A stretch of DNA of 64,000 nucleotides from Streptomyces sp. NBC_01275 (GTDB taxonomy: Bacteria > Actinomycetota > Actinomycetes > Streptomycetales > Streptomycetaceae): NCBI RefSeq assembly GCF_026340655.1, contig NZ_JAPEOZ010000001.1, forward strand, positions 2,604,001 to 2,668,000, in the 5' to 3' direction. A program made the translations under genes and the position numbers. Every line of letters begins with the position of its first letter. Within the stretch, counting starts at the first letter, position 1. The notes below the pieces were generated by a model. It made no database searches. It saw only the letters and a list, made by a program, of their open reading frames with translations, and had not been told where the DNA came from. Positions 1 to 64,000 of this stretch are shown in pieces.

Positions 1-342
1 TCGGCCCGACTGACCGCGGGGCGACGGGTGGAGCTGGCGGTCGAGGCGGAGTTGAGGGAGGCGGACGTGCCCGAGGAACCGACGGAGGCGCCGACGCCGT
101 TCGAGGACGCCTTCGGGGAGGCGTTGGAGGCGTATCTGCACGGCACCCGCCAGGCCGTCCGGCGGCAACGGCCGGGCTGCGGCCTGCCCGAGCACTATCT
201 GCTCTTCGCCCAGTCCGCCTCGGCCCACGACCGCCTCGGCATCCCGGCCGGGGTGAGCGCCGCCGCGGCCCTCGCCGTCCGCGGCGAACTCGTCCGACGC
301 CCGTCCCGGGTCCCGGCCGCGACTGCCGGGGAGCGGGGATGA
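1..342 (+). CDS. C-terminal fragment of an unrecognised protein (5' end outside window)
   Basis: The frame is open from the first base of the window to a TGA at 340-342, so this is the last 113 residues of a gene that starts upstream. A GTG at 28 could be a start but nothing requires it. Composition and third-position GC look like real coding DNA. The stop overlaps the ATG of the aminoDHQ synthase gene (ATGA, 339-342), so the two are probably translationally coupled and this protein belongs to the ansamycin operon. The visible part is acidic at first (Glu/Pro-rich around residues 18-35), then has an Arg-rich stretch and a HYLLFAQSASAHDRLG segment. I do not recognise the family and cannot tell whether it is the missing AHBA kinase or something else. 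Confidence 0.6.
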   Translation, partial: SARLTAGRRVELAVEAELREADVPEEPTEAPTPFEDAFGEALEAYLHGTRQAVRRQRPGCGLPEHYLLFAQSASAHDRLGIPAGVSAAAALAVRGELVRRPSRVPAATAGERG

Positions 343-1403
343 ACGCGGGAGTGCGGCACGCGTTGCCGAGTGTCGGCGAAATAGGCGTGGTCCGCGTGGA
401 GTTGGGGGTGCGGTCGTACGACGTGTGGGTCGGGGCCGGGGTTCGGGAGCGGTTGGCGGAGGTCGTCGCGGGGGTGGGGGCGAGCCGGGCGGTGATCGTC
501 TCGGCGCGGCCCGCCGAGCTGGTGCCCGATCCCGGGGTGCCGTACCGGGTGATCGAGGCGCGGGACGGCGAGGAGAACAAGACGCTCGCGACGGTGAGCG
601 CGTTGTGTCGGGAGTTCGCCGAGGCCGGGCTCGGTCGCGAGGACGTCGTGATCTCCTGCGGCGGCGGCACGACCACGGACACGGTCGGACTGGCGGCCGC
701 CCTCTACCACCGGGGCGTCTCCGTGATCCATCTGCCGACCTCGCTGCTCGCCCAGGTGGACGCGAGCACCGGCGGCAAGACCGCCGTCAACCTGCCCGAG
801 GGCAAGAACCTGGTCGGCGCGTACTGGCAGCCGAAGGCGGTGCTGTGCGACACGGACTATCTGCGCACGCTGCCCGAGCGCGAGTGGCGCAACGGCTACG
901 GCGAGATCGCGCGCTGTCACTTCATCGGCGCCGGTGACCTGCGGGGGCTGAGCACCGCCGAGCAGATCACCGCGAGTGTGCGGCGCAAGGCGCAGATCGT
1001 GTCGGCCGACGAGCGGGACGCGGGTCTGCGGCACCTGCTGAACTACGGGCACACGTTGGGCCACGCGCTGGAGACGGAGACCGGTTTCGGCCTGCGGCAC
1101 GGTGAGGCGGTGGCCGTGGGCACGGTGTTCGCCGGTCGGCTCGCGGGCGCTCTCGGCCGTATCGACCAGGCCCGTGTCGACGAACACCTCGCGGTCGTAC
1201 GGCACTACGGGCTGCCGTGGCGGCTGCCCGCGAACGTCGACCCCGACCGGTTGATCACCCTGATGGGCCGGGACAAGAAGGCCGCGACGAGCCCCTCGGG
1301 CCATCTCGCCTTCGTCCTCGACGGGCCCGTCGGCGCGGAGTTGGCAGACGACGTGCCCGAGTCGGCGGTGCGGGCCTGCCTGGCCGCCATGCCCCACGAC
1401 TGA
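339..1403 (+). CDS. rifG: AminoDHQ synthase, RifG type (3-dehydroquinate synthase homologue)
   Basis: 354 aa, normal length for the AroB/DHQ synthase family. In AHBA formation this enzyme cyclises aminoDAHP to 5-deoxy-5-amino-3-dehydroquinate, using NAD and a divalent metal in the cytosol. Family features visible are EENKTL, the glycine-rich nucleotide site CGGGTTTDTVGLAAALYHRG, PTSLLAQVDASTGGKTAVNLP, and the metal-ligand segment LLNYGHTLGHALE. The GGGTTTD form, in place of the GGGVxGD of housekeeping AroB, is what I associate with the ansamycin subfamily. The ATG overlaps the stop of the preceding gene, which fixes the start. It converges on the rifJ-like gene, with a strong hairpin between them. 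Assignment to the amino-shikimate branch rests mainly on the neighbouring AHBA synthase. Confidence 0.92.
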   Translation: MNAGVRHALPSVGEIGVVRVELGVRSYDVWVGAGVRERLAEVVAGVGASRAVIVSARPAELVPDPGVPYRVIEARDGEENKTLATVSALCREFAEAGLGREDVVISCGGGTTTDTVGLAAALYHRGVSVIHLPTSLLAQVDASTGGKTAVNLPEGKNLVGAYWQPKAVLCDTDYLRTLPEREWRNGYGEIARCHFIGAGDLRGLSTAEQITASVRRKAQIVSADERDAGLRHLLNYGHTLGHALETETGFGLRHGEAVAVGTVFAGRLAGALGRIDQARVDEHLAVVRHYGLPWRLPANVDPDRLITLMGRDKKAATSPSGHLAFVLDGPVGAELADDVPESAVRACLAAMPHD

Positions 1404-1412
1404 AACAGAGGC

Positions 1413-1497
1413 GGGGACAGAGGCAGGGACGGAGGCAGGGACGGAGGCAGGGACGGAGGCAGGAACGGAGGCAGGGACACAGGCCGGTACGGAAACA
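1413..1497. repeat. Imperfect 12-bp tandem repeat after rifG
   Basis: About seven degenerate copies of a 12-bp unit close to GGCAGGGACGGA follow the rifG stop codon and run up to the terminator hairpin. Copies differ by one or two bases, mainly at the ends of the array. It is non-coding in any convincing frame. It looks like a slippage-generated minisatellite, one of several short-period arrays in this window. Confidence 0.8.
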
Positions 1498-1503
1498 GAA
1501 ACG

Positions 1504-1535
1504 GGGCTCCGGGAGTCGTCGCCCTCCCGGAGCCC
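1504..1535. terminator. Hairpin terminator between convergent rifG and rifJ
   Basis: A perfect 12-bp stem (GGGCTCCGGGAG at 1504-1515 with CTCCCGGAGCCC at 1524-1535) closes an 8-base loop. It lies between two genes that point at each other, so it probably terminates transcription from both sides. There is no T-run, which is usual for actinomycete hairpin terminators. Confidence 0.8.
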
Positions 1536-1572
1536 GTCGGCTTCCTGCGATCAGACGGCCGCCAGGCGGTCG

Positions 1573-2007
1573 TCAGACAGACGTCAGATCCAGCAGAGCA
1601 CGCGCCGCCAAGCGGTAGCCCTGGGTGCCCAGGCCCACGATCACGCCTCGGGCCAGCGGGGCGAGGACGGACTCGTGGCGGAAGTGCTCGCGGGCGTGGA
1701 TGTTGGAGATGTGGACCTCGATCCAGGGGTGGGGATAGGCGGCCAGGGAGTCCCGCAGGCTCCAGCCGGCCATCATCAGGGCGCCGGGGTTGACGATGGC
1801 CCCCACGGTGTCGGGGCTGTCGTTGACCGCGCGGACGAGCGCGCCCTCCGAGTCGTCCTGGACGCTGGTCAGCGTCCAGCCCCGGTCGGCGATCTCCTCG
1901 GCGACGGCCTTCTCGATGTCCGCCAGGGTGTCGGTCCCGTAGATCTCGGGCTGGCGGCGGCCGAGAATGCCGAGATTCGGACCGTTGACCAGTAGCAGCC
2001 GGCTCAT
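1573..2007 (-). CDS. rifJ: AminoDHQ dehydratase, RifJ type (type II 3-dehydroquinase)
   Basis: 144 aa, the usual size of type II dehydroquinases, which are small dodecameric cytosolic enzymes. It is expected to dehydrate aminoDHQ to aminodehydroshikimate, the substrate of AHBA synthase. Family motifs are RLLLVNGPNLGILGRRQPEIYG near the N-terminus (the catalytic Tyr region), NPGALMMAGWSLRDSL (residues about 75-90) and EVHISNIHAREHFRHES with the catalytic His. The frame extends upstream without a better start; the ATG at 2007 is preceded by an AAAAGGG ribosome site. It is divergent from the AHBA synthase gene across a 242-bp intergenic region. It could also serve the ordinary shikimate pathway, but its position argues for AHBA. 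Confidence 0.9.
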   Translation of the reverse strand: MSRLLLVNGPNLGILGRRQPEIYGTDTLADIEKAVAEEIADRGWTLTSVQDDSEGALVRAVNDSPDTVGAIVNPGALMMAGWSLRDSLAAYPHPWIEVHISNIHAREHFRHESVLAPLARGVIVGLGTQGYRLAARALLDLTSV

Positions 2008-2178
2008 GACATCACCCTTTTCGATCGACGCTTCCGATGCGTTCCGACTGTATTCCCGAAAAGCGCCCACCAGCGCCCCCACCTCGGAGACACGGGTATA
2101 GCAGCCCGAATTCAGGGGGGTCTTAGGGGTGCGTCCGCACCGAATTTCCGGGCTAGTTTTCTGCACATCGAACGCATC

Positions 2179-2221
2179 TCAAGCACCACCTCAAGCAACG
2201 TCTCAAGCAACGTCTCAAGCA
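2179..2221 (+). promoter_or_regulatory. Four TCAAGCA direct repeats, 12-bp period, upstream of AHBA synthase
   Basis: The heptamer TCAAGCA occurs four times at exactly 12-bp spacing (2179, 2191, 2203, 2215). A related TCGAACG sits 11 bp before the first copy. Array and partial copies occupy most of the DNA just upstream of the rifK ribosome site. Evenly spaced heptamers are what SARP regulators bind, and a SARP gene lies 3 kb away, but classical SARP sites are spaced 11 bp. The array also ends less than 30 bp from the start codon. It may instead be a minisatellite in the leader. Confidence 0.45.
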
Positions 2222-2249
2222 ACCTGAAGCGAGCAGAAGGACAGGGACT

Positions 2250-3413
2250 GTGAACGTTTCCCGAGAGGTTCCGGAATTCCCGGAGTGGCCACAGTTCGAC
2301 GATGCCGAGCGCCTCGCCCTCGGCCGCGCCCTGGAGCAAGGCCAGTGGTGGCGCATGGGCGGCGGCGAGGTCTCCGCGTTCGAACGCGAGTTCGCGGAGT
2401 ATCACGGCGCGGAACACGCCCTGGCGGTGACCAACGGCACCCACGCCCTGGAGCTCGCCCTCCAGGTGCTCGGCGTCGGCCCGGGCTCCGAGGTGATCGT
2501 GCCGGCCTTCACGTTCATCTCCTCCTCCCAGGCCGCGCAGCGCCTCGGCGCGGTCGCGGTGCCCGTGGACATCGACCCGGGCACCCTGTGCATCGACCCC
2601 GCCGCCGCCGAGCGGGCGATCGGCCGGAAGACCGCCGCGATCATGCCCGTGCACATGGCGGGGCAGGTCTCCGACATGGACGCGCTGGAGAAGCTGTCCG
2701 CCGACAGCGGCGTCCCGATCGTGCAGGACGCGGCGCACGCGCACGGCGCGCGCTGGCGGGGCCGCAGGGTGGGCGAGTTCGGCTCGGTCGCCGCGTTCAG
2801 CTTCCAGAACGGCAAGCTGATGACGGCCGGCGAGGGCGGCGCGGTGACCTTCACCGAACAGGGCCAGTACGAGGAGGCGTTCCTGCGGCACAGCTGCGGC
2901 CGCCCGCCGACGGACCGCGGCTACTTCCACCAGACCTCCGGCTCCAACTTCCGGATGAACGAGTTCACCGCCGCCGTGCTCAGGGCCCAGCTCGCCCGGC
3001 TCGACGGCCAGATCGACACCCGCGAGCAGCGGGCCCCGCTGCTGACCGGGCTGTTGAACGGCATCGACGGCGTCGTGGCGCAGAGCCGCGACGAGCGGGC
3101 CGACCGCAATCCGCACTACATGATGATGTTCCGGATCCCGGGCATCACCGAGGAGCGCCGCAACCGGCTGGTCGACGCGCTGATCGAGCGGGGCGTCCCG
3201 GCGTTCGCCGCGTTCCGGGCGATCTACCGCTGCCCGGGCTTCTGGGAGACCGGCGCACCGCAGCTGTCGGTGGCCGAGCTGGCCGCCCGCTGCCCGGTGA
3301 CGGAGGCCGTGTACACCGACACCGTCTGGCTGCACCACCGCACCCTGCTCGGCACCGAGCAGCAGATGCACCAGATCGCCGAGATCGTCTCCGACGCCGT
3401 GGGCGCGCTGTGA
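2250..3413 (+). CDS. rifK: 3-amino-5-hydroxybenzoate (AHBA) synthase, RifK type
   Basis: 387 aa PLP enzyme of the DegT/DnrJ/EryC1/StrS aminotransferase fold. In the last step of starter-unit synthesis it aromatises aminodehydroshikimate to AHBA. The PLP lysine is Lys189 in FSFQNGKLMTAGEGGA, a signature I associate with true AHBA synthases. VQDAAHAHGA supplies the cofactor-ring Asp region, and SGSNFRMNEFTAA is also typical. The GTG start at 2250 has AAGGA eight bases upstream. Its stop overlaps the GTG of the rifL/rifM fusion gene, so they form a coupled operon. This gene is the strongest marker that the cluster makes an AHBA-derived ansamycin. In other ansamycin systems RifK also works with RifL to form kanosamine earlier in the pathway. 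Confidence 0.96.
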   Translation: MNVSREVPEFPEWPQFDDAERLALGRALEQGQWWRMGGGEVSAFEREFAEYHGAEHALAVTNGTHALELALQVLGVGPGSEVIVPAFTFISSSQAAQRLGAVAVPVDIDPGTLCIDPAAAERAIGRKTAAIMPVHMAGQVSDMDALEKLSADSGVPIVQDAAHAHGARWRGRRVGEFGSVAAFSFQNGKLMTAGEGGAVTFTEQGQYEEAFLRHSCGRPPTDRGYFHQTSGSNFRMNEFTAAVLRAQLARLDGQIDTREQRAPLLTGLLNGIDGVVAQSRDERADRNPHYMMMFRIPGITEERRNRLVDALIERGVPAFAAFRAIYRCPGFWETGAPQLSVAELAARCPVTEAVYTDTVWLHHRTLLGTEQQMHQIAEIVSDAVGAL

Positions 3414-5263
3414 CCGGCCGACGCACCTCACCCGTGCGGGTGGCGGTCATCGGCGCGGGCTGGGCGGCGCGCTCCATCTGGCTGCCCCGGCTCACCGCGC
3501 ACCCGGCGTTCACCGTCGCGGCCGTCGTCGACCCCGATCCGGGGGCGCGCGCAGCAGCGAGCGCCGGCGTGAACGGGGATGTGCGCCGGGGTACGGGCGG
3601 GGACACGAGCGAGGGCGCGCCGCCGACGTACGCCTCGGTCGCGGAGCTGCCCGCCGGCGCGGTCGACCTGGCCGTCGTCGCGGTGCCGAACCATCTGCAC
3701 GCCTCCGTGGCGGAGACCGTCCTGCGGGCCGGCGTCCCGGCCTTCGTCGAGAAGCCGGTCTGTCTGACGTCGGCCGAGGCCGACCGGTTGGCCGCCGCCG
3801 AGGCGGCGGGCGGCGCGGTGCTCCTGGCCGGCAGCGCGGCCCGGTTCCGCGCCGACGTGCGCACGCTGCTCGAACTGGCGGACGACGTGGGCGACGTACG
3901 GCATGTGTCGGCCGGCTGGGTTCGCGCGCGGGGCATCCCGGACGGGGCGGGCTGGTTCACCAGCCGTCGGCTCTCCGGCGGCGGGGCGCTGGTCGACCTG
4001 GGCTGGCATCTGCTGGACGTGGTGGCGCCGCTGCTGCCGCCCGGGCGGTTCCGGCACGTCGTCGGCTCGCTGTCCGACGACTTCATCAACGACCCCGGCC
4101 TACGGGCCGGTTGGCGCCGGGACGGGACCGCCGGGACCTTCGGCGACGTAGAGGACACGGCCCGCGGGTTCCTCGTGACCGAGGAGGGCGTGTCGGTGTC
4201 CCTCACCGCGGGCTGGGCCTCGCACCAGCCGAGCGACGTCACCACCGTGGTCGTCGAGGGCAGCACCGGAACCCTGGCCCTGACCTGCACCTTCGGGTTC
4301 AGCCCCGACCGGCGGGGCGGTCCGGTCCTGACGCTGACCCGGCGAGGCGAGGTGCAGGCGGTGCCGGTCGCCGAGGAGCCGGTGGGCGCCGAGTACGACC
4401 GGCTGCTCGACGATCTCGCGACGCGCTGGTCGGACCCGGCCGCCCGCGGCGCGGCGATCCGCGAGGCGCGCCGGACCGTCGACTCCATCGAGCGCCTCTA
4501 CGCCTCCGCCGCGCCCGCCCGACGGCCGGCCGCTCCACTGCCGACCTCGCCGCTGCCGACCTCCCCGTTGCCGACTTCTCCGCTGCCGGCTTCTCCGCTG
4601 CCGGCTTCTCCGCTGCGCGCCGTGGTCTTCGATCTCGACGGTGTCCTGGTCGACAGCTTCGGCGTGATGCGGCAGGCCTTCACCTACGCCTACCGCGAGG
4701 CGGTCGGCGCGGGCGAGCCGCCGTTCGCCGAGTACAACCGTCATCTGGGCCGCTACTTCCCGGACATCATGCGGATCATGGGCCTGCCCCTGGAGATGGA
4801 GGAGCCCTTCGTCCGGGAGAGCACCCGGCTGGCCGACCAGGTCACGCTCTTCCCCGGGGTGGAGGAGCTGCTGCGCCAGCTGCGGGACCAGGGGATCGGG
4901 ACCGCGGTGGCGACGGGCAAGGCCGGCTGGCGGGCGCGCCACCTGCTGGAACGCCTCGGGGTCATCGGCCTGTTCGACCATGTCATCGGCTCCGACGAGG
5001 TCCCCCGCGCCAAGCCGGCGCCGGACATCGTGCTGCGCGCCCTGCGGCTGCTGGACGTCGGCCCGCAGGAGGCGGTCATGGTCGGCGACGCCGTGACGGA
5101 CCTGGCGGCGGCCCGTGGTGCGGGGGTGCCGGCCATCGCCGCGCTGTGGGGCGAGACGGACGAGGGGGCCCTGCTGGCGGCGGACCCCGACTTCGCGGCG
5201 CGCAAGCCGGCGGAGCTGGCCGAGTTCTGTCTGCCGGCCGCGGCGGGGACCGCGTTGCGCTGA
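3410..5263 (+). CDS. Fused RifL-type oxidoreductase and RifM-type HAD phosphatase
   Basis: 617 aa in one frame; in most AHBA clusters I know of these are two genes. Residues 1 to about 370 form a Gfo/Idh/MocA-type NAD oxidoreductase: VRVAVIGAGWAARSIW Rossmann start, VAVPNHLHASVAETVLRAGV and FVEKPVCLT. Residues 402-617 are a HAD phosphatase: motif I VVFDLDGVLVDSF, then VATGKAGWRARHLL and motif IV VMVGDAVTDLAAARGAG. In the rifamycin pathway RifL oxidises UDP-glucose for kanosamine formation and RifM is a phosphatase of the same branch. The parts are joined by five LPTSP/LPASP pentapeptides (residues 377-401) with no stop, frameshift or ribosome site between them. The GTG start overlaps the rifK stop (GTGA). 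Confidence 0.9.
   Translation: MTGRRTSPVRVAVIGAGWAARSIWLPRLTAHPAFTVAAVVDPDPGARAAASAGVNGDVRRGTGGDTSEGAPPTYASVAELPAGAVDLAVVAVPNHLHASVAETVLRAGVPAFVEKPVCLTSAEADRLAAAEAAGGAVLLAGSAARFRADVRTLLELADDVGDVRHVSAGWVRARGIPDGAGWFTSRRLSGGGALVDLGWHLLDVVAPLLPPGRFRHVVGSLSDDFINDPGLRAGWRRDGTAGTFGDVEDTARGFLVTEEGVSVSLTAGWASHQPSDVTTVVVEGSTGTLALTCTFGFSPDRRGGPVLTLTRRGEVQAVPVAEEPVGAEYDRLLDDLATRWSDPAARGAAIREARRTVDSIERLYASAAPARRPAAPLPTSPLPTSPLPTSPLPASPLPASPLRAVVFDLDGVLVDSFGVMRQAFTYAYREAVGAGEPPFAEYNRHLGRYFPDIMRIMGLPLEMEEPFVRESTRLADQVTLFPGVEELLRQLRDQGIGTAVATGKAGWRARHLLERLGVIGLFDHVIGSDEVPRAKPAPDIVLRALRLLDVGPQEAVMVGDAVTDLAAARGAGVPAIAALWGETDEGALLAADPDFAARKPAELAEFCLPAAAGTALR
4538..4612 (+). repeat. 15-bp tandem repeat coding the RifL-RifM linker
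   Basis: Five in-frame 15-bp units (starting 4538, 4553, 4568, 4583, 4598) encode LPTSP three times and LPASP twice. The last two units are identical. The proline-rich linker should be extended and flexible, and it may have arisen by slippage at the junction where the two genes fused. Confidence 0.9.
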
Positions 5264-5292
5264 GCGCTGGGGACCGCGTTGCGCTGAGCGCT
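5245..5292. repeat. 24-bp tandem duplication spanning the rifL/rifM stop codon
   Basis: A 24-bp unit covering the last codons and the TGA of the fusion gene is repeated once, exactly and without a gap (5245-5268 and 5269-5292). The second copy is non-coding and puts a second TGA 24 bp downstream. It looks like a recent local duplication. Confidence 0.85.
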
Positions 5293-5543
5293 GGGCCTCG
5301 GGCGGAGCGGAAAATCGGGAAACCGCATTCCGCTTCGCCCGGTGCGAACTCAACACCGCCCGGCGCTGGATATACCTCAGAGGAATGTCAGCGCTTTACA
5401 AATTCTGAAGCCGAAAAGCACCGAACTCTCCTTTCGTGGAACGTCGAATTCTCGGGTCGTTGAGGAAAAAACTGATGCGAGCTACAGTCGCCGTGAACCG
5501 GATTTCCACCGGGAGAGCCCGCCGACGTGAGGTTCGGTGTCTG

Positions 5544-8500
5544 ATGAGGTTTCGTCTGCTCGGCCCTCTGCACGTGTTGCGGGACGACATCCCGATCCCG
5601 CTGGGCGGAATAAGCCGTCGGGCGACGCTCGGCTATCTCCTGCTCCACACCAACGACGTGGTCTCCACCGGTCAGCTGCTGCAGGCCCTGTGGGGCGAGG
5701 AGGCGCCGCCCACCGCACGCAAGATCCTGCAGAACGCCGTGTCCGGTCTGCGGCGGGCGCTGGCCGACGGATCCGGCGAGGGGCGGTCCGATGGGCGGGC
5801 CGATGGGCGATCCGGCGGGCCTCGCGGCTCGGAGACGCTCCTCACCCATGCTCCCGGCTATGTCCTGCGGGCCGATCCGGCCGCCGTCGACCTGTGCGAG
5901 TTCCGGGAGCTGTCCCGGCGTGGGCAGACGGCCCTCGCCCTCGGCCGTTGGGACGAGGCCGACCATCAGCTCCGCCGGGCGCTCGCCCTGTGGAACGGCC
6001 CGGCGCTGGCCGACCTGGCCGAGGGCGGCTACGACTGGCCCGAGCTCACCGCGCTGCAGAACGACCGGTTCACGGTGTTGGAGGACCGGATGGAGGCGGC
6101 GCTCGCGGCCGGCCGCCACGTCGGCATCCTCGGCGAACTGGAGGCCGTCGTCAGCGCCGAGCCGCTGCGCGAACGTCTGTGCCGGCAGCTGATGTTGGCG
6201 CTGTACCGCTCGGGGCGCCAGGCCGAGGCGCTCGGCGTGTACCGGCGTACCCGCGCCGCGCTGGTGGAGGAGCTGGGCCTGGATCCCGGGCCCGAACTGC
6301 GGGAGCTGGAACGGGCGATCCTCGACCACGATCCGGCGCTGTGGCCGTCGGGCGGGGCCGCGATCCACGCGACCTCCGCACCGACCCGCGAGCCGACGAC
6401 CCGACGGACACCGGCCGCCGCCCCTTCCTCCACCTCCGCCGCCGCCTCTGGCTCTGCCTCTGCCTCCGCATCGGCCTCCGCCTCCGTCGAACCCGCCGTA
6501 CCCGCCGCCTCCGCACGGGCTTCTACGGCGGCGTCGCCGTCGGCACTCGGCAGCCGCCGCCGACCGACCGGAGCTACGGAGCCTTCCCCGTCGCCCCCGG
6601 CCACCGCGGTGCGCACGGAACCGTCCGAGCCCGGGATCGGGGGCGGAGACGGGGGCATGGGCCGGGGCGTGGGCGGCGACGAGCAGAAACGGGTTACGGC
6701 CGTCTTCGTGCGCGTCGAGACGCCGGCCGGCATCACCGCTCCGGAGGCGGTCGAGCAGCTGCTCGACGAGGCCCGTGCCGTCGTACGGGATCGTGCTCGC
6801 CGGGCCGGCGGGAGCGGTCTCGGGGAGCTGGGGCCGCTCAGCCTGTGTGTGTTCGGGGCCGACCGGGTCCGGGAGGACGACGCGCTGCGCGCGGTCCGCA
6901 CGGCGGTGGAGCTGGCCGGACACACCGGGGCCGGCTTCCGGCTGCGGGTCGCGGTCGCCACCGGGGAGGCGCTGGTTGCGGCGGGCGGCGAACCCTTCGA
7001 CGTCACGGGGCGGTTGTTCCAGACGGGCCTGGATCTGCTGTTCGCCGCGGCGCCGGGCGCGGTCCGGGTGTGCGACGCGACGCGCGGGCTGTGCGCGGAG
7101 CAGTTCGGCTTCGAGACGGCCGCCGCGCCGTCCGGCGGCCACGACGTCACCGTGCCCGCGCCGACCGCGCCGACCGCGCGGCCCGAGCCGCCGTTCGTGG
7201 ACCGCGACCGGGAACTGCACCAACTCGCCTGGTGGGCCCAGGAGGTACGGCGCAGTGGGCGACCCCATCTGGTGACCGTGCTCGGCGAGGCGGGCATCGG
7301 CAAGAGCCGGCTCGTGCGGGAGCTGCGACGCACCCTGGCCGAGACCGACGGCCCCCGCTGCCTGATCGGCGCCAACACCGCCCTCAGGCCGGAGGAACCG
7401 TACGTCTGCCTGGCCGAGGTGGTCCGTTCGTACGTCGGTGTCGCGGACGGCGACTCGGAGCTCGGCCGGGACCACGGGCTGCGGGACGCGGTGAGCGCGC
7501 TGGTCGGACCGGGGCGGATCGCCGCTCAACTGACCGACGGGCTGCGGAGGTTGATCGCCCGCCCAGGGGGCTCGGCGTGCCATGCGCTGCCGTCCGCCGA
7601 GGACGACTCGGTGTTCCTCGCCTGGCGCAGGCTCGTCGAGGAACTCGCCGCCCGTGAGCCCCTGGTGGTCGTCCTGGAGGACCTCGAGCGGGTCGACGAC
7701 GCGGTGTCGGCCTTCGTCGGAGGGCTGGTGGAGGCGGTGGGCGAACTGCCTCTGCTCGTGGTGGTCACGGCCCGGCCGGAACTCGCCGACCGCACCGCCT
7801 ACTGGGCCGCCGGCCGGCCGGGCGCCACCACCCTCACCCTCGAACCGTTGCCGCGCCCGGCGATCGACGTCCTGCTCGACGGTCTGCTGCCCGCACCCGG
7901 GGACGGCGGCGCGACGGCGGAGCTGCGCGCGACGTTGGCGGAGCGGTCGGGCGGAAACCCGCTGTTCGCCATTGAGTACGCCGGCTCCCTCGCCAACGGC
8001 TCCCTCGCCGACGGACCCCACCCCGGCGGGCGGATCCCCGTGCCGCCGGCCGTGCACTCCGTCGTCTCGGCCCGTATCGACACCCTCCCCGAGGCGGAGA
8101 AGACCCTGCTCTACGACGCCTCCCTGTTCGACGGCAGCTTCCTCGACCTCGAACTGGCCGCGCTGGGCCAGGCGTCGGGCGACACGTCGGAGACACTGGC
8201 GGGCCTGGAGCGCCGCGGGTTCCTCAGGCGGTGCCGTCGCTGCCCCGACCTGGGCGCGGTGGAGTACCAGTTCGTCCACGACCTGGTCGCCGAGGTCGCC
8301 TACGCCCGGCTGCCGCACACCGTACGGGCCGACAAGCATCTGCGGGCGGCCCGTTGGCTGGCCGCGCAGCCGGACCGGTCGCCCGCGCTGGTGCTGCACC
8401 ACTGCCGCAGGGCGGTGCACCACGCTGCGGCGGCCCGGCGGCCCGACGGCGACGTCTCCGGCCGGGTCGGCGCGCTGCTCCTGGAGGCGGGGCAACTGGC

Positions 8501-8627
8501 CCGCGAGCGGGGGGCGGTGGGCGCGGCCGAGTACTACTACCGCGTGGCCCAGGAGTTCTCGCCCGTGGGCCGCCCTCAGTGGCTACGCCCGCTGCACCGG
8601 CGGCACGAGGCGAAGTCGCCCGCCTGA
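5544..8627 (+). CDS. Large SARP regulator with degenerate cyclase and AAA ATPase domains (PimR/AfsR-like)
   Basis: 1027 aa. It begins MRFRLLGPLHVL, the usual start of SARP winged-helix DNA-binding domains (about 1-95). A bacterial transcriptional activation domain follows to about 260, ending in the TPR-like QLMLALYRSGRQAEALGVYRRTRA region. Next comes an Ala/Ser/Thr-rich linker, then about residues 385-520 resembling a class III nucleotide cyclase that has lost clear catalytic residues. A P-loop ATPase follows (LGEAGIGKSRLV near 581, VVVLEDLERVDDA as Walker B). This architecture matches pathway activators such as PimR. An upstream in-frame ATG at 5475 has a good GAGGAA site, but codons 5475-5543 have poor third-position GC, so I prefer 5544. 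It is probably an activator of the cluster. Confidence 0.88.
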   Translation: MRFRLLGPLHVLRDDIPIPLGGISRRATLGYLLLHTNDVVSTGQLLQALWGEEAPPTARKILQNAVSGLRRALADGSGEGRSDGRADGRSGGPRGSETLLTHAPGYVLRADPAAVDLCEFRELSRRGQTALALGRWDEADHQLRRALALWNGPALADLAEGGYDWPELTALQNDRFTVLEDRMEAALAAGRHVGILGELEAVVSAEPLRERLCRQLMLALYRSGRQAEALGVYRRTRAALVEELGLDPGPELRELERAILDHDPALWPSGGAAIHATSAPTREPTTRRTPAAAPSSTSAAASGSASASASASASVEPAVPAASARASTAASPSALGSRRRPTGATEPSPSPPATAVRTEPSEPGIGGGDGGMGRGVGGDEQKRVTAVFVRVETPAGITAPEAVEQLLDEARAVVRDRARRAGGSGLGELGPLSLCVFGADRVREDDALRAVRTAVELAGHTGAGFRLRVAVATGEALVAAGGEPFDVTGRLFQTGLDLLFAAAPGAVRVCDATRGLCAEQFGFETAAAPSGGHDVTVPAPTAPTARPEPPFVDRDRELHQLAWWAQEVRRSGRPHLVTVLGEAGIGKSRLVRELRRTLAETDGPRCLIGANTALRPEEPYVCLAEVVRSYVGVADGDSELGRDHGLRDAVSALVGPGRIAAQLTDGLRRLIARPGGSACHALPSAEDDSVFLAWRRLVEELAAREPLVVVLEDLERVDDAVSAFVGGLVEAVGELPLLVVVTARPELADRTAYWAAGRPGATTLTLEPLPRPAIDVLLDGLLPAPGDGGATAELRATLAERSGGNPLFAIEYAGSLANGSLADGPHPGGRIPVPPAVHSVVSARIDTLPEAEKTLLYDASLFDGSFLDLELAALGQASGDTSETLAGLERRGFLRRCRRCPDLGAVEYQFVHDLVAEVAYARLPHTVRADKHLRAARWLAAQPDRSPALVLHHCRRAVHHAAAARRPDGDVSGRVGALLLEAGQLARERGAVGAAEYYYRVAQEFSPVGRPQWLRPLHRRHEAKSPA

Positions 8628-8935
8628 CCGCCGTACGGGCCGGGCCGCCGCCTTCTCCTCGCCTTCCCTCCGTCTCTCCGCGTTTCCCCGCGTTACCCCG
8701 TCTTACCTCGTGGTACCTCGTGTCTCTCTGTGTCTCTCTCCGCTGCGCCTTCGGTCGACGTCCGCTCGCGCCCACTGTCTCGGGCCGTTCGGCGCACAGG
8801 CCAACCGGCCGGTAATCGCCGGTCCACTCGCCGCTCAGCGCCCGTTGAAACAGCTGTCCGCCGCTTCTTAGTTTGACAGTCGTCGAACCTCTGGCGGGCC
8901 GGTGTCCACGGCCCCGTACCGCTGTGGAGAGTGTT
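8628..8935. other. 308-bp intergenic region between SARP and LAL regulator genes
   Basis: There is no gene here. Most of the interval (about 8650-8755) is strongly pyrimidine-rich on the + strand, with short repeated CCTCGTG, TCTCTCTGTG and CCCCGCG runs and no stable hairpin. The last 60 bp contain the GGAGAG ribosome site (8926-8931) of the next gene. A promoter for that gene is likely in 8780-8920, but I see no convincing -35/-10 pair. Confidence 0.5.
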
Positions 8936-11900
8936 ATGCGTTTGATCGAGCGAGACCATCACGAGGCGCTGATCCGGTCGCTGATCGGTGATTCCCTGGC
9001 CGGACGGGGCCAGGTGCTGCTCCTGGAGGGAGTGGCGGCCGGCGGCCGGACGGCGTTGTTGGCCGAGGCCGCGGCACGGGCCGAGGAGGCCGGGCTGCTC
9101 GTACTGCGGGCGACCTGCTCGCCGTTGGAGAGCGAGCTGGCGGGCGGCATGCTGAGCCAGCTGGTGCACAGCCTGCCGGTGCCCGGCGCACTGGCCGAGG
9201 CCGCTGCGCCCGACCATCACGAGTTCTGCCGGTGGATCCTGAAGACGGCGGCGCACACCCCGCTGGTCATCGCCGTCGACGATCTGCACCACGCCGATCC
9301 CGCCTCCGTGCAGGGGCTGCTCTATCTCGTCCGTCGGCTCGGCGCGGCCCGGGTCCTGCTGGTGGCGACCTCCCGGCGGGACGACAACCGCTCGGCGTCG
9401 CCCCTCGCCGCCGAACTCCTGGCCGACCCGCGGGTGCAACGGCTCGACGTGTCGCCGCTGTCCGCGGCGGGCACCGCCCGGCTGGTGGCCGAGCGGCTCG
9501 GCGGCGACGGACCGGTAAACGGGCTGGTGGACGGGCTGGTGGACGGGCTGATCGAAGGACTGGCCGACGGACGGCCGGACGGATCGGTGAACGGATCGGT
9601 AGACGGATCGGCGGACGTTCCGGGACGGGCCCGGGTCGTGGGTCAGCCGGGGCGGGCGTGGCTCGCAGAGGAGTTCCATCGGCTCAGCGGAGGCAGCCCG
9701 ATGCTGCTGGAGGCCCTCGTCGAGGACTGGCGGCGCGGCAGCGGCGACGGCGGTGGCGGTGGCGGCGACAGCAGTGGTGGCAGCGGCCCGTACCGGGTCA
9801 CCGAGCAGGGGTACGGGGCCGCCGTGGTGGGTCTGCTGCGGCGCTGGGACCCGGCGATGCTGGGGATCGCGCGGGCGCTGGCGGTGCTCGGCGAGTACGG
9901 CGCACCGGACCGGGTGGCCGCCCTCGCCGGACTCGAGCGGGAGCCTGGCGCCGAGGCGGTCGAGCGCGCCCTGGCCGTGCTGACCGCGGCGGGCGTGCTG
10001 CACGAAGGCCGGTTCGCCCATCCGGTCGCTGCGGCGGCCGTGGCGGGCACCGTCACCGGAGCCGAGCGCGCGGCGCTGAACCGGCGCGCGGCCCAGCTGC
10101 TGCACGCCGTGGGCGAGAGCGCCCCGGCGGTCGCCCGTCGGCTCGCCGAGTCCGGGCAGCGCGTGGAACCGTGGGCGGTACCGGTACTGACGGAGGCCGC
10201 GGAGCACGAACTCCTCGCCGGGCACGGCGAACGCGCGGCCCGCTACTTCGAACTGGCCCACGAGGCCTGCCCGGAGCCGGCCGGCCGCGCCGCCCTGCTG
10301 GACCAGCTCACCGAAGCGGAGTGGCGGCTCAACCCGTCCGCCGCGCTGCGCCGACTGCCCGCGCTGGTCGCCGCGACGCGCGCCGGCCGGCTGACCCCGG
10401 ACCGGCTGCCCGGTCTGGTCCGGCGGCTGCTCTGGCACGGCCGCCAGGACGACGCCGAGGCCGTGCTCGCCCGGCTGCGGGAGGCGGCCGCCGCCGATCC
10501 CGCGCTCCTGGCGGAGAGCCGTGCCCTGGACGCCTGGCTGAGGTTCACCTACCCGCGGCTGGCCCGGCACGGAGCAGCCCCGGCGGCGGGGTGGGCGACG
10601 ACGCCCGGCCGTCCGACGGCGTCCGGGCACGGCAGCGGCGTCAGCACCGGTATCAGTACCGGCCTCCGTACCGGCCTCAGTACCGGTGTCGGCGTCGGCA
10701 TCGGTGTCGGCATCGGTCCCGGTCCGCGGGTGCTGTCCGGCGGGGATCCCTGGCTGGCGACGGCCGGGGCGCTGTCCGAGCTGTTCGTGAGCGGACGCAC
10801 CGGCGAGCGGACGGACTGGATCGAGCAGTCCCTGCGCAACCTGCGCCCGCACGGCGACGGGCCCTGGGCCGAGGAGAGCGCCGCGCTGGCCCTGCTCGCG
10901 CTGCTCGACGCCGGCCTCCCCGACGTCGTACTCGAGCGCTGCGCCGTACTCGCCGCATACGGGGACCGGGAACCGGACCGGGGCCGGGAACGGGCGCCGG
11001 TGTGGCACGCGCTGCTGGAGGCGCTGCGTGCGGAGGCTCTGCTGCGGCGGGGCGATCTGGCCGGCGCGCTGCGCGGTGCGCGGGAGGCGCTGACGGTGCT
11101 GCCGTCCCACGCGTGGGGCGTGGCCGTGGGGTTCCCGCTCGGCACGCTGATCACAGCGGCGGTGCGGTCCGGCGACTTCGACGAGGCCGGCCGGTATCTG
11201 GCGTTCGCGCCGCCGGAGGCCATGTTCACCGGCCGCCACGGCCTGTACTACCTGCACGCCCGCGGCCTGCACCACCTGGCCGCCGGGCGCGCGTACGCCG
11301 GTCTGTCCGACTTCCTGGCCTGCGGGGACCTCGTGCAGTCGCTGGGGCTTGAGGCCGCAGCGCAGGTCCCGTGGCGCACCGGCGCCGCCGAGGCGTGGCT
11401 GCGGCTCGGCAACGAGGACCGGGCCCGTCGGCTGGTCCGCGACCAGCTGACCCGTTCCGACGCGGCCGACGGCGGCGGCCGGGGCCGGTCGCTGCGCATG
11501 CTGGCCGCGGTGAGCGCGCCCGAGCGTCGGCCCCAACTGCTGCTGGAAGCTGTCGAGTTGTTCGAGGAGAACGGCGACCAGTACGAGCAGGCACGGGTGT
11601 TGGCCGATCTCGGCCGCGCCTACTCGGCGCTCGGCGACGGCTCGCGAGCCCGCACCACGCTGCGCCGGGCCCGTCATCTGGCCGTGTCCTGCGGGGCGTC
11701 GACGCTGGCCGAGGAGTTGCTCGCGGTGCAGGAGCCGGGCCGCGCGACCGTGCCCCGGACGCAGGACGCGCGCCGGCTCACCGAGTCGGAGCGGCGGGTC
11801 GCCCACCTCGCGGTGCTCGGCTACACCAACCGCGAGATCGCGGCGAAGCTCTACGTCACCTCCAGCACCGTGGAGCAGCATCTGACCAGGGTCTACCGAA

Positions 11901-12010
11901 AGCTGGACGTGAAGCGGCGCCGGGATCTCCCCGCCGACCTGGGGACCATCTCGCCGCACCGGCGGTCGAGGCGGCCTCAGGCGTCCGCGGTCAGGCGCTC
12001 CGCGTCATAG
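8936..12010 (+). CDS. LuxR-family large ATP-binding (LAL) regulator
   Basis: 1024 aa. An N-terminal STAND-type ATPase region is followed by a long TPR-like middle and a C-terminal LuxR helix-turn-helix (LTESERRVAHLAVLGYTNREIAAKLYVT, about residues 945-1000). The ATP site is altered: the Walker A segment reads EGVAAGGRTALL, with Arg where Lys is expected, while Walker B (VIAVDDLHHADP) looks normal. The ATG at 8936 follows GGAGAG by four bases. Gly/Asp-rich tandem segments (nt 9510-9620 and 9735-9785) and a Gly/Thr-rich one (nt 10620-10720) interrupt the middle. LAL proteins are common cluster-situated activators in ansamycin and macrolide clusters. Its 3' end overlaps the convergent HxlR gene by 34 bp. 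Confidence 0.88.
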   Translation: MRLIERDHHEALIRSLIGDSLAGRGQVLLLEGVAAGGRTALLAEAAARAEEAGLLVLRATCSPLESELAGGMLSQLVHSLPVPGALAEAAAPDHHEFCRWILKTAAHTPLVIAVDDLHHADPASVQGLLYLVRRLGAARVLLVATSRRDDNRSASPLAAELLADPRVQRLDVSPLSAAGTARLVAERLGGDGPVNGLVDGLVDGLIEGLADGRPDGSVNGSVDGSADVPGRARVVGQPGRAWLAEEFHRLSGGSPMLLEALVEDWRRGSGDGGGGGGDSSGGSGPYRVTEQGYGAAVVGLLRRWDPAMLGIARALAVLGEYGAPDRVAALAGLEREPGAEAVERALAVLTAAGVLHEGRFAHPVAAAAVAGTVTGAERAALNRRAAQLLHAVGESAPAVARRLAESGQRVEPWAVPVLTEAAEHELLAGHGERAARYFELAHEACPEPAGRAALLDQLTEAEWRLNPSAALRRLPALVAATRAGRLTPDRLPGLVRRLLWHGRQDDAEAVLARLREAAAADPALLAESRALDAWLRFTYPRLARHGAAPAAGWATTPGRPTASGHGSGVSTGISTGLRTGLSTGVGVGIGVGIGPGPRVLSGGDPWLATAGALSELFVSGRTGERTDWIEQSLRNLRPHGDGPWAEESAALALLALLDAGLPDVVLERCAVLAAYGDREPDRGRERAPVWHALLEALRAEALLRRGDLAGALRGAREALTVLPSHAWGVAVGFPLGTLITAAVRSGDFDEAGRYLAFAPPEAMFTGRHGLYYLHARGLHHLAAGRAYAGLSDFLACGDLVQSLGLEAAAQVPWRTGAAEAWLRLGNEDRARRLVRDQLTRSDAADGGGRGRSLRMLAAVSAPERRPQLLLEAVELFEENGDQYEQARVLADLGRAYSALGDGSRARTTLRRARHLAVSCGASTLAEELLAVQEPGRATVPRTQDARRLTESERRVAHLAVLGYTNREIAAKLYVTSSTVEQHLTRVYRKLDVKRRRDLPADLGTISPHRRSRRPQASAVRRSAS

Positions 12011-12366
12011 GCGACCCGGGCGGCCGAGATGGTCGCGCGATGGCGTTCCGCCCAGTCCGTCAGTGAGAGGAGCGACCGATGCAACTCCCGTGCGATGTCC
12101 GTGAGTTCGTAGTCGACCCGAGGGGGCACCGTCGCGAACACGGTGCGCTTCAGCAGGCCGTCCCGTTCGAGGTTGCGCAGGGTCAGGGTGAGCATCCGAC
12201 GGCTGATGCCCTCGATCGAACGCTCCAGCTCGGTGAAGCGCACCGGGCCGCGGGCGGCGGCCACGATGATCAGGATGCTCCACTTCCCGGCCACCCGGTC
12301 GAGCACCTCCCGCACGGGGCAGGCCTCGACCTCGATCTCCGCGTCCCGGGACTTCGTCTGCGGCAT
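11977..12366 (-). CDS. HxlR-family winged-helix transcriptional regulator
   Basis: 129 aa, typical of small single-domain HxlR/MarR-like regulators. Signature: CPVREVLDRVAGKWSILII (with the conserved Cys), GPVRFTELERSIEGISRRMLTLTLRNLERDGLL recognition region, and VDYELTDIARELH wing/dimer helix. The ATG at 12366 has AAGGAGG six bases upstream, which excludes the longer frame. It is divergent from the rifI-like gene across 170 bp, so it may autoregulate and control that promoter. HxlR proteins often respond to reactive electrophiles or redox state, which would suit a cluster making quinone-type products; that link is inference. Confidence 0.9.
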   Translation of the reverse strand: MPQTKSRDAEIEVEACPVREVLDRVAGKWSILIIVAAARGPVRFTELERSIEGISRRMLTLTLRNLERDGLLKRTVFATVPPRVDYELTDIARELHRSLLSLTDWAERHRATISAARVAYDAERLTADA

Positions 12367-12536
12367 GTCCAGCCTCCTTCGGGGGACCTCTATGGTCACA
12401 TCCCCATCGCCTCTGTTACAAGAATGCACCCATGCGGGGGCCGGCCGCACGCGGTCAGGACGGATTCGGTCAGGCCAGATTCGGTCAGGACGGATGCGGC
12501 CCTGACGGAAGCGGCCCTGACCCGCGGGGGCCGGCG

Positions 12537-13415
12537 ATGACCGGCGTACGGGTGTCGGGGGCGACGCGGCTGTACGCGGTGCTGGGGGATCCGGTGACGC
12601 AGGTGCGGGCGCCGGAGCTGCTGAACCCGTTGCTGGCCGGGCTCGGGGTCGACGCCGTGGTGGTCCCCGTGCAAGTCGGGCGGGGCGACCTCGCCGACGT
12701 CGTACGAGGGCTGATGCGGGTCGGGAACGTGGACGGGCTGCTGGTGACGGTCCCGCACAAGGCGGCCGTGTGCGCGGTGGCGGACGAGCTCGGGCCGGCC
12801 GCCGCGGTCACCGGGACCGCGAACGCGGTGCGGCGGGAGCCGGACGGCCGGCTGCTCGCGGAGAACTTCGACGGGCTCGGCTTCGTACGCGGTCTGCGGG
12901 CCGCCGGGCGGTCCGTGCGGGGCGCGCACGTCTTCGTGGCCGGCGCGGGCGGGGCGGGCGGCGCGGTCGCGGCGGCCCTGCTGGCCGCGGGCGCGGCCCG
13001 GGTCGCGGTGCGCGATCCGGACGAGGCACGGCTGGCGGGGCTGCTGGCGCGGCTCGCGCGGCCGGGCGCCCCCACCCAGCGGCCGGGCGCCTCCACCCAC
13101 GGTTCGGCGGGGGCGTACGCCGCCGGGCCCGGCGATCTCGCGCGCGCCGACATCGTCGTGAACGCCAGCCCGCTCGGGATGCGGCCCGAGGATCCGCTGC
13201 CGTTCGATCCGGCGGCCGTGCGGCCCGACGCCCTGGTCGCCGACGTCGTCATGAAACCCCATGAAACGGCGTTGCTGCGCCGGGCGGCCGCGCTCGGCCG
13301 CCCGGTGCACCACGGCATCCACATGCTGGAAAACCAGGTAACCGAATACCGCGCGTTCTTCGGCTGGCCGGAAAATCCGGCGGCCCCTGCGGACGCGAAC
13401 TCAGGGATGTCATAG
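12537..13415 (+). CDS. rifI: RifI-like shikimate/quinate dehydrogenase (AroE family)
   Basis: 292 aa, an AroE-like NAD(P) dehydrogenase. The substrate half contains LYAVLGDPVTQVRAPELLNP, LLVTVPHKAAV (the catalytic Lys region) and GTANAVRR. The nucleotide-binding half contains VFVAGAGGAGGAVAAALLAAGA, and DIVVNASPLGM and HGIHMLENQV follow. Homologues sit in many AHBA clusters; RifI has been proposed to reduce amino-quinate/shikimate intermediates and is not essential for AHBA. Start chosen at the ATG after a GGGGGCCGGC stretch. The frame is open upstream to 12432, but that part consists of short GGTCAGGACGGA-like repeats and has no good start. It lies directly ahead of the PKS genes. Confidence 0.85.
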   Translation: MTGVRVSGATRLYAVLGDPVTQVRAPELLNPLLAGLGVDAVVVPVQVGRGDLADVVRGLMRVGNVDGLLVTVPHKAAVCAVADELGPAAAVTGTANAVRREPDGRLLAENFDGLGFVRGLRAAGRSVRGAHVFVAGAGGAGGAVAAALLAAGAARVAVRDPDEARLAGLLARLARPGAPTQRPGASTHGSAGAYAAGPGDLARADIVVNASPLGMRPEDPLPFDPAAVRPDALVADVVMKPHETALLRRAAALGRPVHHGIHMLENQVTEYRAFFGWPENPAAPADANSGMS

Positions 13416-13508
13416 GGGATTCCATAGGGGATCCGAACACCCGAATTCACGCAAGAATTTTCTGTGGCGCCTTCACACGCGGATCGCCTTTTCTAGGAGT
13501 GATAACGG

Positions 13509-27257
<13,749 letters not shown>

Positions 27258-27382
27258 GCCGCGATCCCGCCTCGGATCCCGCTCTCGGACCCGCCTCGGA
27301 CCGCCCCTTCGACCACCCCTCGGATCAGGCCTCCGACCACGCCCCGACCACACCCCTCCGATCCCGCGCAAAGGACCCTTTC

Positions 27383-30300
27383 GTGGCCACTGATGAGAAG
27401 CTTCGTGACTATCTGAAGCGGACCCTTGTCGAACTCAGGCAGGCCCGCACCCGGTTGGAGGAGGCCGAGGCCCGGCGGCAGGAGCCGATCGCCATCGTGG
27501 GGATGGCCTGCCGGCTGCCCGGCGGCGTCGCCTCCCCCGAGGACCTGTGGACGCTCCTGACGGAGGGCCGCGACGCCGTGACCGGTCTCCCCGAGGACCG
27601 GGGCTGGGACGTCGACGGTCTCTACGACCCCGACCCCGACCACCACGGCACCAGTTACACCCGTGAAGGCGGTTTCCTGGCGGACGCCGGCGGATTCGAC
27701 GCCGACTTCTTCGGCATCTCGCCCCGCGAGGCGCTGTCCCTCAACCCGCAGCAACGGCATCTGCTGGAGCTGTCCTGGGAGGCCGTCGAGCGGGCGGGCA
27801 TCGACCCGACGGCCCTGCACGGCAGCCGGACCGGGGTGTTCACCGGGGTCATGTACCACGACTACGCCCCGTCGCTGCGGGAGGCGCCCCGCGACCTCGA
27901 GGGGCTGCTGAGCATCGGCGACTCGGGCAGCGCGGCGTCCGGCCGGGTGTCGTACACCCTGGGTCTCGAAGGGCCCGCGGTCACCGTGGAGACCGCCTGT
28001 TCCTCGTCGTTGGTGGCGCTGCATCTGGCGGTGCAGTCGCTGCGCTCCGGCGAGTGCGATCTGGCGCTGGCCGGCGGTGCGGCCGTGATGGGCACGCCGG
28101 ACGCGATGGTGCACTTCGCGCGGCAGCGGGGGCTGTCCCCCGACGGCCGCAGCAAGGCCTTCGCGGCGGCGGCGGACGGTACGGGCTGGTCCGAGGGCGT
28201 CACCGTCATCCTCGTCGAGCGGCTGTCCGACGCCCGCCGCAACGGCCACACCGTCCTCGCCACCGTCCGTGGCACGGCCGTCAACCAGGACGGCGCGTCC
28301 AACGGCCTCACCGCACCCAACGGCCCCTCCCAGCAGCGCGTCATCCGCCAGGCCCTCGCCAACGCCGGGCTCGACGTCCAGGACGTCGACCTCGTCGAGG
28401 CCCACGGCACGGGCACCAGGCTCGGCGACCCGATCGAGGCCCAGGCGGTCATCAACACCTACGGCAAGGGCCGGGACCCCGAACGACCGCTCTGGCTCGG
28501 CTCCCTCAAGTCCAACATCGGCCACACCCAGGCCGCCGCAGGACTGGCCGGCGTCATCAAGACCGTCCTCGCCCTACGCCACCGGACCATGCCCCAGACC
28601 CTCCACGTCGACGCACCCACCCCCCACGTCGACTGGTCCGCCGGCACCGTCCGACTCCTCACCGAACCCCGCCCCTGGAACGACCCCGGCCGCCCCCGCC
28701 GAGCCGCCGTCTCCGCCTTCGGCGCGACGGGCACCAACGCCCACGTGGTCATCGAAGAGACGTTCACAGAAACGGAGTCGGCGTCCCCCCGGCAGGAACC
28801 GCCGTCGACCGCACTCGTGCCCTGGGTGCTGTCCGCGAAGACCCCGACCGCCCTGTCGACGACGGCCCGTCGGCTCCACGACCACGTCACCGGCAACCCC
28901 GACACGGCCGTGGCGGACGTCGCCGGATCGCTGCTGCGGCGCTCCGCTCTCGACCACCGCGCCGTCGTCCTCGGTGCCGACCGCTCCGAACTCCTGTCGG
29001 AGCTCGCGGCGTTGGCCGACGCAAGGCAGACCGCCGACATGACGACGGGACGGGCGACGACAGGCCGACTCGCCTTCGCGTTCGCCGGGCAGGGCAGCCA
29101 ACGGCTGGGCATGGGACGCGAGTTGTACCGGGAACTCCCCGCGTTCGCGGCGGCCTTCGACGAGATCTGCGCGGAACTGGACCGGCATCTCGCCCCCCAC
29201 CGGGATCCGCATGCGAACACCCCGCTGCGGGACGTCGTGTTCGCCGAACCGGGCACCCCGGCCGCGGAGTCGCTCGACGCCACCGCCTACACCCAGCCCG
29301 CGCTGTTCGCCCTGGAGGTCGCGCTCGCCCGGGTCCTCGGCACATGGGGCGTACGGCCGGACCTGCTGGTCGGGCACTCGATCGGGGAGATCGCCGCGGC
29401 GCACGTCGCGGGGGTGTTCTCGCTGCCGGACGCGGCCCTGCTGGTCGCCGCCCGGGGCCGGTTGATGCAGGCGCTGCCCGCCACGGGCGCGATGGTGGCC
29501 GTCGCGGCGCCGGAGGAGGCGGTGCTGCCGCTGCTGGCGGGGCATGAGTCCGAGGTCTCGATCGCCGCCGTGAACGGCCCCGAGTCGGTCGTGCTCTCCG
29601 GCGACGAGGAGACGGTGCTCGCCCTCGCCGAACGGCTGCGCGCGCAGGGCCGGCGCACCAAACGGCTCGTCGTCAGCCATGCCTTCCACTCGCCCCACAT
29701 CGACGCGATGCTCGAGGAGTTCGGCCGTACCGCGGCACGACTCGCCTACCACGCGCCCACGGTGCCGCTGGTCTCCGACGTCACCGGCGCCCTGGCCGAC
29801 CCGGCCGAACTCGCCACGCCCGCCTACTGGGTACGGCACGCCCGCGCCGCCGTCCGGTTCGCCACCGCCGTACGCACACTCCAGGCCGAGGGCGTGACCA
29901 CGGTCCTGGAGATCGGCTACGGCGACACCCTGACCGCCCTCGTACGGGAGACCGCCGACGCGGTGGACGCCGGGGGCTCGCTGGACGCGGTGCCCGCGCT
30001 CGCCCGGCGGCGGCCCGAGACGCGGTCGCTGCTCGGGGCGGTCGCCCGGCTGCACACCCGGGGCCACGCCGTCGACTGGGCGGCCGTACTCCCGGCGACC
30101 GGCGCCCTCGAACCGCTCCCGCCGCTCCCGCCGCTCCCCCCTTACCCCTTCGAGCACCGGCGCTTCTGGGTGGAGCCGGTGCGCACGGCCGGCCTCGACG
30201 TGCTCGGGGTCGGCTCGACCGGGCATCCGCTGCTCGGGGCGTCGATCGCGCTGCCGGGGTCCGGGGGCGTGGTGTTCGCGCAGCGGATCTCGGTGAAGGA

Positions 30301-33058
30301 CCAGCCGTGGCTCGCCGACCACGCCGTCGGCGGAACGGTGCTGCTCTCCGGCACGGCCCTGGTGGACCTGGCGGTCCGGGCCGGTGACGAGGTCGCCGCC
30401 GGCGTCGTCGTCGACGAGCTGGTGATCGAGGCGCCGCTGGTCCTGCCCGAGCACGGCGGGGTCCAACTCCGGGTCGCCGTGGGCGCGACCGAGACCGGCG
30501 TCGGCTCCGGGGCGGATGCCAGGGCCGGCTCCGGGCCGGAGCCCGGGGCCGACGCCGGGGGACTGCGCCGCCTGACGATCCACTCCCGCCCGGACGGAGT
30601 GGGACCGGACACCGAGTGGACCCTGCACGCCACCGGGTTCCTGTCCACCGCCCGGCCGCCCGCCGAGGAGCTGCGCGTCTGGCCCCCCGTCGGCGCCGAT
30701 CCCGTCGCGCTGGACGGCTTCTACGAGCGGCAGGAGGACAACGGTCTCGAACTAGGCCCGCTGTTCCGCGGGTTGCGGGCCGCATGGACACGCGGCGACG
30801 AGGTGTTCGCCGAGGCGGAGCTCCCCCAGCCGACAGACGTCTCCGCGCTCCCCACGCTCCCCGGCGCACCCGCCGACGGCTTCGTACTGCACCCGGCGCT
30901 GCTGGACGCGGCGCTTCAGGCGGCGGCGTTGCATCCCGCGCGGGACGGGCAGAAGCCGGAACTCCCCTTCGCCTGGCGGTCGGTCGCCGTCCACGCCACC
31001 GGCGCGACCGCCCTGCGGGTGCGGCTGCGGCTCACCGACACCGGCGCGCTGCGCGTGGACCTCGCCGACGGCACGGGCGCGCCCGTGGCGACGATCGGCT
31101 CCCTGGCGACCCGGCCCGTCCACACGGAACGGCTCGCGTCCGCCGCCCCGGCCGGCGATCCGCTGTTCCGCCTGGACTGGACGCCCCTCGCCCTGCCCGA
31201 GGGCCCGGCTCCCGAGCCCGACCGGGTACTCGACCTCACCCCCACGACCGGCCTCACCGACGAGAGCGACGCCGCCCCGCCGCAGCGGACCCGGGCACTG
31301 AGCGCCGCGGCCCTGGACGCCGTACAGGCGAAGTTGCGCGAACCGGGCGGCGGGCCGCTGGTGGTGCTGACGCGGGGGGCCGAGACGGATCCTGCGGCGA
31401 GCGCGGTATGGGGGCTCGTGCGGGCCGCGCAGGCGGAGCATCCCGGTGAGTTCGTGCTGGTGGACGTCGACGCGGACTCCCGTCGTCTGCTGTCGGCCGC
31501 GGTCGCGAGCGGCGAGCCGCAGGTGTCCCTGCGGGCCGGCACGGCGCTCGTGCCACGGCTGACGCGGGTCCGCCTCACCGAACTCGCCCCCACCGAACCC
31601 GTCCTCGCCCAACCCGTCCTCGCCGAACCCGCCCCCGACAGTGGGCCGTTCACTCCCGAGGGCACCGTCCTGATCACCGGCGGCACGGGCGCGCTGGGCG
31701 CGCTGCTGGCCCGGCATCTGGTGGTGCGACACGGCGTACGACACCTGCTGCTGACGAGTCGTCAAGGCGCGGCGGCCGCGGGCGCGTCCGAACTGCGCGC
31801 CGAACTCACCGCGCTCGGAGCCGAGTTGACGGTAGCCGCATGCGACGTAGCCGATCGCGGCGCCGTGGCGGAGTTGTTGGCGGCGGTCCCCGGGGAGCAT
31901 CCGCTGACCGCGGTGATCCACACCGCCGGTGTGCTCGACGACGGCGTGGTCACGGCGCTGGACCCGCGGCGGCTGGACACCGTGTTCGCGCCGAAGGCCG
32001 ACGGCGCCTGGCATCTGCACGAGCTGACCCGGGACACCGGCCTCGCCGCGTTCGTGCTGTTCTCCTCCGCGGCCGGCACCCTCGGCAGCGCCGGGCAGGC
32101 CAACTACGCGGCCGCCAACGCCTTCCTGGACGGCCTCGCCGCCCACCGCCGCGCCACGGGCCTGCCCGCGACCTCGCTGGCCTGGGGGCTGTGGGACCAC
32201 GCGAGCGAGATGACCCGGGGGCTGCGCGACGGCGGCCGGGAGGCGCGCGGACGCTATGTGCTGCCGCTGCCCGCGGACCAGGCGCTCGCCCTGTTCGACC
32301 GGGCGCTGGCCGCGACGACCGACGACGCCCAAGACGCTCACGACGCCCGCTCCGGCTCCCCCCTCGTCACCCTCGTACCGGCCGCGTTCGATCTCGCCGC
32401 GCTGCGGCGGGCGGAGAACGTGCCCGCGGTGCTGCGGGGCCTGGCGCCCCCCGGCCGGCGTCGGGCGGAGGCGGAGCAGGCGCCCGCCGGCTCTCTCGTC
32501 CGGGACCTGGAACGGCTGCCCGGCGCCCAGCGGCTGCGCCGCGTCGGCGGTCTGGTCCGCACGCTGGCCGCGCAGGCGCTGGGACACGAGAGCCCCGAAG
32601 TGATCGATCCCGACCGGCCGTTCAAGGAGCTGGGCTTCGACTCGCTCTCGGCGGTCGACCTGCGCAACCGGATCGCCGCCGCGACCGGGGTCCGGCTCCC
32701 CGCCACCCTCGTCTTCGACCACCCGACCGCCGCGGCGGCGGCCCGCGAACTGCACGACCGGCTCTTCCCCGAGCCCACGGAGCCGACGACGCCCGCCGCG
32801 CCCCCGCCGACCGCAGACCTGGAGGACGAGGTGATCGACACCGACCGCGAACGACGACTGCGCCGCACCCTGGCGTCCGTGTCCCTACGACAGCTGCGCG
32901 CCCTCGGCGTCCTGACGCCCCTGCTGCACCTGGCCGACGGCACGGAGGCGGAGGATCCCGAGCCCGACTCCGGATCCGAGCCCGGGTCCGAGAGCGAGAT
33001 CGCCTCGATGAGCGTGGCGAGCCTCATCGCCAAGGCCCTAGACGACAACGGCCGTTGA
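27383..33058 (+). CDS. Type I PKS 2: extension module 3 (KS-AT-DH-KR-ACP)
   Basis: 1891 aa. A short charged N-terminal helix ([19 protein letters not shown]) is a typical docking element for the upstream PKS. Then KS (Cys206 in VETACSSS), AT (Ser666; GHSIG and HAFH, so malonyl-CoA), DH (His980), KR (Tyr1575 in NYAAAN; LDD motif, B type) and ACP (Ser1754 in GFDSLS). The DH core reads [10 protein letters not shown] where the family has HxxxGxxxxP: Pro is replaced by Ser. The second catalytic segment [10 protein letters not shown] is intact, so DH activity is uncertain. The GTG at 27383 with AAGGA seven bases upstream sets the start; the frame is open further upstream but over repetitive non-coding DNA. 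It lies 125 bp after PKS 1. Confidence 0.94.
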
Positions 33059-33113
33059 GGGACGACGAGAGATGCCGGAGAAGGCGGAGATGACAGAAAG
33101 GACGGAGAAGACA

Positions 33114-36100
33114 ATGGACACGCATGACAGCGCCGTCGTCGAGGCCCTGCGCGCTTCCCTGCTCGAGAACGAGCGGCTGAGGAAGGAGATCGAGGCCGCG
33201 GCCGACAGCGCACGCGAGCCGATCGCCATCGTGGGCATGGCCTGCCGGCTGCCCGGCGGGGTCCGCTCCCCCGAGGACCTGTGGACGCTCCTGGCGGAGG
33301 GCCGGGACGCCGTGACCGGTTTCCCCGAGGACCGGGGCTGGGACGTCGAGGCGCTCTACGACCCCGACCCGGACGCCCGCGGCAGGAGCTACACCCGTGA
33401 GGGCGGTTTCCTGCACGACGCGGGCGAGTTCGACGCCCGTTTCTTCGGCATCTCGCCCCGCGAGGCCCTGGCGATGGACCCGCAGCAGCGGCTGTTCCTG
33501 GAGGCGGCGTGGGAGGTGCTGGAACGCGCCGGGGTCGACGCGGCCGGGCTGCGCGGCAGCCGCACCGGGGTGTTCGCGGGCGTCATGTACCACGACTACG
33601 GCACCGGGCTCGCGCAGGTGCCGCAGGAGGTGGAGGGCTTCCAGGGCGCGGGCGTGGCGGGCAGCCTCGTCTCCGGCCGGGTCTCCTACCACCTGGGCCT
33701 GGAGGGCCCGTCGGTGACCGTCGACACGGCCTGCTCCTCCTCCCTGGTGGCGCTGCACCTGGCCGCCCAGTCGCTGCGGTCGGGCGAGTGCGACCTGGCG
33801 CTGGCGGGCGGGGTGGCGGTGATGGCCACGCCGAGCACGTTCGTGGAGTTCTCGCGGCAGCGCGGGCTGTCCCCCGACGGGCGGTGCAAGGCGTTCGCGG
33901 CCGGCGCGGACGGCACCGGCTGGTCCGAGGGCATGTCGTTGCTCCTGCTGGAGAGGCTCTCCGACGCCCGGCGCAACAACCATCCGGTGCTGGCCACGGT
34001 CCGCGGCAGCGCGGTGAACTCCGACGGCGCGTCCAACGGCCTGACCGCCCCCAACGGCCCCTCCCAGGAGCGGGTCATCCGCCAGGCGCTCGCCGCCGCC
34101 CGGCTGTCCCCGGCCGACGTCGACCTCGTCGAGGGCCACGGCACCGGCACCCGGCTCGGCGACCCGATCGAGGCGCAGGCCGTGCTCAACGCCTACGGCC
34201 GAGGCCGGGACGCCGACCGGCCGCTGTGGCTGGGCTCGCTCAAGTCCAACATCGGCCACGCCCAGGCCGCCGCCGGGGTCGCGGGCGTCATCAAGGCGGT
34301 CCTGGCCCTGCACCACGGCGTACTGCCGCAGACCCTCCACGTCGACGAGCCCACCCCGCACGTGGACTGGTCGGCGGGCACGGTACGGCTGCTGCGCGAG
34401 GCCCGCCCCTGGCCTACGACGGCGGGGCCCCGCCGGGCCGGGGTCTCGGCGTTCGGAGTGAGCGGCACGAACGCCCACGTCATCGTGGAGCAGGCCCCGC
34501 AGGCCCCGCAGCCCACCACCGCCACCAGCCCCTCCCCCGCCGCTGTCGGTGGGCACGTCGTCCCCTGGGTGCTGTCCGCCCGTACGCCGACGGCCCTGGC
34601 CGCGCAGGCGGACCGGCTGGCCGCGCACGCCGAGGCGCACCCGGAGCTGGACGCGGCGGCGCTCGGCCGGGCGCTGGCGACCACCAGGACGGCGATGGAG
34701 CACCGCGCGGTGCTGATCGGCGCCGATCGGGACGAACTGCTCGACGGGGCCCGCAGGTTGGCGGCGGGCGAGTCGTCGCCGCTGGTCGTGACCGGCCGGG
34801 TCGCCGACGGGCAACTGGCCTTCCTCTTCTCGGGCCAGGGCAGTCAGCGCGTCGGCATGGGCCGTGAACTGCACGCCCGGCACCCGGAGTTCGCCGAGGT
34901 GTTCGACGTGGTGTGCGCGGAGCTGGACCCCCGGCTGGCGCGCCCCCTGCGCGAGGTCGTCTTCGCGGAACCCGGCTCGGCTCGGGCGAGGCTGCTGGAA
35001 CGTACCGAGTTCACCCAGCCGGCTCTCTTCGCCTTCGAGGTGGCGCTGTTCCGGCTGTTGGCCTCCTGGGGCGTCGAACCCGACCTGGTGGCCGGGCACT
35101 CGGTCGGCGAGATCGCCGCCGCGCACGTCGCCGGGGTGCTCTCGCTGGGCGACGCCGCCGCTCTGGTCGCTGCCCGGGCCAGGCTCATGCAGGCCCTGGC
35201 GGCCCCCGGGGCGATGGTCGCGGTGCGCGCCGACGAGGAGGAGATCGCCACGCTGCTGTCCGGGCACGAGCACGAGGTGAGCGTCGCCGCCGTCAACGGC
35301 CCCTCGTCGCTGGTGCTTTCCGGCGCCCGGGAGAAGGTCCTGGAGATCGCCGACGGACTGCGCGCCGCCGGCCGCCGCACCAAACGCCTCCAGGTCTCGC
35401 ACGCGTTCCACTCCCCGCTGATGGACCCCATGCGGGAGGAGTTCGCGCGGGCGGCGCGCGGACTGACGTACGCCGCGCCGCGGATCCCCGTGGTCTCCAA
35501 CGTCACCGGCCGGCTCGCCGAGGGCGACGACCTGGTGACCGCCGAGTACTGGGTACGGCAGGTGCGGGCCACCGTCCGCTTCCGGGACACCCTGCGGACC
35601 CTCGACGCCGAAGGCGTGCGCACCTTCCTCGAGGTCGGACCCGGCGACACGCTCACCGCGATGGTCCACGAGAACGTCGCCGGCGCCGTCGAGGCGGTGC
35701 CCTCGGTGCGCCGCGACGCGGACGAGCCGCTGTCGGTGCGCGGGGCGCTGGCCGCGCTCCATGTCCGCGGCCGCTCCCTCGCCGTGCCTCCGCACCCCCG
35801 CCACGTGCCCCTGCCCACCTACCCCTTCGAACGCAAGCGTTACTGGCTGGAGAGGACCGTCGTGCCGCAGAACAACACCGCCGAGACCATTCAGGCCGTC
35901 GAGGAACAGGAGCCGCAGCCCCTCGCGGAACAGGCGGAAGCCGAACGGTCGCTGGTGGAACGGCTGGCCGAACGCCCCGCCGAGGAGCGCCGCAAGGAAC
36001 TGATCGCCCTTGTCATCGAGTTGGCCGCGGCCGCGCTGAGCCACGAGAACACCGACGAGTTCGACGAGGACACCGGTTTCTTCGACCTCGGCTTCAGCTC

Positions 36101-36242
36101 CCTCACCGCGGTCGAGGTGCGCAACCGGATCAACCAGATCTGCGGCATCGACGCGAACCCGATGCTGCTCTTCGACCACCCCACCCCCGCGATGCTCGCG
36201 GACCGCCTGGAGGAACTGGTGTTCACCCCCACAGCCCCCTGA
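33114..36242 (+). CDS. Type I PKS 3: extension module 4 (KS-AT-ACP), last module
   Basis: 1042 aa. N-terminal docking helix ([20 protein letters not shown]), KS (Cys207 in VDTACSSS), AT (Ser663; GHSVG and HAFH, so malonyl-CoA) and ACP (phosphopantetheine Ser996 in LGFSSLTAV). There is no KR, DH, ER or thioesterase, so the chain should leave this module as a beta-ketoacyl-ACP. The ATG at 33114 has GGAG six bases upstream. In-frame ATGs at 33072 and 33090 are alternatives with weaker or closer ribosome sites and would add 14 or 8 residues. It is followed after 61 bp by the amide synthase gene, which replaces the thioesterase. Confidence 0.93.
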
Positions 36243-36303
36243 CCCCGGCCCCGCTGCCCCCCGGACCACCACGGTTCACCTCTCCGAAAGGACCGACCGA
36301 CCC

Positions 36304-37092
36304 ATGTTCGACGTAGACACGTATCTCAAGCATCTCGGCTACACCGGAACCCTCGCCCCCACCGCCGACAACCTCCGCGAGCTGCACAAGAGGCACATGA
36401 TGACGGTGCCGTTCGACAACTCCCGCAACGCGGCGAAGGGGTTGGCGATCTGGGACGACGTCGACGCGGGAGCGGACGTCTTCTTCCAGGCGCTGATCAC
36501 CGAGGGCCGCGGCGGCATCTGCCACGAACTCAGCGGTCTGTTCCGCGCGTTGCTCACGGAACTCGGCTACGACGTCACGGTCGTCTCCTCCGGCGTGCGC
36601 GGCGCGGGCGACCAGTTCGGGCCCGACCTGGAGCACATGCTGAGCCTGGTCCGCCTGGACGGCGAGGAGTGGCTCGTCGACGTGGGCTTCGCCGGACCGT
36701 CGTTCACCGAGCCGGTGCGGGTCTCGGCGCAGGTGCAGCGCCAGAACGGCTTCGACTACCGGGTCGTCGGCGACGGCGACCACCTCGTGCTCCAGCGGCG
36801 GCCCGCCGACGGCGACTGGCAGGCGGTCTACCGCTTCACCCTCCAGGAGCGCGCGCTGTCCGAGTGGAAGGCCATCGCCAGCGGCGAGAACGACGACCCG
36901 TACTGGCACTGGGCCGGCGAGATGATCCGGGCCGGCACGCTGATCTACGGCCGCGTCTACGACACCGGCCAGCTGCTCCTCGTAGGCCGACGCTACCTGC
37001 GGGCCGAGGACGGCAAGGACCAGGCGCGGGTGCTGGCGAAGACCGACGAATACGAGTCCGTCGTACGGCATGTGCTGCGCCAGGACGCCTGA
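36304..37092 (+). CDS. rifF: Amide synthase, RifF type (arylamine N-acetyltransferase fold)
   Basis: 262 aa. RifF-type enzymes take the finished chain from the last ACP and close the macrolactam by bonding its carboxyl group to the aryl amine of AHBA. The catalytic triad is visible: Cys73 in GRGGICHELSG, His111 in DLEHMLSLV and Asp126 in WLVDVGFAG. These are the positions I recall for RifF. The ATG at 36304 follows a CCGAAAGGACCGACCGACCC leader. The gene sits directly after the thioesterase-less PKS 3, the classic arrangement in ansamycin clusters, and 11 bp before the monooxygenase gene. Confidence 0.95.
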   Translation: MFDVDTYLKHLGYTGTLAPTADNLRELHKRHMMTVPFDNSRNAAKGLAIWDDVDAGADVFFQALITEGRGGICHELSGLFRALLTELGYDVTVVSSGVRGAGDQFGPDLEHMLSLVRLDGEEWLVDVGFAGPSFTEPVRVSAQVQRQNGFDYRVVGDGDHLVLQRRPADGDWQAVYRFTLQERALSEWKAIASGENDDPYWHWAGEMIRAGTLIYGRVYDTGQLLLVGRRYLRAEDGKDQARVLAKTDEYESVVRHVLRQDA

Positions 37093-37103
37093 GGGGCATG
37101 GAC

Positions 37104-38774
37104 ATGAACACTGAGACTGGTGCTGTCGGCACTGGCGCCCAGAGGTGGGACGCGGACGTGCTGGTCGTCGGCGACGGGCCGGTGGGCCAGACGTTGGCGA
37201 TCATGCTGGCCCGGCAGGGCTGGGCGGTCACAGTGGTCGACCGGTGGCCCGAGCCGTACACGATGTCGCGGGCGGTGGCGTTCGACAGCGAGGCCGCCCG
37301 CGTGCTGGCCTCGATCGGGCTGACGCAGTACATCGCGACCGAGACCGAGCCCTCCGGCCGGTACGTCTGGCAGAACGGGGACGGCAAGGTCCTGCTCGAC
37401 ATCCAGGGGGCGCAGCGGGGCTGGTGCCACTGGCCCGACTCGACGTCGATGTACCAGCCCGCGCTGGAGAGCGCGCTGACCGCGCGCGGCGCACAGCTGC
37501 CCACGCTGCGGGTGCTGCGCGGGCACGAGGCGGTCGACGCGGCCGACCTCGGCGACCACGTCGAGCTGACCTGCGTCGGCCCGGACGGCGGGCGGCGCGT
37601 ACTGTCGGCGCGGATGCTCGTCGGCTGCGACGGGGCGAACAGTTTCGTCCGGGAGCGCGTCGGCGGCGCGCTGCACGATCTGGACTTCGCCCACGACTGG
37701 CTGATCTGCGACGTCGTCCTGCACGAGGAACGCGCCTTCGACCCGAACAACCTGCAGATCTGTGATCCGGCCCGGCCGCGCACGGAGGCGTCGGCGGGGC
37801 CGGGACACCGGCGCTGGGAGTTCATGCGGCTCGACGGCGAGTCGCTGGAGCAGCTCAACACCCCGGAAAGCGCCTGGCGGTTGCTGGAGCTCTTCGACGT
37901 CACCCCGCAGAACGCGACCCTGCTGCGGCACGCCGTCTACACCTTCCGGTCCCGGTGGGCGGAGCGCTGGCGCTCCGGGCGGATGCTGATCGCCGGCGAC
38001 GCCGCGCACGTCATGCCGCCGTTCGCCGGACAGGGCATGTGCTCGGGCATCCGGGACGCGGCGAACCTCTCCTGGAAGCTCGACCTGGTACTGCGCGGCC
38101 GAGCGGACGAAACCCTGCTCGACACCTACGTCACGGAGCGTGCCGCCCATGTCCGGCACGCGGTGCGGATGTCGGTGGACCTCGGCAAGGTCATCTGCCA
38201 ACTCGACCCCGTCGCCGCGGCGGACCGGGACATGGCGATGCTGGCCGCCCGGGAGCGCGGGGTGGGCCGGGGCGCGCCGCAGGCCCCGGTGCACCCCCTG
38301 CGCGACGGCCTGCTGCGCACCCCCGCCGGCTCGCCCCGCTCCCACCGCCTGACCGGCAGCCTGACCCCCCAGGCCCGAGTACGCCGAAACGGCCGCACCA
38401 CCCTTTTCGACGAGACGCTCGGCACCGGTTTCACCCTCCTCACCACCGAGGACCCCCGCCCACACCTCACCCCGGAGGCGTTGGGCACCCTGGAAAGCCT
38501 GGACGTGCGAGTCGTGACGGTGGTCCCGGCGGACTCCGGCGTCTCCGGTACGGCGGGAGACGCCTCCGGTACGACCGGCGACGCGTCCGACGCCACCGTC
38601 GTGGTCGCCGACGTGGACGGCGTCTACCTGCCCTACCTGGCGAACGCCGGCGCCCACGCGGTCCTGGTCCGCCCCGACTTCTACGTCTTCGGCCAGTCCG
38701 ACACCCCCGAGGACTGCTCCACCCTCCTCGAGGACCTCGGGCGGCGACTGGAGGTGGGCGCGCTGACGCACTGA
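37104..38774 (+). CDS. FAD-dependent aromatic monooxygenase (Rif-Orf19/MhpA-like)
   Basis: 556 aa class A flavoprotein hydroxylase. FAD motifs: DVLVVGDGPVGQTLAIMLARQG near the N-terminus, MLVGCDGANSFVRE (the DG motif) in the middle, and RMLIAGDAAHVMPPFAGQGMCSGIRDA (the GD motif). A thioredoxin-like C-terminal domain (about 440-556) ends the protein. In ansamycin clusters homologues hydroxylate the aromatic ring to a hydroquinone/quinone, in rifamycin leading to the naphthoquinone. Here KR1 should reduce the benzylic ketone, so a benzenic hydroquinone or quinone is more likely; this is inference. ATG 37104 has GAGGGG seven bases upstream; ATG 37098 is too close to that site. Confidence 0.9.
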   Translation: MNTETGAVGTGAQRWDADVLVVGDGPVGQTLAIMLARQGWAVTVVDRWPEPYTMSRAVAFDSEAARVLASIGLTQYIATETEPSGRYVWQNGDGKVLLDIQGAQRGWCHWPDSTSMYQPALESALTARGAQLPTLRVLRGHEAVDAADLGDHVELTCVGPDGGRRVLSARMLVGCDGANSFVRERVGGALHDLDFAHDWLICDVVLHEERAFDPNNLQICDPARPRTEASAGPGHRRWEFMRLDGESLEQLNTPESAWRLLELFDVTPQNATLLRHAVYTFRSRWAERWRSGRMLIAGDAAHVMPPFAGQGMCSGIRDAANLSWKLDLVLRGRADETLLDTYVTERAAHVRHAVRMSVDLGKVICQLDPVAAADRDMAMLAARERGVGRGAPQAPVHPLRDGLLRTPAGSPRSHRLTGSLTPQARVRRNGRTTLFDETLGTGFTLLTTEDPRPHLTPEALGTLESLDVRVVTVVPADSGVSGTAGDASGTTGDASDATVVVADVDGVYLPYLANAGAHAVLVRPDFYVFGQSDTPEDCSTLLEDLGRRLEVGALTH

Positions 38775-38810
38775 CCGCAGTGACCGGGCTCTGCGGCATC
38801 GCCGTCTGAT

Positions 38811-38849
38811 GCGACCGGACCGCCGCCTACGAGGCGGCGGTCCGGTCGC
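38811..38849. terminator. 18-bp-stem terminator closing the ansamycin cluster
   Basis: A perfect 18-bp inverted repeat (38811-38828 with 38832-38849) surrounds an ACG loop. It lies between the monooxygenase stop and the 3' end of the convergent S53 peptidase gene, so it should stop transcription from both sides. It marks the likely right edge of the cluster transcript. Confidence 0.88.
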
Positions 38850-38943
38850 GGCGGTCCGGTCGCGGCGTTCATGCCCTGGCAGGATCCTTCCGAGGCAGGA
38901 CCCTAGCCGCGGGCGTGGACGTGCCGGGTCGTCGGTGCCGTGG

Positions 38944-41553
38944 TCAGGCCTCCGGCCTGAGAGTGAGGTTCCTGCGGCTGACCCGATCGCGGCGAACCGT
39001 CGTCGTCCGGGTCAGCTCTGCGTAACCGGACGCCGTGACCCGGAGGGTGTGCGGGCCCGGGTTCGCCGAGAACAAGGTGTAGAAGCCGTCCCCGACGGCC
39101 GGGTCCTCCGGCGTGGCCGTGGTGAGGGCGGCCTCGTCCGGGTCCGCGGTGTCGCCGACCGTGGCACCGACCACGCCGGCGCCGCTTCGGGCGTCTCGTA
39201 CCGTGCCGACGGTCAGGCCGCCCGGCGCGGGCACGAGGACGCGGGTCTGGACGTTCACGTCGTCGAGTGCCCAGAAGTAGCCCCAGTCGGCGATGAAATG
39301 GAAGCGCAGCCGCACGGCTTCGTGCCCTGCGAACCGCCGGAGCGGGACGTGCGCGGTCAGGCGCTGCGCGGAGTCGCTGATCCGCGGCCCGGTCCAGACG
39401 TTCTCCCAGGTGGCGCCGTCGTCCGTGCTGGCGTCCACGGTCATGTGCTGCTGGTTGGGGTTGTACAGGTACGCGGTCCTGAAGGTGAGTTCCGCCGACT
39501 GCGCGGCGGACAGGTCGTACTCAGGACTGATGAGCTGACTGTCCTGATGCGGTCCGATCGGCCCGTTGTCGCTCTCGACGACGGCGAAGGCGCCCTCGCC
39601 GCCGGTGGAGTTGCCGCGTTGGGTCGGGTCGTCGAACTCCCATCCGTTGTCGGTACCGGCCGCGTTCACCACGCTCCAGCCCTGGGGCGCGGTCGCGGTG
39701 GAGTCGAACGTTTCGGCGTGGTCGGCGAGTTCGGGCCGGTAGCCGACGGCGGTGGCCGCGTCGGGATCGGCGGTCAGAGCGACATGCGCGGTGACGGACC
39801 TGCCGCGCACCGTCACCTTCCGTGCCAGGGGTTCGTAGCCCGGCAGGGCGGCGGTGACGTTCAGCGTGTAGTCGCTCCCCTTCGGCAGGGCCATGTCGTA
39901 TGCGCCGGTGACCGGGTCGGTCCAGACCGGGGCTTCGGGGGACCCGTTCACGGTGAGTCGTGCGTAGAGCGGCCAGCCGTGTCCCGACCCGTCTTTGACG
40001 GTGCCGTGGACGCGCTCGCGGGGGATGGGGGAGAGTCCGAAGTCGCGGGTGAGGGTCTGGCCGTCCGCGATGTCGAGGGTGACCGGCGTGGTCGTCGTGT
40101 AGCCGAAGGCCTTCACCGTCAGCTCCTTGACCGTGCCCGCGGGGAGGTCGATCGTGTACGCCCCCTGCGTGTCGGTCGTGGCGATGTCCAGCCCGGACCC
40201 GACGGTCGCGTGGGCGACCGGCTTGCCGGTGACCGCGTCCCTGACCGTCCCGGAGAGGGTGCCGTGCGGTCCGCTGCGGAAGGCGGCCAGGCCGGCCGGG
40301 GTGCCCAGGCCGGTCGGACCGTCGTAGCCGGCGCCGGCGTTGCACAGGTACGCGACGGAGCAGGTTCCGTTCGACCCCGTGGTGATGTCGTTGAGACCGA
40401 CGCCGTTCGCCGCGTAGGGATAGGAGTTGGGGGAGGTGCCGGGGCGCGGGGGCCCGGCCAGCGCGTAGACGGAGGCGATCAGCGGTGTCGCGACGCTGGT
40501 GCCGCCGAAGCGTTGCCAGCCCTTGCCCTGTGAGCCGTAGGTCAGGTAGACGGCAACGTTGTCAGCGACGGCTGAGACGTCGGCGACGCTTCGTCCCGTG
40601 CAGCCGGGGTCCTGCTGGAAGTCCGGCTTCGTCTGCTGGGACGCGCACCCGGAGCCCGGGCCGTAGGAGTCCCTGGCCCAGACGGTCTCCGACCAGCCGC
40701 GGGCGCCGGCCGGGTCGGCCGTCAAGGTGGTGCCGCCGACCGCGGTCACGGAGGGGAGGGTCGCGGGGAAGGAGACGCCGTACTTGTTGTCGCCGCTCGC
40801 CGCGACCACGGCGACTCCGGGGTGGTCGTAGGAGGACCCGTAGGTGGCCAGATCGGTCGGGTAGTCACCGGTCCTGCCATAGGAGTTGGAGACGTACTTG
40901 GCGCCGAGGGCCACGGCCTCGTCCACACCGGCGGCGAGGTTGCTCAGATCGTCGTTGTCGGTCTCCACCAGCAGGATGTCGGCTTCCGGGGCCGCCGCGG
41001 AGACCATGTCCAGGTCGAGGGCGATCTCCCCGGCCCATGCGTCGCTGGAGCGCGGGTAGTCGGTGCCGCCGCGCTGGTCCACCTTCTTGAAGCAGCCGTT
41101 GGCGGTGGTGCAGGGCGGCAGGCCGTACTGGCTGCGGTAGACGGCCAGGTCCGCCTCGGCGTTGGGGTTGTCGTAGGCGTCGACGATGGCGATGGTCTGG
41201 CCGGAGCCGCCGTCGGCGGGCAGGTTGTAGGCGCTCTGGATGTCCTGCGGACCCAGCCCCGCGGGAACCTCGGCCAGGCTCAGCCGCATCGTGGCCGGCT
41301 GGTCCGTCGCGCGCATGGCGTAGCACGCCGCGTGCCCCTTCGCCGGGGCACCGCAGACGGGCGCCAGGTCGGGCTCGGCGTCGGCTGCGTCCCGGGCCGT
41401 ACTGGTGATGGCCTGAGCGAACGTGGGCGGCGCGGCGTGCGCGAGGGGCTGGACGCCCAGTAGCGCCATGGTCGCGACACCGAGAATCGCCGCGCCGCGA
41501 TGGAATATGCGAAAGGCAGGGAACGCGCCTCTCGCACGAGTGGATATCGACAC
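38944..41553 (-). CDS. Secreted S53 (sedolisin-type) serine peptidase with C-terminal beta domains
   Basis: 869 aa from the GTG at 41553. A signal peptide is evident (hydrophobic ILGVATMALLGVQPLAHA, cleavage probably after AHA). An S53 catalytic domain follows: AWAGEIALDLDM gives the catalytic Glu/Asp pair, VAASGDNK the oxyanion Asp region, and FGGTSVATPLIA the nucleophile Ser. Two carboxypeptidase-regulatory-like repeats come next, then a cleaved-adhesin/MAM-like segment (GWEFDDPTQRGNSTGGEG). A second GTG at 41607 is in frame but has no ribosome site; neither start is strong. The classical sedolisin prodomain appears very short. It is a paralogue of the peptidase at 47187-51074 and is probably an extracellular scavenging protease, unrelated to ansamycin synthesis. 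Confidence 0.88.
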   Translation of the reverse strand: MSISTRARGAFPAFRIFHRGAAILGVATMALLGVQPLAHAAPPTFAQAITSTARDAADAEPDLAPVCGAPAKGHAACYAMRATDQPATMRLSLAEVPAGLGPQDIQSAYNLPADGGSGQTIAIVDAYDNPNAEADLAVYRSQYGLPPCTTANGCFKKVDQRGGTDYPRSSDAWAGEIALDLDMVSAAAPEADILLVETDNDDLSNLAAGVDEAVALGAKYVSNSYGRTGDYPTDLATYGSSYDHPGVAVVAASGDNKYGVSFPATLPSVTAVGGTTLTADPAGARGWSETVWARDSYGPGSGCASQQTKPDFQQDPGCTGRSVADVSAVADNVAVYLTYGSQGKGWQRFGGTSVATPLIASVYALAGPPRPGTSPNSYPYAANGVGLNDITTGSNGTCSVAYLCNAGAGYDGPTGLGTPAGLAAFRSGPHGTLSGTVRDAVTGKPVAHATVGSGLDIATTDTQGAYTIDLPAGTVKELTVKAFGYTTTTPVTLDIADGQTLTRDFGLSPIPRERVHGTVKDGSGHGWPLYARLTVNGSPEAPVWTDPVTGAYDMALPKGSDYTLNVTAALPGYEPLARKVTVRGRSVTAHVALTADPDAATAVGYRPELADHAETFDSTATAPQGWSVVNAAGTDNGWEFDDPTQRGNSTGGEGAFAVVESDNGPIGPHQDSQLISPEYDLSAAQSAELTFRTAYLYNPNQQHMTVDASTDDGATWENVWTGPRISDSAQRLTAHVPLRRFAGHEAVRLRFHFIADWGYFWALDDVNVQTRVLVPAPGGLTVGTVRDARSGAGVVGATVGDTADPDEAALTTATPEDPAVGDGFYTLFSANPGPHTLRVTASGYAELTRTTTVRRDRVSRRNLTLRPEA

Positions 41554-41846
41554 AAGTCGCCAATCATGACTGGGCCCTCGACACGGGCCGGCGGAAAGCG
41601 AATACACGTGAAGTGCGGGCGCTCAATTAGCCGATGCCGATTGACGGCCTGTCAACCCCGGATCTGGGCGGGCCCGCAGACCGGCTTCTCACTTGCGCAG
41701 GATCACATATGCCGCAGGGTTCGCCCTTGCCGGACCAGACGAGTGGACAGCAGAATGAAATCGCTCTCTCGCAATTCCGGACTCCGCTTCACCGGGTGTT
41801 TTCCGTTTCCCTTTGAAGACCACATCAACGTGAGAACCACATCAGC

Positions 41847-41895
41847 GCGAGAACAGCAGCAGCGCGAGAACAGCAGCAATGCGAGAACAGCAGCA
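41847..41895. repeat. 17-bp-period tandem repeat between peptidase and LuxR-type genes
   Basis: The 15-mer GCGAGAACAGCAGCA occurs three times with 17-bp spacing (41847, 41864, 41881), with degenerate copies before it. It lies in the 361-bp gap 41554-41914, upstream of the S53 gene and downstream of the LuxR-type gene, both on the minus strand. The rest of that gap is lower in GC than its surroundings and should hold the peptidase promoter. No gene is apparent. Confidence 0.85.
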
Positions 41896-41914
41896 AACTG
41901 ATTCAGGGAGGCCC

Positions 41915-42955
41915 TTACTCGTTCGAGTGCGGTGCTTCCAGCGGCAGCCAGCCTCGTTCGGCCGCGCGAAGGGCGATCTGGAAGCGTGTTCTGGCGCCCA
42001 GTGCGCTGCCGGCCTCGCTCACGTGCTTCTGCACGGTGCGGCGGCTGATGTCGAGTACCCGGGCGATGGCGTCGTCCTTCATCCCGGTCGCCATGAGGTC
42101 GAGGATCGCCTGGGTTCGTTCGTCGATCCGCGTCGTCTCCCGGGCCTGGCGGGGGGCCGGCCAGTCCTGCCGACTCTCCAGTGACACCGGCACCGCGTGC
42201 TCCCAGATGGCCTCGAACAGCGCGGCGAGTGCGCCGATGAGGGCAGGCGAGCGGACCTCGAGGGATCCTGCCGAGGGGCGGTCGTCGTACAGGGGCAGGA
42301 GTGCGGCGGTCCGGTCGAACAGGACCAGTTTGACGGGAAGTCGGGAGCTGAGCCGGAACTCGCCGCCTCCGGCGCTGCCCCGCAGCGCCGTCTCCAGTGA
42401 CACCGCGTCCGTGAAGCCCTCGGTGTCGTAGACCGACCGCAGCCGTAATCCCTCGCGGAACTCCGGCTGTGCGGCGTCCCCATGGCCGGAGGCACTTGCG
42501 GGCCCGGTCACATAGGGCGGCTTGGCCAGGTGCAGTACTTCGTGGGTGCTGCCCTTGAGGAGATGCGCATAGCGTGCGGCGACCTCCTCGTTGTCGTCCA
42601 GGACCTCCACCAGGTGCGGAGCCTGCGGGCGGGCCGCCAAGTCGTAGATCTCGTGAAGCTGCTCCATGTACAGCTCGGCCTGGGCCAGTTCGGCGCGTCT
42701 GCGGGCCAGCAGGGAGCCCAGGGACGAACGTGGCGGGCCGGCCTTCCACCGCGGGGGCCGCCCGGCGATGGGGATGACCAGGAGTGCGTCCTCCAGAGAC
42801 CGCAGTGCCGTCTCGACGTCTTCGAGCGGCGCGCCGACCGCGTCCGCCACGGTGCGGGAAGAGGCGGAGGCGTGGCCCACCAGGTACTCCAGGACTCGGC
42901 TGCCGAGCGCGTCCAGCCCGGTTCCTGCCCAGGGGTCGTCCGACGTCACATCCAT
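41915..42955 (-). CDS. LuxR-type regulator with N-terminal TrmB-like winged helix
   Basis: 346 aa. The N-terminal 60 residues (LDALGSRVLEYLVGHASASSRTVADAVGAPLEDVETALRSLEDALLV) look like a TrmB-type winged helix. A middle sensor-like domain of about 200 residues follows. The C-terminal LuxR helix-turn-helix reads TQAILDLMATGMKDDAIARVLDISRRTVQKHVSEA. The ATG at 42955 has AGGAG about 12 bases upstream, a rather long spacing. Upstream in-frame starts lack any site and precede poor coding DNA. It is divergent from the S8 subtilase across 235 bp and upstream of the S53 gene on the same strand. In my experience such regulators often neighbour secreted subtilases, so control of the protease genes is a reasonable inference. 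Confidence 0.85.
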   Translation of the reverse strand: MDVTSDDPWAGTGLDALGSRVLEYLVGHASASSRTVADAVGAPLEDVETALRSLEDALLVIPIAGRPPRWKAGPPRSSLGSLLARRRAELAQAELYMEQLHEIYDLAARPQAPHLVEVLDDNEEVAARYAHLLKGSTHEVLHLAKPPYVTGPASASGHGDAAQPEFREGLRLRSVYDTEGFTDAVSLETALRGSAGGGEFRLSSRLPVKLVLFDRTAALLPLYDDRPSAGSLEVRSPALIGALAALFEAIWEHAVPVSLESRQDWPAPRQARETTRIDERTQAILDLMATGMKDDAIARVLDISRRTVQKHVSEAGSALGARTRFQIALRAAERGWLPLEAPHSNE

Positions 42956-43190
42956 GCAGCCTGACACTCCTGCTGTAGTGCGCATCGGTGTTGAACGTAT
43001 CTCTGCCGAATCTCCGCGCCGCCGCTGGCGGGACGCAAGCGCATGTGGGCAATTGCGCGAATCCGCGACGGCCGGATCTTGTCGCATATGACGTGACACC
43101 GTCAAGGTGGGCACGCTCCCACCAGTCCCGACGACGCGGCTGGCCCTGCGCATTCATCCGCCGGTACGTCATTCAAGTCGAGGGAATCCT

Positions 43191-46100
43191 TTGACACACC
43201 ACCCGTCCGGAAGAAGGCGCCGCCTGCTCGTGGCAGCGGCCGCCCTCCTGGTCATCGCGGCGACCCCGCAGGTGGCCTCCTCCGCAGACACCTCGCCGTC
43301 CGACACCTCGCCGTCCGACAGCCCGGCCGGCGCCGCCCGCGCTGCTGACAACGTTGCCGCATCCGTCGTCACCCTGGTCACCGGCGACAAGGTCACCGTC
43401 TCCCCCGGCACGGGCGACGCCCCCGGCACGCTCACCGTTCAGGGGCCCGACGGTGAGCCCGCCGGCGCCCGCGTGCTGACCGTGGGCGGCGACACCTACG
43501 TCTATCCCGACTCCGCCCGCGCCTACCTGGCGTCCGGCGCCCTGGACGACCAGCTCTTCAACGTCTCCGCTCTCGTGGCCGACGGCTACGACGACGCGGC
43601 GCTCGAACACCTGCCCCTCATCGTCACTTACGGCGGCAAGGAGGCGTCCGCCTCCGCATTGCGCGGGCGCGCCGTCGCCATGCCGGGCGACGTCACGGAC
43701 GTACGTCCCCTCACCAGCGTCAACGGGGTGGCCTTCGCCGCGGACCGCGAGGACACCGACGCCCTGTGGAGCGCGCTCACCGGCACCGGCACCGGGTCCG
43801 ACTCCGACTCCGACTCCGCGAAGGCGCCCGACACCGACGCCGACGCGGTCTTCCACGGGGGCGTCGCCAAGGTCTGGCTCGACGGCAAGGCCGAGGCCGC
43901 CCTCAGCGACTCGGTCGCCCAGATCGGCGCCCCCGAGGTCTGGGCGGGCGGCAACACCGGGGACGGCGTCGACGTGGCCGTCCTCGACACCGGCTACGAC
44001 CCGGGCCACCCCGACCTGAAGGACGCGGTCGAGGACAGCGAGAGCTTCGTCCCCGGCCAGGACGTCACCGACCGCCACGGCCACGGCACGCACGTCGCCT
44101 CCACCATCGCCGGCAGCGGCGCCGCCTCCGACGGCAAGGAGAAGGGCGTCGCACCCGGCGTCGACCTGCACGTCGGCAAGGTCCTCTCCAACGAGGGCTA
44201 CGGCTACGACTCCTGGATCCTGGCCGGCATGGAGTGGGCCGCCCGCGACGTCCACGCCCGGGTCATCAGCATGAGCCTGGGCAGCAGCGAGAACGCCGAC
44301 GGCGAGACCGTGCTAGCCCGGGCCGTGAACGAGCTGAGCGCCGAGACCGGCGCCCTGTTCACCATCGCCGCCGGCAACGACGGTCCCGGCGCCCAGACGG
44401 TCCGGTCGCCCGGCACCGCCGACGCGGCCCTCACCGTCGGCGCGGTCGACTCCTCCGACGCCATCGCCGACTTCTCCAGCCGTGGCCCCCGCTACGGCGA
44501 CGACGCCCTCAAGCCCGAGATCACCGCGCCCGGCGTCGGCATCCTGGCCGCCAGGTCGCAGTACGCCAGTGACGGCTCCGGCTACTACATCAGCCACAGC
44601 GGCACCTCCATGGCGACCCCGCACGTGGCCGGTGTGGCCGCGCTGGTCGCCGCCGCGCACCCGGACTGGACCGGCAGCCGCATCAAGGACGCCCTGGTCA
44701 GCACCGTCAAGCCCACTCCCGACATCAGCGCGGACGACGGCGGCAACGGCCGGGTTGACGCCGCCGCGGCGGCCAAGGCGACGCTCACCGCCACCGGCAA
44801 GATCGACGCCGGCATCCACTCGCCCGGCACGGGCACGGGCACGGGCACGGGCACGGGCACGGGCACGGGCACGGGCACGGGCACGGGCACGGGCACGGGC
44901 ACGGTGAAGGGTCCGGTCCGCTCCACCGCGACCTGGACCAACACCGGCGACCAGGCCGTCACCGTGGACCTCGCCGTGGACGCCCCGGGCGTTCCCGACG
45001 GCGTCTTCACCGTCTCCCCCGGCCGCGTCGAGGTCCCCGCGCACGGCACCGCGACCGCCACGGTCACCACCGACCTGGACAAGGCGGGCGACCTCCAGCG
45101 CTGGACCGGACGGCTGACGGCGTCCGCCGAGGGCGCCGCGCTGACCCGCACCCTGCTCGGCGTCAGCACCCGCCAGCAGCTGTTCCACGTCCGCACCGAG
45201 GTCACCGGCCGCTCCGGGGAGGCCACGTACGGCGTCCTCACCTTCTACCGCAAGGGCGACGAGTACGCGGGCACCTACCTCTACGGCGAGGGCCGGTCCG
45301 ACGAACTGCTGCCGCCGGGCCTCTACACCGTCTACGCCGACTTCCGGGTGGAGGGCACGCACGGCGCCGCCTCGGCCGGATACGCCCGCATGGTCATCCC
45401 CCAGGTGAAGGTGACCGGCGCCACCGACCTCGTGCTGGACGGCACGAAGCTCAAGGAGGTCAGGACCGTCACGCCGAGGAAGACCGAGAACTTCTCCCGG
45501 CGCCTGGACTACTACCGCGAGTTCGAGGACGGCTCCTCGGTCGCCGACAACTCGCTGATCGACGACGGCTACGACAGCGTCTGGACGGCGCCCACGAGCG
45601 CGCCCAGTGACGGCGAGCAGTACGTCACCGCCCGCTGGCGCAACCAGGAGCCGCTGTTGTCGGTGACCGCCGGTGGGCAGGAGTTCGACGACCTGTGGAT
45701 CATGCCCGGCTCGGCGAAGCTGCCCGAGGACGACTACAGCCTCGACGTGATCCACCCGGGCGACGGTCTCGCGGAGGACTACAAAGGCATCGACGCCGCC
45801 GGCAAGGCCGCCGTGGTGCGCTGGGACTCCGACGACGAGGACACGGCGGACGACCAGATCAGGGCCGCGCAGGCCGCGGGCGTGAAGCTGCTGCTGTTCG
45901 TCAACGACCTCGACGGACGACTGCGCGAGCCCGTCATCAAGTCCTCCATCGAGGTGGTGGGCCTGTCCCGCACGGAGGGCGACAAGCTCATGGCGCGCGT
46001 GGACGCGAGCACGACCGGCAGTGTGCCGCTGCGGGCCGTCTCCCGCCCCGACACGGACTACCTGTACGACCTGGTCCGCACCTGGAAGGGCCGCATCCCC

Positions 46101-47060
46101 GCCGACCCCGTCTACGCGCCCACGACCGGTCAACTGGCCCGGGTCGAGACCACCTTCCACAACCCCACCGGCCGTGAGGTGTACGAGAACCGCTACGACG
46201 TCCACCCCTGGACCGGGTACCAGGTCGGCGTCAACCGGCTGAGCACGGCCGGTGCGCACCGCACCGACTACGTCAGCACCGACAGCACGTTCTCGTGGAC
46301 CGAGGAGGGCGAGCTTCAGTCCCTGTCCTACAGCGCGTCAGGATCCGTCGCCTATCCGGCGGGCAGGACCACGGACGTGGAGTGGTTCGGACCCGTGGTG
46401 CGCCCCCGCATCAACGACAGCGTCCAACTGCCCGTGCGCACCGGCGACGAGGTGAACGTCGTCATCCCGTCCTGGGGCGACTCCGGCGGCGGCCACGCCA
46501 ACTACGCCGCCTTCGGCAGCTCCGACACCACCCAGGAGACCTCGTTGTACCGGGGCGACACCCTGGTCGGCGAGGGCGGCGCCGGGGTGAGCGCGACCGT
46601 GCCGGCGAAGAAGGGCGCCTACCGTCTGGTGCACACGGCGACCCGTACCGCCACGGCCGCCTTCCCCTACTCGACCGCCACACGCACCGAGTGGACGTTC
46701 ACCTCAGCGGCGCCCAGGAACGCCGACGACAGCGAGCGACTCCCGCTCGTCCAGGTGGACTACACCCTGCCGACGTCCGACGACGGCAAGGCTGCCGCCG
46801 ACGCCTCCCTGCTCGTCACTCCACTGCACCTGCGGGGCGGCTCCAACGCGGCGCTCAACACCCGCAAGGTCGAGCTGTCCTACGACGACGGCGCCACCTG
46901 GACGACGGCACGTCTCAGCGGCCGGGGCAACGGCAAGGTGAGCCTGCGTCTGCACGCGCCCGCCTCGGCGCAGTACCTCACGCTGCGCGTCCAGGCCGGT
47001 GACAGTCGCGGCAACACCGTGACGCAGACCGTCGTACGGGCCGCGGGAATCGCCGGATGA
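43191..47060 (+). CDS. Secreted S8 subtilisin-family protease
   Basis: 1289 aa. The start is a TTG at 43191 with GAGGGA five bases upstream; it yields a signal peptide with RRRR followed by LLVAAAALLVIAATPQVASS. An inhibitor-like propeptide follows to about residue 240. The subtilase domain carries the full triad: Asp266 (VAVLDTGYDPG), His298 (HGHGTHVAS) and Ser473 (SGTSMATPH). Residues about 546-571 are a pure Gly-Thr run encoded by a hexanucleotide repeat. The long C-terminal part (about 580-1289) is beta-rich with no family I can name firmly. It is transcribed toward the second S53 gene but separated from it by a strong terminator. Likely extracellular protein degradation. Confidence 0.92.
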   Translation: MTHHPSGRRRRLLVAAAALLVIAATPQVASSADTSPSDTSPSDSPAGAARAADNVAASVVTLVTGDKVTVSPGTGDAPGTLTVQGPDGEPAGARVLTVGGDTYVYPDSARAYLASGALDDQLFNVSALVADGYDDAALEHLPLIVTYGGKEASASALRGRAVAMPGDVTDVRPLTSVNGVAFAADREDTDALWSALTGTGTGSDSDSDSAKAPDTDADAVFHGGVAKVWLDGKAEAALSDSVAQIGAPEVWAGGNTGDGVDVAVLDTGYDPGHPDLKDAVEDSESFVPGQDVTDRHGHGTHVASTIAGSGAASDGKEKGVAPGVDLHVGKVLSNEGYGYDSWILAGMEWAARDVHARVISMSLGSSENADGETVLARAVNELSAETGALFTIAAGNDGPGAQTVRSPGTADAALTVGAVDSSDAIADFSSRGPRYGDDALKPEITAPGVGILAARSQYASDGSGYYISHSGTSMATPHVAGVAALVAAAHPDWTGSRIKDALVSTVKPTPDISADDGGNGRVDAAAAAKATLTATGKIDAGIHSPGTGTGTGTGTGTGTGTGTGTGTGTGTVKGPVRSTATWTNTGDQAVTVDLAVDAPGVPDGVFTVSPGRVEVPAHGTATATVTTDLDKAGDLQRWTGRLTASAEGAALTRTLLGVSTRQQLFHVRTEVTGRSGEATYGVLTFYRKGDEYAGTYLYGEGRSDELLPPGLYTVYADFRVEGTHGAASAGYARMVIPQVKVTGATDLVLDGTKLKEVRTVTPRKTENFSRRLDYYREFEDGSSVADNSLIDDGYDSVWTAPTSAPSDGEQYVTARWRNQEPLLSVTAGGQEFDDLWIMPGSAKLPEDDYSLDVIHPGDGLAEDYKGIDAAGKAAVVRWDSDDEDTADDQIRAAQAAGVKLLLFVNDLDGRLREPVIKSSIEVVGLSRTEGDKLMARVDASTTGSVPLRAVSRPDTDYLYDLVRTWKGRIPADPVYAPTTGQLARVETTFHNPTGREVYENRYDVHPWTGYQVGVNRLSTAGAHRTDYVSTDSTFSWTEEGELQSLSYSASGSVAYPAGRTTDVEWFGPVVRPRINDSVQLPVRTGDEVNVVIPSWGDSGGGHANYAAFGSSDTTQETSLYRGDTLVGEGGAGVSATVPAKKGAYRLVHTATRTATAAFPYSTATRTEWTFTSAAPRNADDSERLPLVQVDYTLPTSDDGKAAADASLLVTPLHLRGGSNAALNTRKVELSYDDGATWTTARLSGRGNGKVSLRLHAPASAQYLTLRVQAGDSRGNTVTQTVVRAAGIAG
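44826..44903 (+). repeat. Hexanucleotide repeat (GGCACG) x13 in the subtilase gene
   Basis: Thirteen perfect GGCACG units encode a run of thirteen Gly-Thr dipeptides between the catalytic domain and the C-terminal region. Units show no variation at all, which points to recent expansion by slippage. Length changes would stay in frame. Confidence 0.95.
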
Positions 47061-47076
47061 CCCCGGCGTGACCGAA

Positions 47077-47111
47077 GCCGCCCGGCGGTCCCCGCACGAC
47101 CGCCGGGCGGC
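47077..47111. terminator. Hairpin terminator after the S8 protease gene
   Basis: A perfect 14-bp inverted repeat (GCCGCCCGGCGGTC at 47077-47090 with its complement at 47098-47111) around a CCCGCAC loop, 17 bp after the subtilase stop codon. Confidence 0.88.
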
Positions 47112-47186
47112 GCCCGTCCGCGTCCACCCCTCCGACGTACCCCTGGCCGACGATCTCGCACAGGGGTGCTCGTGAAAGAGAGAAGA

Positions 47187-50100
47187 ATGTCGGTGCACAT
47201 ACCACCCCTCAGACGTCCCGGCCCGAGCGGCCCGCGCCTCGGGAACCGGATCGCGGCGGTCGCCCTGAGCGCCGCGATCGTGGCCACGGCGGGTGCGGCG
47301 GACGCCTCCGCCGGCGATCGAACAGCGCTCCCCGCTTCGGTCTCCTCCGTCTCTGCCTCCTCGCCGAAGGCCGACGGCACCGAGTCGCTGTGCGGCACGC
47401 CCTCGCCCGGAGAGGCGACCTGCTTCGCCATCCGGCGCACCGGCTCGTCCGCGAAACGGTCCGGCGCCGTGGCCGCGCAGGCGCCCCCCGGCTTCGGCCC
47501 GGCCGACCTGCGGGCCGCCTACGCGTTGCCCGACGACGGCGGGGAGGGCCTGACCGTCGCCGTGGTCGTCGCCCAGGACGCCCCCGCCGCGGAAGCGGAC
47601 CTGGCCGTCTACCGCGCCCAGTTCGGCCTTCCGGCCTGCACGAGCGCGGACGGCTGCTTCACCAAGGTCGACCAGCGCGGCGGCGCCGACTATCCGGAGC
47701 CCGAGGCAGGCTGGGCCGGCGAGGCCGCGCTCGACCTCGACATGGTGTCGGCCTCCGCCCCGAACGCCCGTCTGTTGCTGGTGGAGGCGGACGACGCCAC
47801 CATCGAGAGCCTCGGCGCAGCTGTGCGGCAGGCCGTCACCCTGGGCGCCGACGTCGTCTCCAACTCCTACGGCACCCGGTACGACCTCTTCGACGAGGAC
47901 CCGGCCGAGACCGCCTGGGACGCCTACTACGACCACCCGGGGGTGGCGATCGTCGCCTCGTCCGGCGACGACGACGCCGGCGTGTCCTTCCCGGCCGCCT
48001 CACCCCACGTCACCGCGGTCGGCGGCACCAGTCTGCGCCGGGACGCCGGCGCGGCACGCGGCTGGTCGGAGTCGGTGTGGTCGCACGACGGCTACGGCAC
48101 CGGATCGGGCTGCTCCCGCTACCTGCCCAAGCCCGCGTTCCAGCACGACCCGGGCTGCGACCACCGCACCGTGGCCGACGTGTCGGCCGTGGCGGACCCG
48201 GACACCGGTGTGGCCGTGTACGACAGCTACGGCTCTGCGGGCTGGGGCGTCTACGGCGGCACCAGCGCCTCGGCGCCCCTCGTCGCGGGCGTCTACGCCG
48301 CCGCCGGTCGTGCCGCCCAGGACACCGAGCCCAACGCCTACCCCTACTCCGCGGCCGACGAAGCGCTCAACGACGTCACGGACGGCTCCAACGGCGCCTG
48401 CGATCCCGCCTACCTGTGCACCGCGACCACCGGGTACGACGGCCCCACCGGGCTCGGCACGCCGAACGGACTCACCGCCTTCCGCATGGGCCCGCACGGC
48501 CGGATCACCGGCACGGTCACCGACGCCCGCACCGGCCGACCGGTGCCCGGCGCCGCCGTCTCCGCCGGCGACGACCACCGCACCAGCACCGACGCCCACG
48601 GCCGCTACGCCCTGACGCTGCCCACGGGAACGTACGACCTGACGGTCGACGCCTACGGCTACGCCACCGCCACACCCGGCGAAGTCCGCGTCGACGACGG
48701 CACCGACCTCGCCCGCGACCTCACCGTCACTGCGGTGCCCAGCCGGACCGTCTCCGGAACCGTCACCGACGGATCGGGGCACGGCTGGCCGCTCTACGCG
48801 GCGATCACGGTGGACGGCACGCCTCTGGACCCGGTGTGGACCGATCCCGCCACCGGCCGGTACTCGGTGTCCCTGCCGACCGGTCACACCTACACGCTGC
48901 ACATCGCCACGGCCTACCCCGGATACCGGGCGACGACCCGGCAAGCGAGGGTCGCGGGGCGTGCGGTGCAGGCCGACGTCGCCGTACCCGTGGACGAGGA
49001 AGCGGCCCTGGCCCCCGGCTACGAGGTGCACCGCTCGGGCCCGACCGAGCCGTTCACCGGGACCACAGCCGCACCGGACGGCTGGCGGGTGGCCGACGCC
49101 GACTCGTCCACCGGCGGCTGGACGTTCGACGACCCCGGGGCGCGCGGCAACACCACCGGCGGCAAGGGCGCGTTCGCCGTCGTGGACAGCGACCACTACG
49201 GCGGCGGCGTCTCCCAGGACAGCCAACTCATCAGCCCCGACTACGACTTCACCGACCGCACCGCCCCCCGGGTCGCGTTCGACACCGCCTACCGCGGCTA
49301 CGACGGGCAGAGCGCGACCGTCGACGTCAGCACCGACCACGGCGCCACCTGGACCACCGTCTGGCGGCACACCACGGACTCGGTGGACGGCCCGGCCCAC
49401 GTCGAGATCCCCCTGCCCGACTACACGGGCCGCTCCACGGTCCGACTGCGTTTCCACTTCACCGGCAGCTACGGCTGGTGGTGGGCGGTGGACGACGTCT
49501 TCGTCGGCGACCGCACCTACGACAAGGTCCCGGGCGGACTGGTCGTCGGCCACACCCGGGACGCCAACACCGAGGAACCGGTCAACGGCGCCGAGGTCAC
49601 CGCCGTTGCCACGGGCACCTCGCCCGCCGTGTCCGTCCCGACGCCCACCGACCCGGCCACCGCGGACGGCCTGTACTGGCTGTTCGCGCCGACCGGCGAC
49701 CACGGCCGCACCGGCACCGTGAAGCTGACGGCGGTCAAGTCCCTGTACGCGGACCGCACCGTGACCGCGAGCGTCGCACGCGACGACGTCCGGACCACGG
49801 ATCTCGCCCTCCCGGCCGGCCGGATCACCGCCACCCCGTCGGCCGTCTCCGCCTCGGTACGGCAGGACACCACGGCCCGCGCCAAGGTCACCGTCCGCAA
49901 CACCGGCGGCGCCCCGGCCACCGTCCGGATCCAGGAGTCCGCCGACGCGACCGCGACCCCGCCGCAGGCAGGGGAGTGGCAGCCCGCTCCCGACATCGCC
50001 TACGGAGTCATCGACAACGCGGCCGACGCCTACCGGGGAACGGTGTACACGGGTTTCGGAATGGAGGGTGACGACACCGTCGACAAGGGCCTGTGGTCCT

Positions 50101-51074
50101 ACGACACGACGGCGAACGACACCTCCGCCGCCTGGGTCCGGCGCGCCGACGCCCCAGAAGCACGGCGCGGTCCCGTCCACGGCTTCGTCGACGGCAAGTG
50201 GTACGTAGCCGGCGGCAAGAACGAAGCCGGCCAGGCCGTCACCTCGGTGGCCGTCTACGACCCGGCGACCGACACCTGGTCCAGCGGCGCCGCCGCTCCC
50301 GAGGCGTACTCCCTGGCCGGCAGCGCCGTCCTCGGCGGCCGGCTGTACATGGTCGGCGGCTGCGCCGCCAGTTGCGGGGTCACGGCCGTCCAGGCCTACG
50401 ACCCGGCGACCGACAGCTGGCGGAGCCTGGCGCCGTACCCGCTGCCGATCGCCTATCTCGCCTGCGGCGGACTGGACGGTCACGTCGTGTGCGCCGGCGG
50501 CAACTCCCCCGGCACGGGCGTCGTCGACGACGTCTACTCCTACGACCCGGCCGACGACACCTGGTCACCGGTCGCCTCGCTGCCCACCGGCGTATGGGGC
50601 GCGGCCTATACCACCGCGGGCGGCCGACTGCTGCTCACCGGCGGCTCCGTCGCCACCCAGGCCACGGCGGACATCACCGCGGCCACCTGGTCCTACGACC
50701 CGGGCGCCGACGCCTGGCAGCGGCTCCCGGACAACACCACCCCCACCTACCGCGGCGCCGCGGCGGCCGGCCTGTACAAGATCGGCGGCAGCACCGGCTG
50801 GGGCGACGCCAACGCCGTCACCACCACCGAACTCCTGCCCGGCTACAGCCAAACGGAGGCCGACGACATCACCTGGCTCGACGAGGAGACCACCACGCTC
50901 ACCGTCCCGCCGCACTCGGCCGTCACCCTGCGGCTCACCCTCGACGCGACCCTGCCCGAGACCCGGCGCCCCGGCCATTACACGGCCGCACTCGCCCTCG
51001 TCCACGACACGCCGTACACGGTTCCGCCGGTACCGGTCTCGATGAAGGTCACCACGGCCCGACCACGCTCCTGA
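47187..51074 (+). CDS. Secreted S53 (sedolisin-type) peptidase with Kelch-type C-terminal extension
   Basis: 1295 aa. Signal peptide: RLGNRIAAVALSAAIVATAGAADASA. The S53 domain has Glu179 and Asp183 (GWAGEAALDLDM), oxyanion Asp in VASSGDDD, and nucleophile Ser360 in YGGTSASAP. After it come two carboxypeptidase-regulatory-like repeats and a MAM-like segment (GWTFDDPGARGNTTGGKG), as in the paralogue at 38944. Extra here is about 330 residues with Kelch repeats: GKWYVAGGKNEAG, YDPATDTWSS, GRLYMVGGC, YDPATDSWRS, YDPADDTWSP. These probably form a beta-propeller for binding polymers or cell surfaces. ATG 47187 follows an AGAGAGAAGA purine stretch; GTG 47172 is an alternative five residues longer. 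Confidence 0.9.
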   Translation: MSVHIPPLRRPGPSGPRLGNRIAAVALSAAIVATAGAADASAGDRTALPASVSSVSASSPKADGTESLCGTPSPGEATCFAIRRTGSSAKRSGAVAAQAPPGFGPADLRAAYALPDDGGEGLTVAVVVAQDAPAAEADLAVYRAQFGLPACTSADGCFTKVDQRGGADYPEPEAGWAGEAALDLDMVSASAPNARLLLVEADDATIESLGAAVRQAVTLGADVVSNSYGTRYDLFDEDPAETAWDAYYDHPGVAIVASSGDDDAGVSFPAASPHVTAVGGTSLRRDAGAARGWSESVWSHDGYGTGSGCSRYLPKPAFQHDPGCDHRTVADVSAVADPDTGVAVYDSYGSAGWGVYGGTSASAPLVAGVYAAAGRAAQDTEPNAYPYSAADEALNDVTDGSNGACDPAYLCTATTGYDGPTGLGTPNGLTAFRMGPHGRITGTVTDARTGRPVPGAAVSAGDDHRTSTDAHGRYALTLPTGTYDLTVDAYGYATATPGEVRVDDGTDLARDLTVTAVPSRTVSGTVTDGSGHGWPLYAAITVDGTPLDPVWTDPATGRYSVSLPTGHTYTLHIATAYPGYRATTRQARVAGRAVQADVAVPVDEEAALAPGYEVHRSGPTEPFTGTTAAPDGWRVADADSSTGGWTFDDPGARGNTTGGKGAFAVVDSDHYGGGVSQDSQLISPDYDFTDRTAPRVAFDTAYRGYDGQSATVDVSTDHGATWTTVWRHTTDSVDGPAHVEIPLPDYTGRSTVRLRFHFTGSYGWWWAVDDVFVGDRTYDKVPGGLVVGHTRDANTEEPVNGAEVTAVATGTSPAVSVPTPTDPATADGLYWLFAPTGDHGRTGTVKLTAVKSLYADRTVTASVARDDVRTTDLALPAGRITATPSAVSASVRQDTTARAKVTVRNTGGAPATVRIQESADATATPPQAGEWQPAPDIAYGVIDNAADAYRGTVYTGFGMEGDDTVDKGLWSYDTTANDTSAAWVRRADAPEARRGPVHGFVDGKWYVAGGKNEAGQAVTSVAVYDPATDTWSSGAAAPEAYSLAGSAVLGGRLYMVGGCAASCGVTAVQAYDPATDSWRSLAPYPLPIAYLACGGLDGHVVCAGGNSPGTGVVDDVYSYDPADDTWSPVASLPTGVWGAAYTTAGGRLLLTGGSVATQATADITAATWSYDPGADAWQRLPDNTTPTYRGAAAAGLYKIGGSTGWGDANAVTTTELLPGYSQTEADDITWLDEETTTLTVPPHSAVTLRLTLDATLPETRRPGHYTAALALVHDTPYTVPPVPVSMKVTTARPRS

Positions 51075-51093
51075 CTCCTGACCGGGCGGGAGT

Positions 51094-51128
51094 CCGGGGC
51101 CGGCACACGACATCCGTGCCGGCCCCGG
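51094..51128. terminator. Hairpin terminator after the S53-Kelch gene
   Basis: A perfect 13-bp stem (CCGGGGCCGGCAC at 51094-51106, complement at 51116-51128) with a 9-base loop, 19 bp after the stop codon. Confidence 0.88.
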
Positions 51129-51188
51129 CTCCCCTCGTCGAGCGTCACGGTCACGCAGCCACTACCTCCGCCACACCACGCATCCATC

Positions 51189-51488
51189 GGAATCCGTACT
51201 ACCGACCTGTCCGAGTCCGGCTCAGATGCCGACCCGGTCCTGATCGGCGCCCACGGCAAGCCCCAGGGCGTCCTGCTGTCCGTCGAGGCCTTCGAAGCAC
51301 TGAGCGGCCGAGCGGCACGACGTGCGGCCGTCGCCTCGGCCACCGGCTCCGTCGAGGCCGAGGGGCTCCGCGCCTCCGAGGCCTCCGACCGCGACACCGA
51401 GGCGTACGTAAAGGGCGACCTCGACGCGGACACCCTGGTCGCCCGCGCGATCCGCCACCGACAGACTTCGGAGCGTCGGACAGGGTGA
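51189..51488 (+). pseudogene. Remnant of a Phd/prevent-host-death type antitoxin
   Basis: An open stretch ending at TGA 51486-51488 reads ADPVLIGAHGKPQGVLLSVE then AFEALSGRA, followed by a charged alanine-rich tail, as in Phd/YefM-type antitoxins. No ATG, GTG or TTG lies at a sensible place ahead of the conserved part, and the usual N-terminal DNA-binding segment is missing. I read it as an N-terminally deleted antitoxin gene. Its stop overlaps the GTG of the broken fic gene (GTGA at 51485-51488), the coupling expected of a former toxin-antitoxin operon. Confidence 0.65.
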
Positions 51489-51880
51489 ACGATCCGTACG
51501 CCATGCCCAACGGCGTGCTGCGCAACAAGCTCGGCATCACCGACCACCAGCGGCTCGCGGCAGCGGAGGCCGACATCACCCGGGCGCGCCTCGCCATGCT
51601 CGCCGAACGCCCTACGCCGGAGAGGTCTTCGGACGTCGCACCTCCTCCGCTCACCTGCGGGATCTCCCCCGGCAGGAATTCGTCATCCGACTGGCCGAGC
51701 CGCACGGCGACATGAACGTCCTCCACCCGTTCCGCGAGGGCAACGGCCGTGCCCAGCGGGCATTCCCGGCCCAACCCGGCCACGACGCGGGATACGACCT
51801 GAGCTGGTCGGGCATGGACCCTCAGCGCAACGAGGACGCCTCGGTGAAGAGCTTCCTCGGCGACAACAGCCTGTCGGAGT
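51485..51880 (+). pseudogene. Broken Fic/Doc-family toxin gene
   Basis: The first part (GTG 51485) encodes VNDPYAMPNGVLRNKLGITD and AAAEADITRARLAMLAERP, the usual N-terminus of actinobacterial Fic proteins. After about 51612 the similarity continues in a different frame: YAGEVFG, HLRDLPRQEFVIRLAEPHGD, then the Fic active-site motif HPFREGNGRAQRAF at about 51725-51767. The roughly 45 residues that normally separate these parts are absent, and the join shifts frame, so an internal deletion has inactivated the gene. Intact family members transfer AMP to target proteins. The 3' limit is approximate; the second frame runs on past the YefM promoter. Confidence 0.75.
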
Positions 51881-51896
51881 TGAGCGCAACCAGACC

Positions 51897-51937
51897 GGTA
51901 CGGATTTCCGTACCAGTTCGGTACGGTATTAAGTACC
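51897..51937. promoter_or_regulatory. Palindromic operator of the YefM-YoeB pair
   Basis: A perfect palindrome GGTACGGA-TT-TCCGTACC (51897-51914) is followed by a second inverted pair GGTAC/GTACC (51920-51924 and 51933-51937). All half-sites share the GGTAC core. Location 23 bp before the yefM start and symmetry fit the autoregulatory operator bound by YefM-type antitoxins. TATTAA at 51928-51933 lies between the second pair and could be a -10 element. Confidence 0.7.
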
Positions 51938-51959
51938 AGTCTGGGAGAGGATGTGCGTC

Positions 51960-52232
51960 ATGGCCCTCACCGCAAGCGAGGCGCGCAGGGACCTTTTCCC
52001 CCTGATCAAGAAGGTCAACGACGACCACGCGCCCGTACGCATCCACTCCAAGAACGGCGACGCCATACTCATGTCCGCAGAGGACTACGACGCCTGGCAG
52101 GAGACCGTCTACCTCCTACGCTCCCCGGCCAACGCTCGCCGCCTCATGGAAGCCGTCGCCCGCGACCGTGCTGGCCAGACAGGGATCACGAAGACCCTGG
52201 AGGAGCTCCAGGAACTGGCCGGTGAGGAGTGA
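51960..52232 (+). CDS. yefM: YefM-family antitoxin
   Basis: 90 aa. The Phd/YefM fold is recognisable: [20 protein letters not shown], then [31 protein letters not shown]. It neutralises YoeB with its C-terminal tail and represses its own promoter through the N-terminal half. ATG 51960 is chosen because GGAGAGG lies nine bases upstream and the protein then begins like other family members; ATG 51951 is too close to that site. The stop overlaps the yoeB start (GTGA), giving coupled synthesis with the antitoxin first. Confidence 0.92.
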
Positions 52233-52492
52233 GGGAAGTCAACTTCGACCCGGCCGACTGGGACGACTTCCAGCACTGGCTGGAGACCGACCGCAAGATG
52301 GTGCGCCGCGTCGTTCGCCTCATCGGCGAAATCCAGCGCGACCCGTTCAACGGCATCGGCAAGCCCGAACCGCTCAAGGGAGACCTGTCCGGCTACTGGT
52401 CGCGACGCATCGACGACGAACACCGCCTCGTCTACCGAGCCGACGACAAACAGGTCAAGATCCTCAAGGCTCGGTACCACTACACGGACTGA
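52229..52492 (+). CDS. yoeB: YoeB-family mRNA interferase toxin
   Basis: 87 aa, the normal size. YoeB cuts mRNA in the ribosomal A site when free of YefM. The catalytic residues known from E. coli YoeB (Glu46, Arg65, His83) match Glu47, Arg66 and His84 here, in [25 protein letters not shown] and ARYHYTD. The GTG start overlaps the yefM stop and has GAGG just upstream. The module looks intact and active, next to a decayed Phd/Fic pair. Confidence 0.93.
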
Positions 52493-52602
52493 CGTCGGCT
52501 GCGACAGTACTGGTCACGGCCGCCGGTTGAGGACTGCTCCAGCACTGTCGCCGCGTAGCGGACGGCAGACATGCCTGGTCAAGCCCGAGTCGGAACCTCG
52601 CC

Positions 52603-52629
52603 GGCAGACGAGTCGGGCTGTACGCCGGG
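52603..52629 (+). repeat. Left attachment-like site: 27-bp copy of the rnpB 3' end
   Basis: A perfect 27-bp direct repeat of 57948-57974, which is the 3' end of rnpB plus a few bases. Similarity stops abruptly on both sides. Only this short piece of rnpB is present. This is the pattern left when a site-specific element inserts into the 3' end of an RNA gene and duplicates the core site, so I read it as one att end. Confidence 0.8.
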
Positions 52630-52682
52630 GAGAGCTACCGCAACGCTATGACCTGCGCAAACGCGCAGGGAGGGCGCTTCTG

Positions 52683-52699
52683 TGGCTACCTTGATGGCT
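52683..52699 (+). repeat. Putative arm-type site near the left end
   Basis: TGGCTACCTT-GA-TGGCT. The same motif, differing at the two middle bases, occurs in the same orientation at 57817-57833 near the right end. Each is a pair of TGGCT half-repeats at 12-bp spacing. Confidence 0.45.
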
Positions 52700-52712
52700 G
52701 CGTGAGGAGAAC

Positions 52713-52743
52713 GCCCCCGCCCCGGAGCGGCCCGGACGGGGGC
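52713..52743. terminator. Hairpin terminator downstream of the 117-aa protein gene
   Basis: GCCCCCG (52713-52719) and CGGGGGC (52737-52743) pair, with CCCGG/CCGGG bases extending the stem inward. GAGAACG and CGTTCTC flank it as an outer stem. It lies 17 bp past the stop of the minus-strand gene ending at 52761 and should terminate that transcript. Confidence 0.75.
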
Positions 52744-52760
52744 TTCGCCGTTCTCAGGGT

Positions 52761-53114
52761 TCAGACGGTCTGCTCGATGCGCTCGAAGATGTCCGAGTCA
52801 GTCTCCTGCTGCCAGGTCGGCAGGTCGGCCCAGTCGGCGACGTATCCGGGCTTCGGGTCCTCGAAATGCTTGAACATCTGGGCGGTCCAGCAGATCGCGA
52901 CGAAGCGGCCCTTCTGCTCGCGGGTGAGCCGTGTGGCGTGCCCTTCGCTGATCCTGATGAAGTCGCGCACCTGTCCGTATACGGCAGCGGCAGCCTCGCG
53001 CTCCCACTCGGGCGTCTCGCCCCACGGAGTGACGTAGCCGGGCTTCGGCTCACCGGGGTAGTGCTTGTTCACACCGGCGATCCACGCCTCGCGGAAGATC
53101 CGACCGTCACTCAT
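52761..53114 (-). CDS. Uncharacterised 117-aa protein with two internal repeats
   Basis: I do not recognise this family. The protein is acidic, soluble and rich in Trp and aromatic residues, with no signal peptide. It contains two imperfect copies of KPGYVxxWxxxPxWxxE (around residues 23-39 and 88-104), separated by a central segment (VRDFIRISEGHATRLTREQK). ATG 53114 has GAGGG about nine bases upstream. It lies 16 bp after the XRE regulator gene on the same strand, so the two are probably one transcript divergent from the graspetide operon. Possible roles are partner of the regulator or an accessory factor for the peptide; nothing in the sequence decides this. Confidence 0.75.
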   Translation of the reverse strand: MSDGRIFREAWIAGVNKHYPGEPKPGYVTPWGETPEWEREAAAAVYGQVRDFIRISEGHATRLTREQKGRFVAICWTAQMFKHFEDPKPGYVADWADLPTWQQETDSDIFERIEQTV

Positions 53115-53130
53115 GCACGTGTCCCTCTCG

Positions 53131-54384
53131 TCATGCGGTGCGCGAAAGCGCCGCGATTCGGTGATCCACATCCGAGACTCGACCATCGGACATGAGCGGG
53201 GCAAGACGCCCTCGAAGTCCGTCCAGCTTCTTGCCGACGAATCCCGAGTTCGACCGGTCGGCCAGGCCAAGCACTGCCTCCGCGTACTGCACGACCTGAT
53301 CGACGTCACCCCGGTGGGCCCCGAGGACGGCAAGGTCGCTCAGTACGGCGGCGCGACGGCGCAGGGACAGCGGTTGGGCGAGGGCTGCGGTGAGGGCGTC
53401 TTCCGCGAGGTCGGGACGGCCGAGCTGGAGGTAGCAGGCCCCTCGTTCCTCGGGGAGGCGGGAACCGTCGAAGCGGAGCCAGCCGCCGTTGTGGGAGTGG
53501 CCGTCGAGGGAGTGCACCTTCTCGGCTTCGTCGAGGGCCCGGGCGCAGCCGTCGATGTCGCCCATGGCCGCGCACACCTGGGCCTGGACGGCGGCGACCC
53601 AGTGGCGGGTGGACAGTGCGCTGTCGCCCCGCCGGGCGATCCGGGAGGCCACCGCCAGCAGGGGCTGGGCAGCGGGCGCGCGGCGCGCGTACAGCTCGAC
53701 GTAGGCGTGGCGGGTCATGGCACAGGCCCAGAGGTCGTGGTCACCACCAGCATGGGCGGCGTTGGCAGCCAGCGTGTAGCACTGGGCGGCGTCGGTGTAC
53801 CGGTTGGCGTCGAAGAAGAGTTCGCCGACGAGCTGGTAGAGGTCGGCCGTCATCGTGCACAGCCGGGCCCGGTCCGCTGCGGTACGCGCCTCGGCCAGGC
53901 CCTTCGTCAGGACGTCGAGCTGCTTGCGGACCGCCGGGAAGACGGTCGGCTTGGAGTCCGAGAGGGTGAAGACCTGCCACAGGCTGCGGTGCAGCTCCTC
54001 ACCTGTCTCCAGGAGCGCGGCCACCGTGTGTCCTCGGGGGGCCTCGTCCGAACCGGGCAGGGTGACCAGCGCGCCCGTGACGGCGAGCAGGCCCAGGACA
54101 TCGCGGCGCTTCATATCGTCATCATCACCGTGGAGGAGGGGTGGGGTGTCAGGAAGCACGGCGGTTTCGGCCGGCTGTTCTTCGAAGAGAAGCTCTTCCA
54201 GCTCGGAGAGGGTGGCTCCTAACAGGCTGGCGATCTTGGGCCGTTGGTGCGGTTGTGGGGTGGCACGGCCACTTTCCCAACGGACCACGGTGGACGCGGC
54301 CACCGTAAGCGCTTCTGCGAATTCCTCCTGAGAGTAACCCTTTGCCACCCGCCGCTCGGCAAAGCGCCTGCGCCTTAAAGCCAT
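53131..54384 (-). CDS. XRE-family regulator with C-terminal TPR-like domain
   Basis: 417 aa. N-terminal helix-turn-helix: RRVAKGYSQEEFAEALTVAA and STVVRWESGRATPQ (residues about 12-46). The rest is helical with TPR-like units (DLYQLVGELFFDANRYTDAA, HWVAAVQAQVCAAMGD, CYLQLGRPDLAEDALTAALA), as in actinomycete regulators that sense small ligands or peptides through a TPR domain. ATG 54384 has GAGGGGAG about five bases upstream, excluding the longer frame. It is divergent from tgmA, a gene order often seen beside this type of graspetide operon, so it probably controls the operon. Confidence 0.88.
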   Translation of the reverse strand: MALRRRRFAERRVAKGYSQEEFAEALTVAASTVVRWESGRATPQPHQRPKIASLLGATLSELEELLFEEQPAETAVLPDTPPLLHGDDDDMKRRDVLGLLAVTGALVTLPGSDEAPRGHTVAALLETGEELHRSLWQVFTLSDSKPTVFPAVRKQLDVLTKGLAEARTAADRARLCTMTADLYQLVGELFFDANRYTDAAQCYTLAANAAHAGGDHDLWACAMTRHAYVELYARRAPAAQPLLAVASRIARRGDSALSTRHWVAAVQAQVCAAMGDIDGCARALDEAEKVHSLDGHSHNGGWLRFDGSRLPEERGACYLQLGRPDLAEDALTAALAQPLSLRRRAAVLSDLAVLGAHRGDVDQVVQYAEAVLGLADRSNSGFVGKKLDGLRGRLAPLMSDGRVSDVDHRIAALSRTA

Positions 54385-55033
54385 TGGACTCCCCTCACGA
54401 AGAGCACCTTCCTCACTGGCAACACCCGACGCCCGGAAAACGCCTGGGCAATGCGCGGGGTCCGCTCTGGGAGACGGTAACGGATCGTCGTTCACTGGTC
54501 ACACGCCGCTCGGAGGTTGAAGGACCCTCCGGGCGGCTCCCCTGAGGCAGCGGGCCGCGCGCCCCGTCCCGTCCAGGCTGCGTCCAGCTGCTGCCCCGTC
54601 AGAGAGGAGCGACCGCGTGACAACCTCCGAACTGCCCCGCAGGAACCCTGGCGCCAACGGCCGTACGTACACGCTGCCGGAGCCCCAACCGGGTCGCCGA
54701 GCCGGGCTCTGCGGGTACGGGCGGCCAGCGGCTGGGAGAAGTTCATGCGCCGCAGCGAGACGCGGCAGGAGACGGAGACGTGAACCCGGTCGGGCCTGAG
54801 GCGGTGTCCACGGATCGCCGTCCGCACCGTGCAGGCGCGGGCGGAGAGCAGTGCCGGATCTCTCCCCCACTCCCAGCTCAGGGAGGGCCAGGAGGAGAAC
54901 AGCCAGCTCTGCCCCCCCGTAGGGGCAGACGTTCAAGCCCCGCTCACCCCTAATCAGGCCCTTGCCTGCGGGGACGTCCCGCGTCTGGGTGAGCGGCTTC
55001 CTGCACCACTCCACCTTCAACCCAAGGAGTCCC
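54385..55033. promoter_or_regulatory. 649-bp divergent region between XRE regulator and tgmA
   Basis: This should contain the promoters of both transcripts. The only candidate gene is the short frame at 54617-54799. The DNA between 54780 and 55020 is densely open in several frames but none has a good start and ribosome site. I see no clear palindromic operator and no convincing -35/-10 pair. Confidence 0.5.
54617..54799 (+). CDS. Possible small protein upstream of tgmA
   Basis: 60 codons from a GTG that has AGAGGAG eight bases upstream, a good ribosome site. The first 28 residues (VTTSELPRRNPGANGRTYTL, then PEPQPGRR) look like real coding. After that the frame turns into an Arg/Ala-rich tail typical of a wrong frame, while a neighbouring frame gives a more natural ending (ASGWEKFMRRSETRQETET, stop at 54783). 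It may be a frameshifted small gene or a sequencing error. Family unknown. Confidence 0.35.
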   Translation: MTTSELPRRNPGANGRTYTLPEPQPGRRAGLCGYGRPAAGRSSCAAARRGRRRRREPGRA

Positions 55034-55294
55034 ATGACCGCCTCCGTCGCACTCCCCGCCCCCACGCGGCCGTGGGGTGTGGGCCGACTCGCGCCCTACC
55101 CGACGACCATCCGCCGGCCCCACGCCACGGTCGCCATCGACCCCACCACGCAGCTCGGGGTGTTCCGTGACCGCACCGGCCAGGTGGTCGAGATGGGCAA
55201 GCACGGCACCAGCTCCGGAACCGAGACCTCCACGACGACGAACTCGGACTCCAAGAACGATCAGGGTCACGATCAGGACAGCAGCCAGGACTGA
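55034..55294 (+). CDS. tgmA: Graspetide precursor peptide (TgmA-type ATP-grasp-modified RiPP)
   Basis: 86 aa. The leader part contains PYPTTIRRPH, ATVAIDPTTQLGVFRDRTGQ and VVEMGKHGT, matching the conserved leader of actinomycete ATP-grasp-modified precursors. The C-terminal 30 residues are the likely core. Its first half is rich in Thr/Ser (GTSSGTETSTTTNS) and its second half in Asp (DSKNDQGHDQDSSQD), which suits ester bonds from Thr/Ser hydroxyls to acidic side chains made by the ligase. ATG 55034 has AAGGAG about four bases upstream, fixing the start. The stop overlaps the tgmB ATG (TGATG), giving a coupled operon. Confidence 0.88.
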   Translation: MTASVALPAPTRPWGVGRLAPYPTTIRRPHATVAIDPTTQLGVFRDRTGQVVEMGKHGTSSGTETSTTTNSDSKNDQGHDQDSSQD

Positions 55295-56259
55295 TGACCA
55301 GGACCGAGGAGAGGCCGGTTCTGGTGGCCACCGAGGCGGACGACATCACCGCCGACATGGTGATCACCGAGCTCAACTGGCGCGATGTGCCGGTGGTCCG
55401 GTTCAACCTCGCCGACATCGGCGAGGGCCTCACGGTCTCGGCTCGGTTCGGCACCTGCCCGGCCCCTGTGGTCGGGCAGGTGCGCACCCCGTCGAGAACC
55501 GCCGACCTGGCCCGCGTCCGATCGGTGTACTGGCGCCGCCCGGAGTGGCCGTCGTTCCCCCACCTGTCCCCGGACGACTCCCGTTTCGCGGCGGCGCAGG
55601 TCCGCTACGGGCTCGGGGGCACGCTCTACGCCTTGGGCGACCCGCTCTGGGTCAACCACGCGTTACGCATCGCCGCGGCCGACTACAAACCCGCTCAGCT
55701 CACCCTCGCCCAGCGACTCGGCTTCACCGTCCCGCCCACCCTCGTCACCAACGACCCCGCCGAGGCACGCGAGTTCATTCGCGCTCAAGGAGACGCGATC
55801 TTCAAGACGCTGCGGTGGACCCCGTACACGCGCGACGGCGTGCCGGTGACCGGTTGGGCCGCCCCCGTCACCGCCGACGAGATCGACGACAGCGTTCGCA
55901 TCGCCCCGCACCTGTTCCAGGCCCGCGTGGACAAGGTCGCCGACCTCCGCGTCCTGATCGTGGGCCGGCACACCTTCGCCGTACGCATCGACTCCGAACT
56001 GCTGGACTGGCGCAAGGACTACAGCGTCCTGACGTACACCGTCGAACACCTCCCCGACAGCGTGGACAAGGCACTGCACGTCTACCTGGACCGCCTGGAA
56101 CTGGTATCGGGGAGCTTCGACCTCGCGGTGGACCGGGCGGGGGTCTACTGGTGGCTGGAGCTGAACCCCAACGGGCAGTGGGGATGGCTGGAGAAGGAGA
56201 CCGGCCTCCCGATGTCCGCCGCCTTCGCCGACCTACTCATGCAAGGAGACCGCCGATGA
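55294..56259 (+). CDS. tgmB: Graspetide synthetase, ATP-grasp ligase (TgmB type)
   Basis: 321 aa, the size of MvdC/MvdD/TgmB ligases. They phosphorylate acidic side chains of the precursor and join them to Thr/Ser (esters) or Lys (amides) to make multicyclic peptides. Visible features: N-terminal pre-ATP-grasp domain (VLVATEADDITADMVITELN, VYWRRPEWP), central ATP-grasp region (AIFKTLRWTPYTRDG, LRVLIVGRHTFAVRID), and the metal-binding end WWLELNPNGQWGWLEKETG near residue 288. It overlaps tgmA by TGATG and the methyltransferase gene by ATGA. Confidence 0.93.
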   Translation: MTRTEERPVLVATEADDITADMVITELNWRDVPVVRFNLADIGEGLTVSARFGTCPAPVVGQVRTPSRTADLARVRSVYWRRPEWPSFPHLSPDDSRFAAAQVRYGLGGTLYALGDPLWVNHALRIAAADYKPAQLTLAQRLGFTVPPTLVTNDPAEAREFIRAQGDAIFKTLRWTPYTRDGVPVTGWAAPVTADEIDDSVRIAPHLFQARVDKVADLRVLIVGRHTFAVRIDSELLDWRKDYSVLTYTVEHLPDSVDKALHVYLDRLELVSGSFDLAVDRAGVYWWLELNPNGQWGWLEKETGLPMSAAFADLLMQGDRR

Positions 56260-57419
56260 CCGACCCGGCATCCGAGCGGCGCCGCATGGCGGCCGTGCTC
56301 GCGAACAAGGGCGTCCTGAAGTCCCCCTGGCTGCGCGGGGCCGTCGAGACCATCCCCCGCGAGCGGTTCCTCCATCCTGGAGTCTTCCTCGACGAGGGGC
56401 GGACCTGGCGGCCCGTCACCGCCCTCGGCACCGCCCCGGACGAGTGGCTGAAGATCGCGTACAGCGTCGACACCCTCACCACCCAGCTCAACGGCAACCT
56501 CACCGCCGACCGGGCCGGCGAACCCGTCGTGGGCGTGCCCACGTCGTCCTCGACCGACCCGACCACCGTCATCCGCATGATCGAGGCCCTGGACCTCACG
56601 GCGGGACACCGCGTCCTGGAGATCGGCACGGGCACCGGCTATTCCACAGCCCTGATGTGCCACTACCTCGGCGAGGACAACGTCACCACGGTCGAGGTCG
56701 ACCCGCAGGTGGCGGCACGCGCCGATGCCGCCCTGGAATCCGTCGGCCACTCGACGTGGACGGTGACGGGCGACGGGCTTCTCGGCCATCCGCACCGGGC
56801 ACCATACGACCGGGTCATCGCCACCTGCGCGGTGCGTCGCATCCCGTACACATGGGTCCGGCAGACGAAGCCCGGTGGCATCGTCCTCAGCACGGTCGGC
56901 TCCTGGCCCTGGGGAACTGGTCTCGCAAAGGTCACCGTTGGCGATAACGGCACCGCCGAGGGCGCGATCATCGCACGCTCCTCCTTCATGCAGGCGCGGT
57001 CCCAGACAGTGACGCCCTTGGCCGGCGACCTCTCTGCCCGCACCGCCTACGCGGACAGTAAGCGGCCCGCGCTGGTGTCTCCCCTCGTCCTGGAGGAGTG
57101 GATGCCCGCGTTCCTCGCGCAGCTCGCCGCACCCGGTGCGCAGTTCGTCCGCGCCGCCCGCAGCGACGGCTCGCCCTTGCGGTACCTGTTCGATCCGGAG
57201 CGGGAGTCGTTCGTCGAGTTCATCTCCGACGGCGAGAGCTGGACCGTCCGCCAGGGCGGCCCCGTGGCTCTGTGGGACGACATCGAACGCTCCCTTGTCG
57301 CCTGGCAGGACGCCGGGGCTCCGGACATCGATGCGGTGCGACTCCGCGTCACCGACCAGTCCCACGTGTACTGGATCGACGACTGCCCTTCGCTGCGCTT
57401 GGAACACCGGCTCGCCTGA
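56256..57419 (+). CDS. PIMT-like O-methyltransferase of the graspetide operon
   Basis: 387 aa. The SAM-binding motif I is VLEIGTGTGYSTAL (residues 120-133), followed by TVEVDPQVAARADAAL and DRVIATCAVRRIPYTW. The fold is that of protein L-isoaspartyl methyltransferases, with an extra C-terminal domain of about 150 residues. In fuscimiditide-type systems a related enzyme methylates an Asp side chain in the cyclised peptide, which then collapses to an aspartimide. The Asp-rich core of the precursor here fits that chemistry. The start overlaps the tgmB stop (ATGA). A general repair enzyme is unlikely given this tight coupling. Confidence 0.9.
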   Translation: MTDPASERRRMAAVLANKGVLKSPWLRGAVETIPRERFLHPGVFLDEGRTWRPVTALGTAPDEWLKIAYSVDTLTTQLNGNLTADRAGEPVVGVPTSSSTDPTTVIRMIEALDLTAGHRVLEIGTGTGYSTALMCHYLGEDNVTTVEVDPQVAARADAALESVGHSTWTVTGDGLLGHPHRAPYDRVIATCAVRRIPYTWVRQTKPGGIVLSTVGSWPWGTGLAKVTVGDNGTAEGAIIARSSFMQARSQTVTPLAGDLSARTAYADSKRPALVSPLVLEEWMPAFLAQLAAPGAQFVRAARSDGSPLRYLFDPERESFVEFISDGESWTVRQGGPVALWDDIERSLVAWQDAGAPDIDAVRLRVTDQSHVYWIDDCPSLRLEHRLA

Positions 57420-57465
57420 ACCGCTACCCTCCGAGGGAGCCGCCCCCCAGCCCGTAGGAAGCACG

Positions 57466-57762
57466 ATGGACGACGAACCGCTCTCCGAATGGGTCAAGCG
57501 CCGTGACATGAAGAGGGGACAGCTCCGCGCGGCCCCTCTCGTCCCTGGCAAAGGCCTGCAGGGGGCGCATCTGAATCCTGACGCACCCCGCGTGATCGAG
57601 CGATGGAACGGGCACATCTGGGAGTTCTACGGCTTCGCGGTGAACCTCGCCGAGGCACAGCGCATCCTGTACCCCGATAACAAGGTCGCCCCAGCCTCGG
57701 GAGCGGCGCCGAAGCTCGGTCCCGGAACCGGCAGGCACCGGAAGCCTCAGGCCCCGCGATAG
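57466..57762 (+). CDS. Small basic protein, probably DUF6087 family
   Basis: 98 aa. It starts MDDEPLSEWVKRRDMKRGQL and contains AHLNPDAPRVIERWNGHIWE and FYGFAVNLAEAQRILYP. I associate this pattern with the Streptomyces DUF6087 family, whose function is unknown. ATG 57466 has AGGAAG about five bases upstream. It is the last gene of the graspetide operon, 46 bp after the methyltransferase, and could be an accessory or immunity factor or a passenger. No membrane segment or signal peptide is present. Confidence 0.75.
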   Translation: MDDEPLSEWVKRRDMKRGQLRAAPLVPGKGLQGAHLNPDAPRVIERWNGHIWEFYGFAVNLAEAQRILYPDNKVAPASGAAPKLGPGTGRHRKPQAPR

Positions 57763-57816
57763 TCCCGGTAACGAGCTTCATCCGCAATCCAGAAAGATCC
57801 CCGACGCCACGAGGCA

Positions 57817-57833
57817 TGGCTACCTTCGTGGCT
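57817..57833 (+). repeat. Putative arm-type site near the right end
   Basis: TGGCTACCTT-CG-TGGCT, matching 52683-52699 except for the two central bases. It overlaps by two bases the 12-bp palindrome CTACGTACGTAG (57832-57843). Non-coding as far as I can tell. Confidence 0.45.
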
Positions 57834-57909
57834 ACGTACGTAGTCGCACGGTCCCGTTTGAACCGGTGCGGACCAGGGTCCAGCGAGACCCGCCCATACA
57901 TGAAAAAAG

Positions 57910-57939
57910 CCTCTGACCTGCGTTTCTATTGGTCAGAAG
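57910..57939 (-). terminator. Rho-independent terminator of rnpB
   Basis: On the minus strand a 9-bp stem (CTTCTGACC with GGTCAGAGG, one G-U pair) and 12-base loop are followed by CTTTTTTC (57903-57909). It lies 14 bp past the mature 3' end of rnpB. It is one of the few classical T-run terminators in the window. Confidence 0.9.
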
Positions 57940-57947
57940 CCCTGAGG

Positions 57948-57974
57948 GGCAGACGAGTCGGGCTGTACGCCGGG
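57948..57974 (+). repeat. Right attachment-like site: rnpB 3' end
   Basis: Second copy of the 27-bp perfect repeat at 52603-52629. It covers the last about 22 bases of the functional rnpB gene plus 5 bases beyond, so insertion here leaves rnpB complete. Confidence 0.8.
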
Positions 57975-58355
57975 TTCTGTCGCCCGTCCGCCTCGCGGCG
58001 GCCGGGGAGACGGCCATCCATCTAGGGCCGGCGTTGCCGCCGGCCTCGTGCGGTCTACCCGCGGACTCGGGCGGGCAGCCCTCGAACGTCCGCGCAGAGC
58101 CGCTTTTCACGGCGGCTCCTTTTGACCTTGCTCCGGGTGGGGTTTACCTAGCTGCCCAGGTCGCCCTGGGCACTGGTGGTCTCTTACACCACCGTTTCAC
58201 CCTTACCCGACGCCTGAGCGCCGGGCGGTCTGTTTTCTGTGGCACTGTCCCGCGGGTCACCCCGGGTGGCCGTTAGCCATCACCCTGCCCTGTGGAGCCC
58301 GGACGTTCCTCGGGAAGCCCCCTAAGGGACTCCACGCGGCCGTCCGCCCGGCTCG
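57953..58355 (-). ncRNA. rnpB: RNase P RNA, bacterial type A
   Basis: About 403 nt. Universal elements are visible on the minus strand: GAGGAACGTCCGGGCTCC (P4 and neighbouring core, 58294-58311), CCACAGAAAACAGACC near 58230-58243, AGGGTGAAACGGTGGTGTAA (about 58184-58203), GCTAGGTAAACCCC near 58143-58152, and the closing P4 partner and AGACCGCACGAG region. The 5' (CGAGCCGGGCGGACGG) and 3' (CCGACTCG) ends pair as P1. It is the catalytic RNA that removes tRNA 5' leaders. The 5' end overlaps the last 27 codons of the EamA gene on the same strand; a TACCAT hexamer near 58370 could be its -10. Ends are estimated to a few bases. Confidence 0.96.
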
Positions 58356-59271
58356 TCTGCCGTGTCGACCATGGTACCGGGCGAGCGCCCCTCCGCGGTC
58401 CCGAGGTCGACGAGGACGACGAGGACGCCGTGGCCAGCACCGAGCCCGCCAGGATCAGGGTGAAGGCGACGACCACCCCGGCGGTCAGGGGCTCGTGCAG
58501 GAACAGCGCGCCCGCCGCCACCGCGACCGCCGGGTTGACGTACGTGATGACCGTGGCCCGGGTGGGGCCCGCCTCCTTGATCAGTTCGAGGAAGGCGACG
58601 AAGGCGACGGCCGTGCAGACGACGCCCAGGCCGGCCAGGGAGGCCAGGACGGAGGCGGAGGGCATCTCGGCCGGCCGGGTCGCCGCCGCCGCGGGGGCGT
58701 AGACCAGGGCCGCCAGGGCGAGGCAGGGGGCCGTGAGGTGGAGGGAGGGGACGTCCTTGAGGTGGCGGGCGGCTATCAGGGGGGCCGTCGCGTACCCGAT
58801 CACCGTCAGCAGGACCTCGGCCAGGGAGCGGGCGTCGCCGCCCGTCAGATGCGGAACCGTCAGGACTCCGACGCCGGTCAGCCCCAGCGCGAGGCCGACG
58901 ATCCGCCGTACGCCGAGGGTCTCTGTGTCGCCGAAGAAGCGGGCCAGGGCCACTCCGACGATCGGCACGCCGGCGATGAGGAGGCCCGCCGTGGAGCTGG
59001 AGAGGTGGCGTTCGGCGTCGGTGAGCGTGAACCAGGGGACGATGATCTCGATGACCGCGAAGGCCAGCATGGGCTTCCAGTGCGCCCGTACGGACCGGGT
59101 CAGCCCGGGCTGTCGTAGCGCGAAGGGGAGCAGGAGGGCCGCGCCGAGCGCGCAGCGCGTGAACACGACCACGGACGGGGAGAGGTCCTCCACCGCCACC
59201 TTGATCATCAGGTAGGGGACGCCCCACACCACTCCCATCAGGGAGAACAGGAACCAGCCGCGTGCAGTCAT
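58273..59271 (-). CDS. EamA/DMT-superfamily membrane transporter
   Basis: 332 aa with about ten hydrophobic segments in two EamA repeats: MTARGWFLFSLMGVVWGVPY, LSSSTAGLLIAGVPIVGVAL, LLTVIGYATAPLIAARHL and TYVNPAVAVAAGALFLHEPL. It probably exports metabolites or amino acids; the substrate cannot be told. The last about 50 residues (Ser-rich, then Arg/Gly-rich) are outside the family, and the final 27 codons are the 5' end of rnpB read as protein. Its start lies 25 bp after the AraC-type gene, so they form an operon. Confidence 0.88.
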   Translation of the reverse strand: MTARGWFLFSLMGVVWGVPYLMIKVAVEDLSPSVVVFTRCALGAALLLPFALRQPGLTRSVRAHWKPMLAFAVIEIIVPWFTLTDAERHLSSSTAGLLIAGVPIVGVALARFFGDTETLGVRRIVGLALGLTGVGVLTVPHLTGGDARSLAEVLLTVIGYATAPLIAARHLKDVPSLHLTAPCLALAALVYAPAAAATRPAEMPSASVLASLAGLGVVCTAVAFVAFLELIKEAGPTRATVITYVNPAVAVAAGALFLHEPLTAGVVVAFTLILAGSVLATASSSSSSTSGPRRGARPVPWSTRQTSRADGRVESLRGLPEERPGSTGQGDG

Positions 59272-59296
59272 ACGGGCAGTCTCGGCGCGGCCCGGG

Positions 59297-60166
59297 TCAG
59301 GCGTCTTGAACGCTGTTGCGGTACGCGGCCGGGGTCACGCCCAGCACCCGCCGGAACCAGCGGGTGAGGTGGGCCTGGTCCGCGAAGCCCACCAGGGCCG
59401 CCGCCTGAGCCGGGCGCAGCCCGGACTCCAGCAGGCCGCGGGCCCGTGCCACCCGGTACTGCGCGAGCCAGGCGTAGGGCGGCATGCCGGTCGACGTACG
59501 GAAGGCGCGCAGGAGTTGGTAGCGGGACAGACCGAAGTCGGCGGCCAGGTCGGCCAGGGAGGGCGGGGCGAGGAGTTCGTCGGCGAGCCGGTCGCGGACC
59601 GCTCGGGTGAGGCGGTGCGCGTCGGGGAGGGCGACGTCGGAGGTCGGCCGGGACGTGGAGTGGCGCTGGGTGAGGGCCGTGAGCAGCCAGGGGAGGCGGG
59701 ACTCGGCCTCCAGGGGGTCGGGGCAGGCGGCGAGGTCGGTGTGGGCGCGGCGCAGCGCGGCGGCCAGCTCGGGGTCGTCCAGGAGGGGTTCGCGGAAGTG
59801 GGGGATGCCGCAGGCGGCGCCGAGTGTGCCGTCGGTCAGCAGGGCGGGCGCCGCGTACAACGCGCGGTAGGCGTACCCCTCGGTGGGGGTGCCGGGGCCG
59901 CCGGTGTGGGTCTCGCCGGGGGCCAGGACGACGATGGAGCCCGGACCGGTGCGGATGCGGCCGCCCCGGTAGTCGATGATCTCGGAGCCGCCCACACAGA
60001 CCCCGACGGTGAACTCCTCGTGCGCGTGCGGCGCGTAGACATGCCGGTCGAAGCGGGCGGTGAGGAGGTCGAGCGGCGGACCGCAGCGGCCCATCCGGGC
60101 CCTGGTCCACAACGCCTGCTCACGCGCCGGTCCACGCGCCGGTCCACGCACCTGTTCACGGCTCAC
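59297..60166 (-). CDS. AraC-family transcriptional regulator
   Basis: 289 aa. An N-terminal cupin-like ligand domain (HVYAPHAHEEFTVGVCVGG, IVVLAPGETHTG) is followed by two C-terminal helix-turn-helix units (LADLAADFGLSRYQLLRAFR and AALVGFADQAHLTRWFRRVL). GTG 60166 was chosen; ATG 60094 is a second possibility, 24 residues shorter, and the extra residues include an RGPARGPARE repeat. It is the first gene of a transcript with the EamA transporter, which it probably regulates. Confidence 0.9.
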   Translation of the reverse strand: MSREQVRGPARGPAREQALWTRARMGRCGPPLDLLTARFDRHVYAPHAHEEFTVGVCVGGSEIIDYRGGRIRTGPGSIVVLAPGETHTGGPGTPTEGYAYRALYAAPALLTDGTLGAACGIPHFREPLLDDPELAAALRRAHTDLAACPDPLEAESRLPWLLTALTQRHSTSRPTSDVALPDAHRLTRAVRDRLADELLAPPSLADLAADFGLSRYQLLRAFRTSTGMPPYAWLAQYRVARARGLLESGLRPAQAAALVGFADQAHLTRWFRRVLGVTPAAYRNSVQDA

Positions 60167-60317
60167 TCGCCGCCACCCCCTTGTGTGCCCGCACTGCCTT
60201 CGGCCGCAACGGCTGCTGCATAGCTGCACCTGCTGCACGGGCTGCAACGCCTTCAGGCCACGGTTCCATGCCGCAGGGCGGGCGGCCTGACGCCGAGGCA
60301 GGCGATCACGGACGCCC

Positions 60318-61769
60318 TCACGCCGGTGTGAAGCGCACCGCCGGTCCTGCCGACCCTGCCGACCCCGCCGGGTCGGCCCGGGTGAGACGGACGCGCAGGC
60401 GTTCGCCCAGGGGGAGTCGGTCGCCGTCGATGCGGCCGACGACCGCCGGGGACTCCAGTTGGACGGTCCCGACGGTCGGGCGGTGCTCGTCGACGTCGAC
60501 GACGCAGCCGTCGAACACCTCCCCGACCCGGTCCCTGAGCAGCGCGGCCTCGACGATGTCGACGCAGGCCCGCTCGACGGCGTTCGCCCGCCGCCCGCCC
60601 TCGGCCATCTCGTGCGGCAGGGCGTCCAGCGCGGCGAGCACCCAGGCGGGCGGGGCGTCGCCCGCCGCGGCGGCCAGGCACAGCTCGGTGGCGTAGCGGT
60701 CGGCGAGCCGACGGAGGGGAGCCGTGCAGTGCGTGTAGGGGGCGGCTACCGCGGCGTGCGTGGTGAGGGCGGGGAGCTTCCCGTCCCGGAAGACGGTGTA
60801 GCCCGCGCCGCGCAGCAGGGTCGTGCACTCCTGGAGGAAGGCCGCGTGGCGAAGTTCGTGCGGGTCGAGCGAACGGATCAGCTGCGCATACGACACATGG
60901 TGCGGCCAGTCGATGCGCAGGGCGTGCGCGGTGCGGCGCAGCCGGCCGACTGCGCCGTCGGGGGCGGCGGGCAGGGTGCGCAGGACGCCCGTGCCCGAGG
61001 CCAGCATCAGGTCGGCCGCGGCCATCCCGGTGAGCAGGGAGAGCTGGGCGTTCCAGCCCTCGGCGGGGAGCGGGACGCGGTACGTCAGCTCGTAGGCGTG
61101 GTCCCGCTCGACGATCTCCTGCTCGGGCACGTTCAACGAGATGCCGCCGCGTTCCACCTCCAGGCCCTCGCGCAGCCGCCCGACGACGGCCAGCAGCCGC
61201 AGCGGCTCCTCGGCGGTCCCTGCGTCGAGCTGCCGCTGCACGCCCGCGTAGTCGAGCTTGGCGCGGCTGCGCACGAGGGCCCGGCGGACGTCTACGGCAC
61301 TGACCCGGCCGTCCGCGTCGAGGTCGAGGGTCCACAGGGCGGCGGGGCGGACCTGGCCGGGCAGGAGGCTGGCGGCCCCCTCGCTCAGCACGGCCGGGTG
61401 CAGCGGCGCCTTCCCGTCGGGCAGGTAGAGCGTGGTCACCCTGCGATGCGCCTCGGCGTCCAGCGGCCCGTCCGGTACGACGAAGGCGGCGACGTCGGCG
61501 ATGGCGTACCGGACGCGGTAGCCGGCGCCCTGCCGGGACAGGTGCAGCGCCTGGTCGAGGTCGGTGGAGGCGGGCGGGTCGAGGGTCAGGAAGGGGAGGT
61601 CGGTGGCGTCGTAGGCGGGCAGGGCGGGGGCTCGCGCCACGCCTTCCGCCTCGGCGAGGACCTTGGGCGGGAAGTCCCCGGGCACGCCGAGTGCGGTGCG
61701 CAGGGCGGTGAGGGCGGCCCGGAGGGGGGCTTCGGGGGCGCCGGTCACGCGGATGTGGCGGCGGGGCAT
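60318..61769 (-). CDS. RNB-domain exoribonuclease (RNase II/R family)
   Basis: 483 aa. The catalytic core is LPFLTLDPPASTDLDQALHL, with metal-binding Asp residues, followed by RYAIADVAAFV, GGISLNVPEQEIV, HCTAPLRRLADRYA and ERACVDIVEAALL. It degrades single-stranded RNA 3' to 5'. It is shorter than E. coli RNase II or R and has no obvious N-terminal cold-shock domains, as in several actinobacterial homologues. ATG 61769 is the first plausible start; the frame upstream is non-coding in character. It is divergent from yaaA by 128 bp. Confidence 0.92.
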   Translation of the reverse strand: MPRRHIRVTGAPEAPLRAALTALRTALGVPGDFPPKVLAEAEGVARAPALPAYDATDLPFLTLDPPASTDLDQALHLSRQGAGYRVRYAIADVAAFVVPDGPLDAEAHRRVTTLYLPDGKAPLHPAVLSEGAASLLPGQVRPAALWTLDLDADGRVSAVDVRRALVRSRAKLDYAGVQRQLDAGTAEEPLRLLAVVGRLREGLEVERGGISLNVPEQEIVERDHAYELTYRVPLPAEGWNAQLSLLTGMAAADLMLASGTGVLRTLPAAPDGAVGRLRRTAHALRIDWPHHVSYAQLIRSLDPHELRHAAFLQECTTLLRGAGYTVFRDGKLPALTTHAAVAAPYTHCTAPLRRLADRYATELCLAAAAGDAPPAWVLAALDALPHEMAEGGRRANAVERACVDIVEAALLRDRVGEVFDGCVVDVDEHRPTVGTVQLESPAVVGRIDGDRLPLGERLRVRLTRADPAGSAGSAGPAVRFTPA

Positions 61770-61897
61770 ACGGCGAGCGTAGAGCGGGGGCGGCGAGGCG
61801 GCACGCCGTACGCTTTCGCAGAGCTCGACTTCGGGCTCACGCTCATGTTCATTCACGCACCTGCTCAATCTCACGCCCGAACAGAAGGAGATCTTCC

Positions 61898-62680
61898 GTG
61901 CTCGTCCTGCTGCCGCCCTCGGAGGGCAAGGCGTCGTCCGGCCGTGGCGCCCCGCTGAAGCCGGAGTCGCTGTCCCTGCCGGGGCTCGGCGCCGCGCGCG
62001 CGAGCGTCCTCGACGAGCTGGTCGAGCTGTGCTCCGGCGACGAGGAGAAGGCGCGGGAGGTGCTGGGGCTGAGCGAGGGGCTGCGGGGCGAGATCGCCAA
62101 GAACACGGAGCTCAGGACGGCCGGGGCGCGGCCAGCCGGGGAGATCTACACGGGCGTGCTGTACGACGCCCTGGACCTGGCCTCGCTGGACGCGGCCGCG
62201 AGGAGGCGCGCCGCGCGTTCGCTGCTGGTGTTCTCCGGGTTGTGGGGCGCCGTCCGGGTGACGGACCGGATCCCGTCGTACCGCTGCTCGATGGGCGTGA
62301 AGCTGCCGGGGCTCGGCGCGCTGGGCGCGTACTGGCGGACGCCGATGGCGTCCGTGCTGCCCGAGGCGGCCGGGGACGGGCTGGTGCTGGACCTGCGGTC
62401 GGCGGCGTACGCGGCCGCGTGGAAGCCCAAGGGCGAGGTGGCCGCGCGGACGGCGAGCGTACGGGTGCTGCACGCGCCGACCCGCAAGGTCGTCAGTCAC
62501 TTCAACAAGGCGACCAAGGGGCGGATCGTACGGAGTCTGCTGACGTCGGGGATCGCCCCTGAGGGGCCGGCGGAGCTGGTGACGGTGCTGCGGGACCTCG
62601 GGTACGTGGTCGAGGAGCAGGCGCCTGCGCGGGCGGGGGCTGCCTGGACGCTGGACGTGCTGGTGGACGAGGTCCACTGA
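61898..62680 (+). CDS. yaaA: YaaA/UPF0246-family peroxide stress protein
   Basis: 260 aa, normal length. Family motifs: MLVLLPPSEGK at the N-terminus, YTGVLYDALD, FSGLWGAVRVTDRIPSYRCS and SHFNKATKGRIVRSLL. In E. coli YaaA lowers free iron during peroxide stress and can bind DNA; the role here is by homology. The GTG start has AAGGAG seven bases upstream. Confidence 0.93.
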   Translation: MLVLLPPSEGKASSGRGAPLKPESLSLPGLGAARASVLDELVELCSGDEEKAREVLGLSEGLRGEIAKNTELRTAGARPAGEIYTGVLYDALDLASLDAAARRRAARSLLVFSGLWGAVRVTDRIPSYRCSMGVKLPGLGALGAYWRTPMASVLPEAAGDGLVLDLRSAAYAAAWKPKGEVAARTASVRVLHAPTRKVVSHFNKATKGRIVRSLLTSGIAPEGPAELVTVLRDLGYVVEEQAPARAGAAWTLDVLVDEVH

Positions 62681-62789
62681 CCGGAGACAAGTCGGGTCGG
62701 GGCAGGGCCGGGGCAGGGCCGCAGCAGGGTCGTTGCAGCATATGCAATGACCTTTGCGTGGGTTGCATCCCGGGGGCAGGATGAGGCGC

Positions 62790-63452
62790 ATGACCTCACC
62801 GCTGCCCCCCTCCTCGGCTGTCTCGGTCCTGGATCTGGCCCCCGTCGTGCCCGTGGTGGTCGTCCGGGACGTCGCCGACGCCGTGCCGTTGGCGCGGGCG
62901 CTGGTGGCGGGCGGGCTGGCCGCGATCGAGGTGACGCTGCGCACGCCCGTCGCGCTCGACGCGATCCGGGAGATCTCCGGGGCGGTGCCGGAGGCGGTGG
63001 TCGGGGCCGGGACCGTGATCACGCCGGAGCAGGTGACCGCGTGCGCGGCGGCCGGCGCGCGGTTTCTGGTGAGCCCCGGCTGGACGGACACCCTGCTGTC
63101 GGCGATGTGGGCGTCCGGGATGCCGTTCCTGCCCGGGGTGTCGACCACGTCGGAGGTCGTGGCGCTGTTGGAGCGGGGGGTGCGGGAGATGAAGTTCTTC
63201 CCGGCGCAGGCGGCCGGCGGGACGGCGTATCTCGAGTCCCTGGCCGGCCCTCTCCCCCAGGCCCGCTTCTGCCCGACCGGCGGGATCGGCCCGGACAACG
63301 CGGCGGACTATCTGGCACTGCCCAACGTCGGCTGCGTGGGCGGGAGTTGGATGATCCCGGCGGAGGCGGTGGCGGCCCGGGACTGGGGGCGCATCGAGGA
63401 ACTGGCGCGAACCGCGGCCGGGCTCAGGAACGTGGCGGGCTCAGGGACGTAG
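62790..63452 (+). CDS. eda: KDPG/KHG-type aldolase
   Basis: 220 aa class I aldolase. Motifs: VVRDVADAVPLARALVAGGL, the catalytic Glu in AIEVTLRTP, VVGAGTVITPEQV, FLVSPGWTD, the Schiff-base Lys in EMKFFPAQAAGG, and FCPTGGI. It splits 2-keto-3-deoxy-6-phosphogluconate to pyruvate and glyceraldehyde 3-phosphate, or a related keto acid. Start at ATG 62790; ATG 62781 is also in frame and the ribosome site (GCAGG) fits either. Confidence 0.9.
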   Translation: MTSPLPPSSAVSVLDLAPVVPVVVVRDVADAVPLARALVAGGLAAIEVTLRTPVALDAIREISGAVPEAVVGAGTVITPEQVTACAAAGARFLVSPGWTDTLLSAMWASGMPFLPGVSTTSEVVALLERGVREMKFFPAQAAGGTAYLESLAGPLPQARFCPTGGIGPDNAADYLALPNVGCVGGSWMIPAEAVAARDWGRIEELARTAAGLRNVAGSGT

Positions 63453-63525
63453 CGGGCTCAGAGGCGTGGCGGGCTCAGAGGCCGTGGCGGGCTCAGGAGC
63501 ATGGCGGGCTCAGGGACGTAGGTGG
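63432..63525. repeat. Degenerate tandem repeat after eda
   Basis: About five copies of an 18- to 19-bp unit close to GTGGCGGGCTCAGG(G/A)ACGTAG begin within the last codons of eda and run to the 3' end of the convergent phosphatase gene. Unit lengths vary, so it is not in frame. Confidence 0.8.
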
Positions 63526-64000
63526 GACGTGTCGTTGAGGAGGCGGACGCTGGCGTTGCCGTCCGCGTAGTAGGCCACCGCCGAGAGCGAGGCCGCCGAC
63601 AGTTCCATCCGGAACAGGGACTCGGGCGGGGCGCCCAGGGCGAGCCGTACGAAGGTCTTGATCGGGGTCACGTGCGTGACGAGCAGGACCGTGCGGCCCG
63701 CGTACGCAGCCACCAGCCTGTCGCGGGCGACCGCGATCCGGTCGGCGGTCGCCGCGAAGCTCTCGCCGCCGCCGGTGGGTTCGGCCTCCGGATCGGCCAG
63801 CCAGGTGTTCAGGTCCTCCGGGAAACGCTCCCGCACCTCGCCGAAGGTCAGCCCCTCCCAGGCTCCGAAGTCGGTCTCCCGCAGCCCCTCGTCGAGCGTG
63901 ACCTCCAGACCGAGGCGAGCCGCGACGGCGTTGGCGGTCTGCCGGGTGCGGGCGAGCGGGGAGGCGACGATGTGCTGGATCGTCCCGCGCCGGGCGAGGG
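63510..64000 (-). CDS. Histidine phosphatase domain protein, C-terminal part (5' end outside window)
   Basis: The frame is open from the window end to the stop at 63510, giving the last about 163 residues. Phosphoglycerate-mutase-like features: VASPLARTRQTANAVA, LRETDFGAWEGLTFGEV, GGGESFAATADR and VLLVTHVTPIKTFVRLALG (second catalytic His). The first RHG motif lies outside. In Streptomyces this position and sequence suit the phosphatase half of a bifunctional RNase H/acid phosphatase, which only the upstream sequence could confirm. Confidence 0.85.
   Translation of the reverse strand, partial: LARRGTIQHIVASPLARTRQTANAVAARLGLEVTLDEGLRETDFGAWEGLTFGEVRERFPEDLNTWLADPEAEPTGGGESFAATADRIAVARDRLVAAYAGRTVLLVTHVTPIKTFVRLALGAPPESLFRMELSAASLSAVAYYADGNASVRLLNDTSHLRP

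Follow-up and report, generated by a model that had tools for sequence, protein, structure and literature searches.

The locus analysed here raises the question of how a graspetide operon came to lie between two copies of the 3' end of rnpB, the gene of RNase P RNA, and how it could have moved without a recombinase gene. The window, namely the whole stretch of 64,000 nucleotides from Streptomyces sp. NBC_01275, was compared with 392 genomes of the genus (cited by handles such as G035) and with named genomes.

Structure of the element

A 27-bp core is present in two identical copies of the same orientation, at 52603-52629 (left core, attL side) and 57948-57974 (right core, attR side), with a spacing of 5345 bp. 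When up to 2 mismatches were allowed, the core was found at these two sites only in the 10.4-Mb genome of the strain. The complete rnpB gene, the target, is located on the minus strand at 57950-58355 (Rfam RF00010, full model, 286.7 bits, E 1.1e-92). Therefore, the right core is the 3' end of rnpB and the left core is a perfect copy of it. The initial annotation had described a perfect direct repeat of the rnpB end as the boundary of the block, and this description was confirmed.

Six genes are located in the 5.3-kb block between the cores. Two of them, on the minus strand, encode a conserved actinobacterial protein of 117 aa (52761-53114; 1548 homologues at E ≤ 0.001) and an XRE regulator of the NsdA family with a TPR-like part (53131-54384; NF053720, 159 bits against a cut-off of 75). 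On the plus strand, there are tgmA, the graspetide precursor gene (55034-55294; TIGR04186, PF14408), tgmB, encoding the ATP-grasp peptide ligase (55294-56259; TIGR04187, 421.6 bits, cut-off 350), the gene of a PIMT-type methyltransferase of graspetide systems (56256-57419; TIGR04188, 497.8 bits, cut-off 380) and that of a DUF6087 protein (57466-57762; PF19565, 110 bits). The gene content is as previously annotated, by Pfam and NCBIfam profile matches for all but the 117-aa protein. The latter matched no Pfam or NCBIfam model at E ≤ 0.001 and no PADLOC model at E ≤ 1e-5, and the other five products fall in non-mobility families. No match to a recombinase family of Pfam or NCBIfam was obtained among the six genes. 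The precursor, the ATP-grasp ligase and the PIMT-type methyltransferase are all found in the cassette, which is the composition of a group 13 graspetide operon as defined in passages of the papers cited below.

The rnpB end as an integration site

The genome of the window contains 13 matches to PF00589 (Phage_integrase), the nearest of which is at least about 0.4 Mb away from the element. Relatives of the prophage-type integrase of G035, described below, were not found in it at E ≤ 1e-30. Eleven genomes with two cores at rnpB (≤2 mismatches) were compared (G133, G155, G172, G009, G325, G274, G377, G129, G193, G091, and G015), and PF00589 was found inside none of the 11 intervals. In a search of eight two-core intervals for PF00239, a weak match was found within that of G325 and one immediately outside. 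Overall, no recombinase belonging to the window's element was found in its own genome or in the two-core intervals. The locus thus fits the earlier description of an rnpB-integrated element without its own recombinase. The suggestion that such an insertion would be unusual has to be given up, since the 0/11 count makes it common. Other recombinases adjoin the same core elsewhere, namely a second tyrosine type (G066 and G178) and a serine type (G325). At the G066 core (6924862), no rnpB match was obtained.

The 27-mer (≤1 mismatch) is present in 270 of the 392 genomes, own included, and a reversed-pattern control gave 0 throughout, so the repeat is not a chance one. By hand count, 55 of the 392 carry at least two copies on the same strand, in some cases split between contigs of a draft assembly. 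Leaving aside widely separated copies, as in G386, the listed pairs on a single contig are spaced by between 1.4 kb (G033) and 128 kb (G318). The counts mark the rnpB end as a busy integration hotspot in Streptomyces. Among the matches listed from open-licence PMC papers, no prior statement of such a hotspot was found. Passages of PMC8776855, PMC2705793, and PMC4524478 mention rnpB in connection with a promoter or as a phylogenetic marker, and the Streptomyces prophage Samy is described in passages of PMC11302927 with a serine integrase and a different repeat. It had also been expected that relatives without the operon have one core. Single-core genomes do exist (G181 and G020, with the core joined to rnpB), but two cores may also be present in an operon-free genome if another element has settled there.

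Conserved arms and a putative terminator

Next to each core, on its interior side, 100–130 nt of conserved sequence were found at both ends of the window's element. The left interior arm (52630-52735) has the motif GTGGCTACCTTGATGGCTGC at 52682-52701 and is 76–89% identical to the left arms of other elements. The right interior arm (57816-57947) has the motif ATGGCTACCTTCGTGGCTAC at 57816-57835 and shows 70–84% identity in 34 genomes besides its own, where most matches span about 150–180 nt including the core (hand count). The pattern RTGGCTACNTTNNTGGCTRC occurs once per arm (52682 and 57816) and nowhere else in the window; 0 copies are expected from 100 shuffles, a figure that is flattering since the pattern was drawn after both sites had been seen. 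The motif recurs with few changes in the aligned arms of other elements. With the 211-base right end as a query, 254 of the 392 genomes matched at E ≤ 1e-5, mostly via the core alone. The right arm proper, counted by hand as a match starting at or before query base 98, is present in 35 of the 392, own included. The left arm was matched at 76–89% in G129, G282, G108, G274, G178, G066, G091, G224, G263, G133, G374, and G075, and in four further places over 56–67 nt only (76–89%). Left of 52603, a search for an additional arm gave only short weak matches. The right arm had no match in named phages.

Directly behind the rnpB end and inside the right arm, there is a hairpin with a six-U run at its 3' foot (57906-57943, minus strand; –18.7 kcal/mol, z –2.3; 5 of 200 shuffles folded equally well). 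The equivalent hairpin in the G035 arm has a z of –4.3. Judged by the folding prediction, the element is likely to provide rnpB with a terminator in the form of this hairpin. A hairpin is also predicted for the DNA left of the NRRL F-6492 element, which was taken as the displaced native region downstream of rnpB; with a z of –1.1, it is not clearly better than shuffles.

Prophage-type elements with the same arms

A search for larger integrase-carrying elements at the same site had been suggested, and it was successful. Such elements with the same arms were found in G318 and G035, and in G085 in two contigs. In G035, an intact reading frame of a tyrosine integrase adjoins the right arm. Relatives of this integrase at 74–100% identity (itself included, E ≤ 1e-30) are present in five of the 392 Streptomyces genomes, G035, G085, G318, G007, and G311; the matches of G334, G069, and G159, with 28–32% identity, were left out of the close relatives. 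A copy of the right arm lies 0.26–0.61 kb from the integrase gene in all five. Kinship ignored, five genomes drawn at random would all have the arm, as 35 of the 392 do, with a probability of 4e-6. In G007 and G311, the right arm is present and the core is another sequence, so that those elements sit elsewhere. In addition to its prophage, G007 has a 30-kb interval between two cores at rnpB, the right arm of which matches; its left arm matches over 34 nt only.

The cores of G035 are 132 kb apart and identical to each other, each with 2 differences from that of the window, and both arms have homologues. In G318, the cores are 128 kb apart at the rnpB site, with homologues of both arms. In G085, the right end with the integrase and a left-type end are on two separate contigs. 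The left arm of the window is 81% (G318), 83% (G035), and 79% (G085) identical to these prophage-type left ends over 97–101 nt including the core, and the window's arms differ from the prophage arms by 17–28%. In a scan of ten proteins, the G318 element was found to encode portal, major head, tape measure, and tail proteins, an endolysin, and SSB; one protein had no match and one matched a family of unknown function. A 61-aa protein beside the G318 integrase has an HTH_17 match below the curated cut-off. The 128-kb interval contains a core-like site with 5 mismatches, and it may hold more than one element. In IMG/VR, 10 contigs carry this integrase at 74–80%. The left arm gave one match of about 20 nt in these contigs, whose records may not reach that end. 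The closest integrases of named phages have 23–26% identity.

Twelve of the 13 integrase-less elements gave no match when compared with 123 crude ORFs from G318's element, and the other one, G129, gave a single match of 46 aa. By contrast, 27–43 matches to the G318 ORFs were obtained for four further elements that carry an integrase, of which only parts had been retrieved. The cargo of the integrase-less elements varies, for instance a VbhA-Fic pair in G108 and a LuxR-AAA protein in G091. The cargo of G178 includes a PglX-like type IIG enzyme and a HEC-01A-like ATPase.

Empty site and left flank

The proposed comparison gave a nucleotide-exact empty site for this element type (S. achromogenes against G181 and G020), but no empty site matching the window's own left flank was found. 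The graspetide element of S. achromogenes (L219, 7337-12879) has rnpB on one side and, on the other, a distant graspetide cassette that ends in a right arm. In G181 and G020, that distant cassette joins rnpB directly via one core, which has one mismatch in G020. The left-flank DNA of S. achromogenes is 90.7% identical to G181 over 2181 bp and 89.5% identical to G020 over 2590 bp. The joined-flank alignments gave 637 identical positions out of 693 for G020, with 68 gap columns. For G181, 502 out of 563 are identical, and the 187 gap columns are due to its stretch having ended early. The distant tgmAB-methyltransferase cassettes of G020 and G181 (38–49% identity) adjoin rnpB with a matching right arm, and one core was seen.

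A segment left of the window's element (51201-51880) resembles DNA found within the two-core elements of G129, G091, G108, G263, and G282, and this DNA is a Fic gene in G108. Similar DNA lies 0.1–1.2 kb from rnpB in G024, G107, G226, and G082. As other genomes have this Fic-type fragment within rnpB elements bounded by two cores, the left flank is unlikely to represent the original DNA downstream of rnpB, and its assignment to native chromosome was dropped.

Distribution of the cassette

A TgmB scan of named genomes gave 26 loci, 13 of them with rnpB in the same locus. At a TgmB identity of at least 87%, eight of nine loci are near rnpB, and the ninth, CoH27, retains a piece of the left arm. 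Among the genomes cited by handle, many tgmB relatives of 75–86% identity are away from rnpB, such as those of G167, G160, G185, G092, G202, and G082. Within the 26 loci, no relative of either integrase type was found at E ≤ 1e-6. The cassette, sometimes broken, lies next to rnpB at 15 loci, the window and G015 counted. Two compact flanking cores (≤3 mismatches) are present at 10 of the 15, where the right core of S. inhibens has a small insertion, and the compact elements are 4.8 to 6.1 kb long. S. inhibens has no recognisable right arm. In CC208A, the cassette is inverted within a 10.7-kb two-core interval. The left core is absent (≤5 mismatches) at 4 of the 15 (SKN60, ISL-10, S. hydrogenans, and WELS2), although ISL-10 keeps its first 16 bases. 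Several copies of the cassette have broken genes.

The cassettes of the window and S. inhibens share 93.6% of their nucleotides, against 81.3% in rnpB and 73.1% in the RNB gene to its right. Among the 45 pairs of the 10 loci having RNB, the three that link the window, S. inhibens, and ISL-10 to one another have a cassette identity 20.5, 17.8, and 17.1 points above that of RNB; in the remaining 42, the excess is 11.0 points or less. In the cassette tree as in the flank tree, these three are separated from the other shared rows (the other seven in the flank tree). A conflict between the two trees was considered and dropped; they differ in depth, and the main split is the same. Therefore, the case for transfer rests on depth, not on topology. 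Drawing on rnpB and one flanking gene, this argument suggests that the cassette probably spread horizontally.

Proposed mechanism and alternatives

We consider it probable that the block is a non-autonomous element of the cis-mobilizable type, on which the integrase of a temperate phage acts in trans and which brings its own rnpB terminator. The element would consist of two complete attachment ends of temperate-phage type and a PIMT-containing, 'graspimiditide'-type operon, with no recognisable mobility gene. The tyrosine integrase would be supplied by a related prophage of ~130 kb or by an infecting phage, perhaps aided by the adjacent 61-aa helix-turn-helix protein. It would bind the motifs of both arms and recombine the 27-bp cores, and the block would be excised as a circle or inserted at the 3' end of rnpB. 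The 27 bp would restore rnpB, and the right arm would contribute the replacement terminator. The site would be regenerated at each insertion, and further elements could then accumulate there as tandem arrays. We infer mobility from the shared ends, and on the same ground an integrase of the G035/G318 type would act on the window's element, which may still be able to excise. Against this explanation, the genome of the window is now without a G035-type integrase, and the missing left cores, the one inversion, and the broken genes would fit remnants as well as living elements. The divergence of 17–28% from the prophage arms, the missing right arm of S. inhibens, and the other recombinases beside the same core also count against it.

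A fixed remnant has to be weighed for this reason. A prophage or island could have carried the graspetide operon beside attL and lost the rest, leaving it vertical and immobile. Left cores are missing and cassettes are frameshifted in several genomes, tgmB-like fragments lie beside attL in G108, G263, G091, and A3M-1-3, left-flank synteny is common to several cassette-bearing genomes, and the cassette and flank trees do not conflict on the main split. On the other hand, the cassette is far closer than rnpB and RNB among the window, S. inhibens, and ISL-10; the ends of a prophage are present in 12 of the 13 integrase-less elements and a called prophage gene is not; and the S. achromogenes insertion lies between a different element and rnpB. 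The lack of a topological conflict shifts the odds slightly towards a remnant. A fixed remnant is nevertheless rather unlikely on these grounds, and a scatter of remnants would also fit the facts, less well than a helper-dependent cargo cassette.

Two further routes would make the G035/G318 integrase unnecessary. Insertion by a different recombinase, either the tyrosine type of G066 and G178 or the serine type of G325, would leave the likeness of the G035/G318 arms as something old and irrelevant. Such genes do adjoin the same core in these three genomes, but the DNA on their core side, where examined, is unlike the window's arms beyond the core, whereas G318 and G035 match both; this route is improbable. 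Chromosomal homologous recombination through the shared rnpB region would need no integrase at all. The rnpB gene is common to all, and Streptomyces exchange chromosomal DNA. However, the S. inhibens match begins at the left core while rnpB itself is 81% identical, and 10 of the 15 loci have their two compact flanking cores, which makes this route very hard to believe.

If recombination in trans by a phage integrase is true, it would explain how small operons for peptides or defence are dispersed in Streptomyces although they lack mobility genes, a spread that integrase-first searches miss. The 27-bp rnpB end together with the two arms offers a simple signature for listing such cargo genus-wide. 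Likely helper prophages are now named, so that trans-mobilization is directly testable. A wider generalisation is tentative, and we would place it below an even chance. It holds that a family of cargo cassettes consists of only phage attachment arms and passengers (graspetides, toxin-antitoxin, restriction/defence), lacks mobility genes, and may be spread by the integrases, perhaps the particles, of ~130-kb prophages of the rnpB site.

Comparison with known systems

Phage satellites are generally described as encoding integrase or packaging functions, and none of these was recognised in the window's element. According to passages on PICI, PICMI, and the Streptomyces satellites Mulch and Flayer, the likeness would be that of a small, phage-dependent element. 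In passages of PMC5704250, CIMEs are defined as remnants of ICEs or IMEs, keeping attL and attR with integration and transfer genes absent, and tandem accretion at one gene is described. By its sequence, the window's element likewise retains attL and attR (the cores and both arms) without integration or transfer genes. Its arms match phage-type elements rather than pointing to an ICE or IME origin, as far as ICE genes can be judged from the arms alone. Unlike a CIME, it is found in its compact form across many species, with a signal of transfer, and its cargo is a RiPP operon. Passages of PMC3146451 report 15 ssrA islands of Dehalococcoides that lack an integration module and are regarded there as possible cis-mobilizable elements. 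They are similar as islands at an essential RNA gene without an integration module, and differ in the use of ssrA instead of rnpB and of serine recombinases, with no phage link in those passages. CALINs and MITEs also have recombination sites without the enzyme and are moved in trans (passages of PMC11389934), but belong to integron and transposon systems. The group 13 graspetides, or graspimiditides (fuscimiditide, amycolimiditide, and albusimiditide), are made with a precursor, an ATP-grasp enzyme, and a PIMT homologue, according to passages of PMC13001092 and PMC10787088. The same three components are found in the window's operon, which differs from them in its mobile context.

Probable remnants and other elements at the rnpB site

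The DNA on the left side of the graspetide element carries a Fic-type fragment (51201-51880), whose translation contains the motif HPFREGNGR. It was compared with the Fic genes inside other rnpB elements and matched them in two pieces, with identities of 91-93% and 87-90%, between which bases are absent. A Pfam search of the window's own reading frame in this fragment gave no match. The fragment is likely the remains of an older neighbour element. An apparently intact YefM-YoeB toxin-antitoxin pair (51951-52492) adjoins the left copy of the 27-bp core on its left side. A piece of such a pair, inverted, also adjoins a core in another Streptomyces genome, G239.

Two further two-core rnpB elements are without the arms, the conserved interior sequence beside the cores of the window element. 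One, of 6.9 kb in G058 (locus L156, 4588-11472), has a tgmAB-methyltransferase cassette that is oppositely oriented; the other, of 5.9 kb in G244 (L193, 808-6751), encodes TetR and MarR regulators. Relatives of the ~130-kb prophage-type element in G311 (L188) and G007 (L186) possess the right arm with a different core, and are therefore integrated at a place other than rnpB.

G178 and G066 have a second type of tyrosine integrase next to this 27-bp rnpB core (L083, 1706-3008; L084, 18250-19552), and a frame change splits the gene in both genomes. In G325, serine-recombinase matches closely flank the right-hand copy of the core, within the interval and beyond it (G325:C1:2146387-2147884), a third kind of recombinase close to the rnpB core.

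Elsewhere in the window, three matches to the Rfam family ASpks were found, all on the minus strand (17700-17774, 28436-28510 and 34170-34244).
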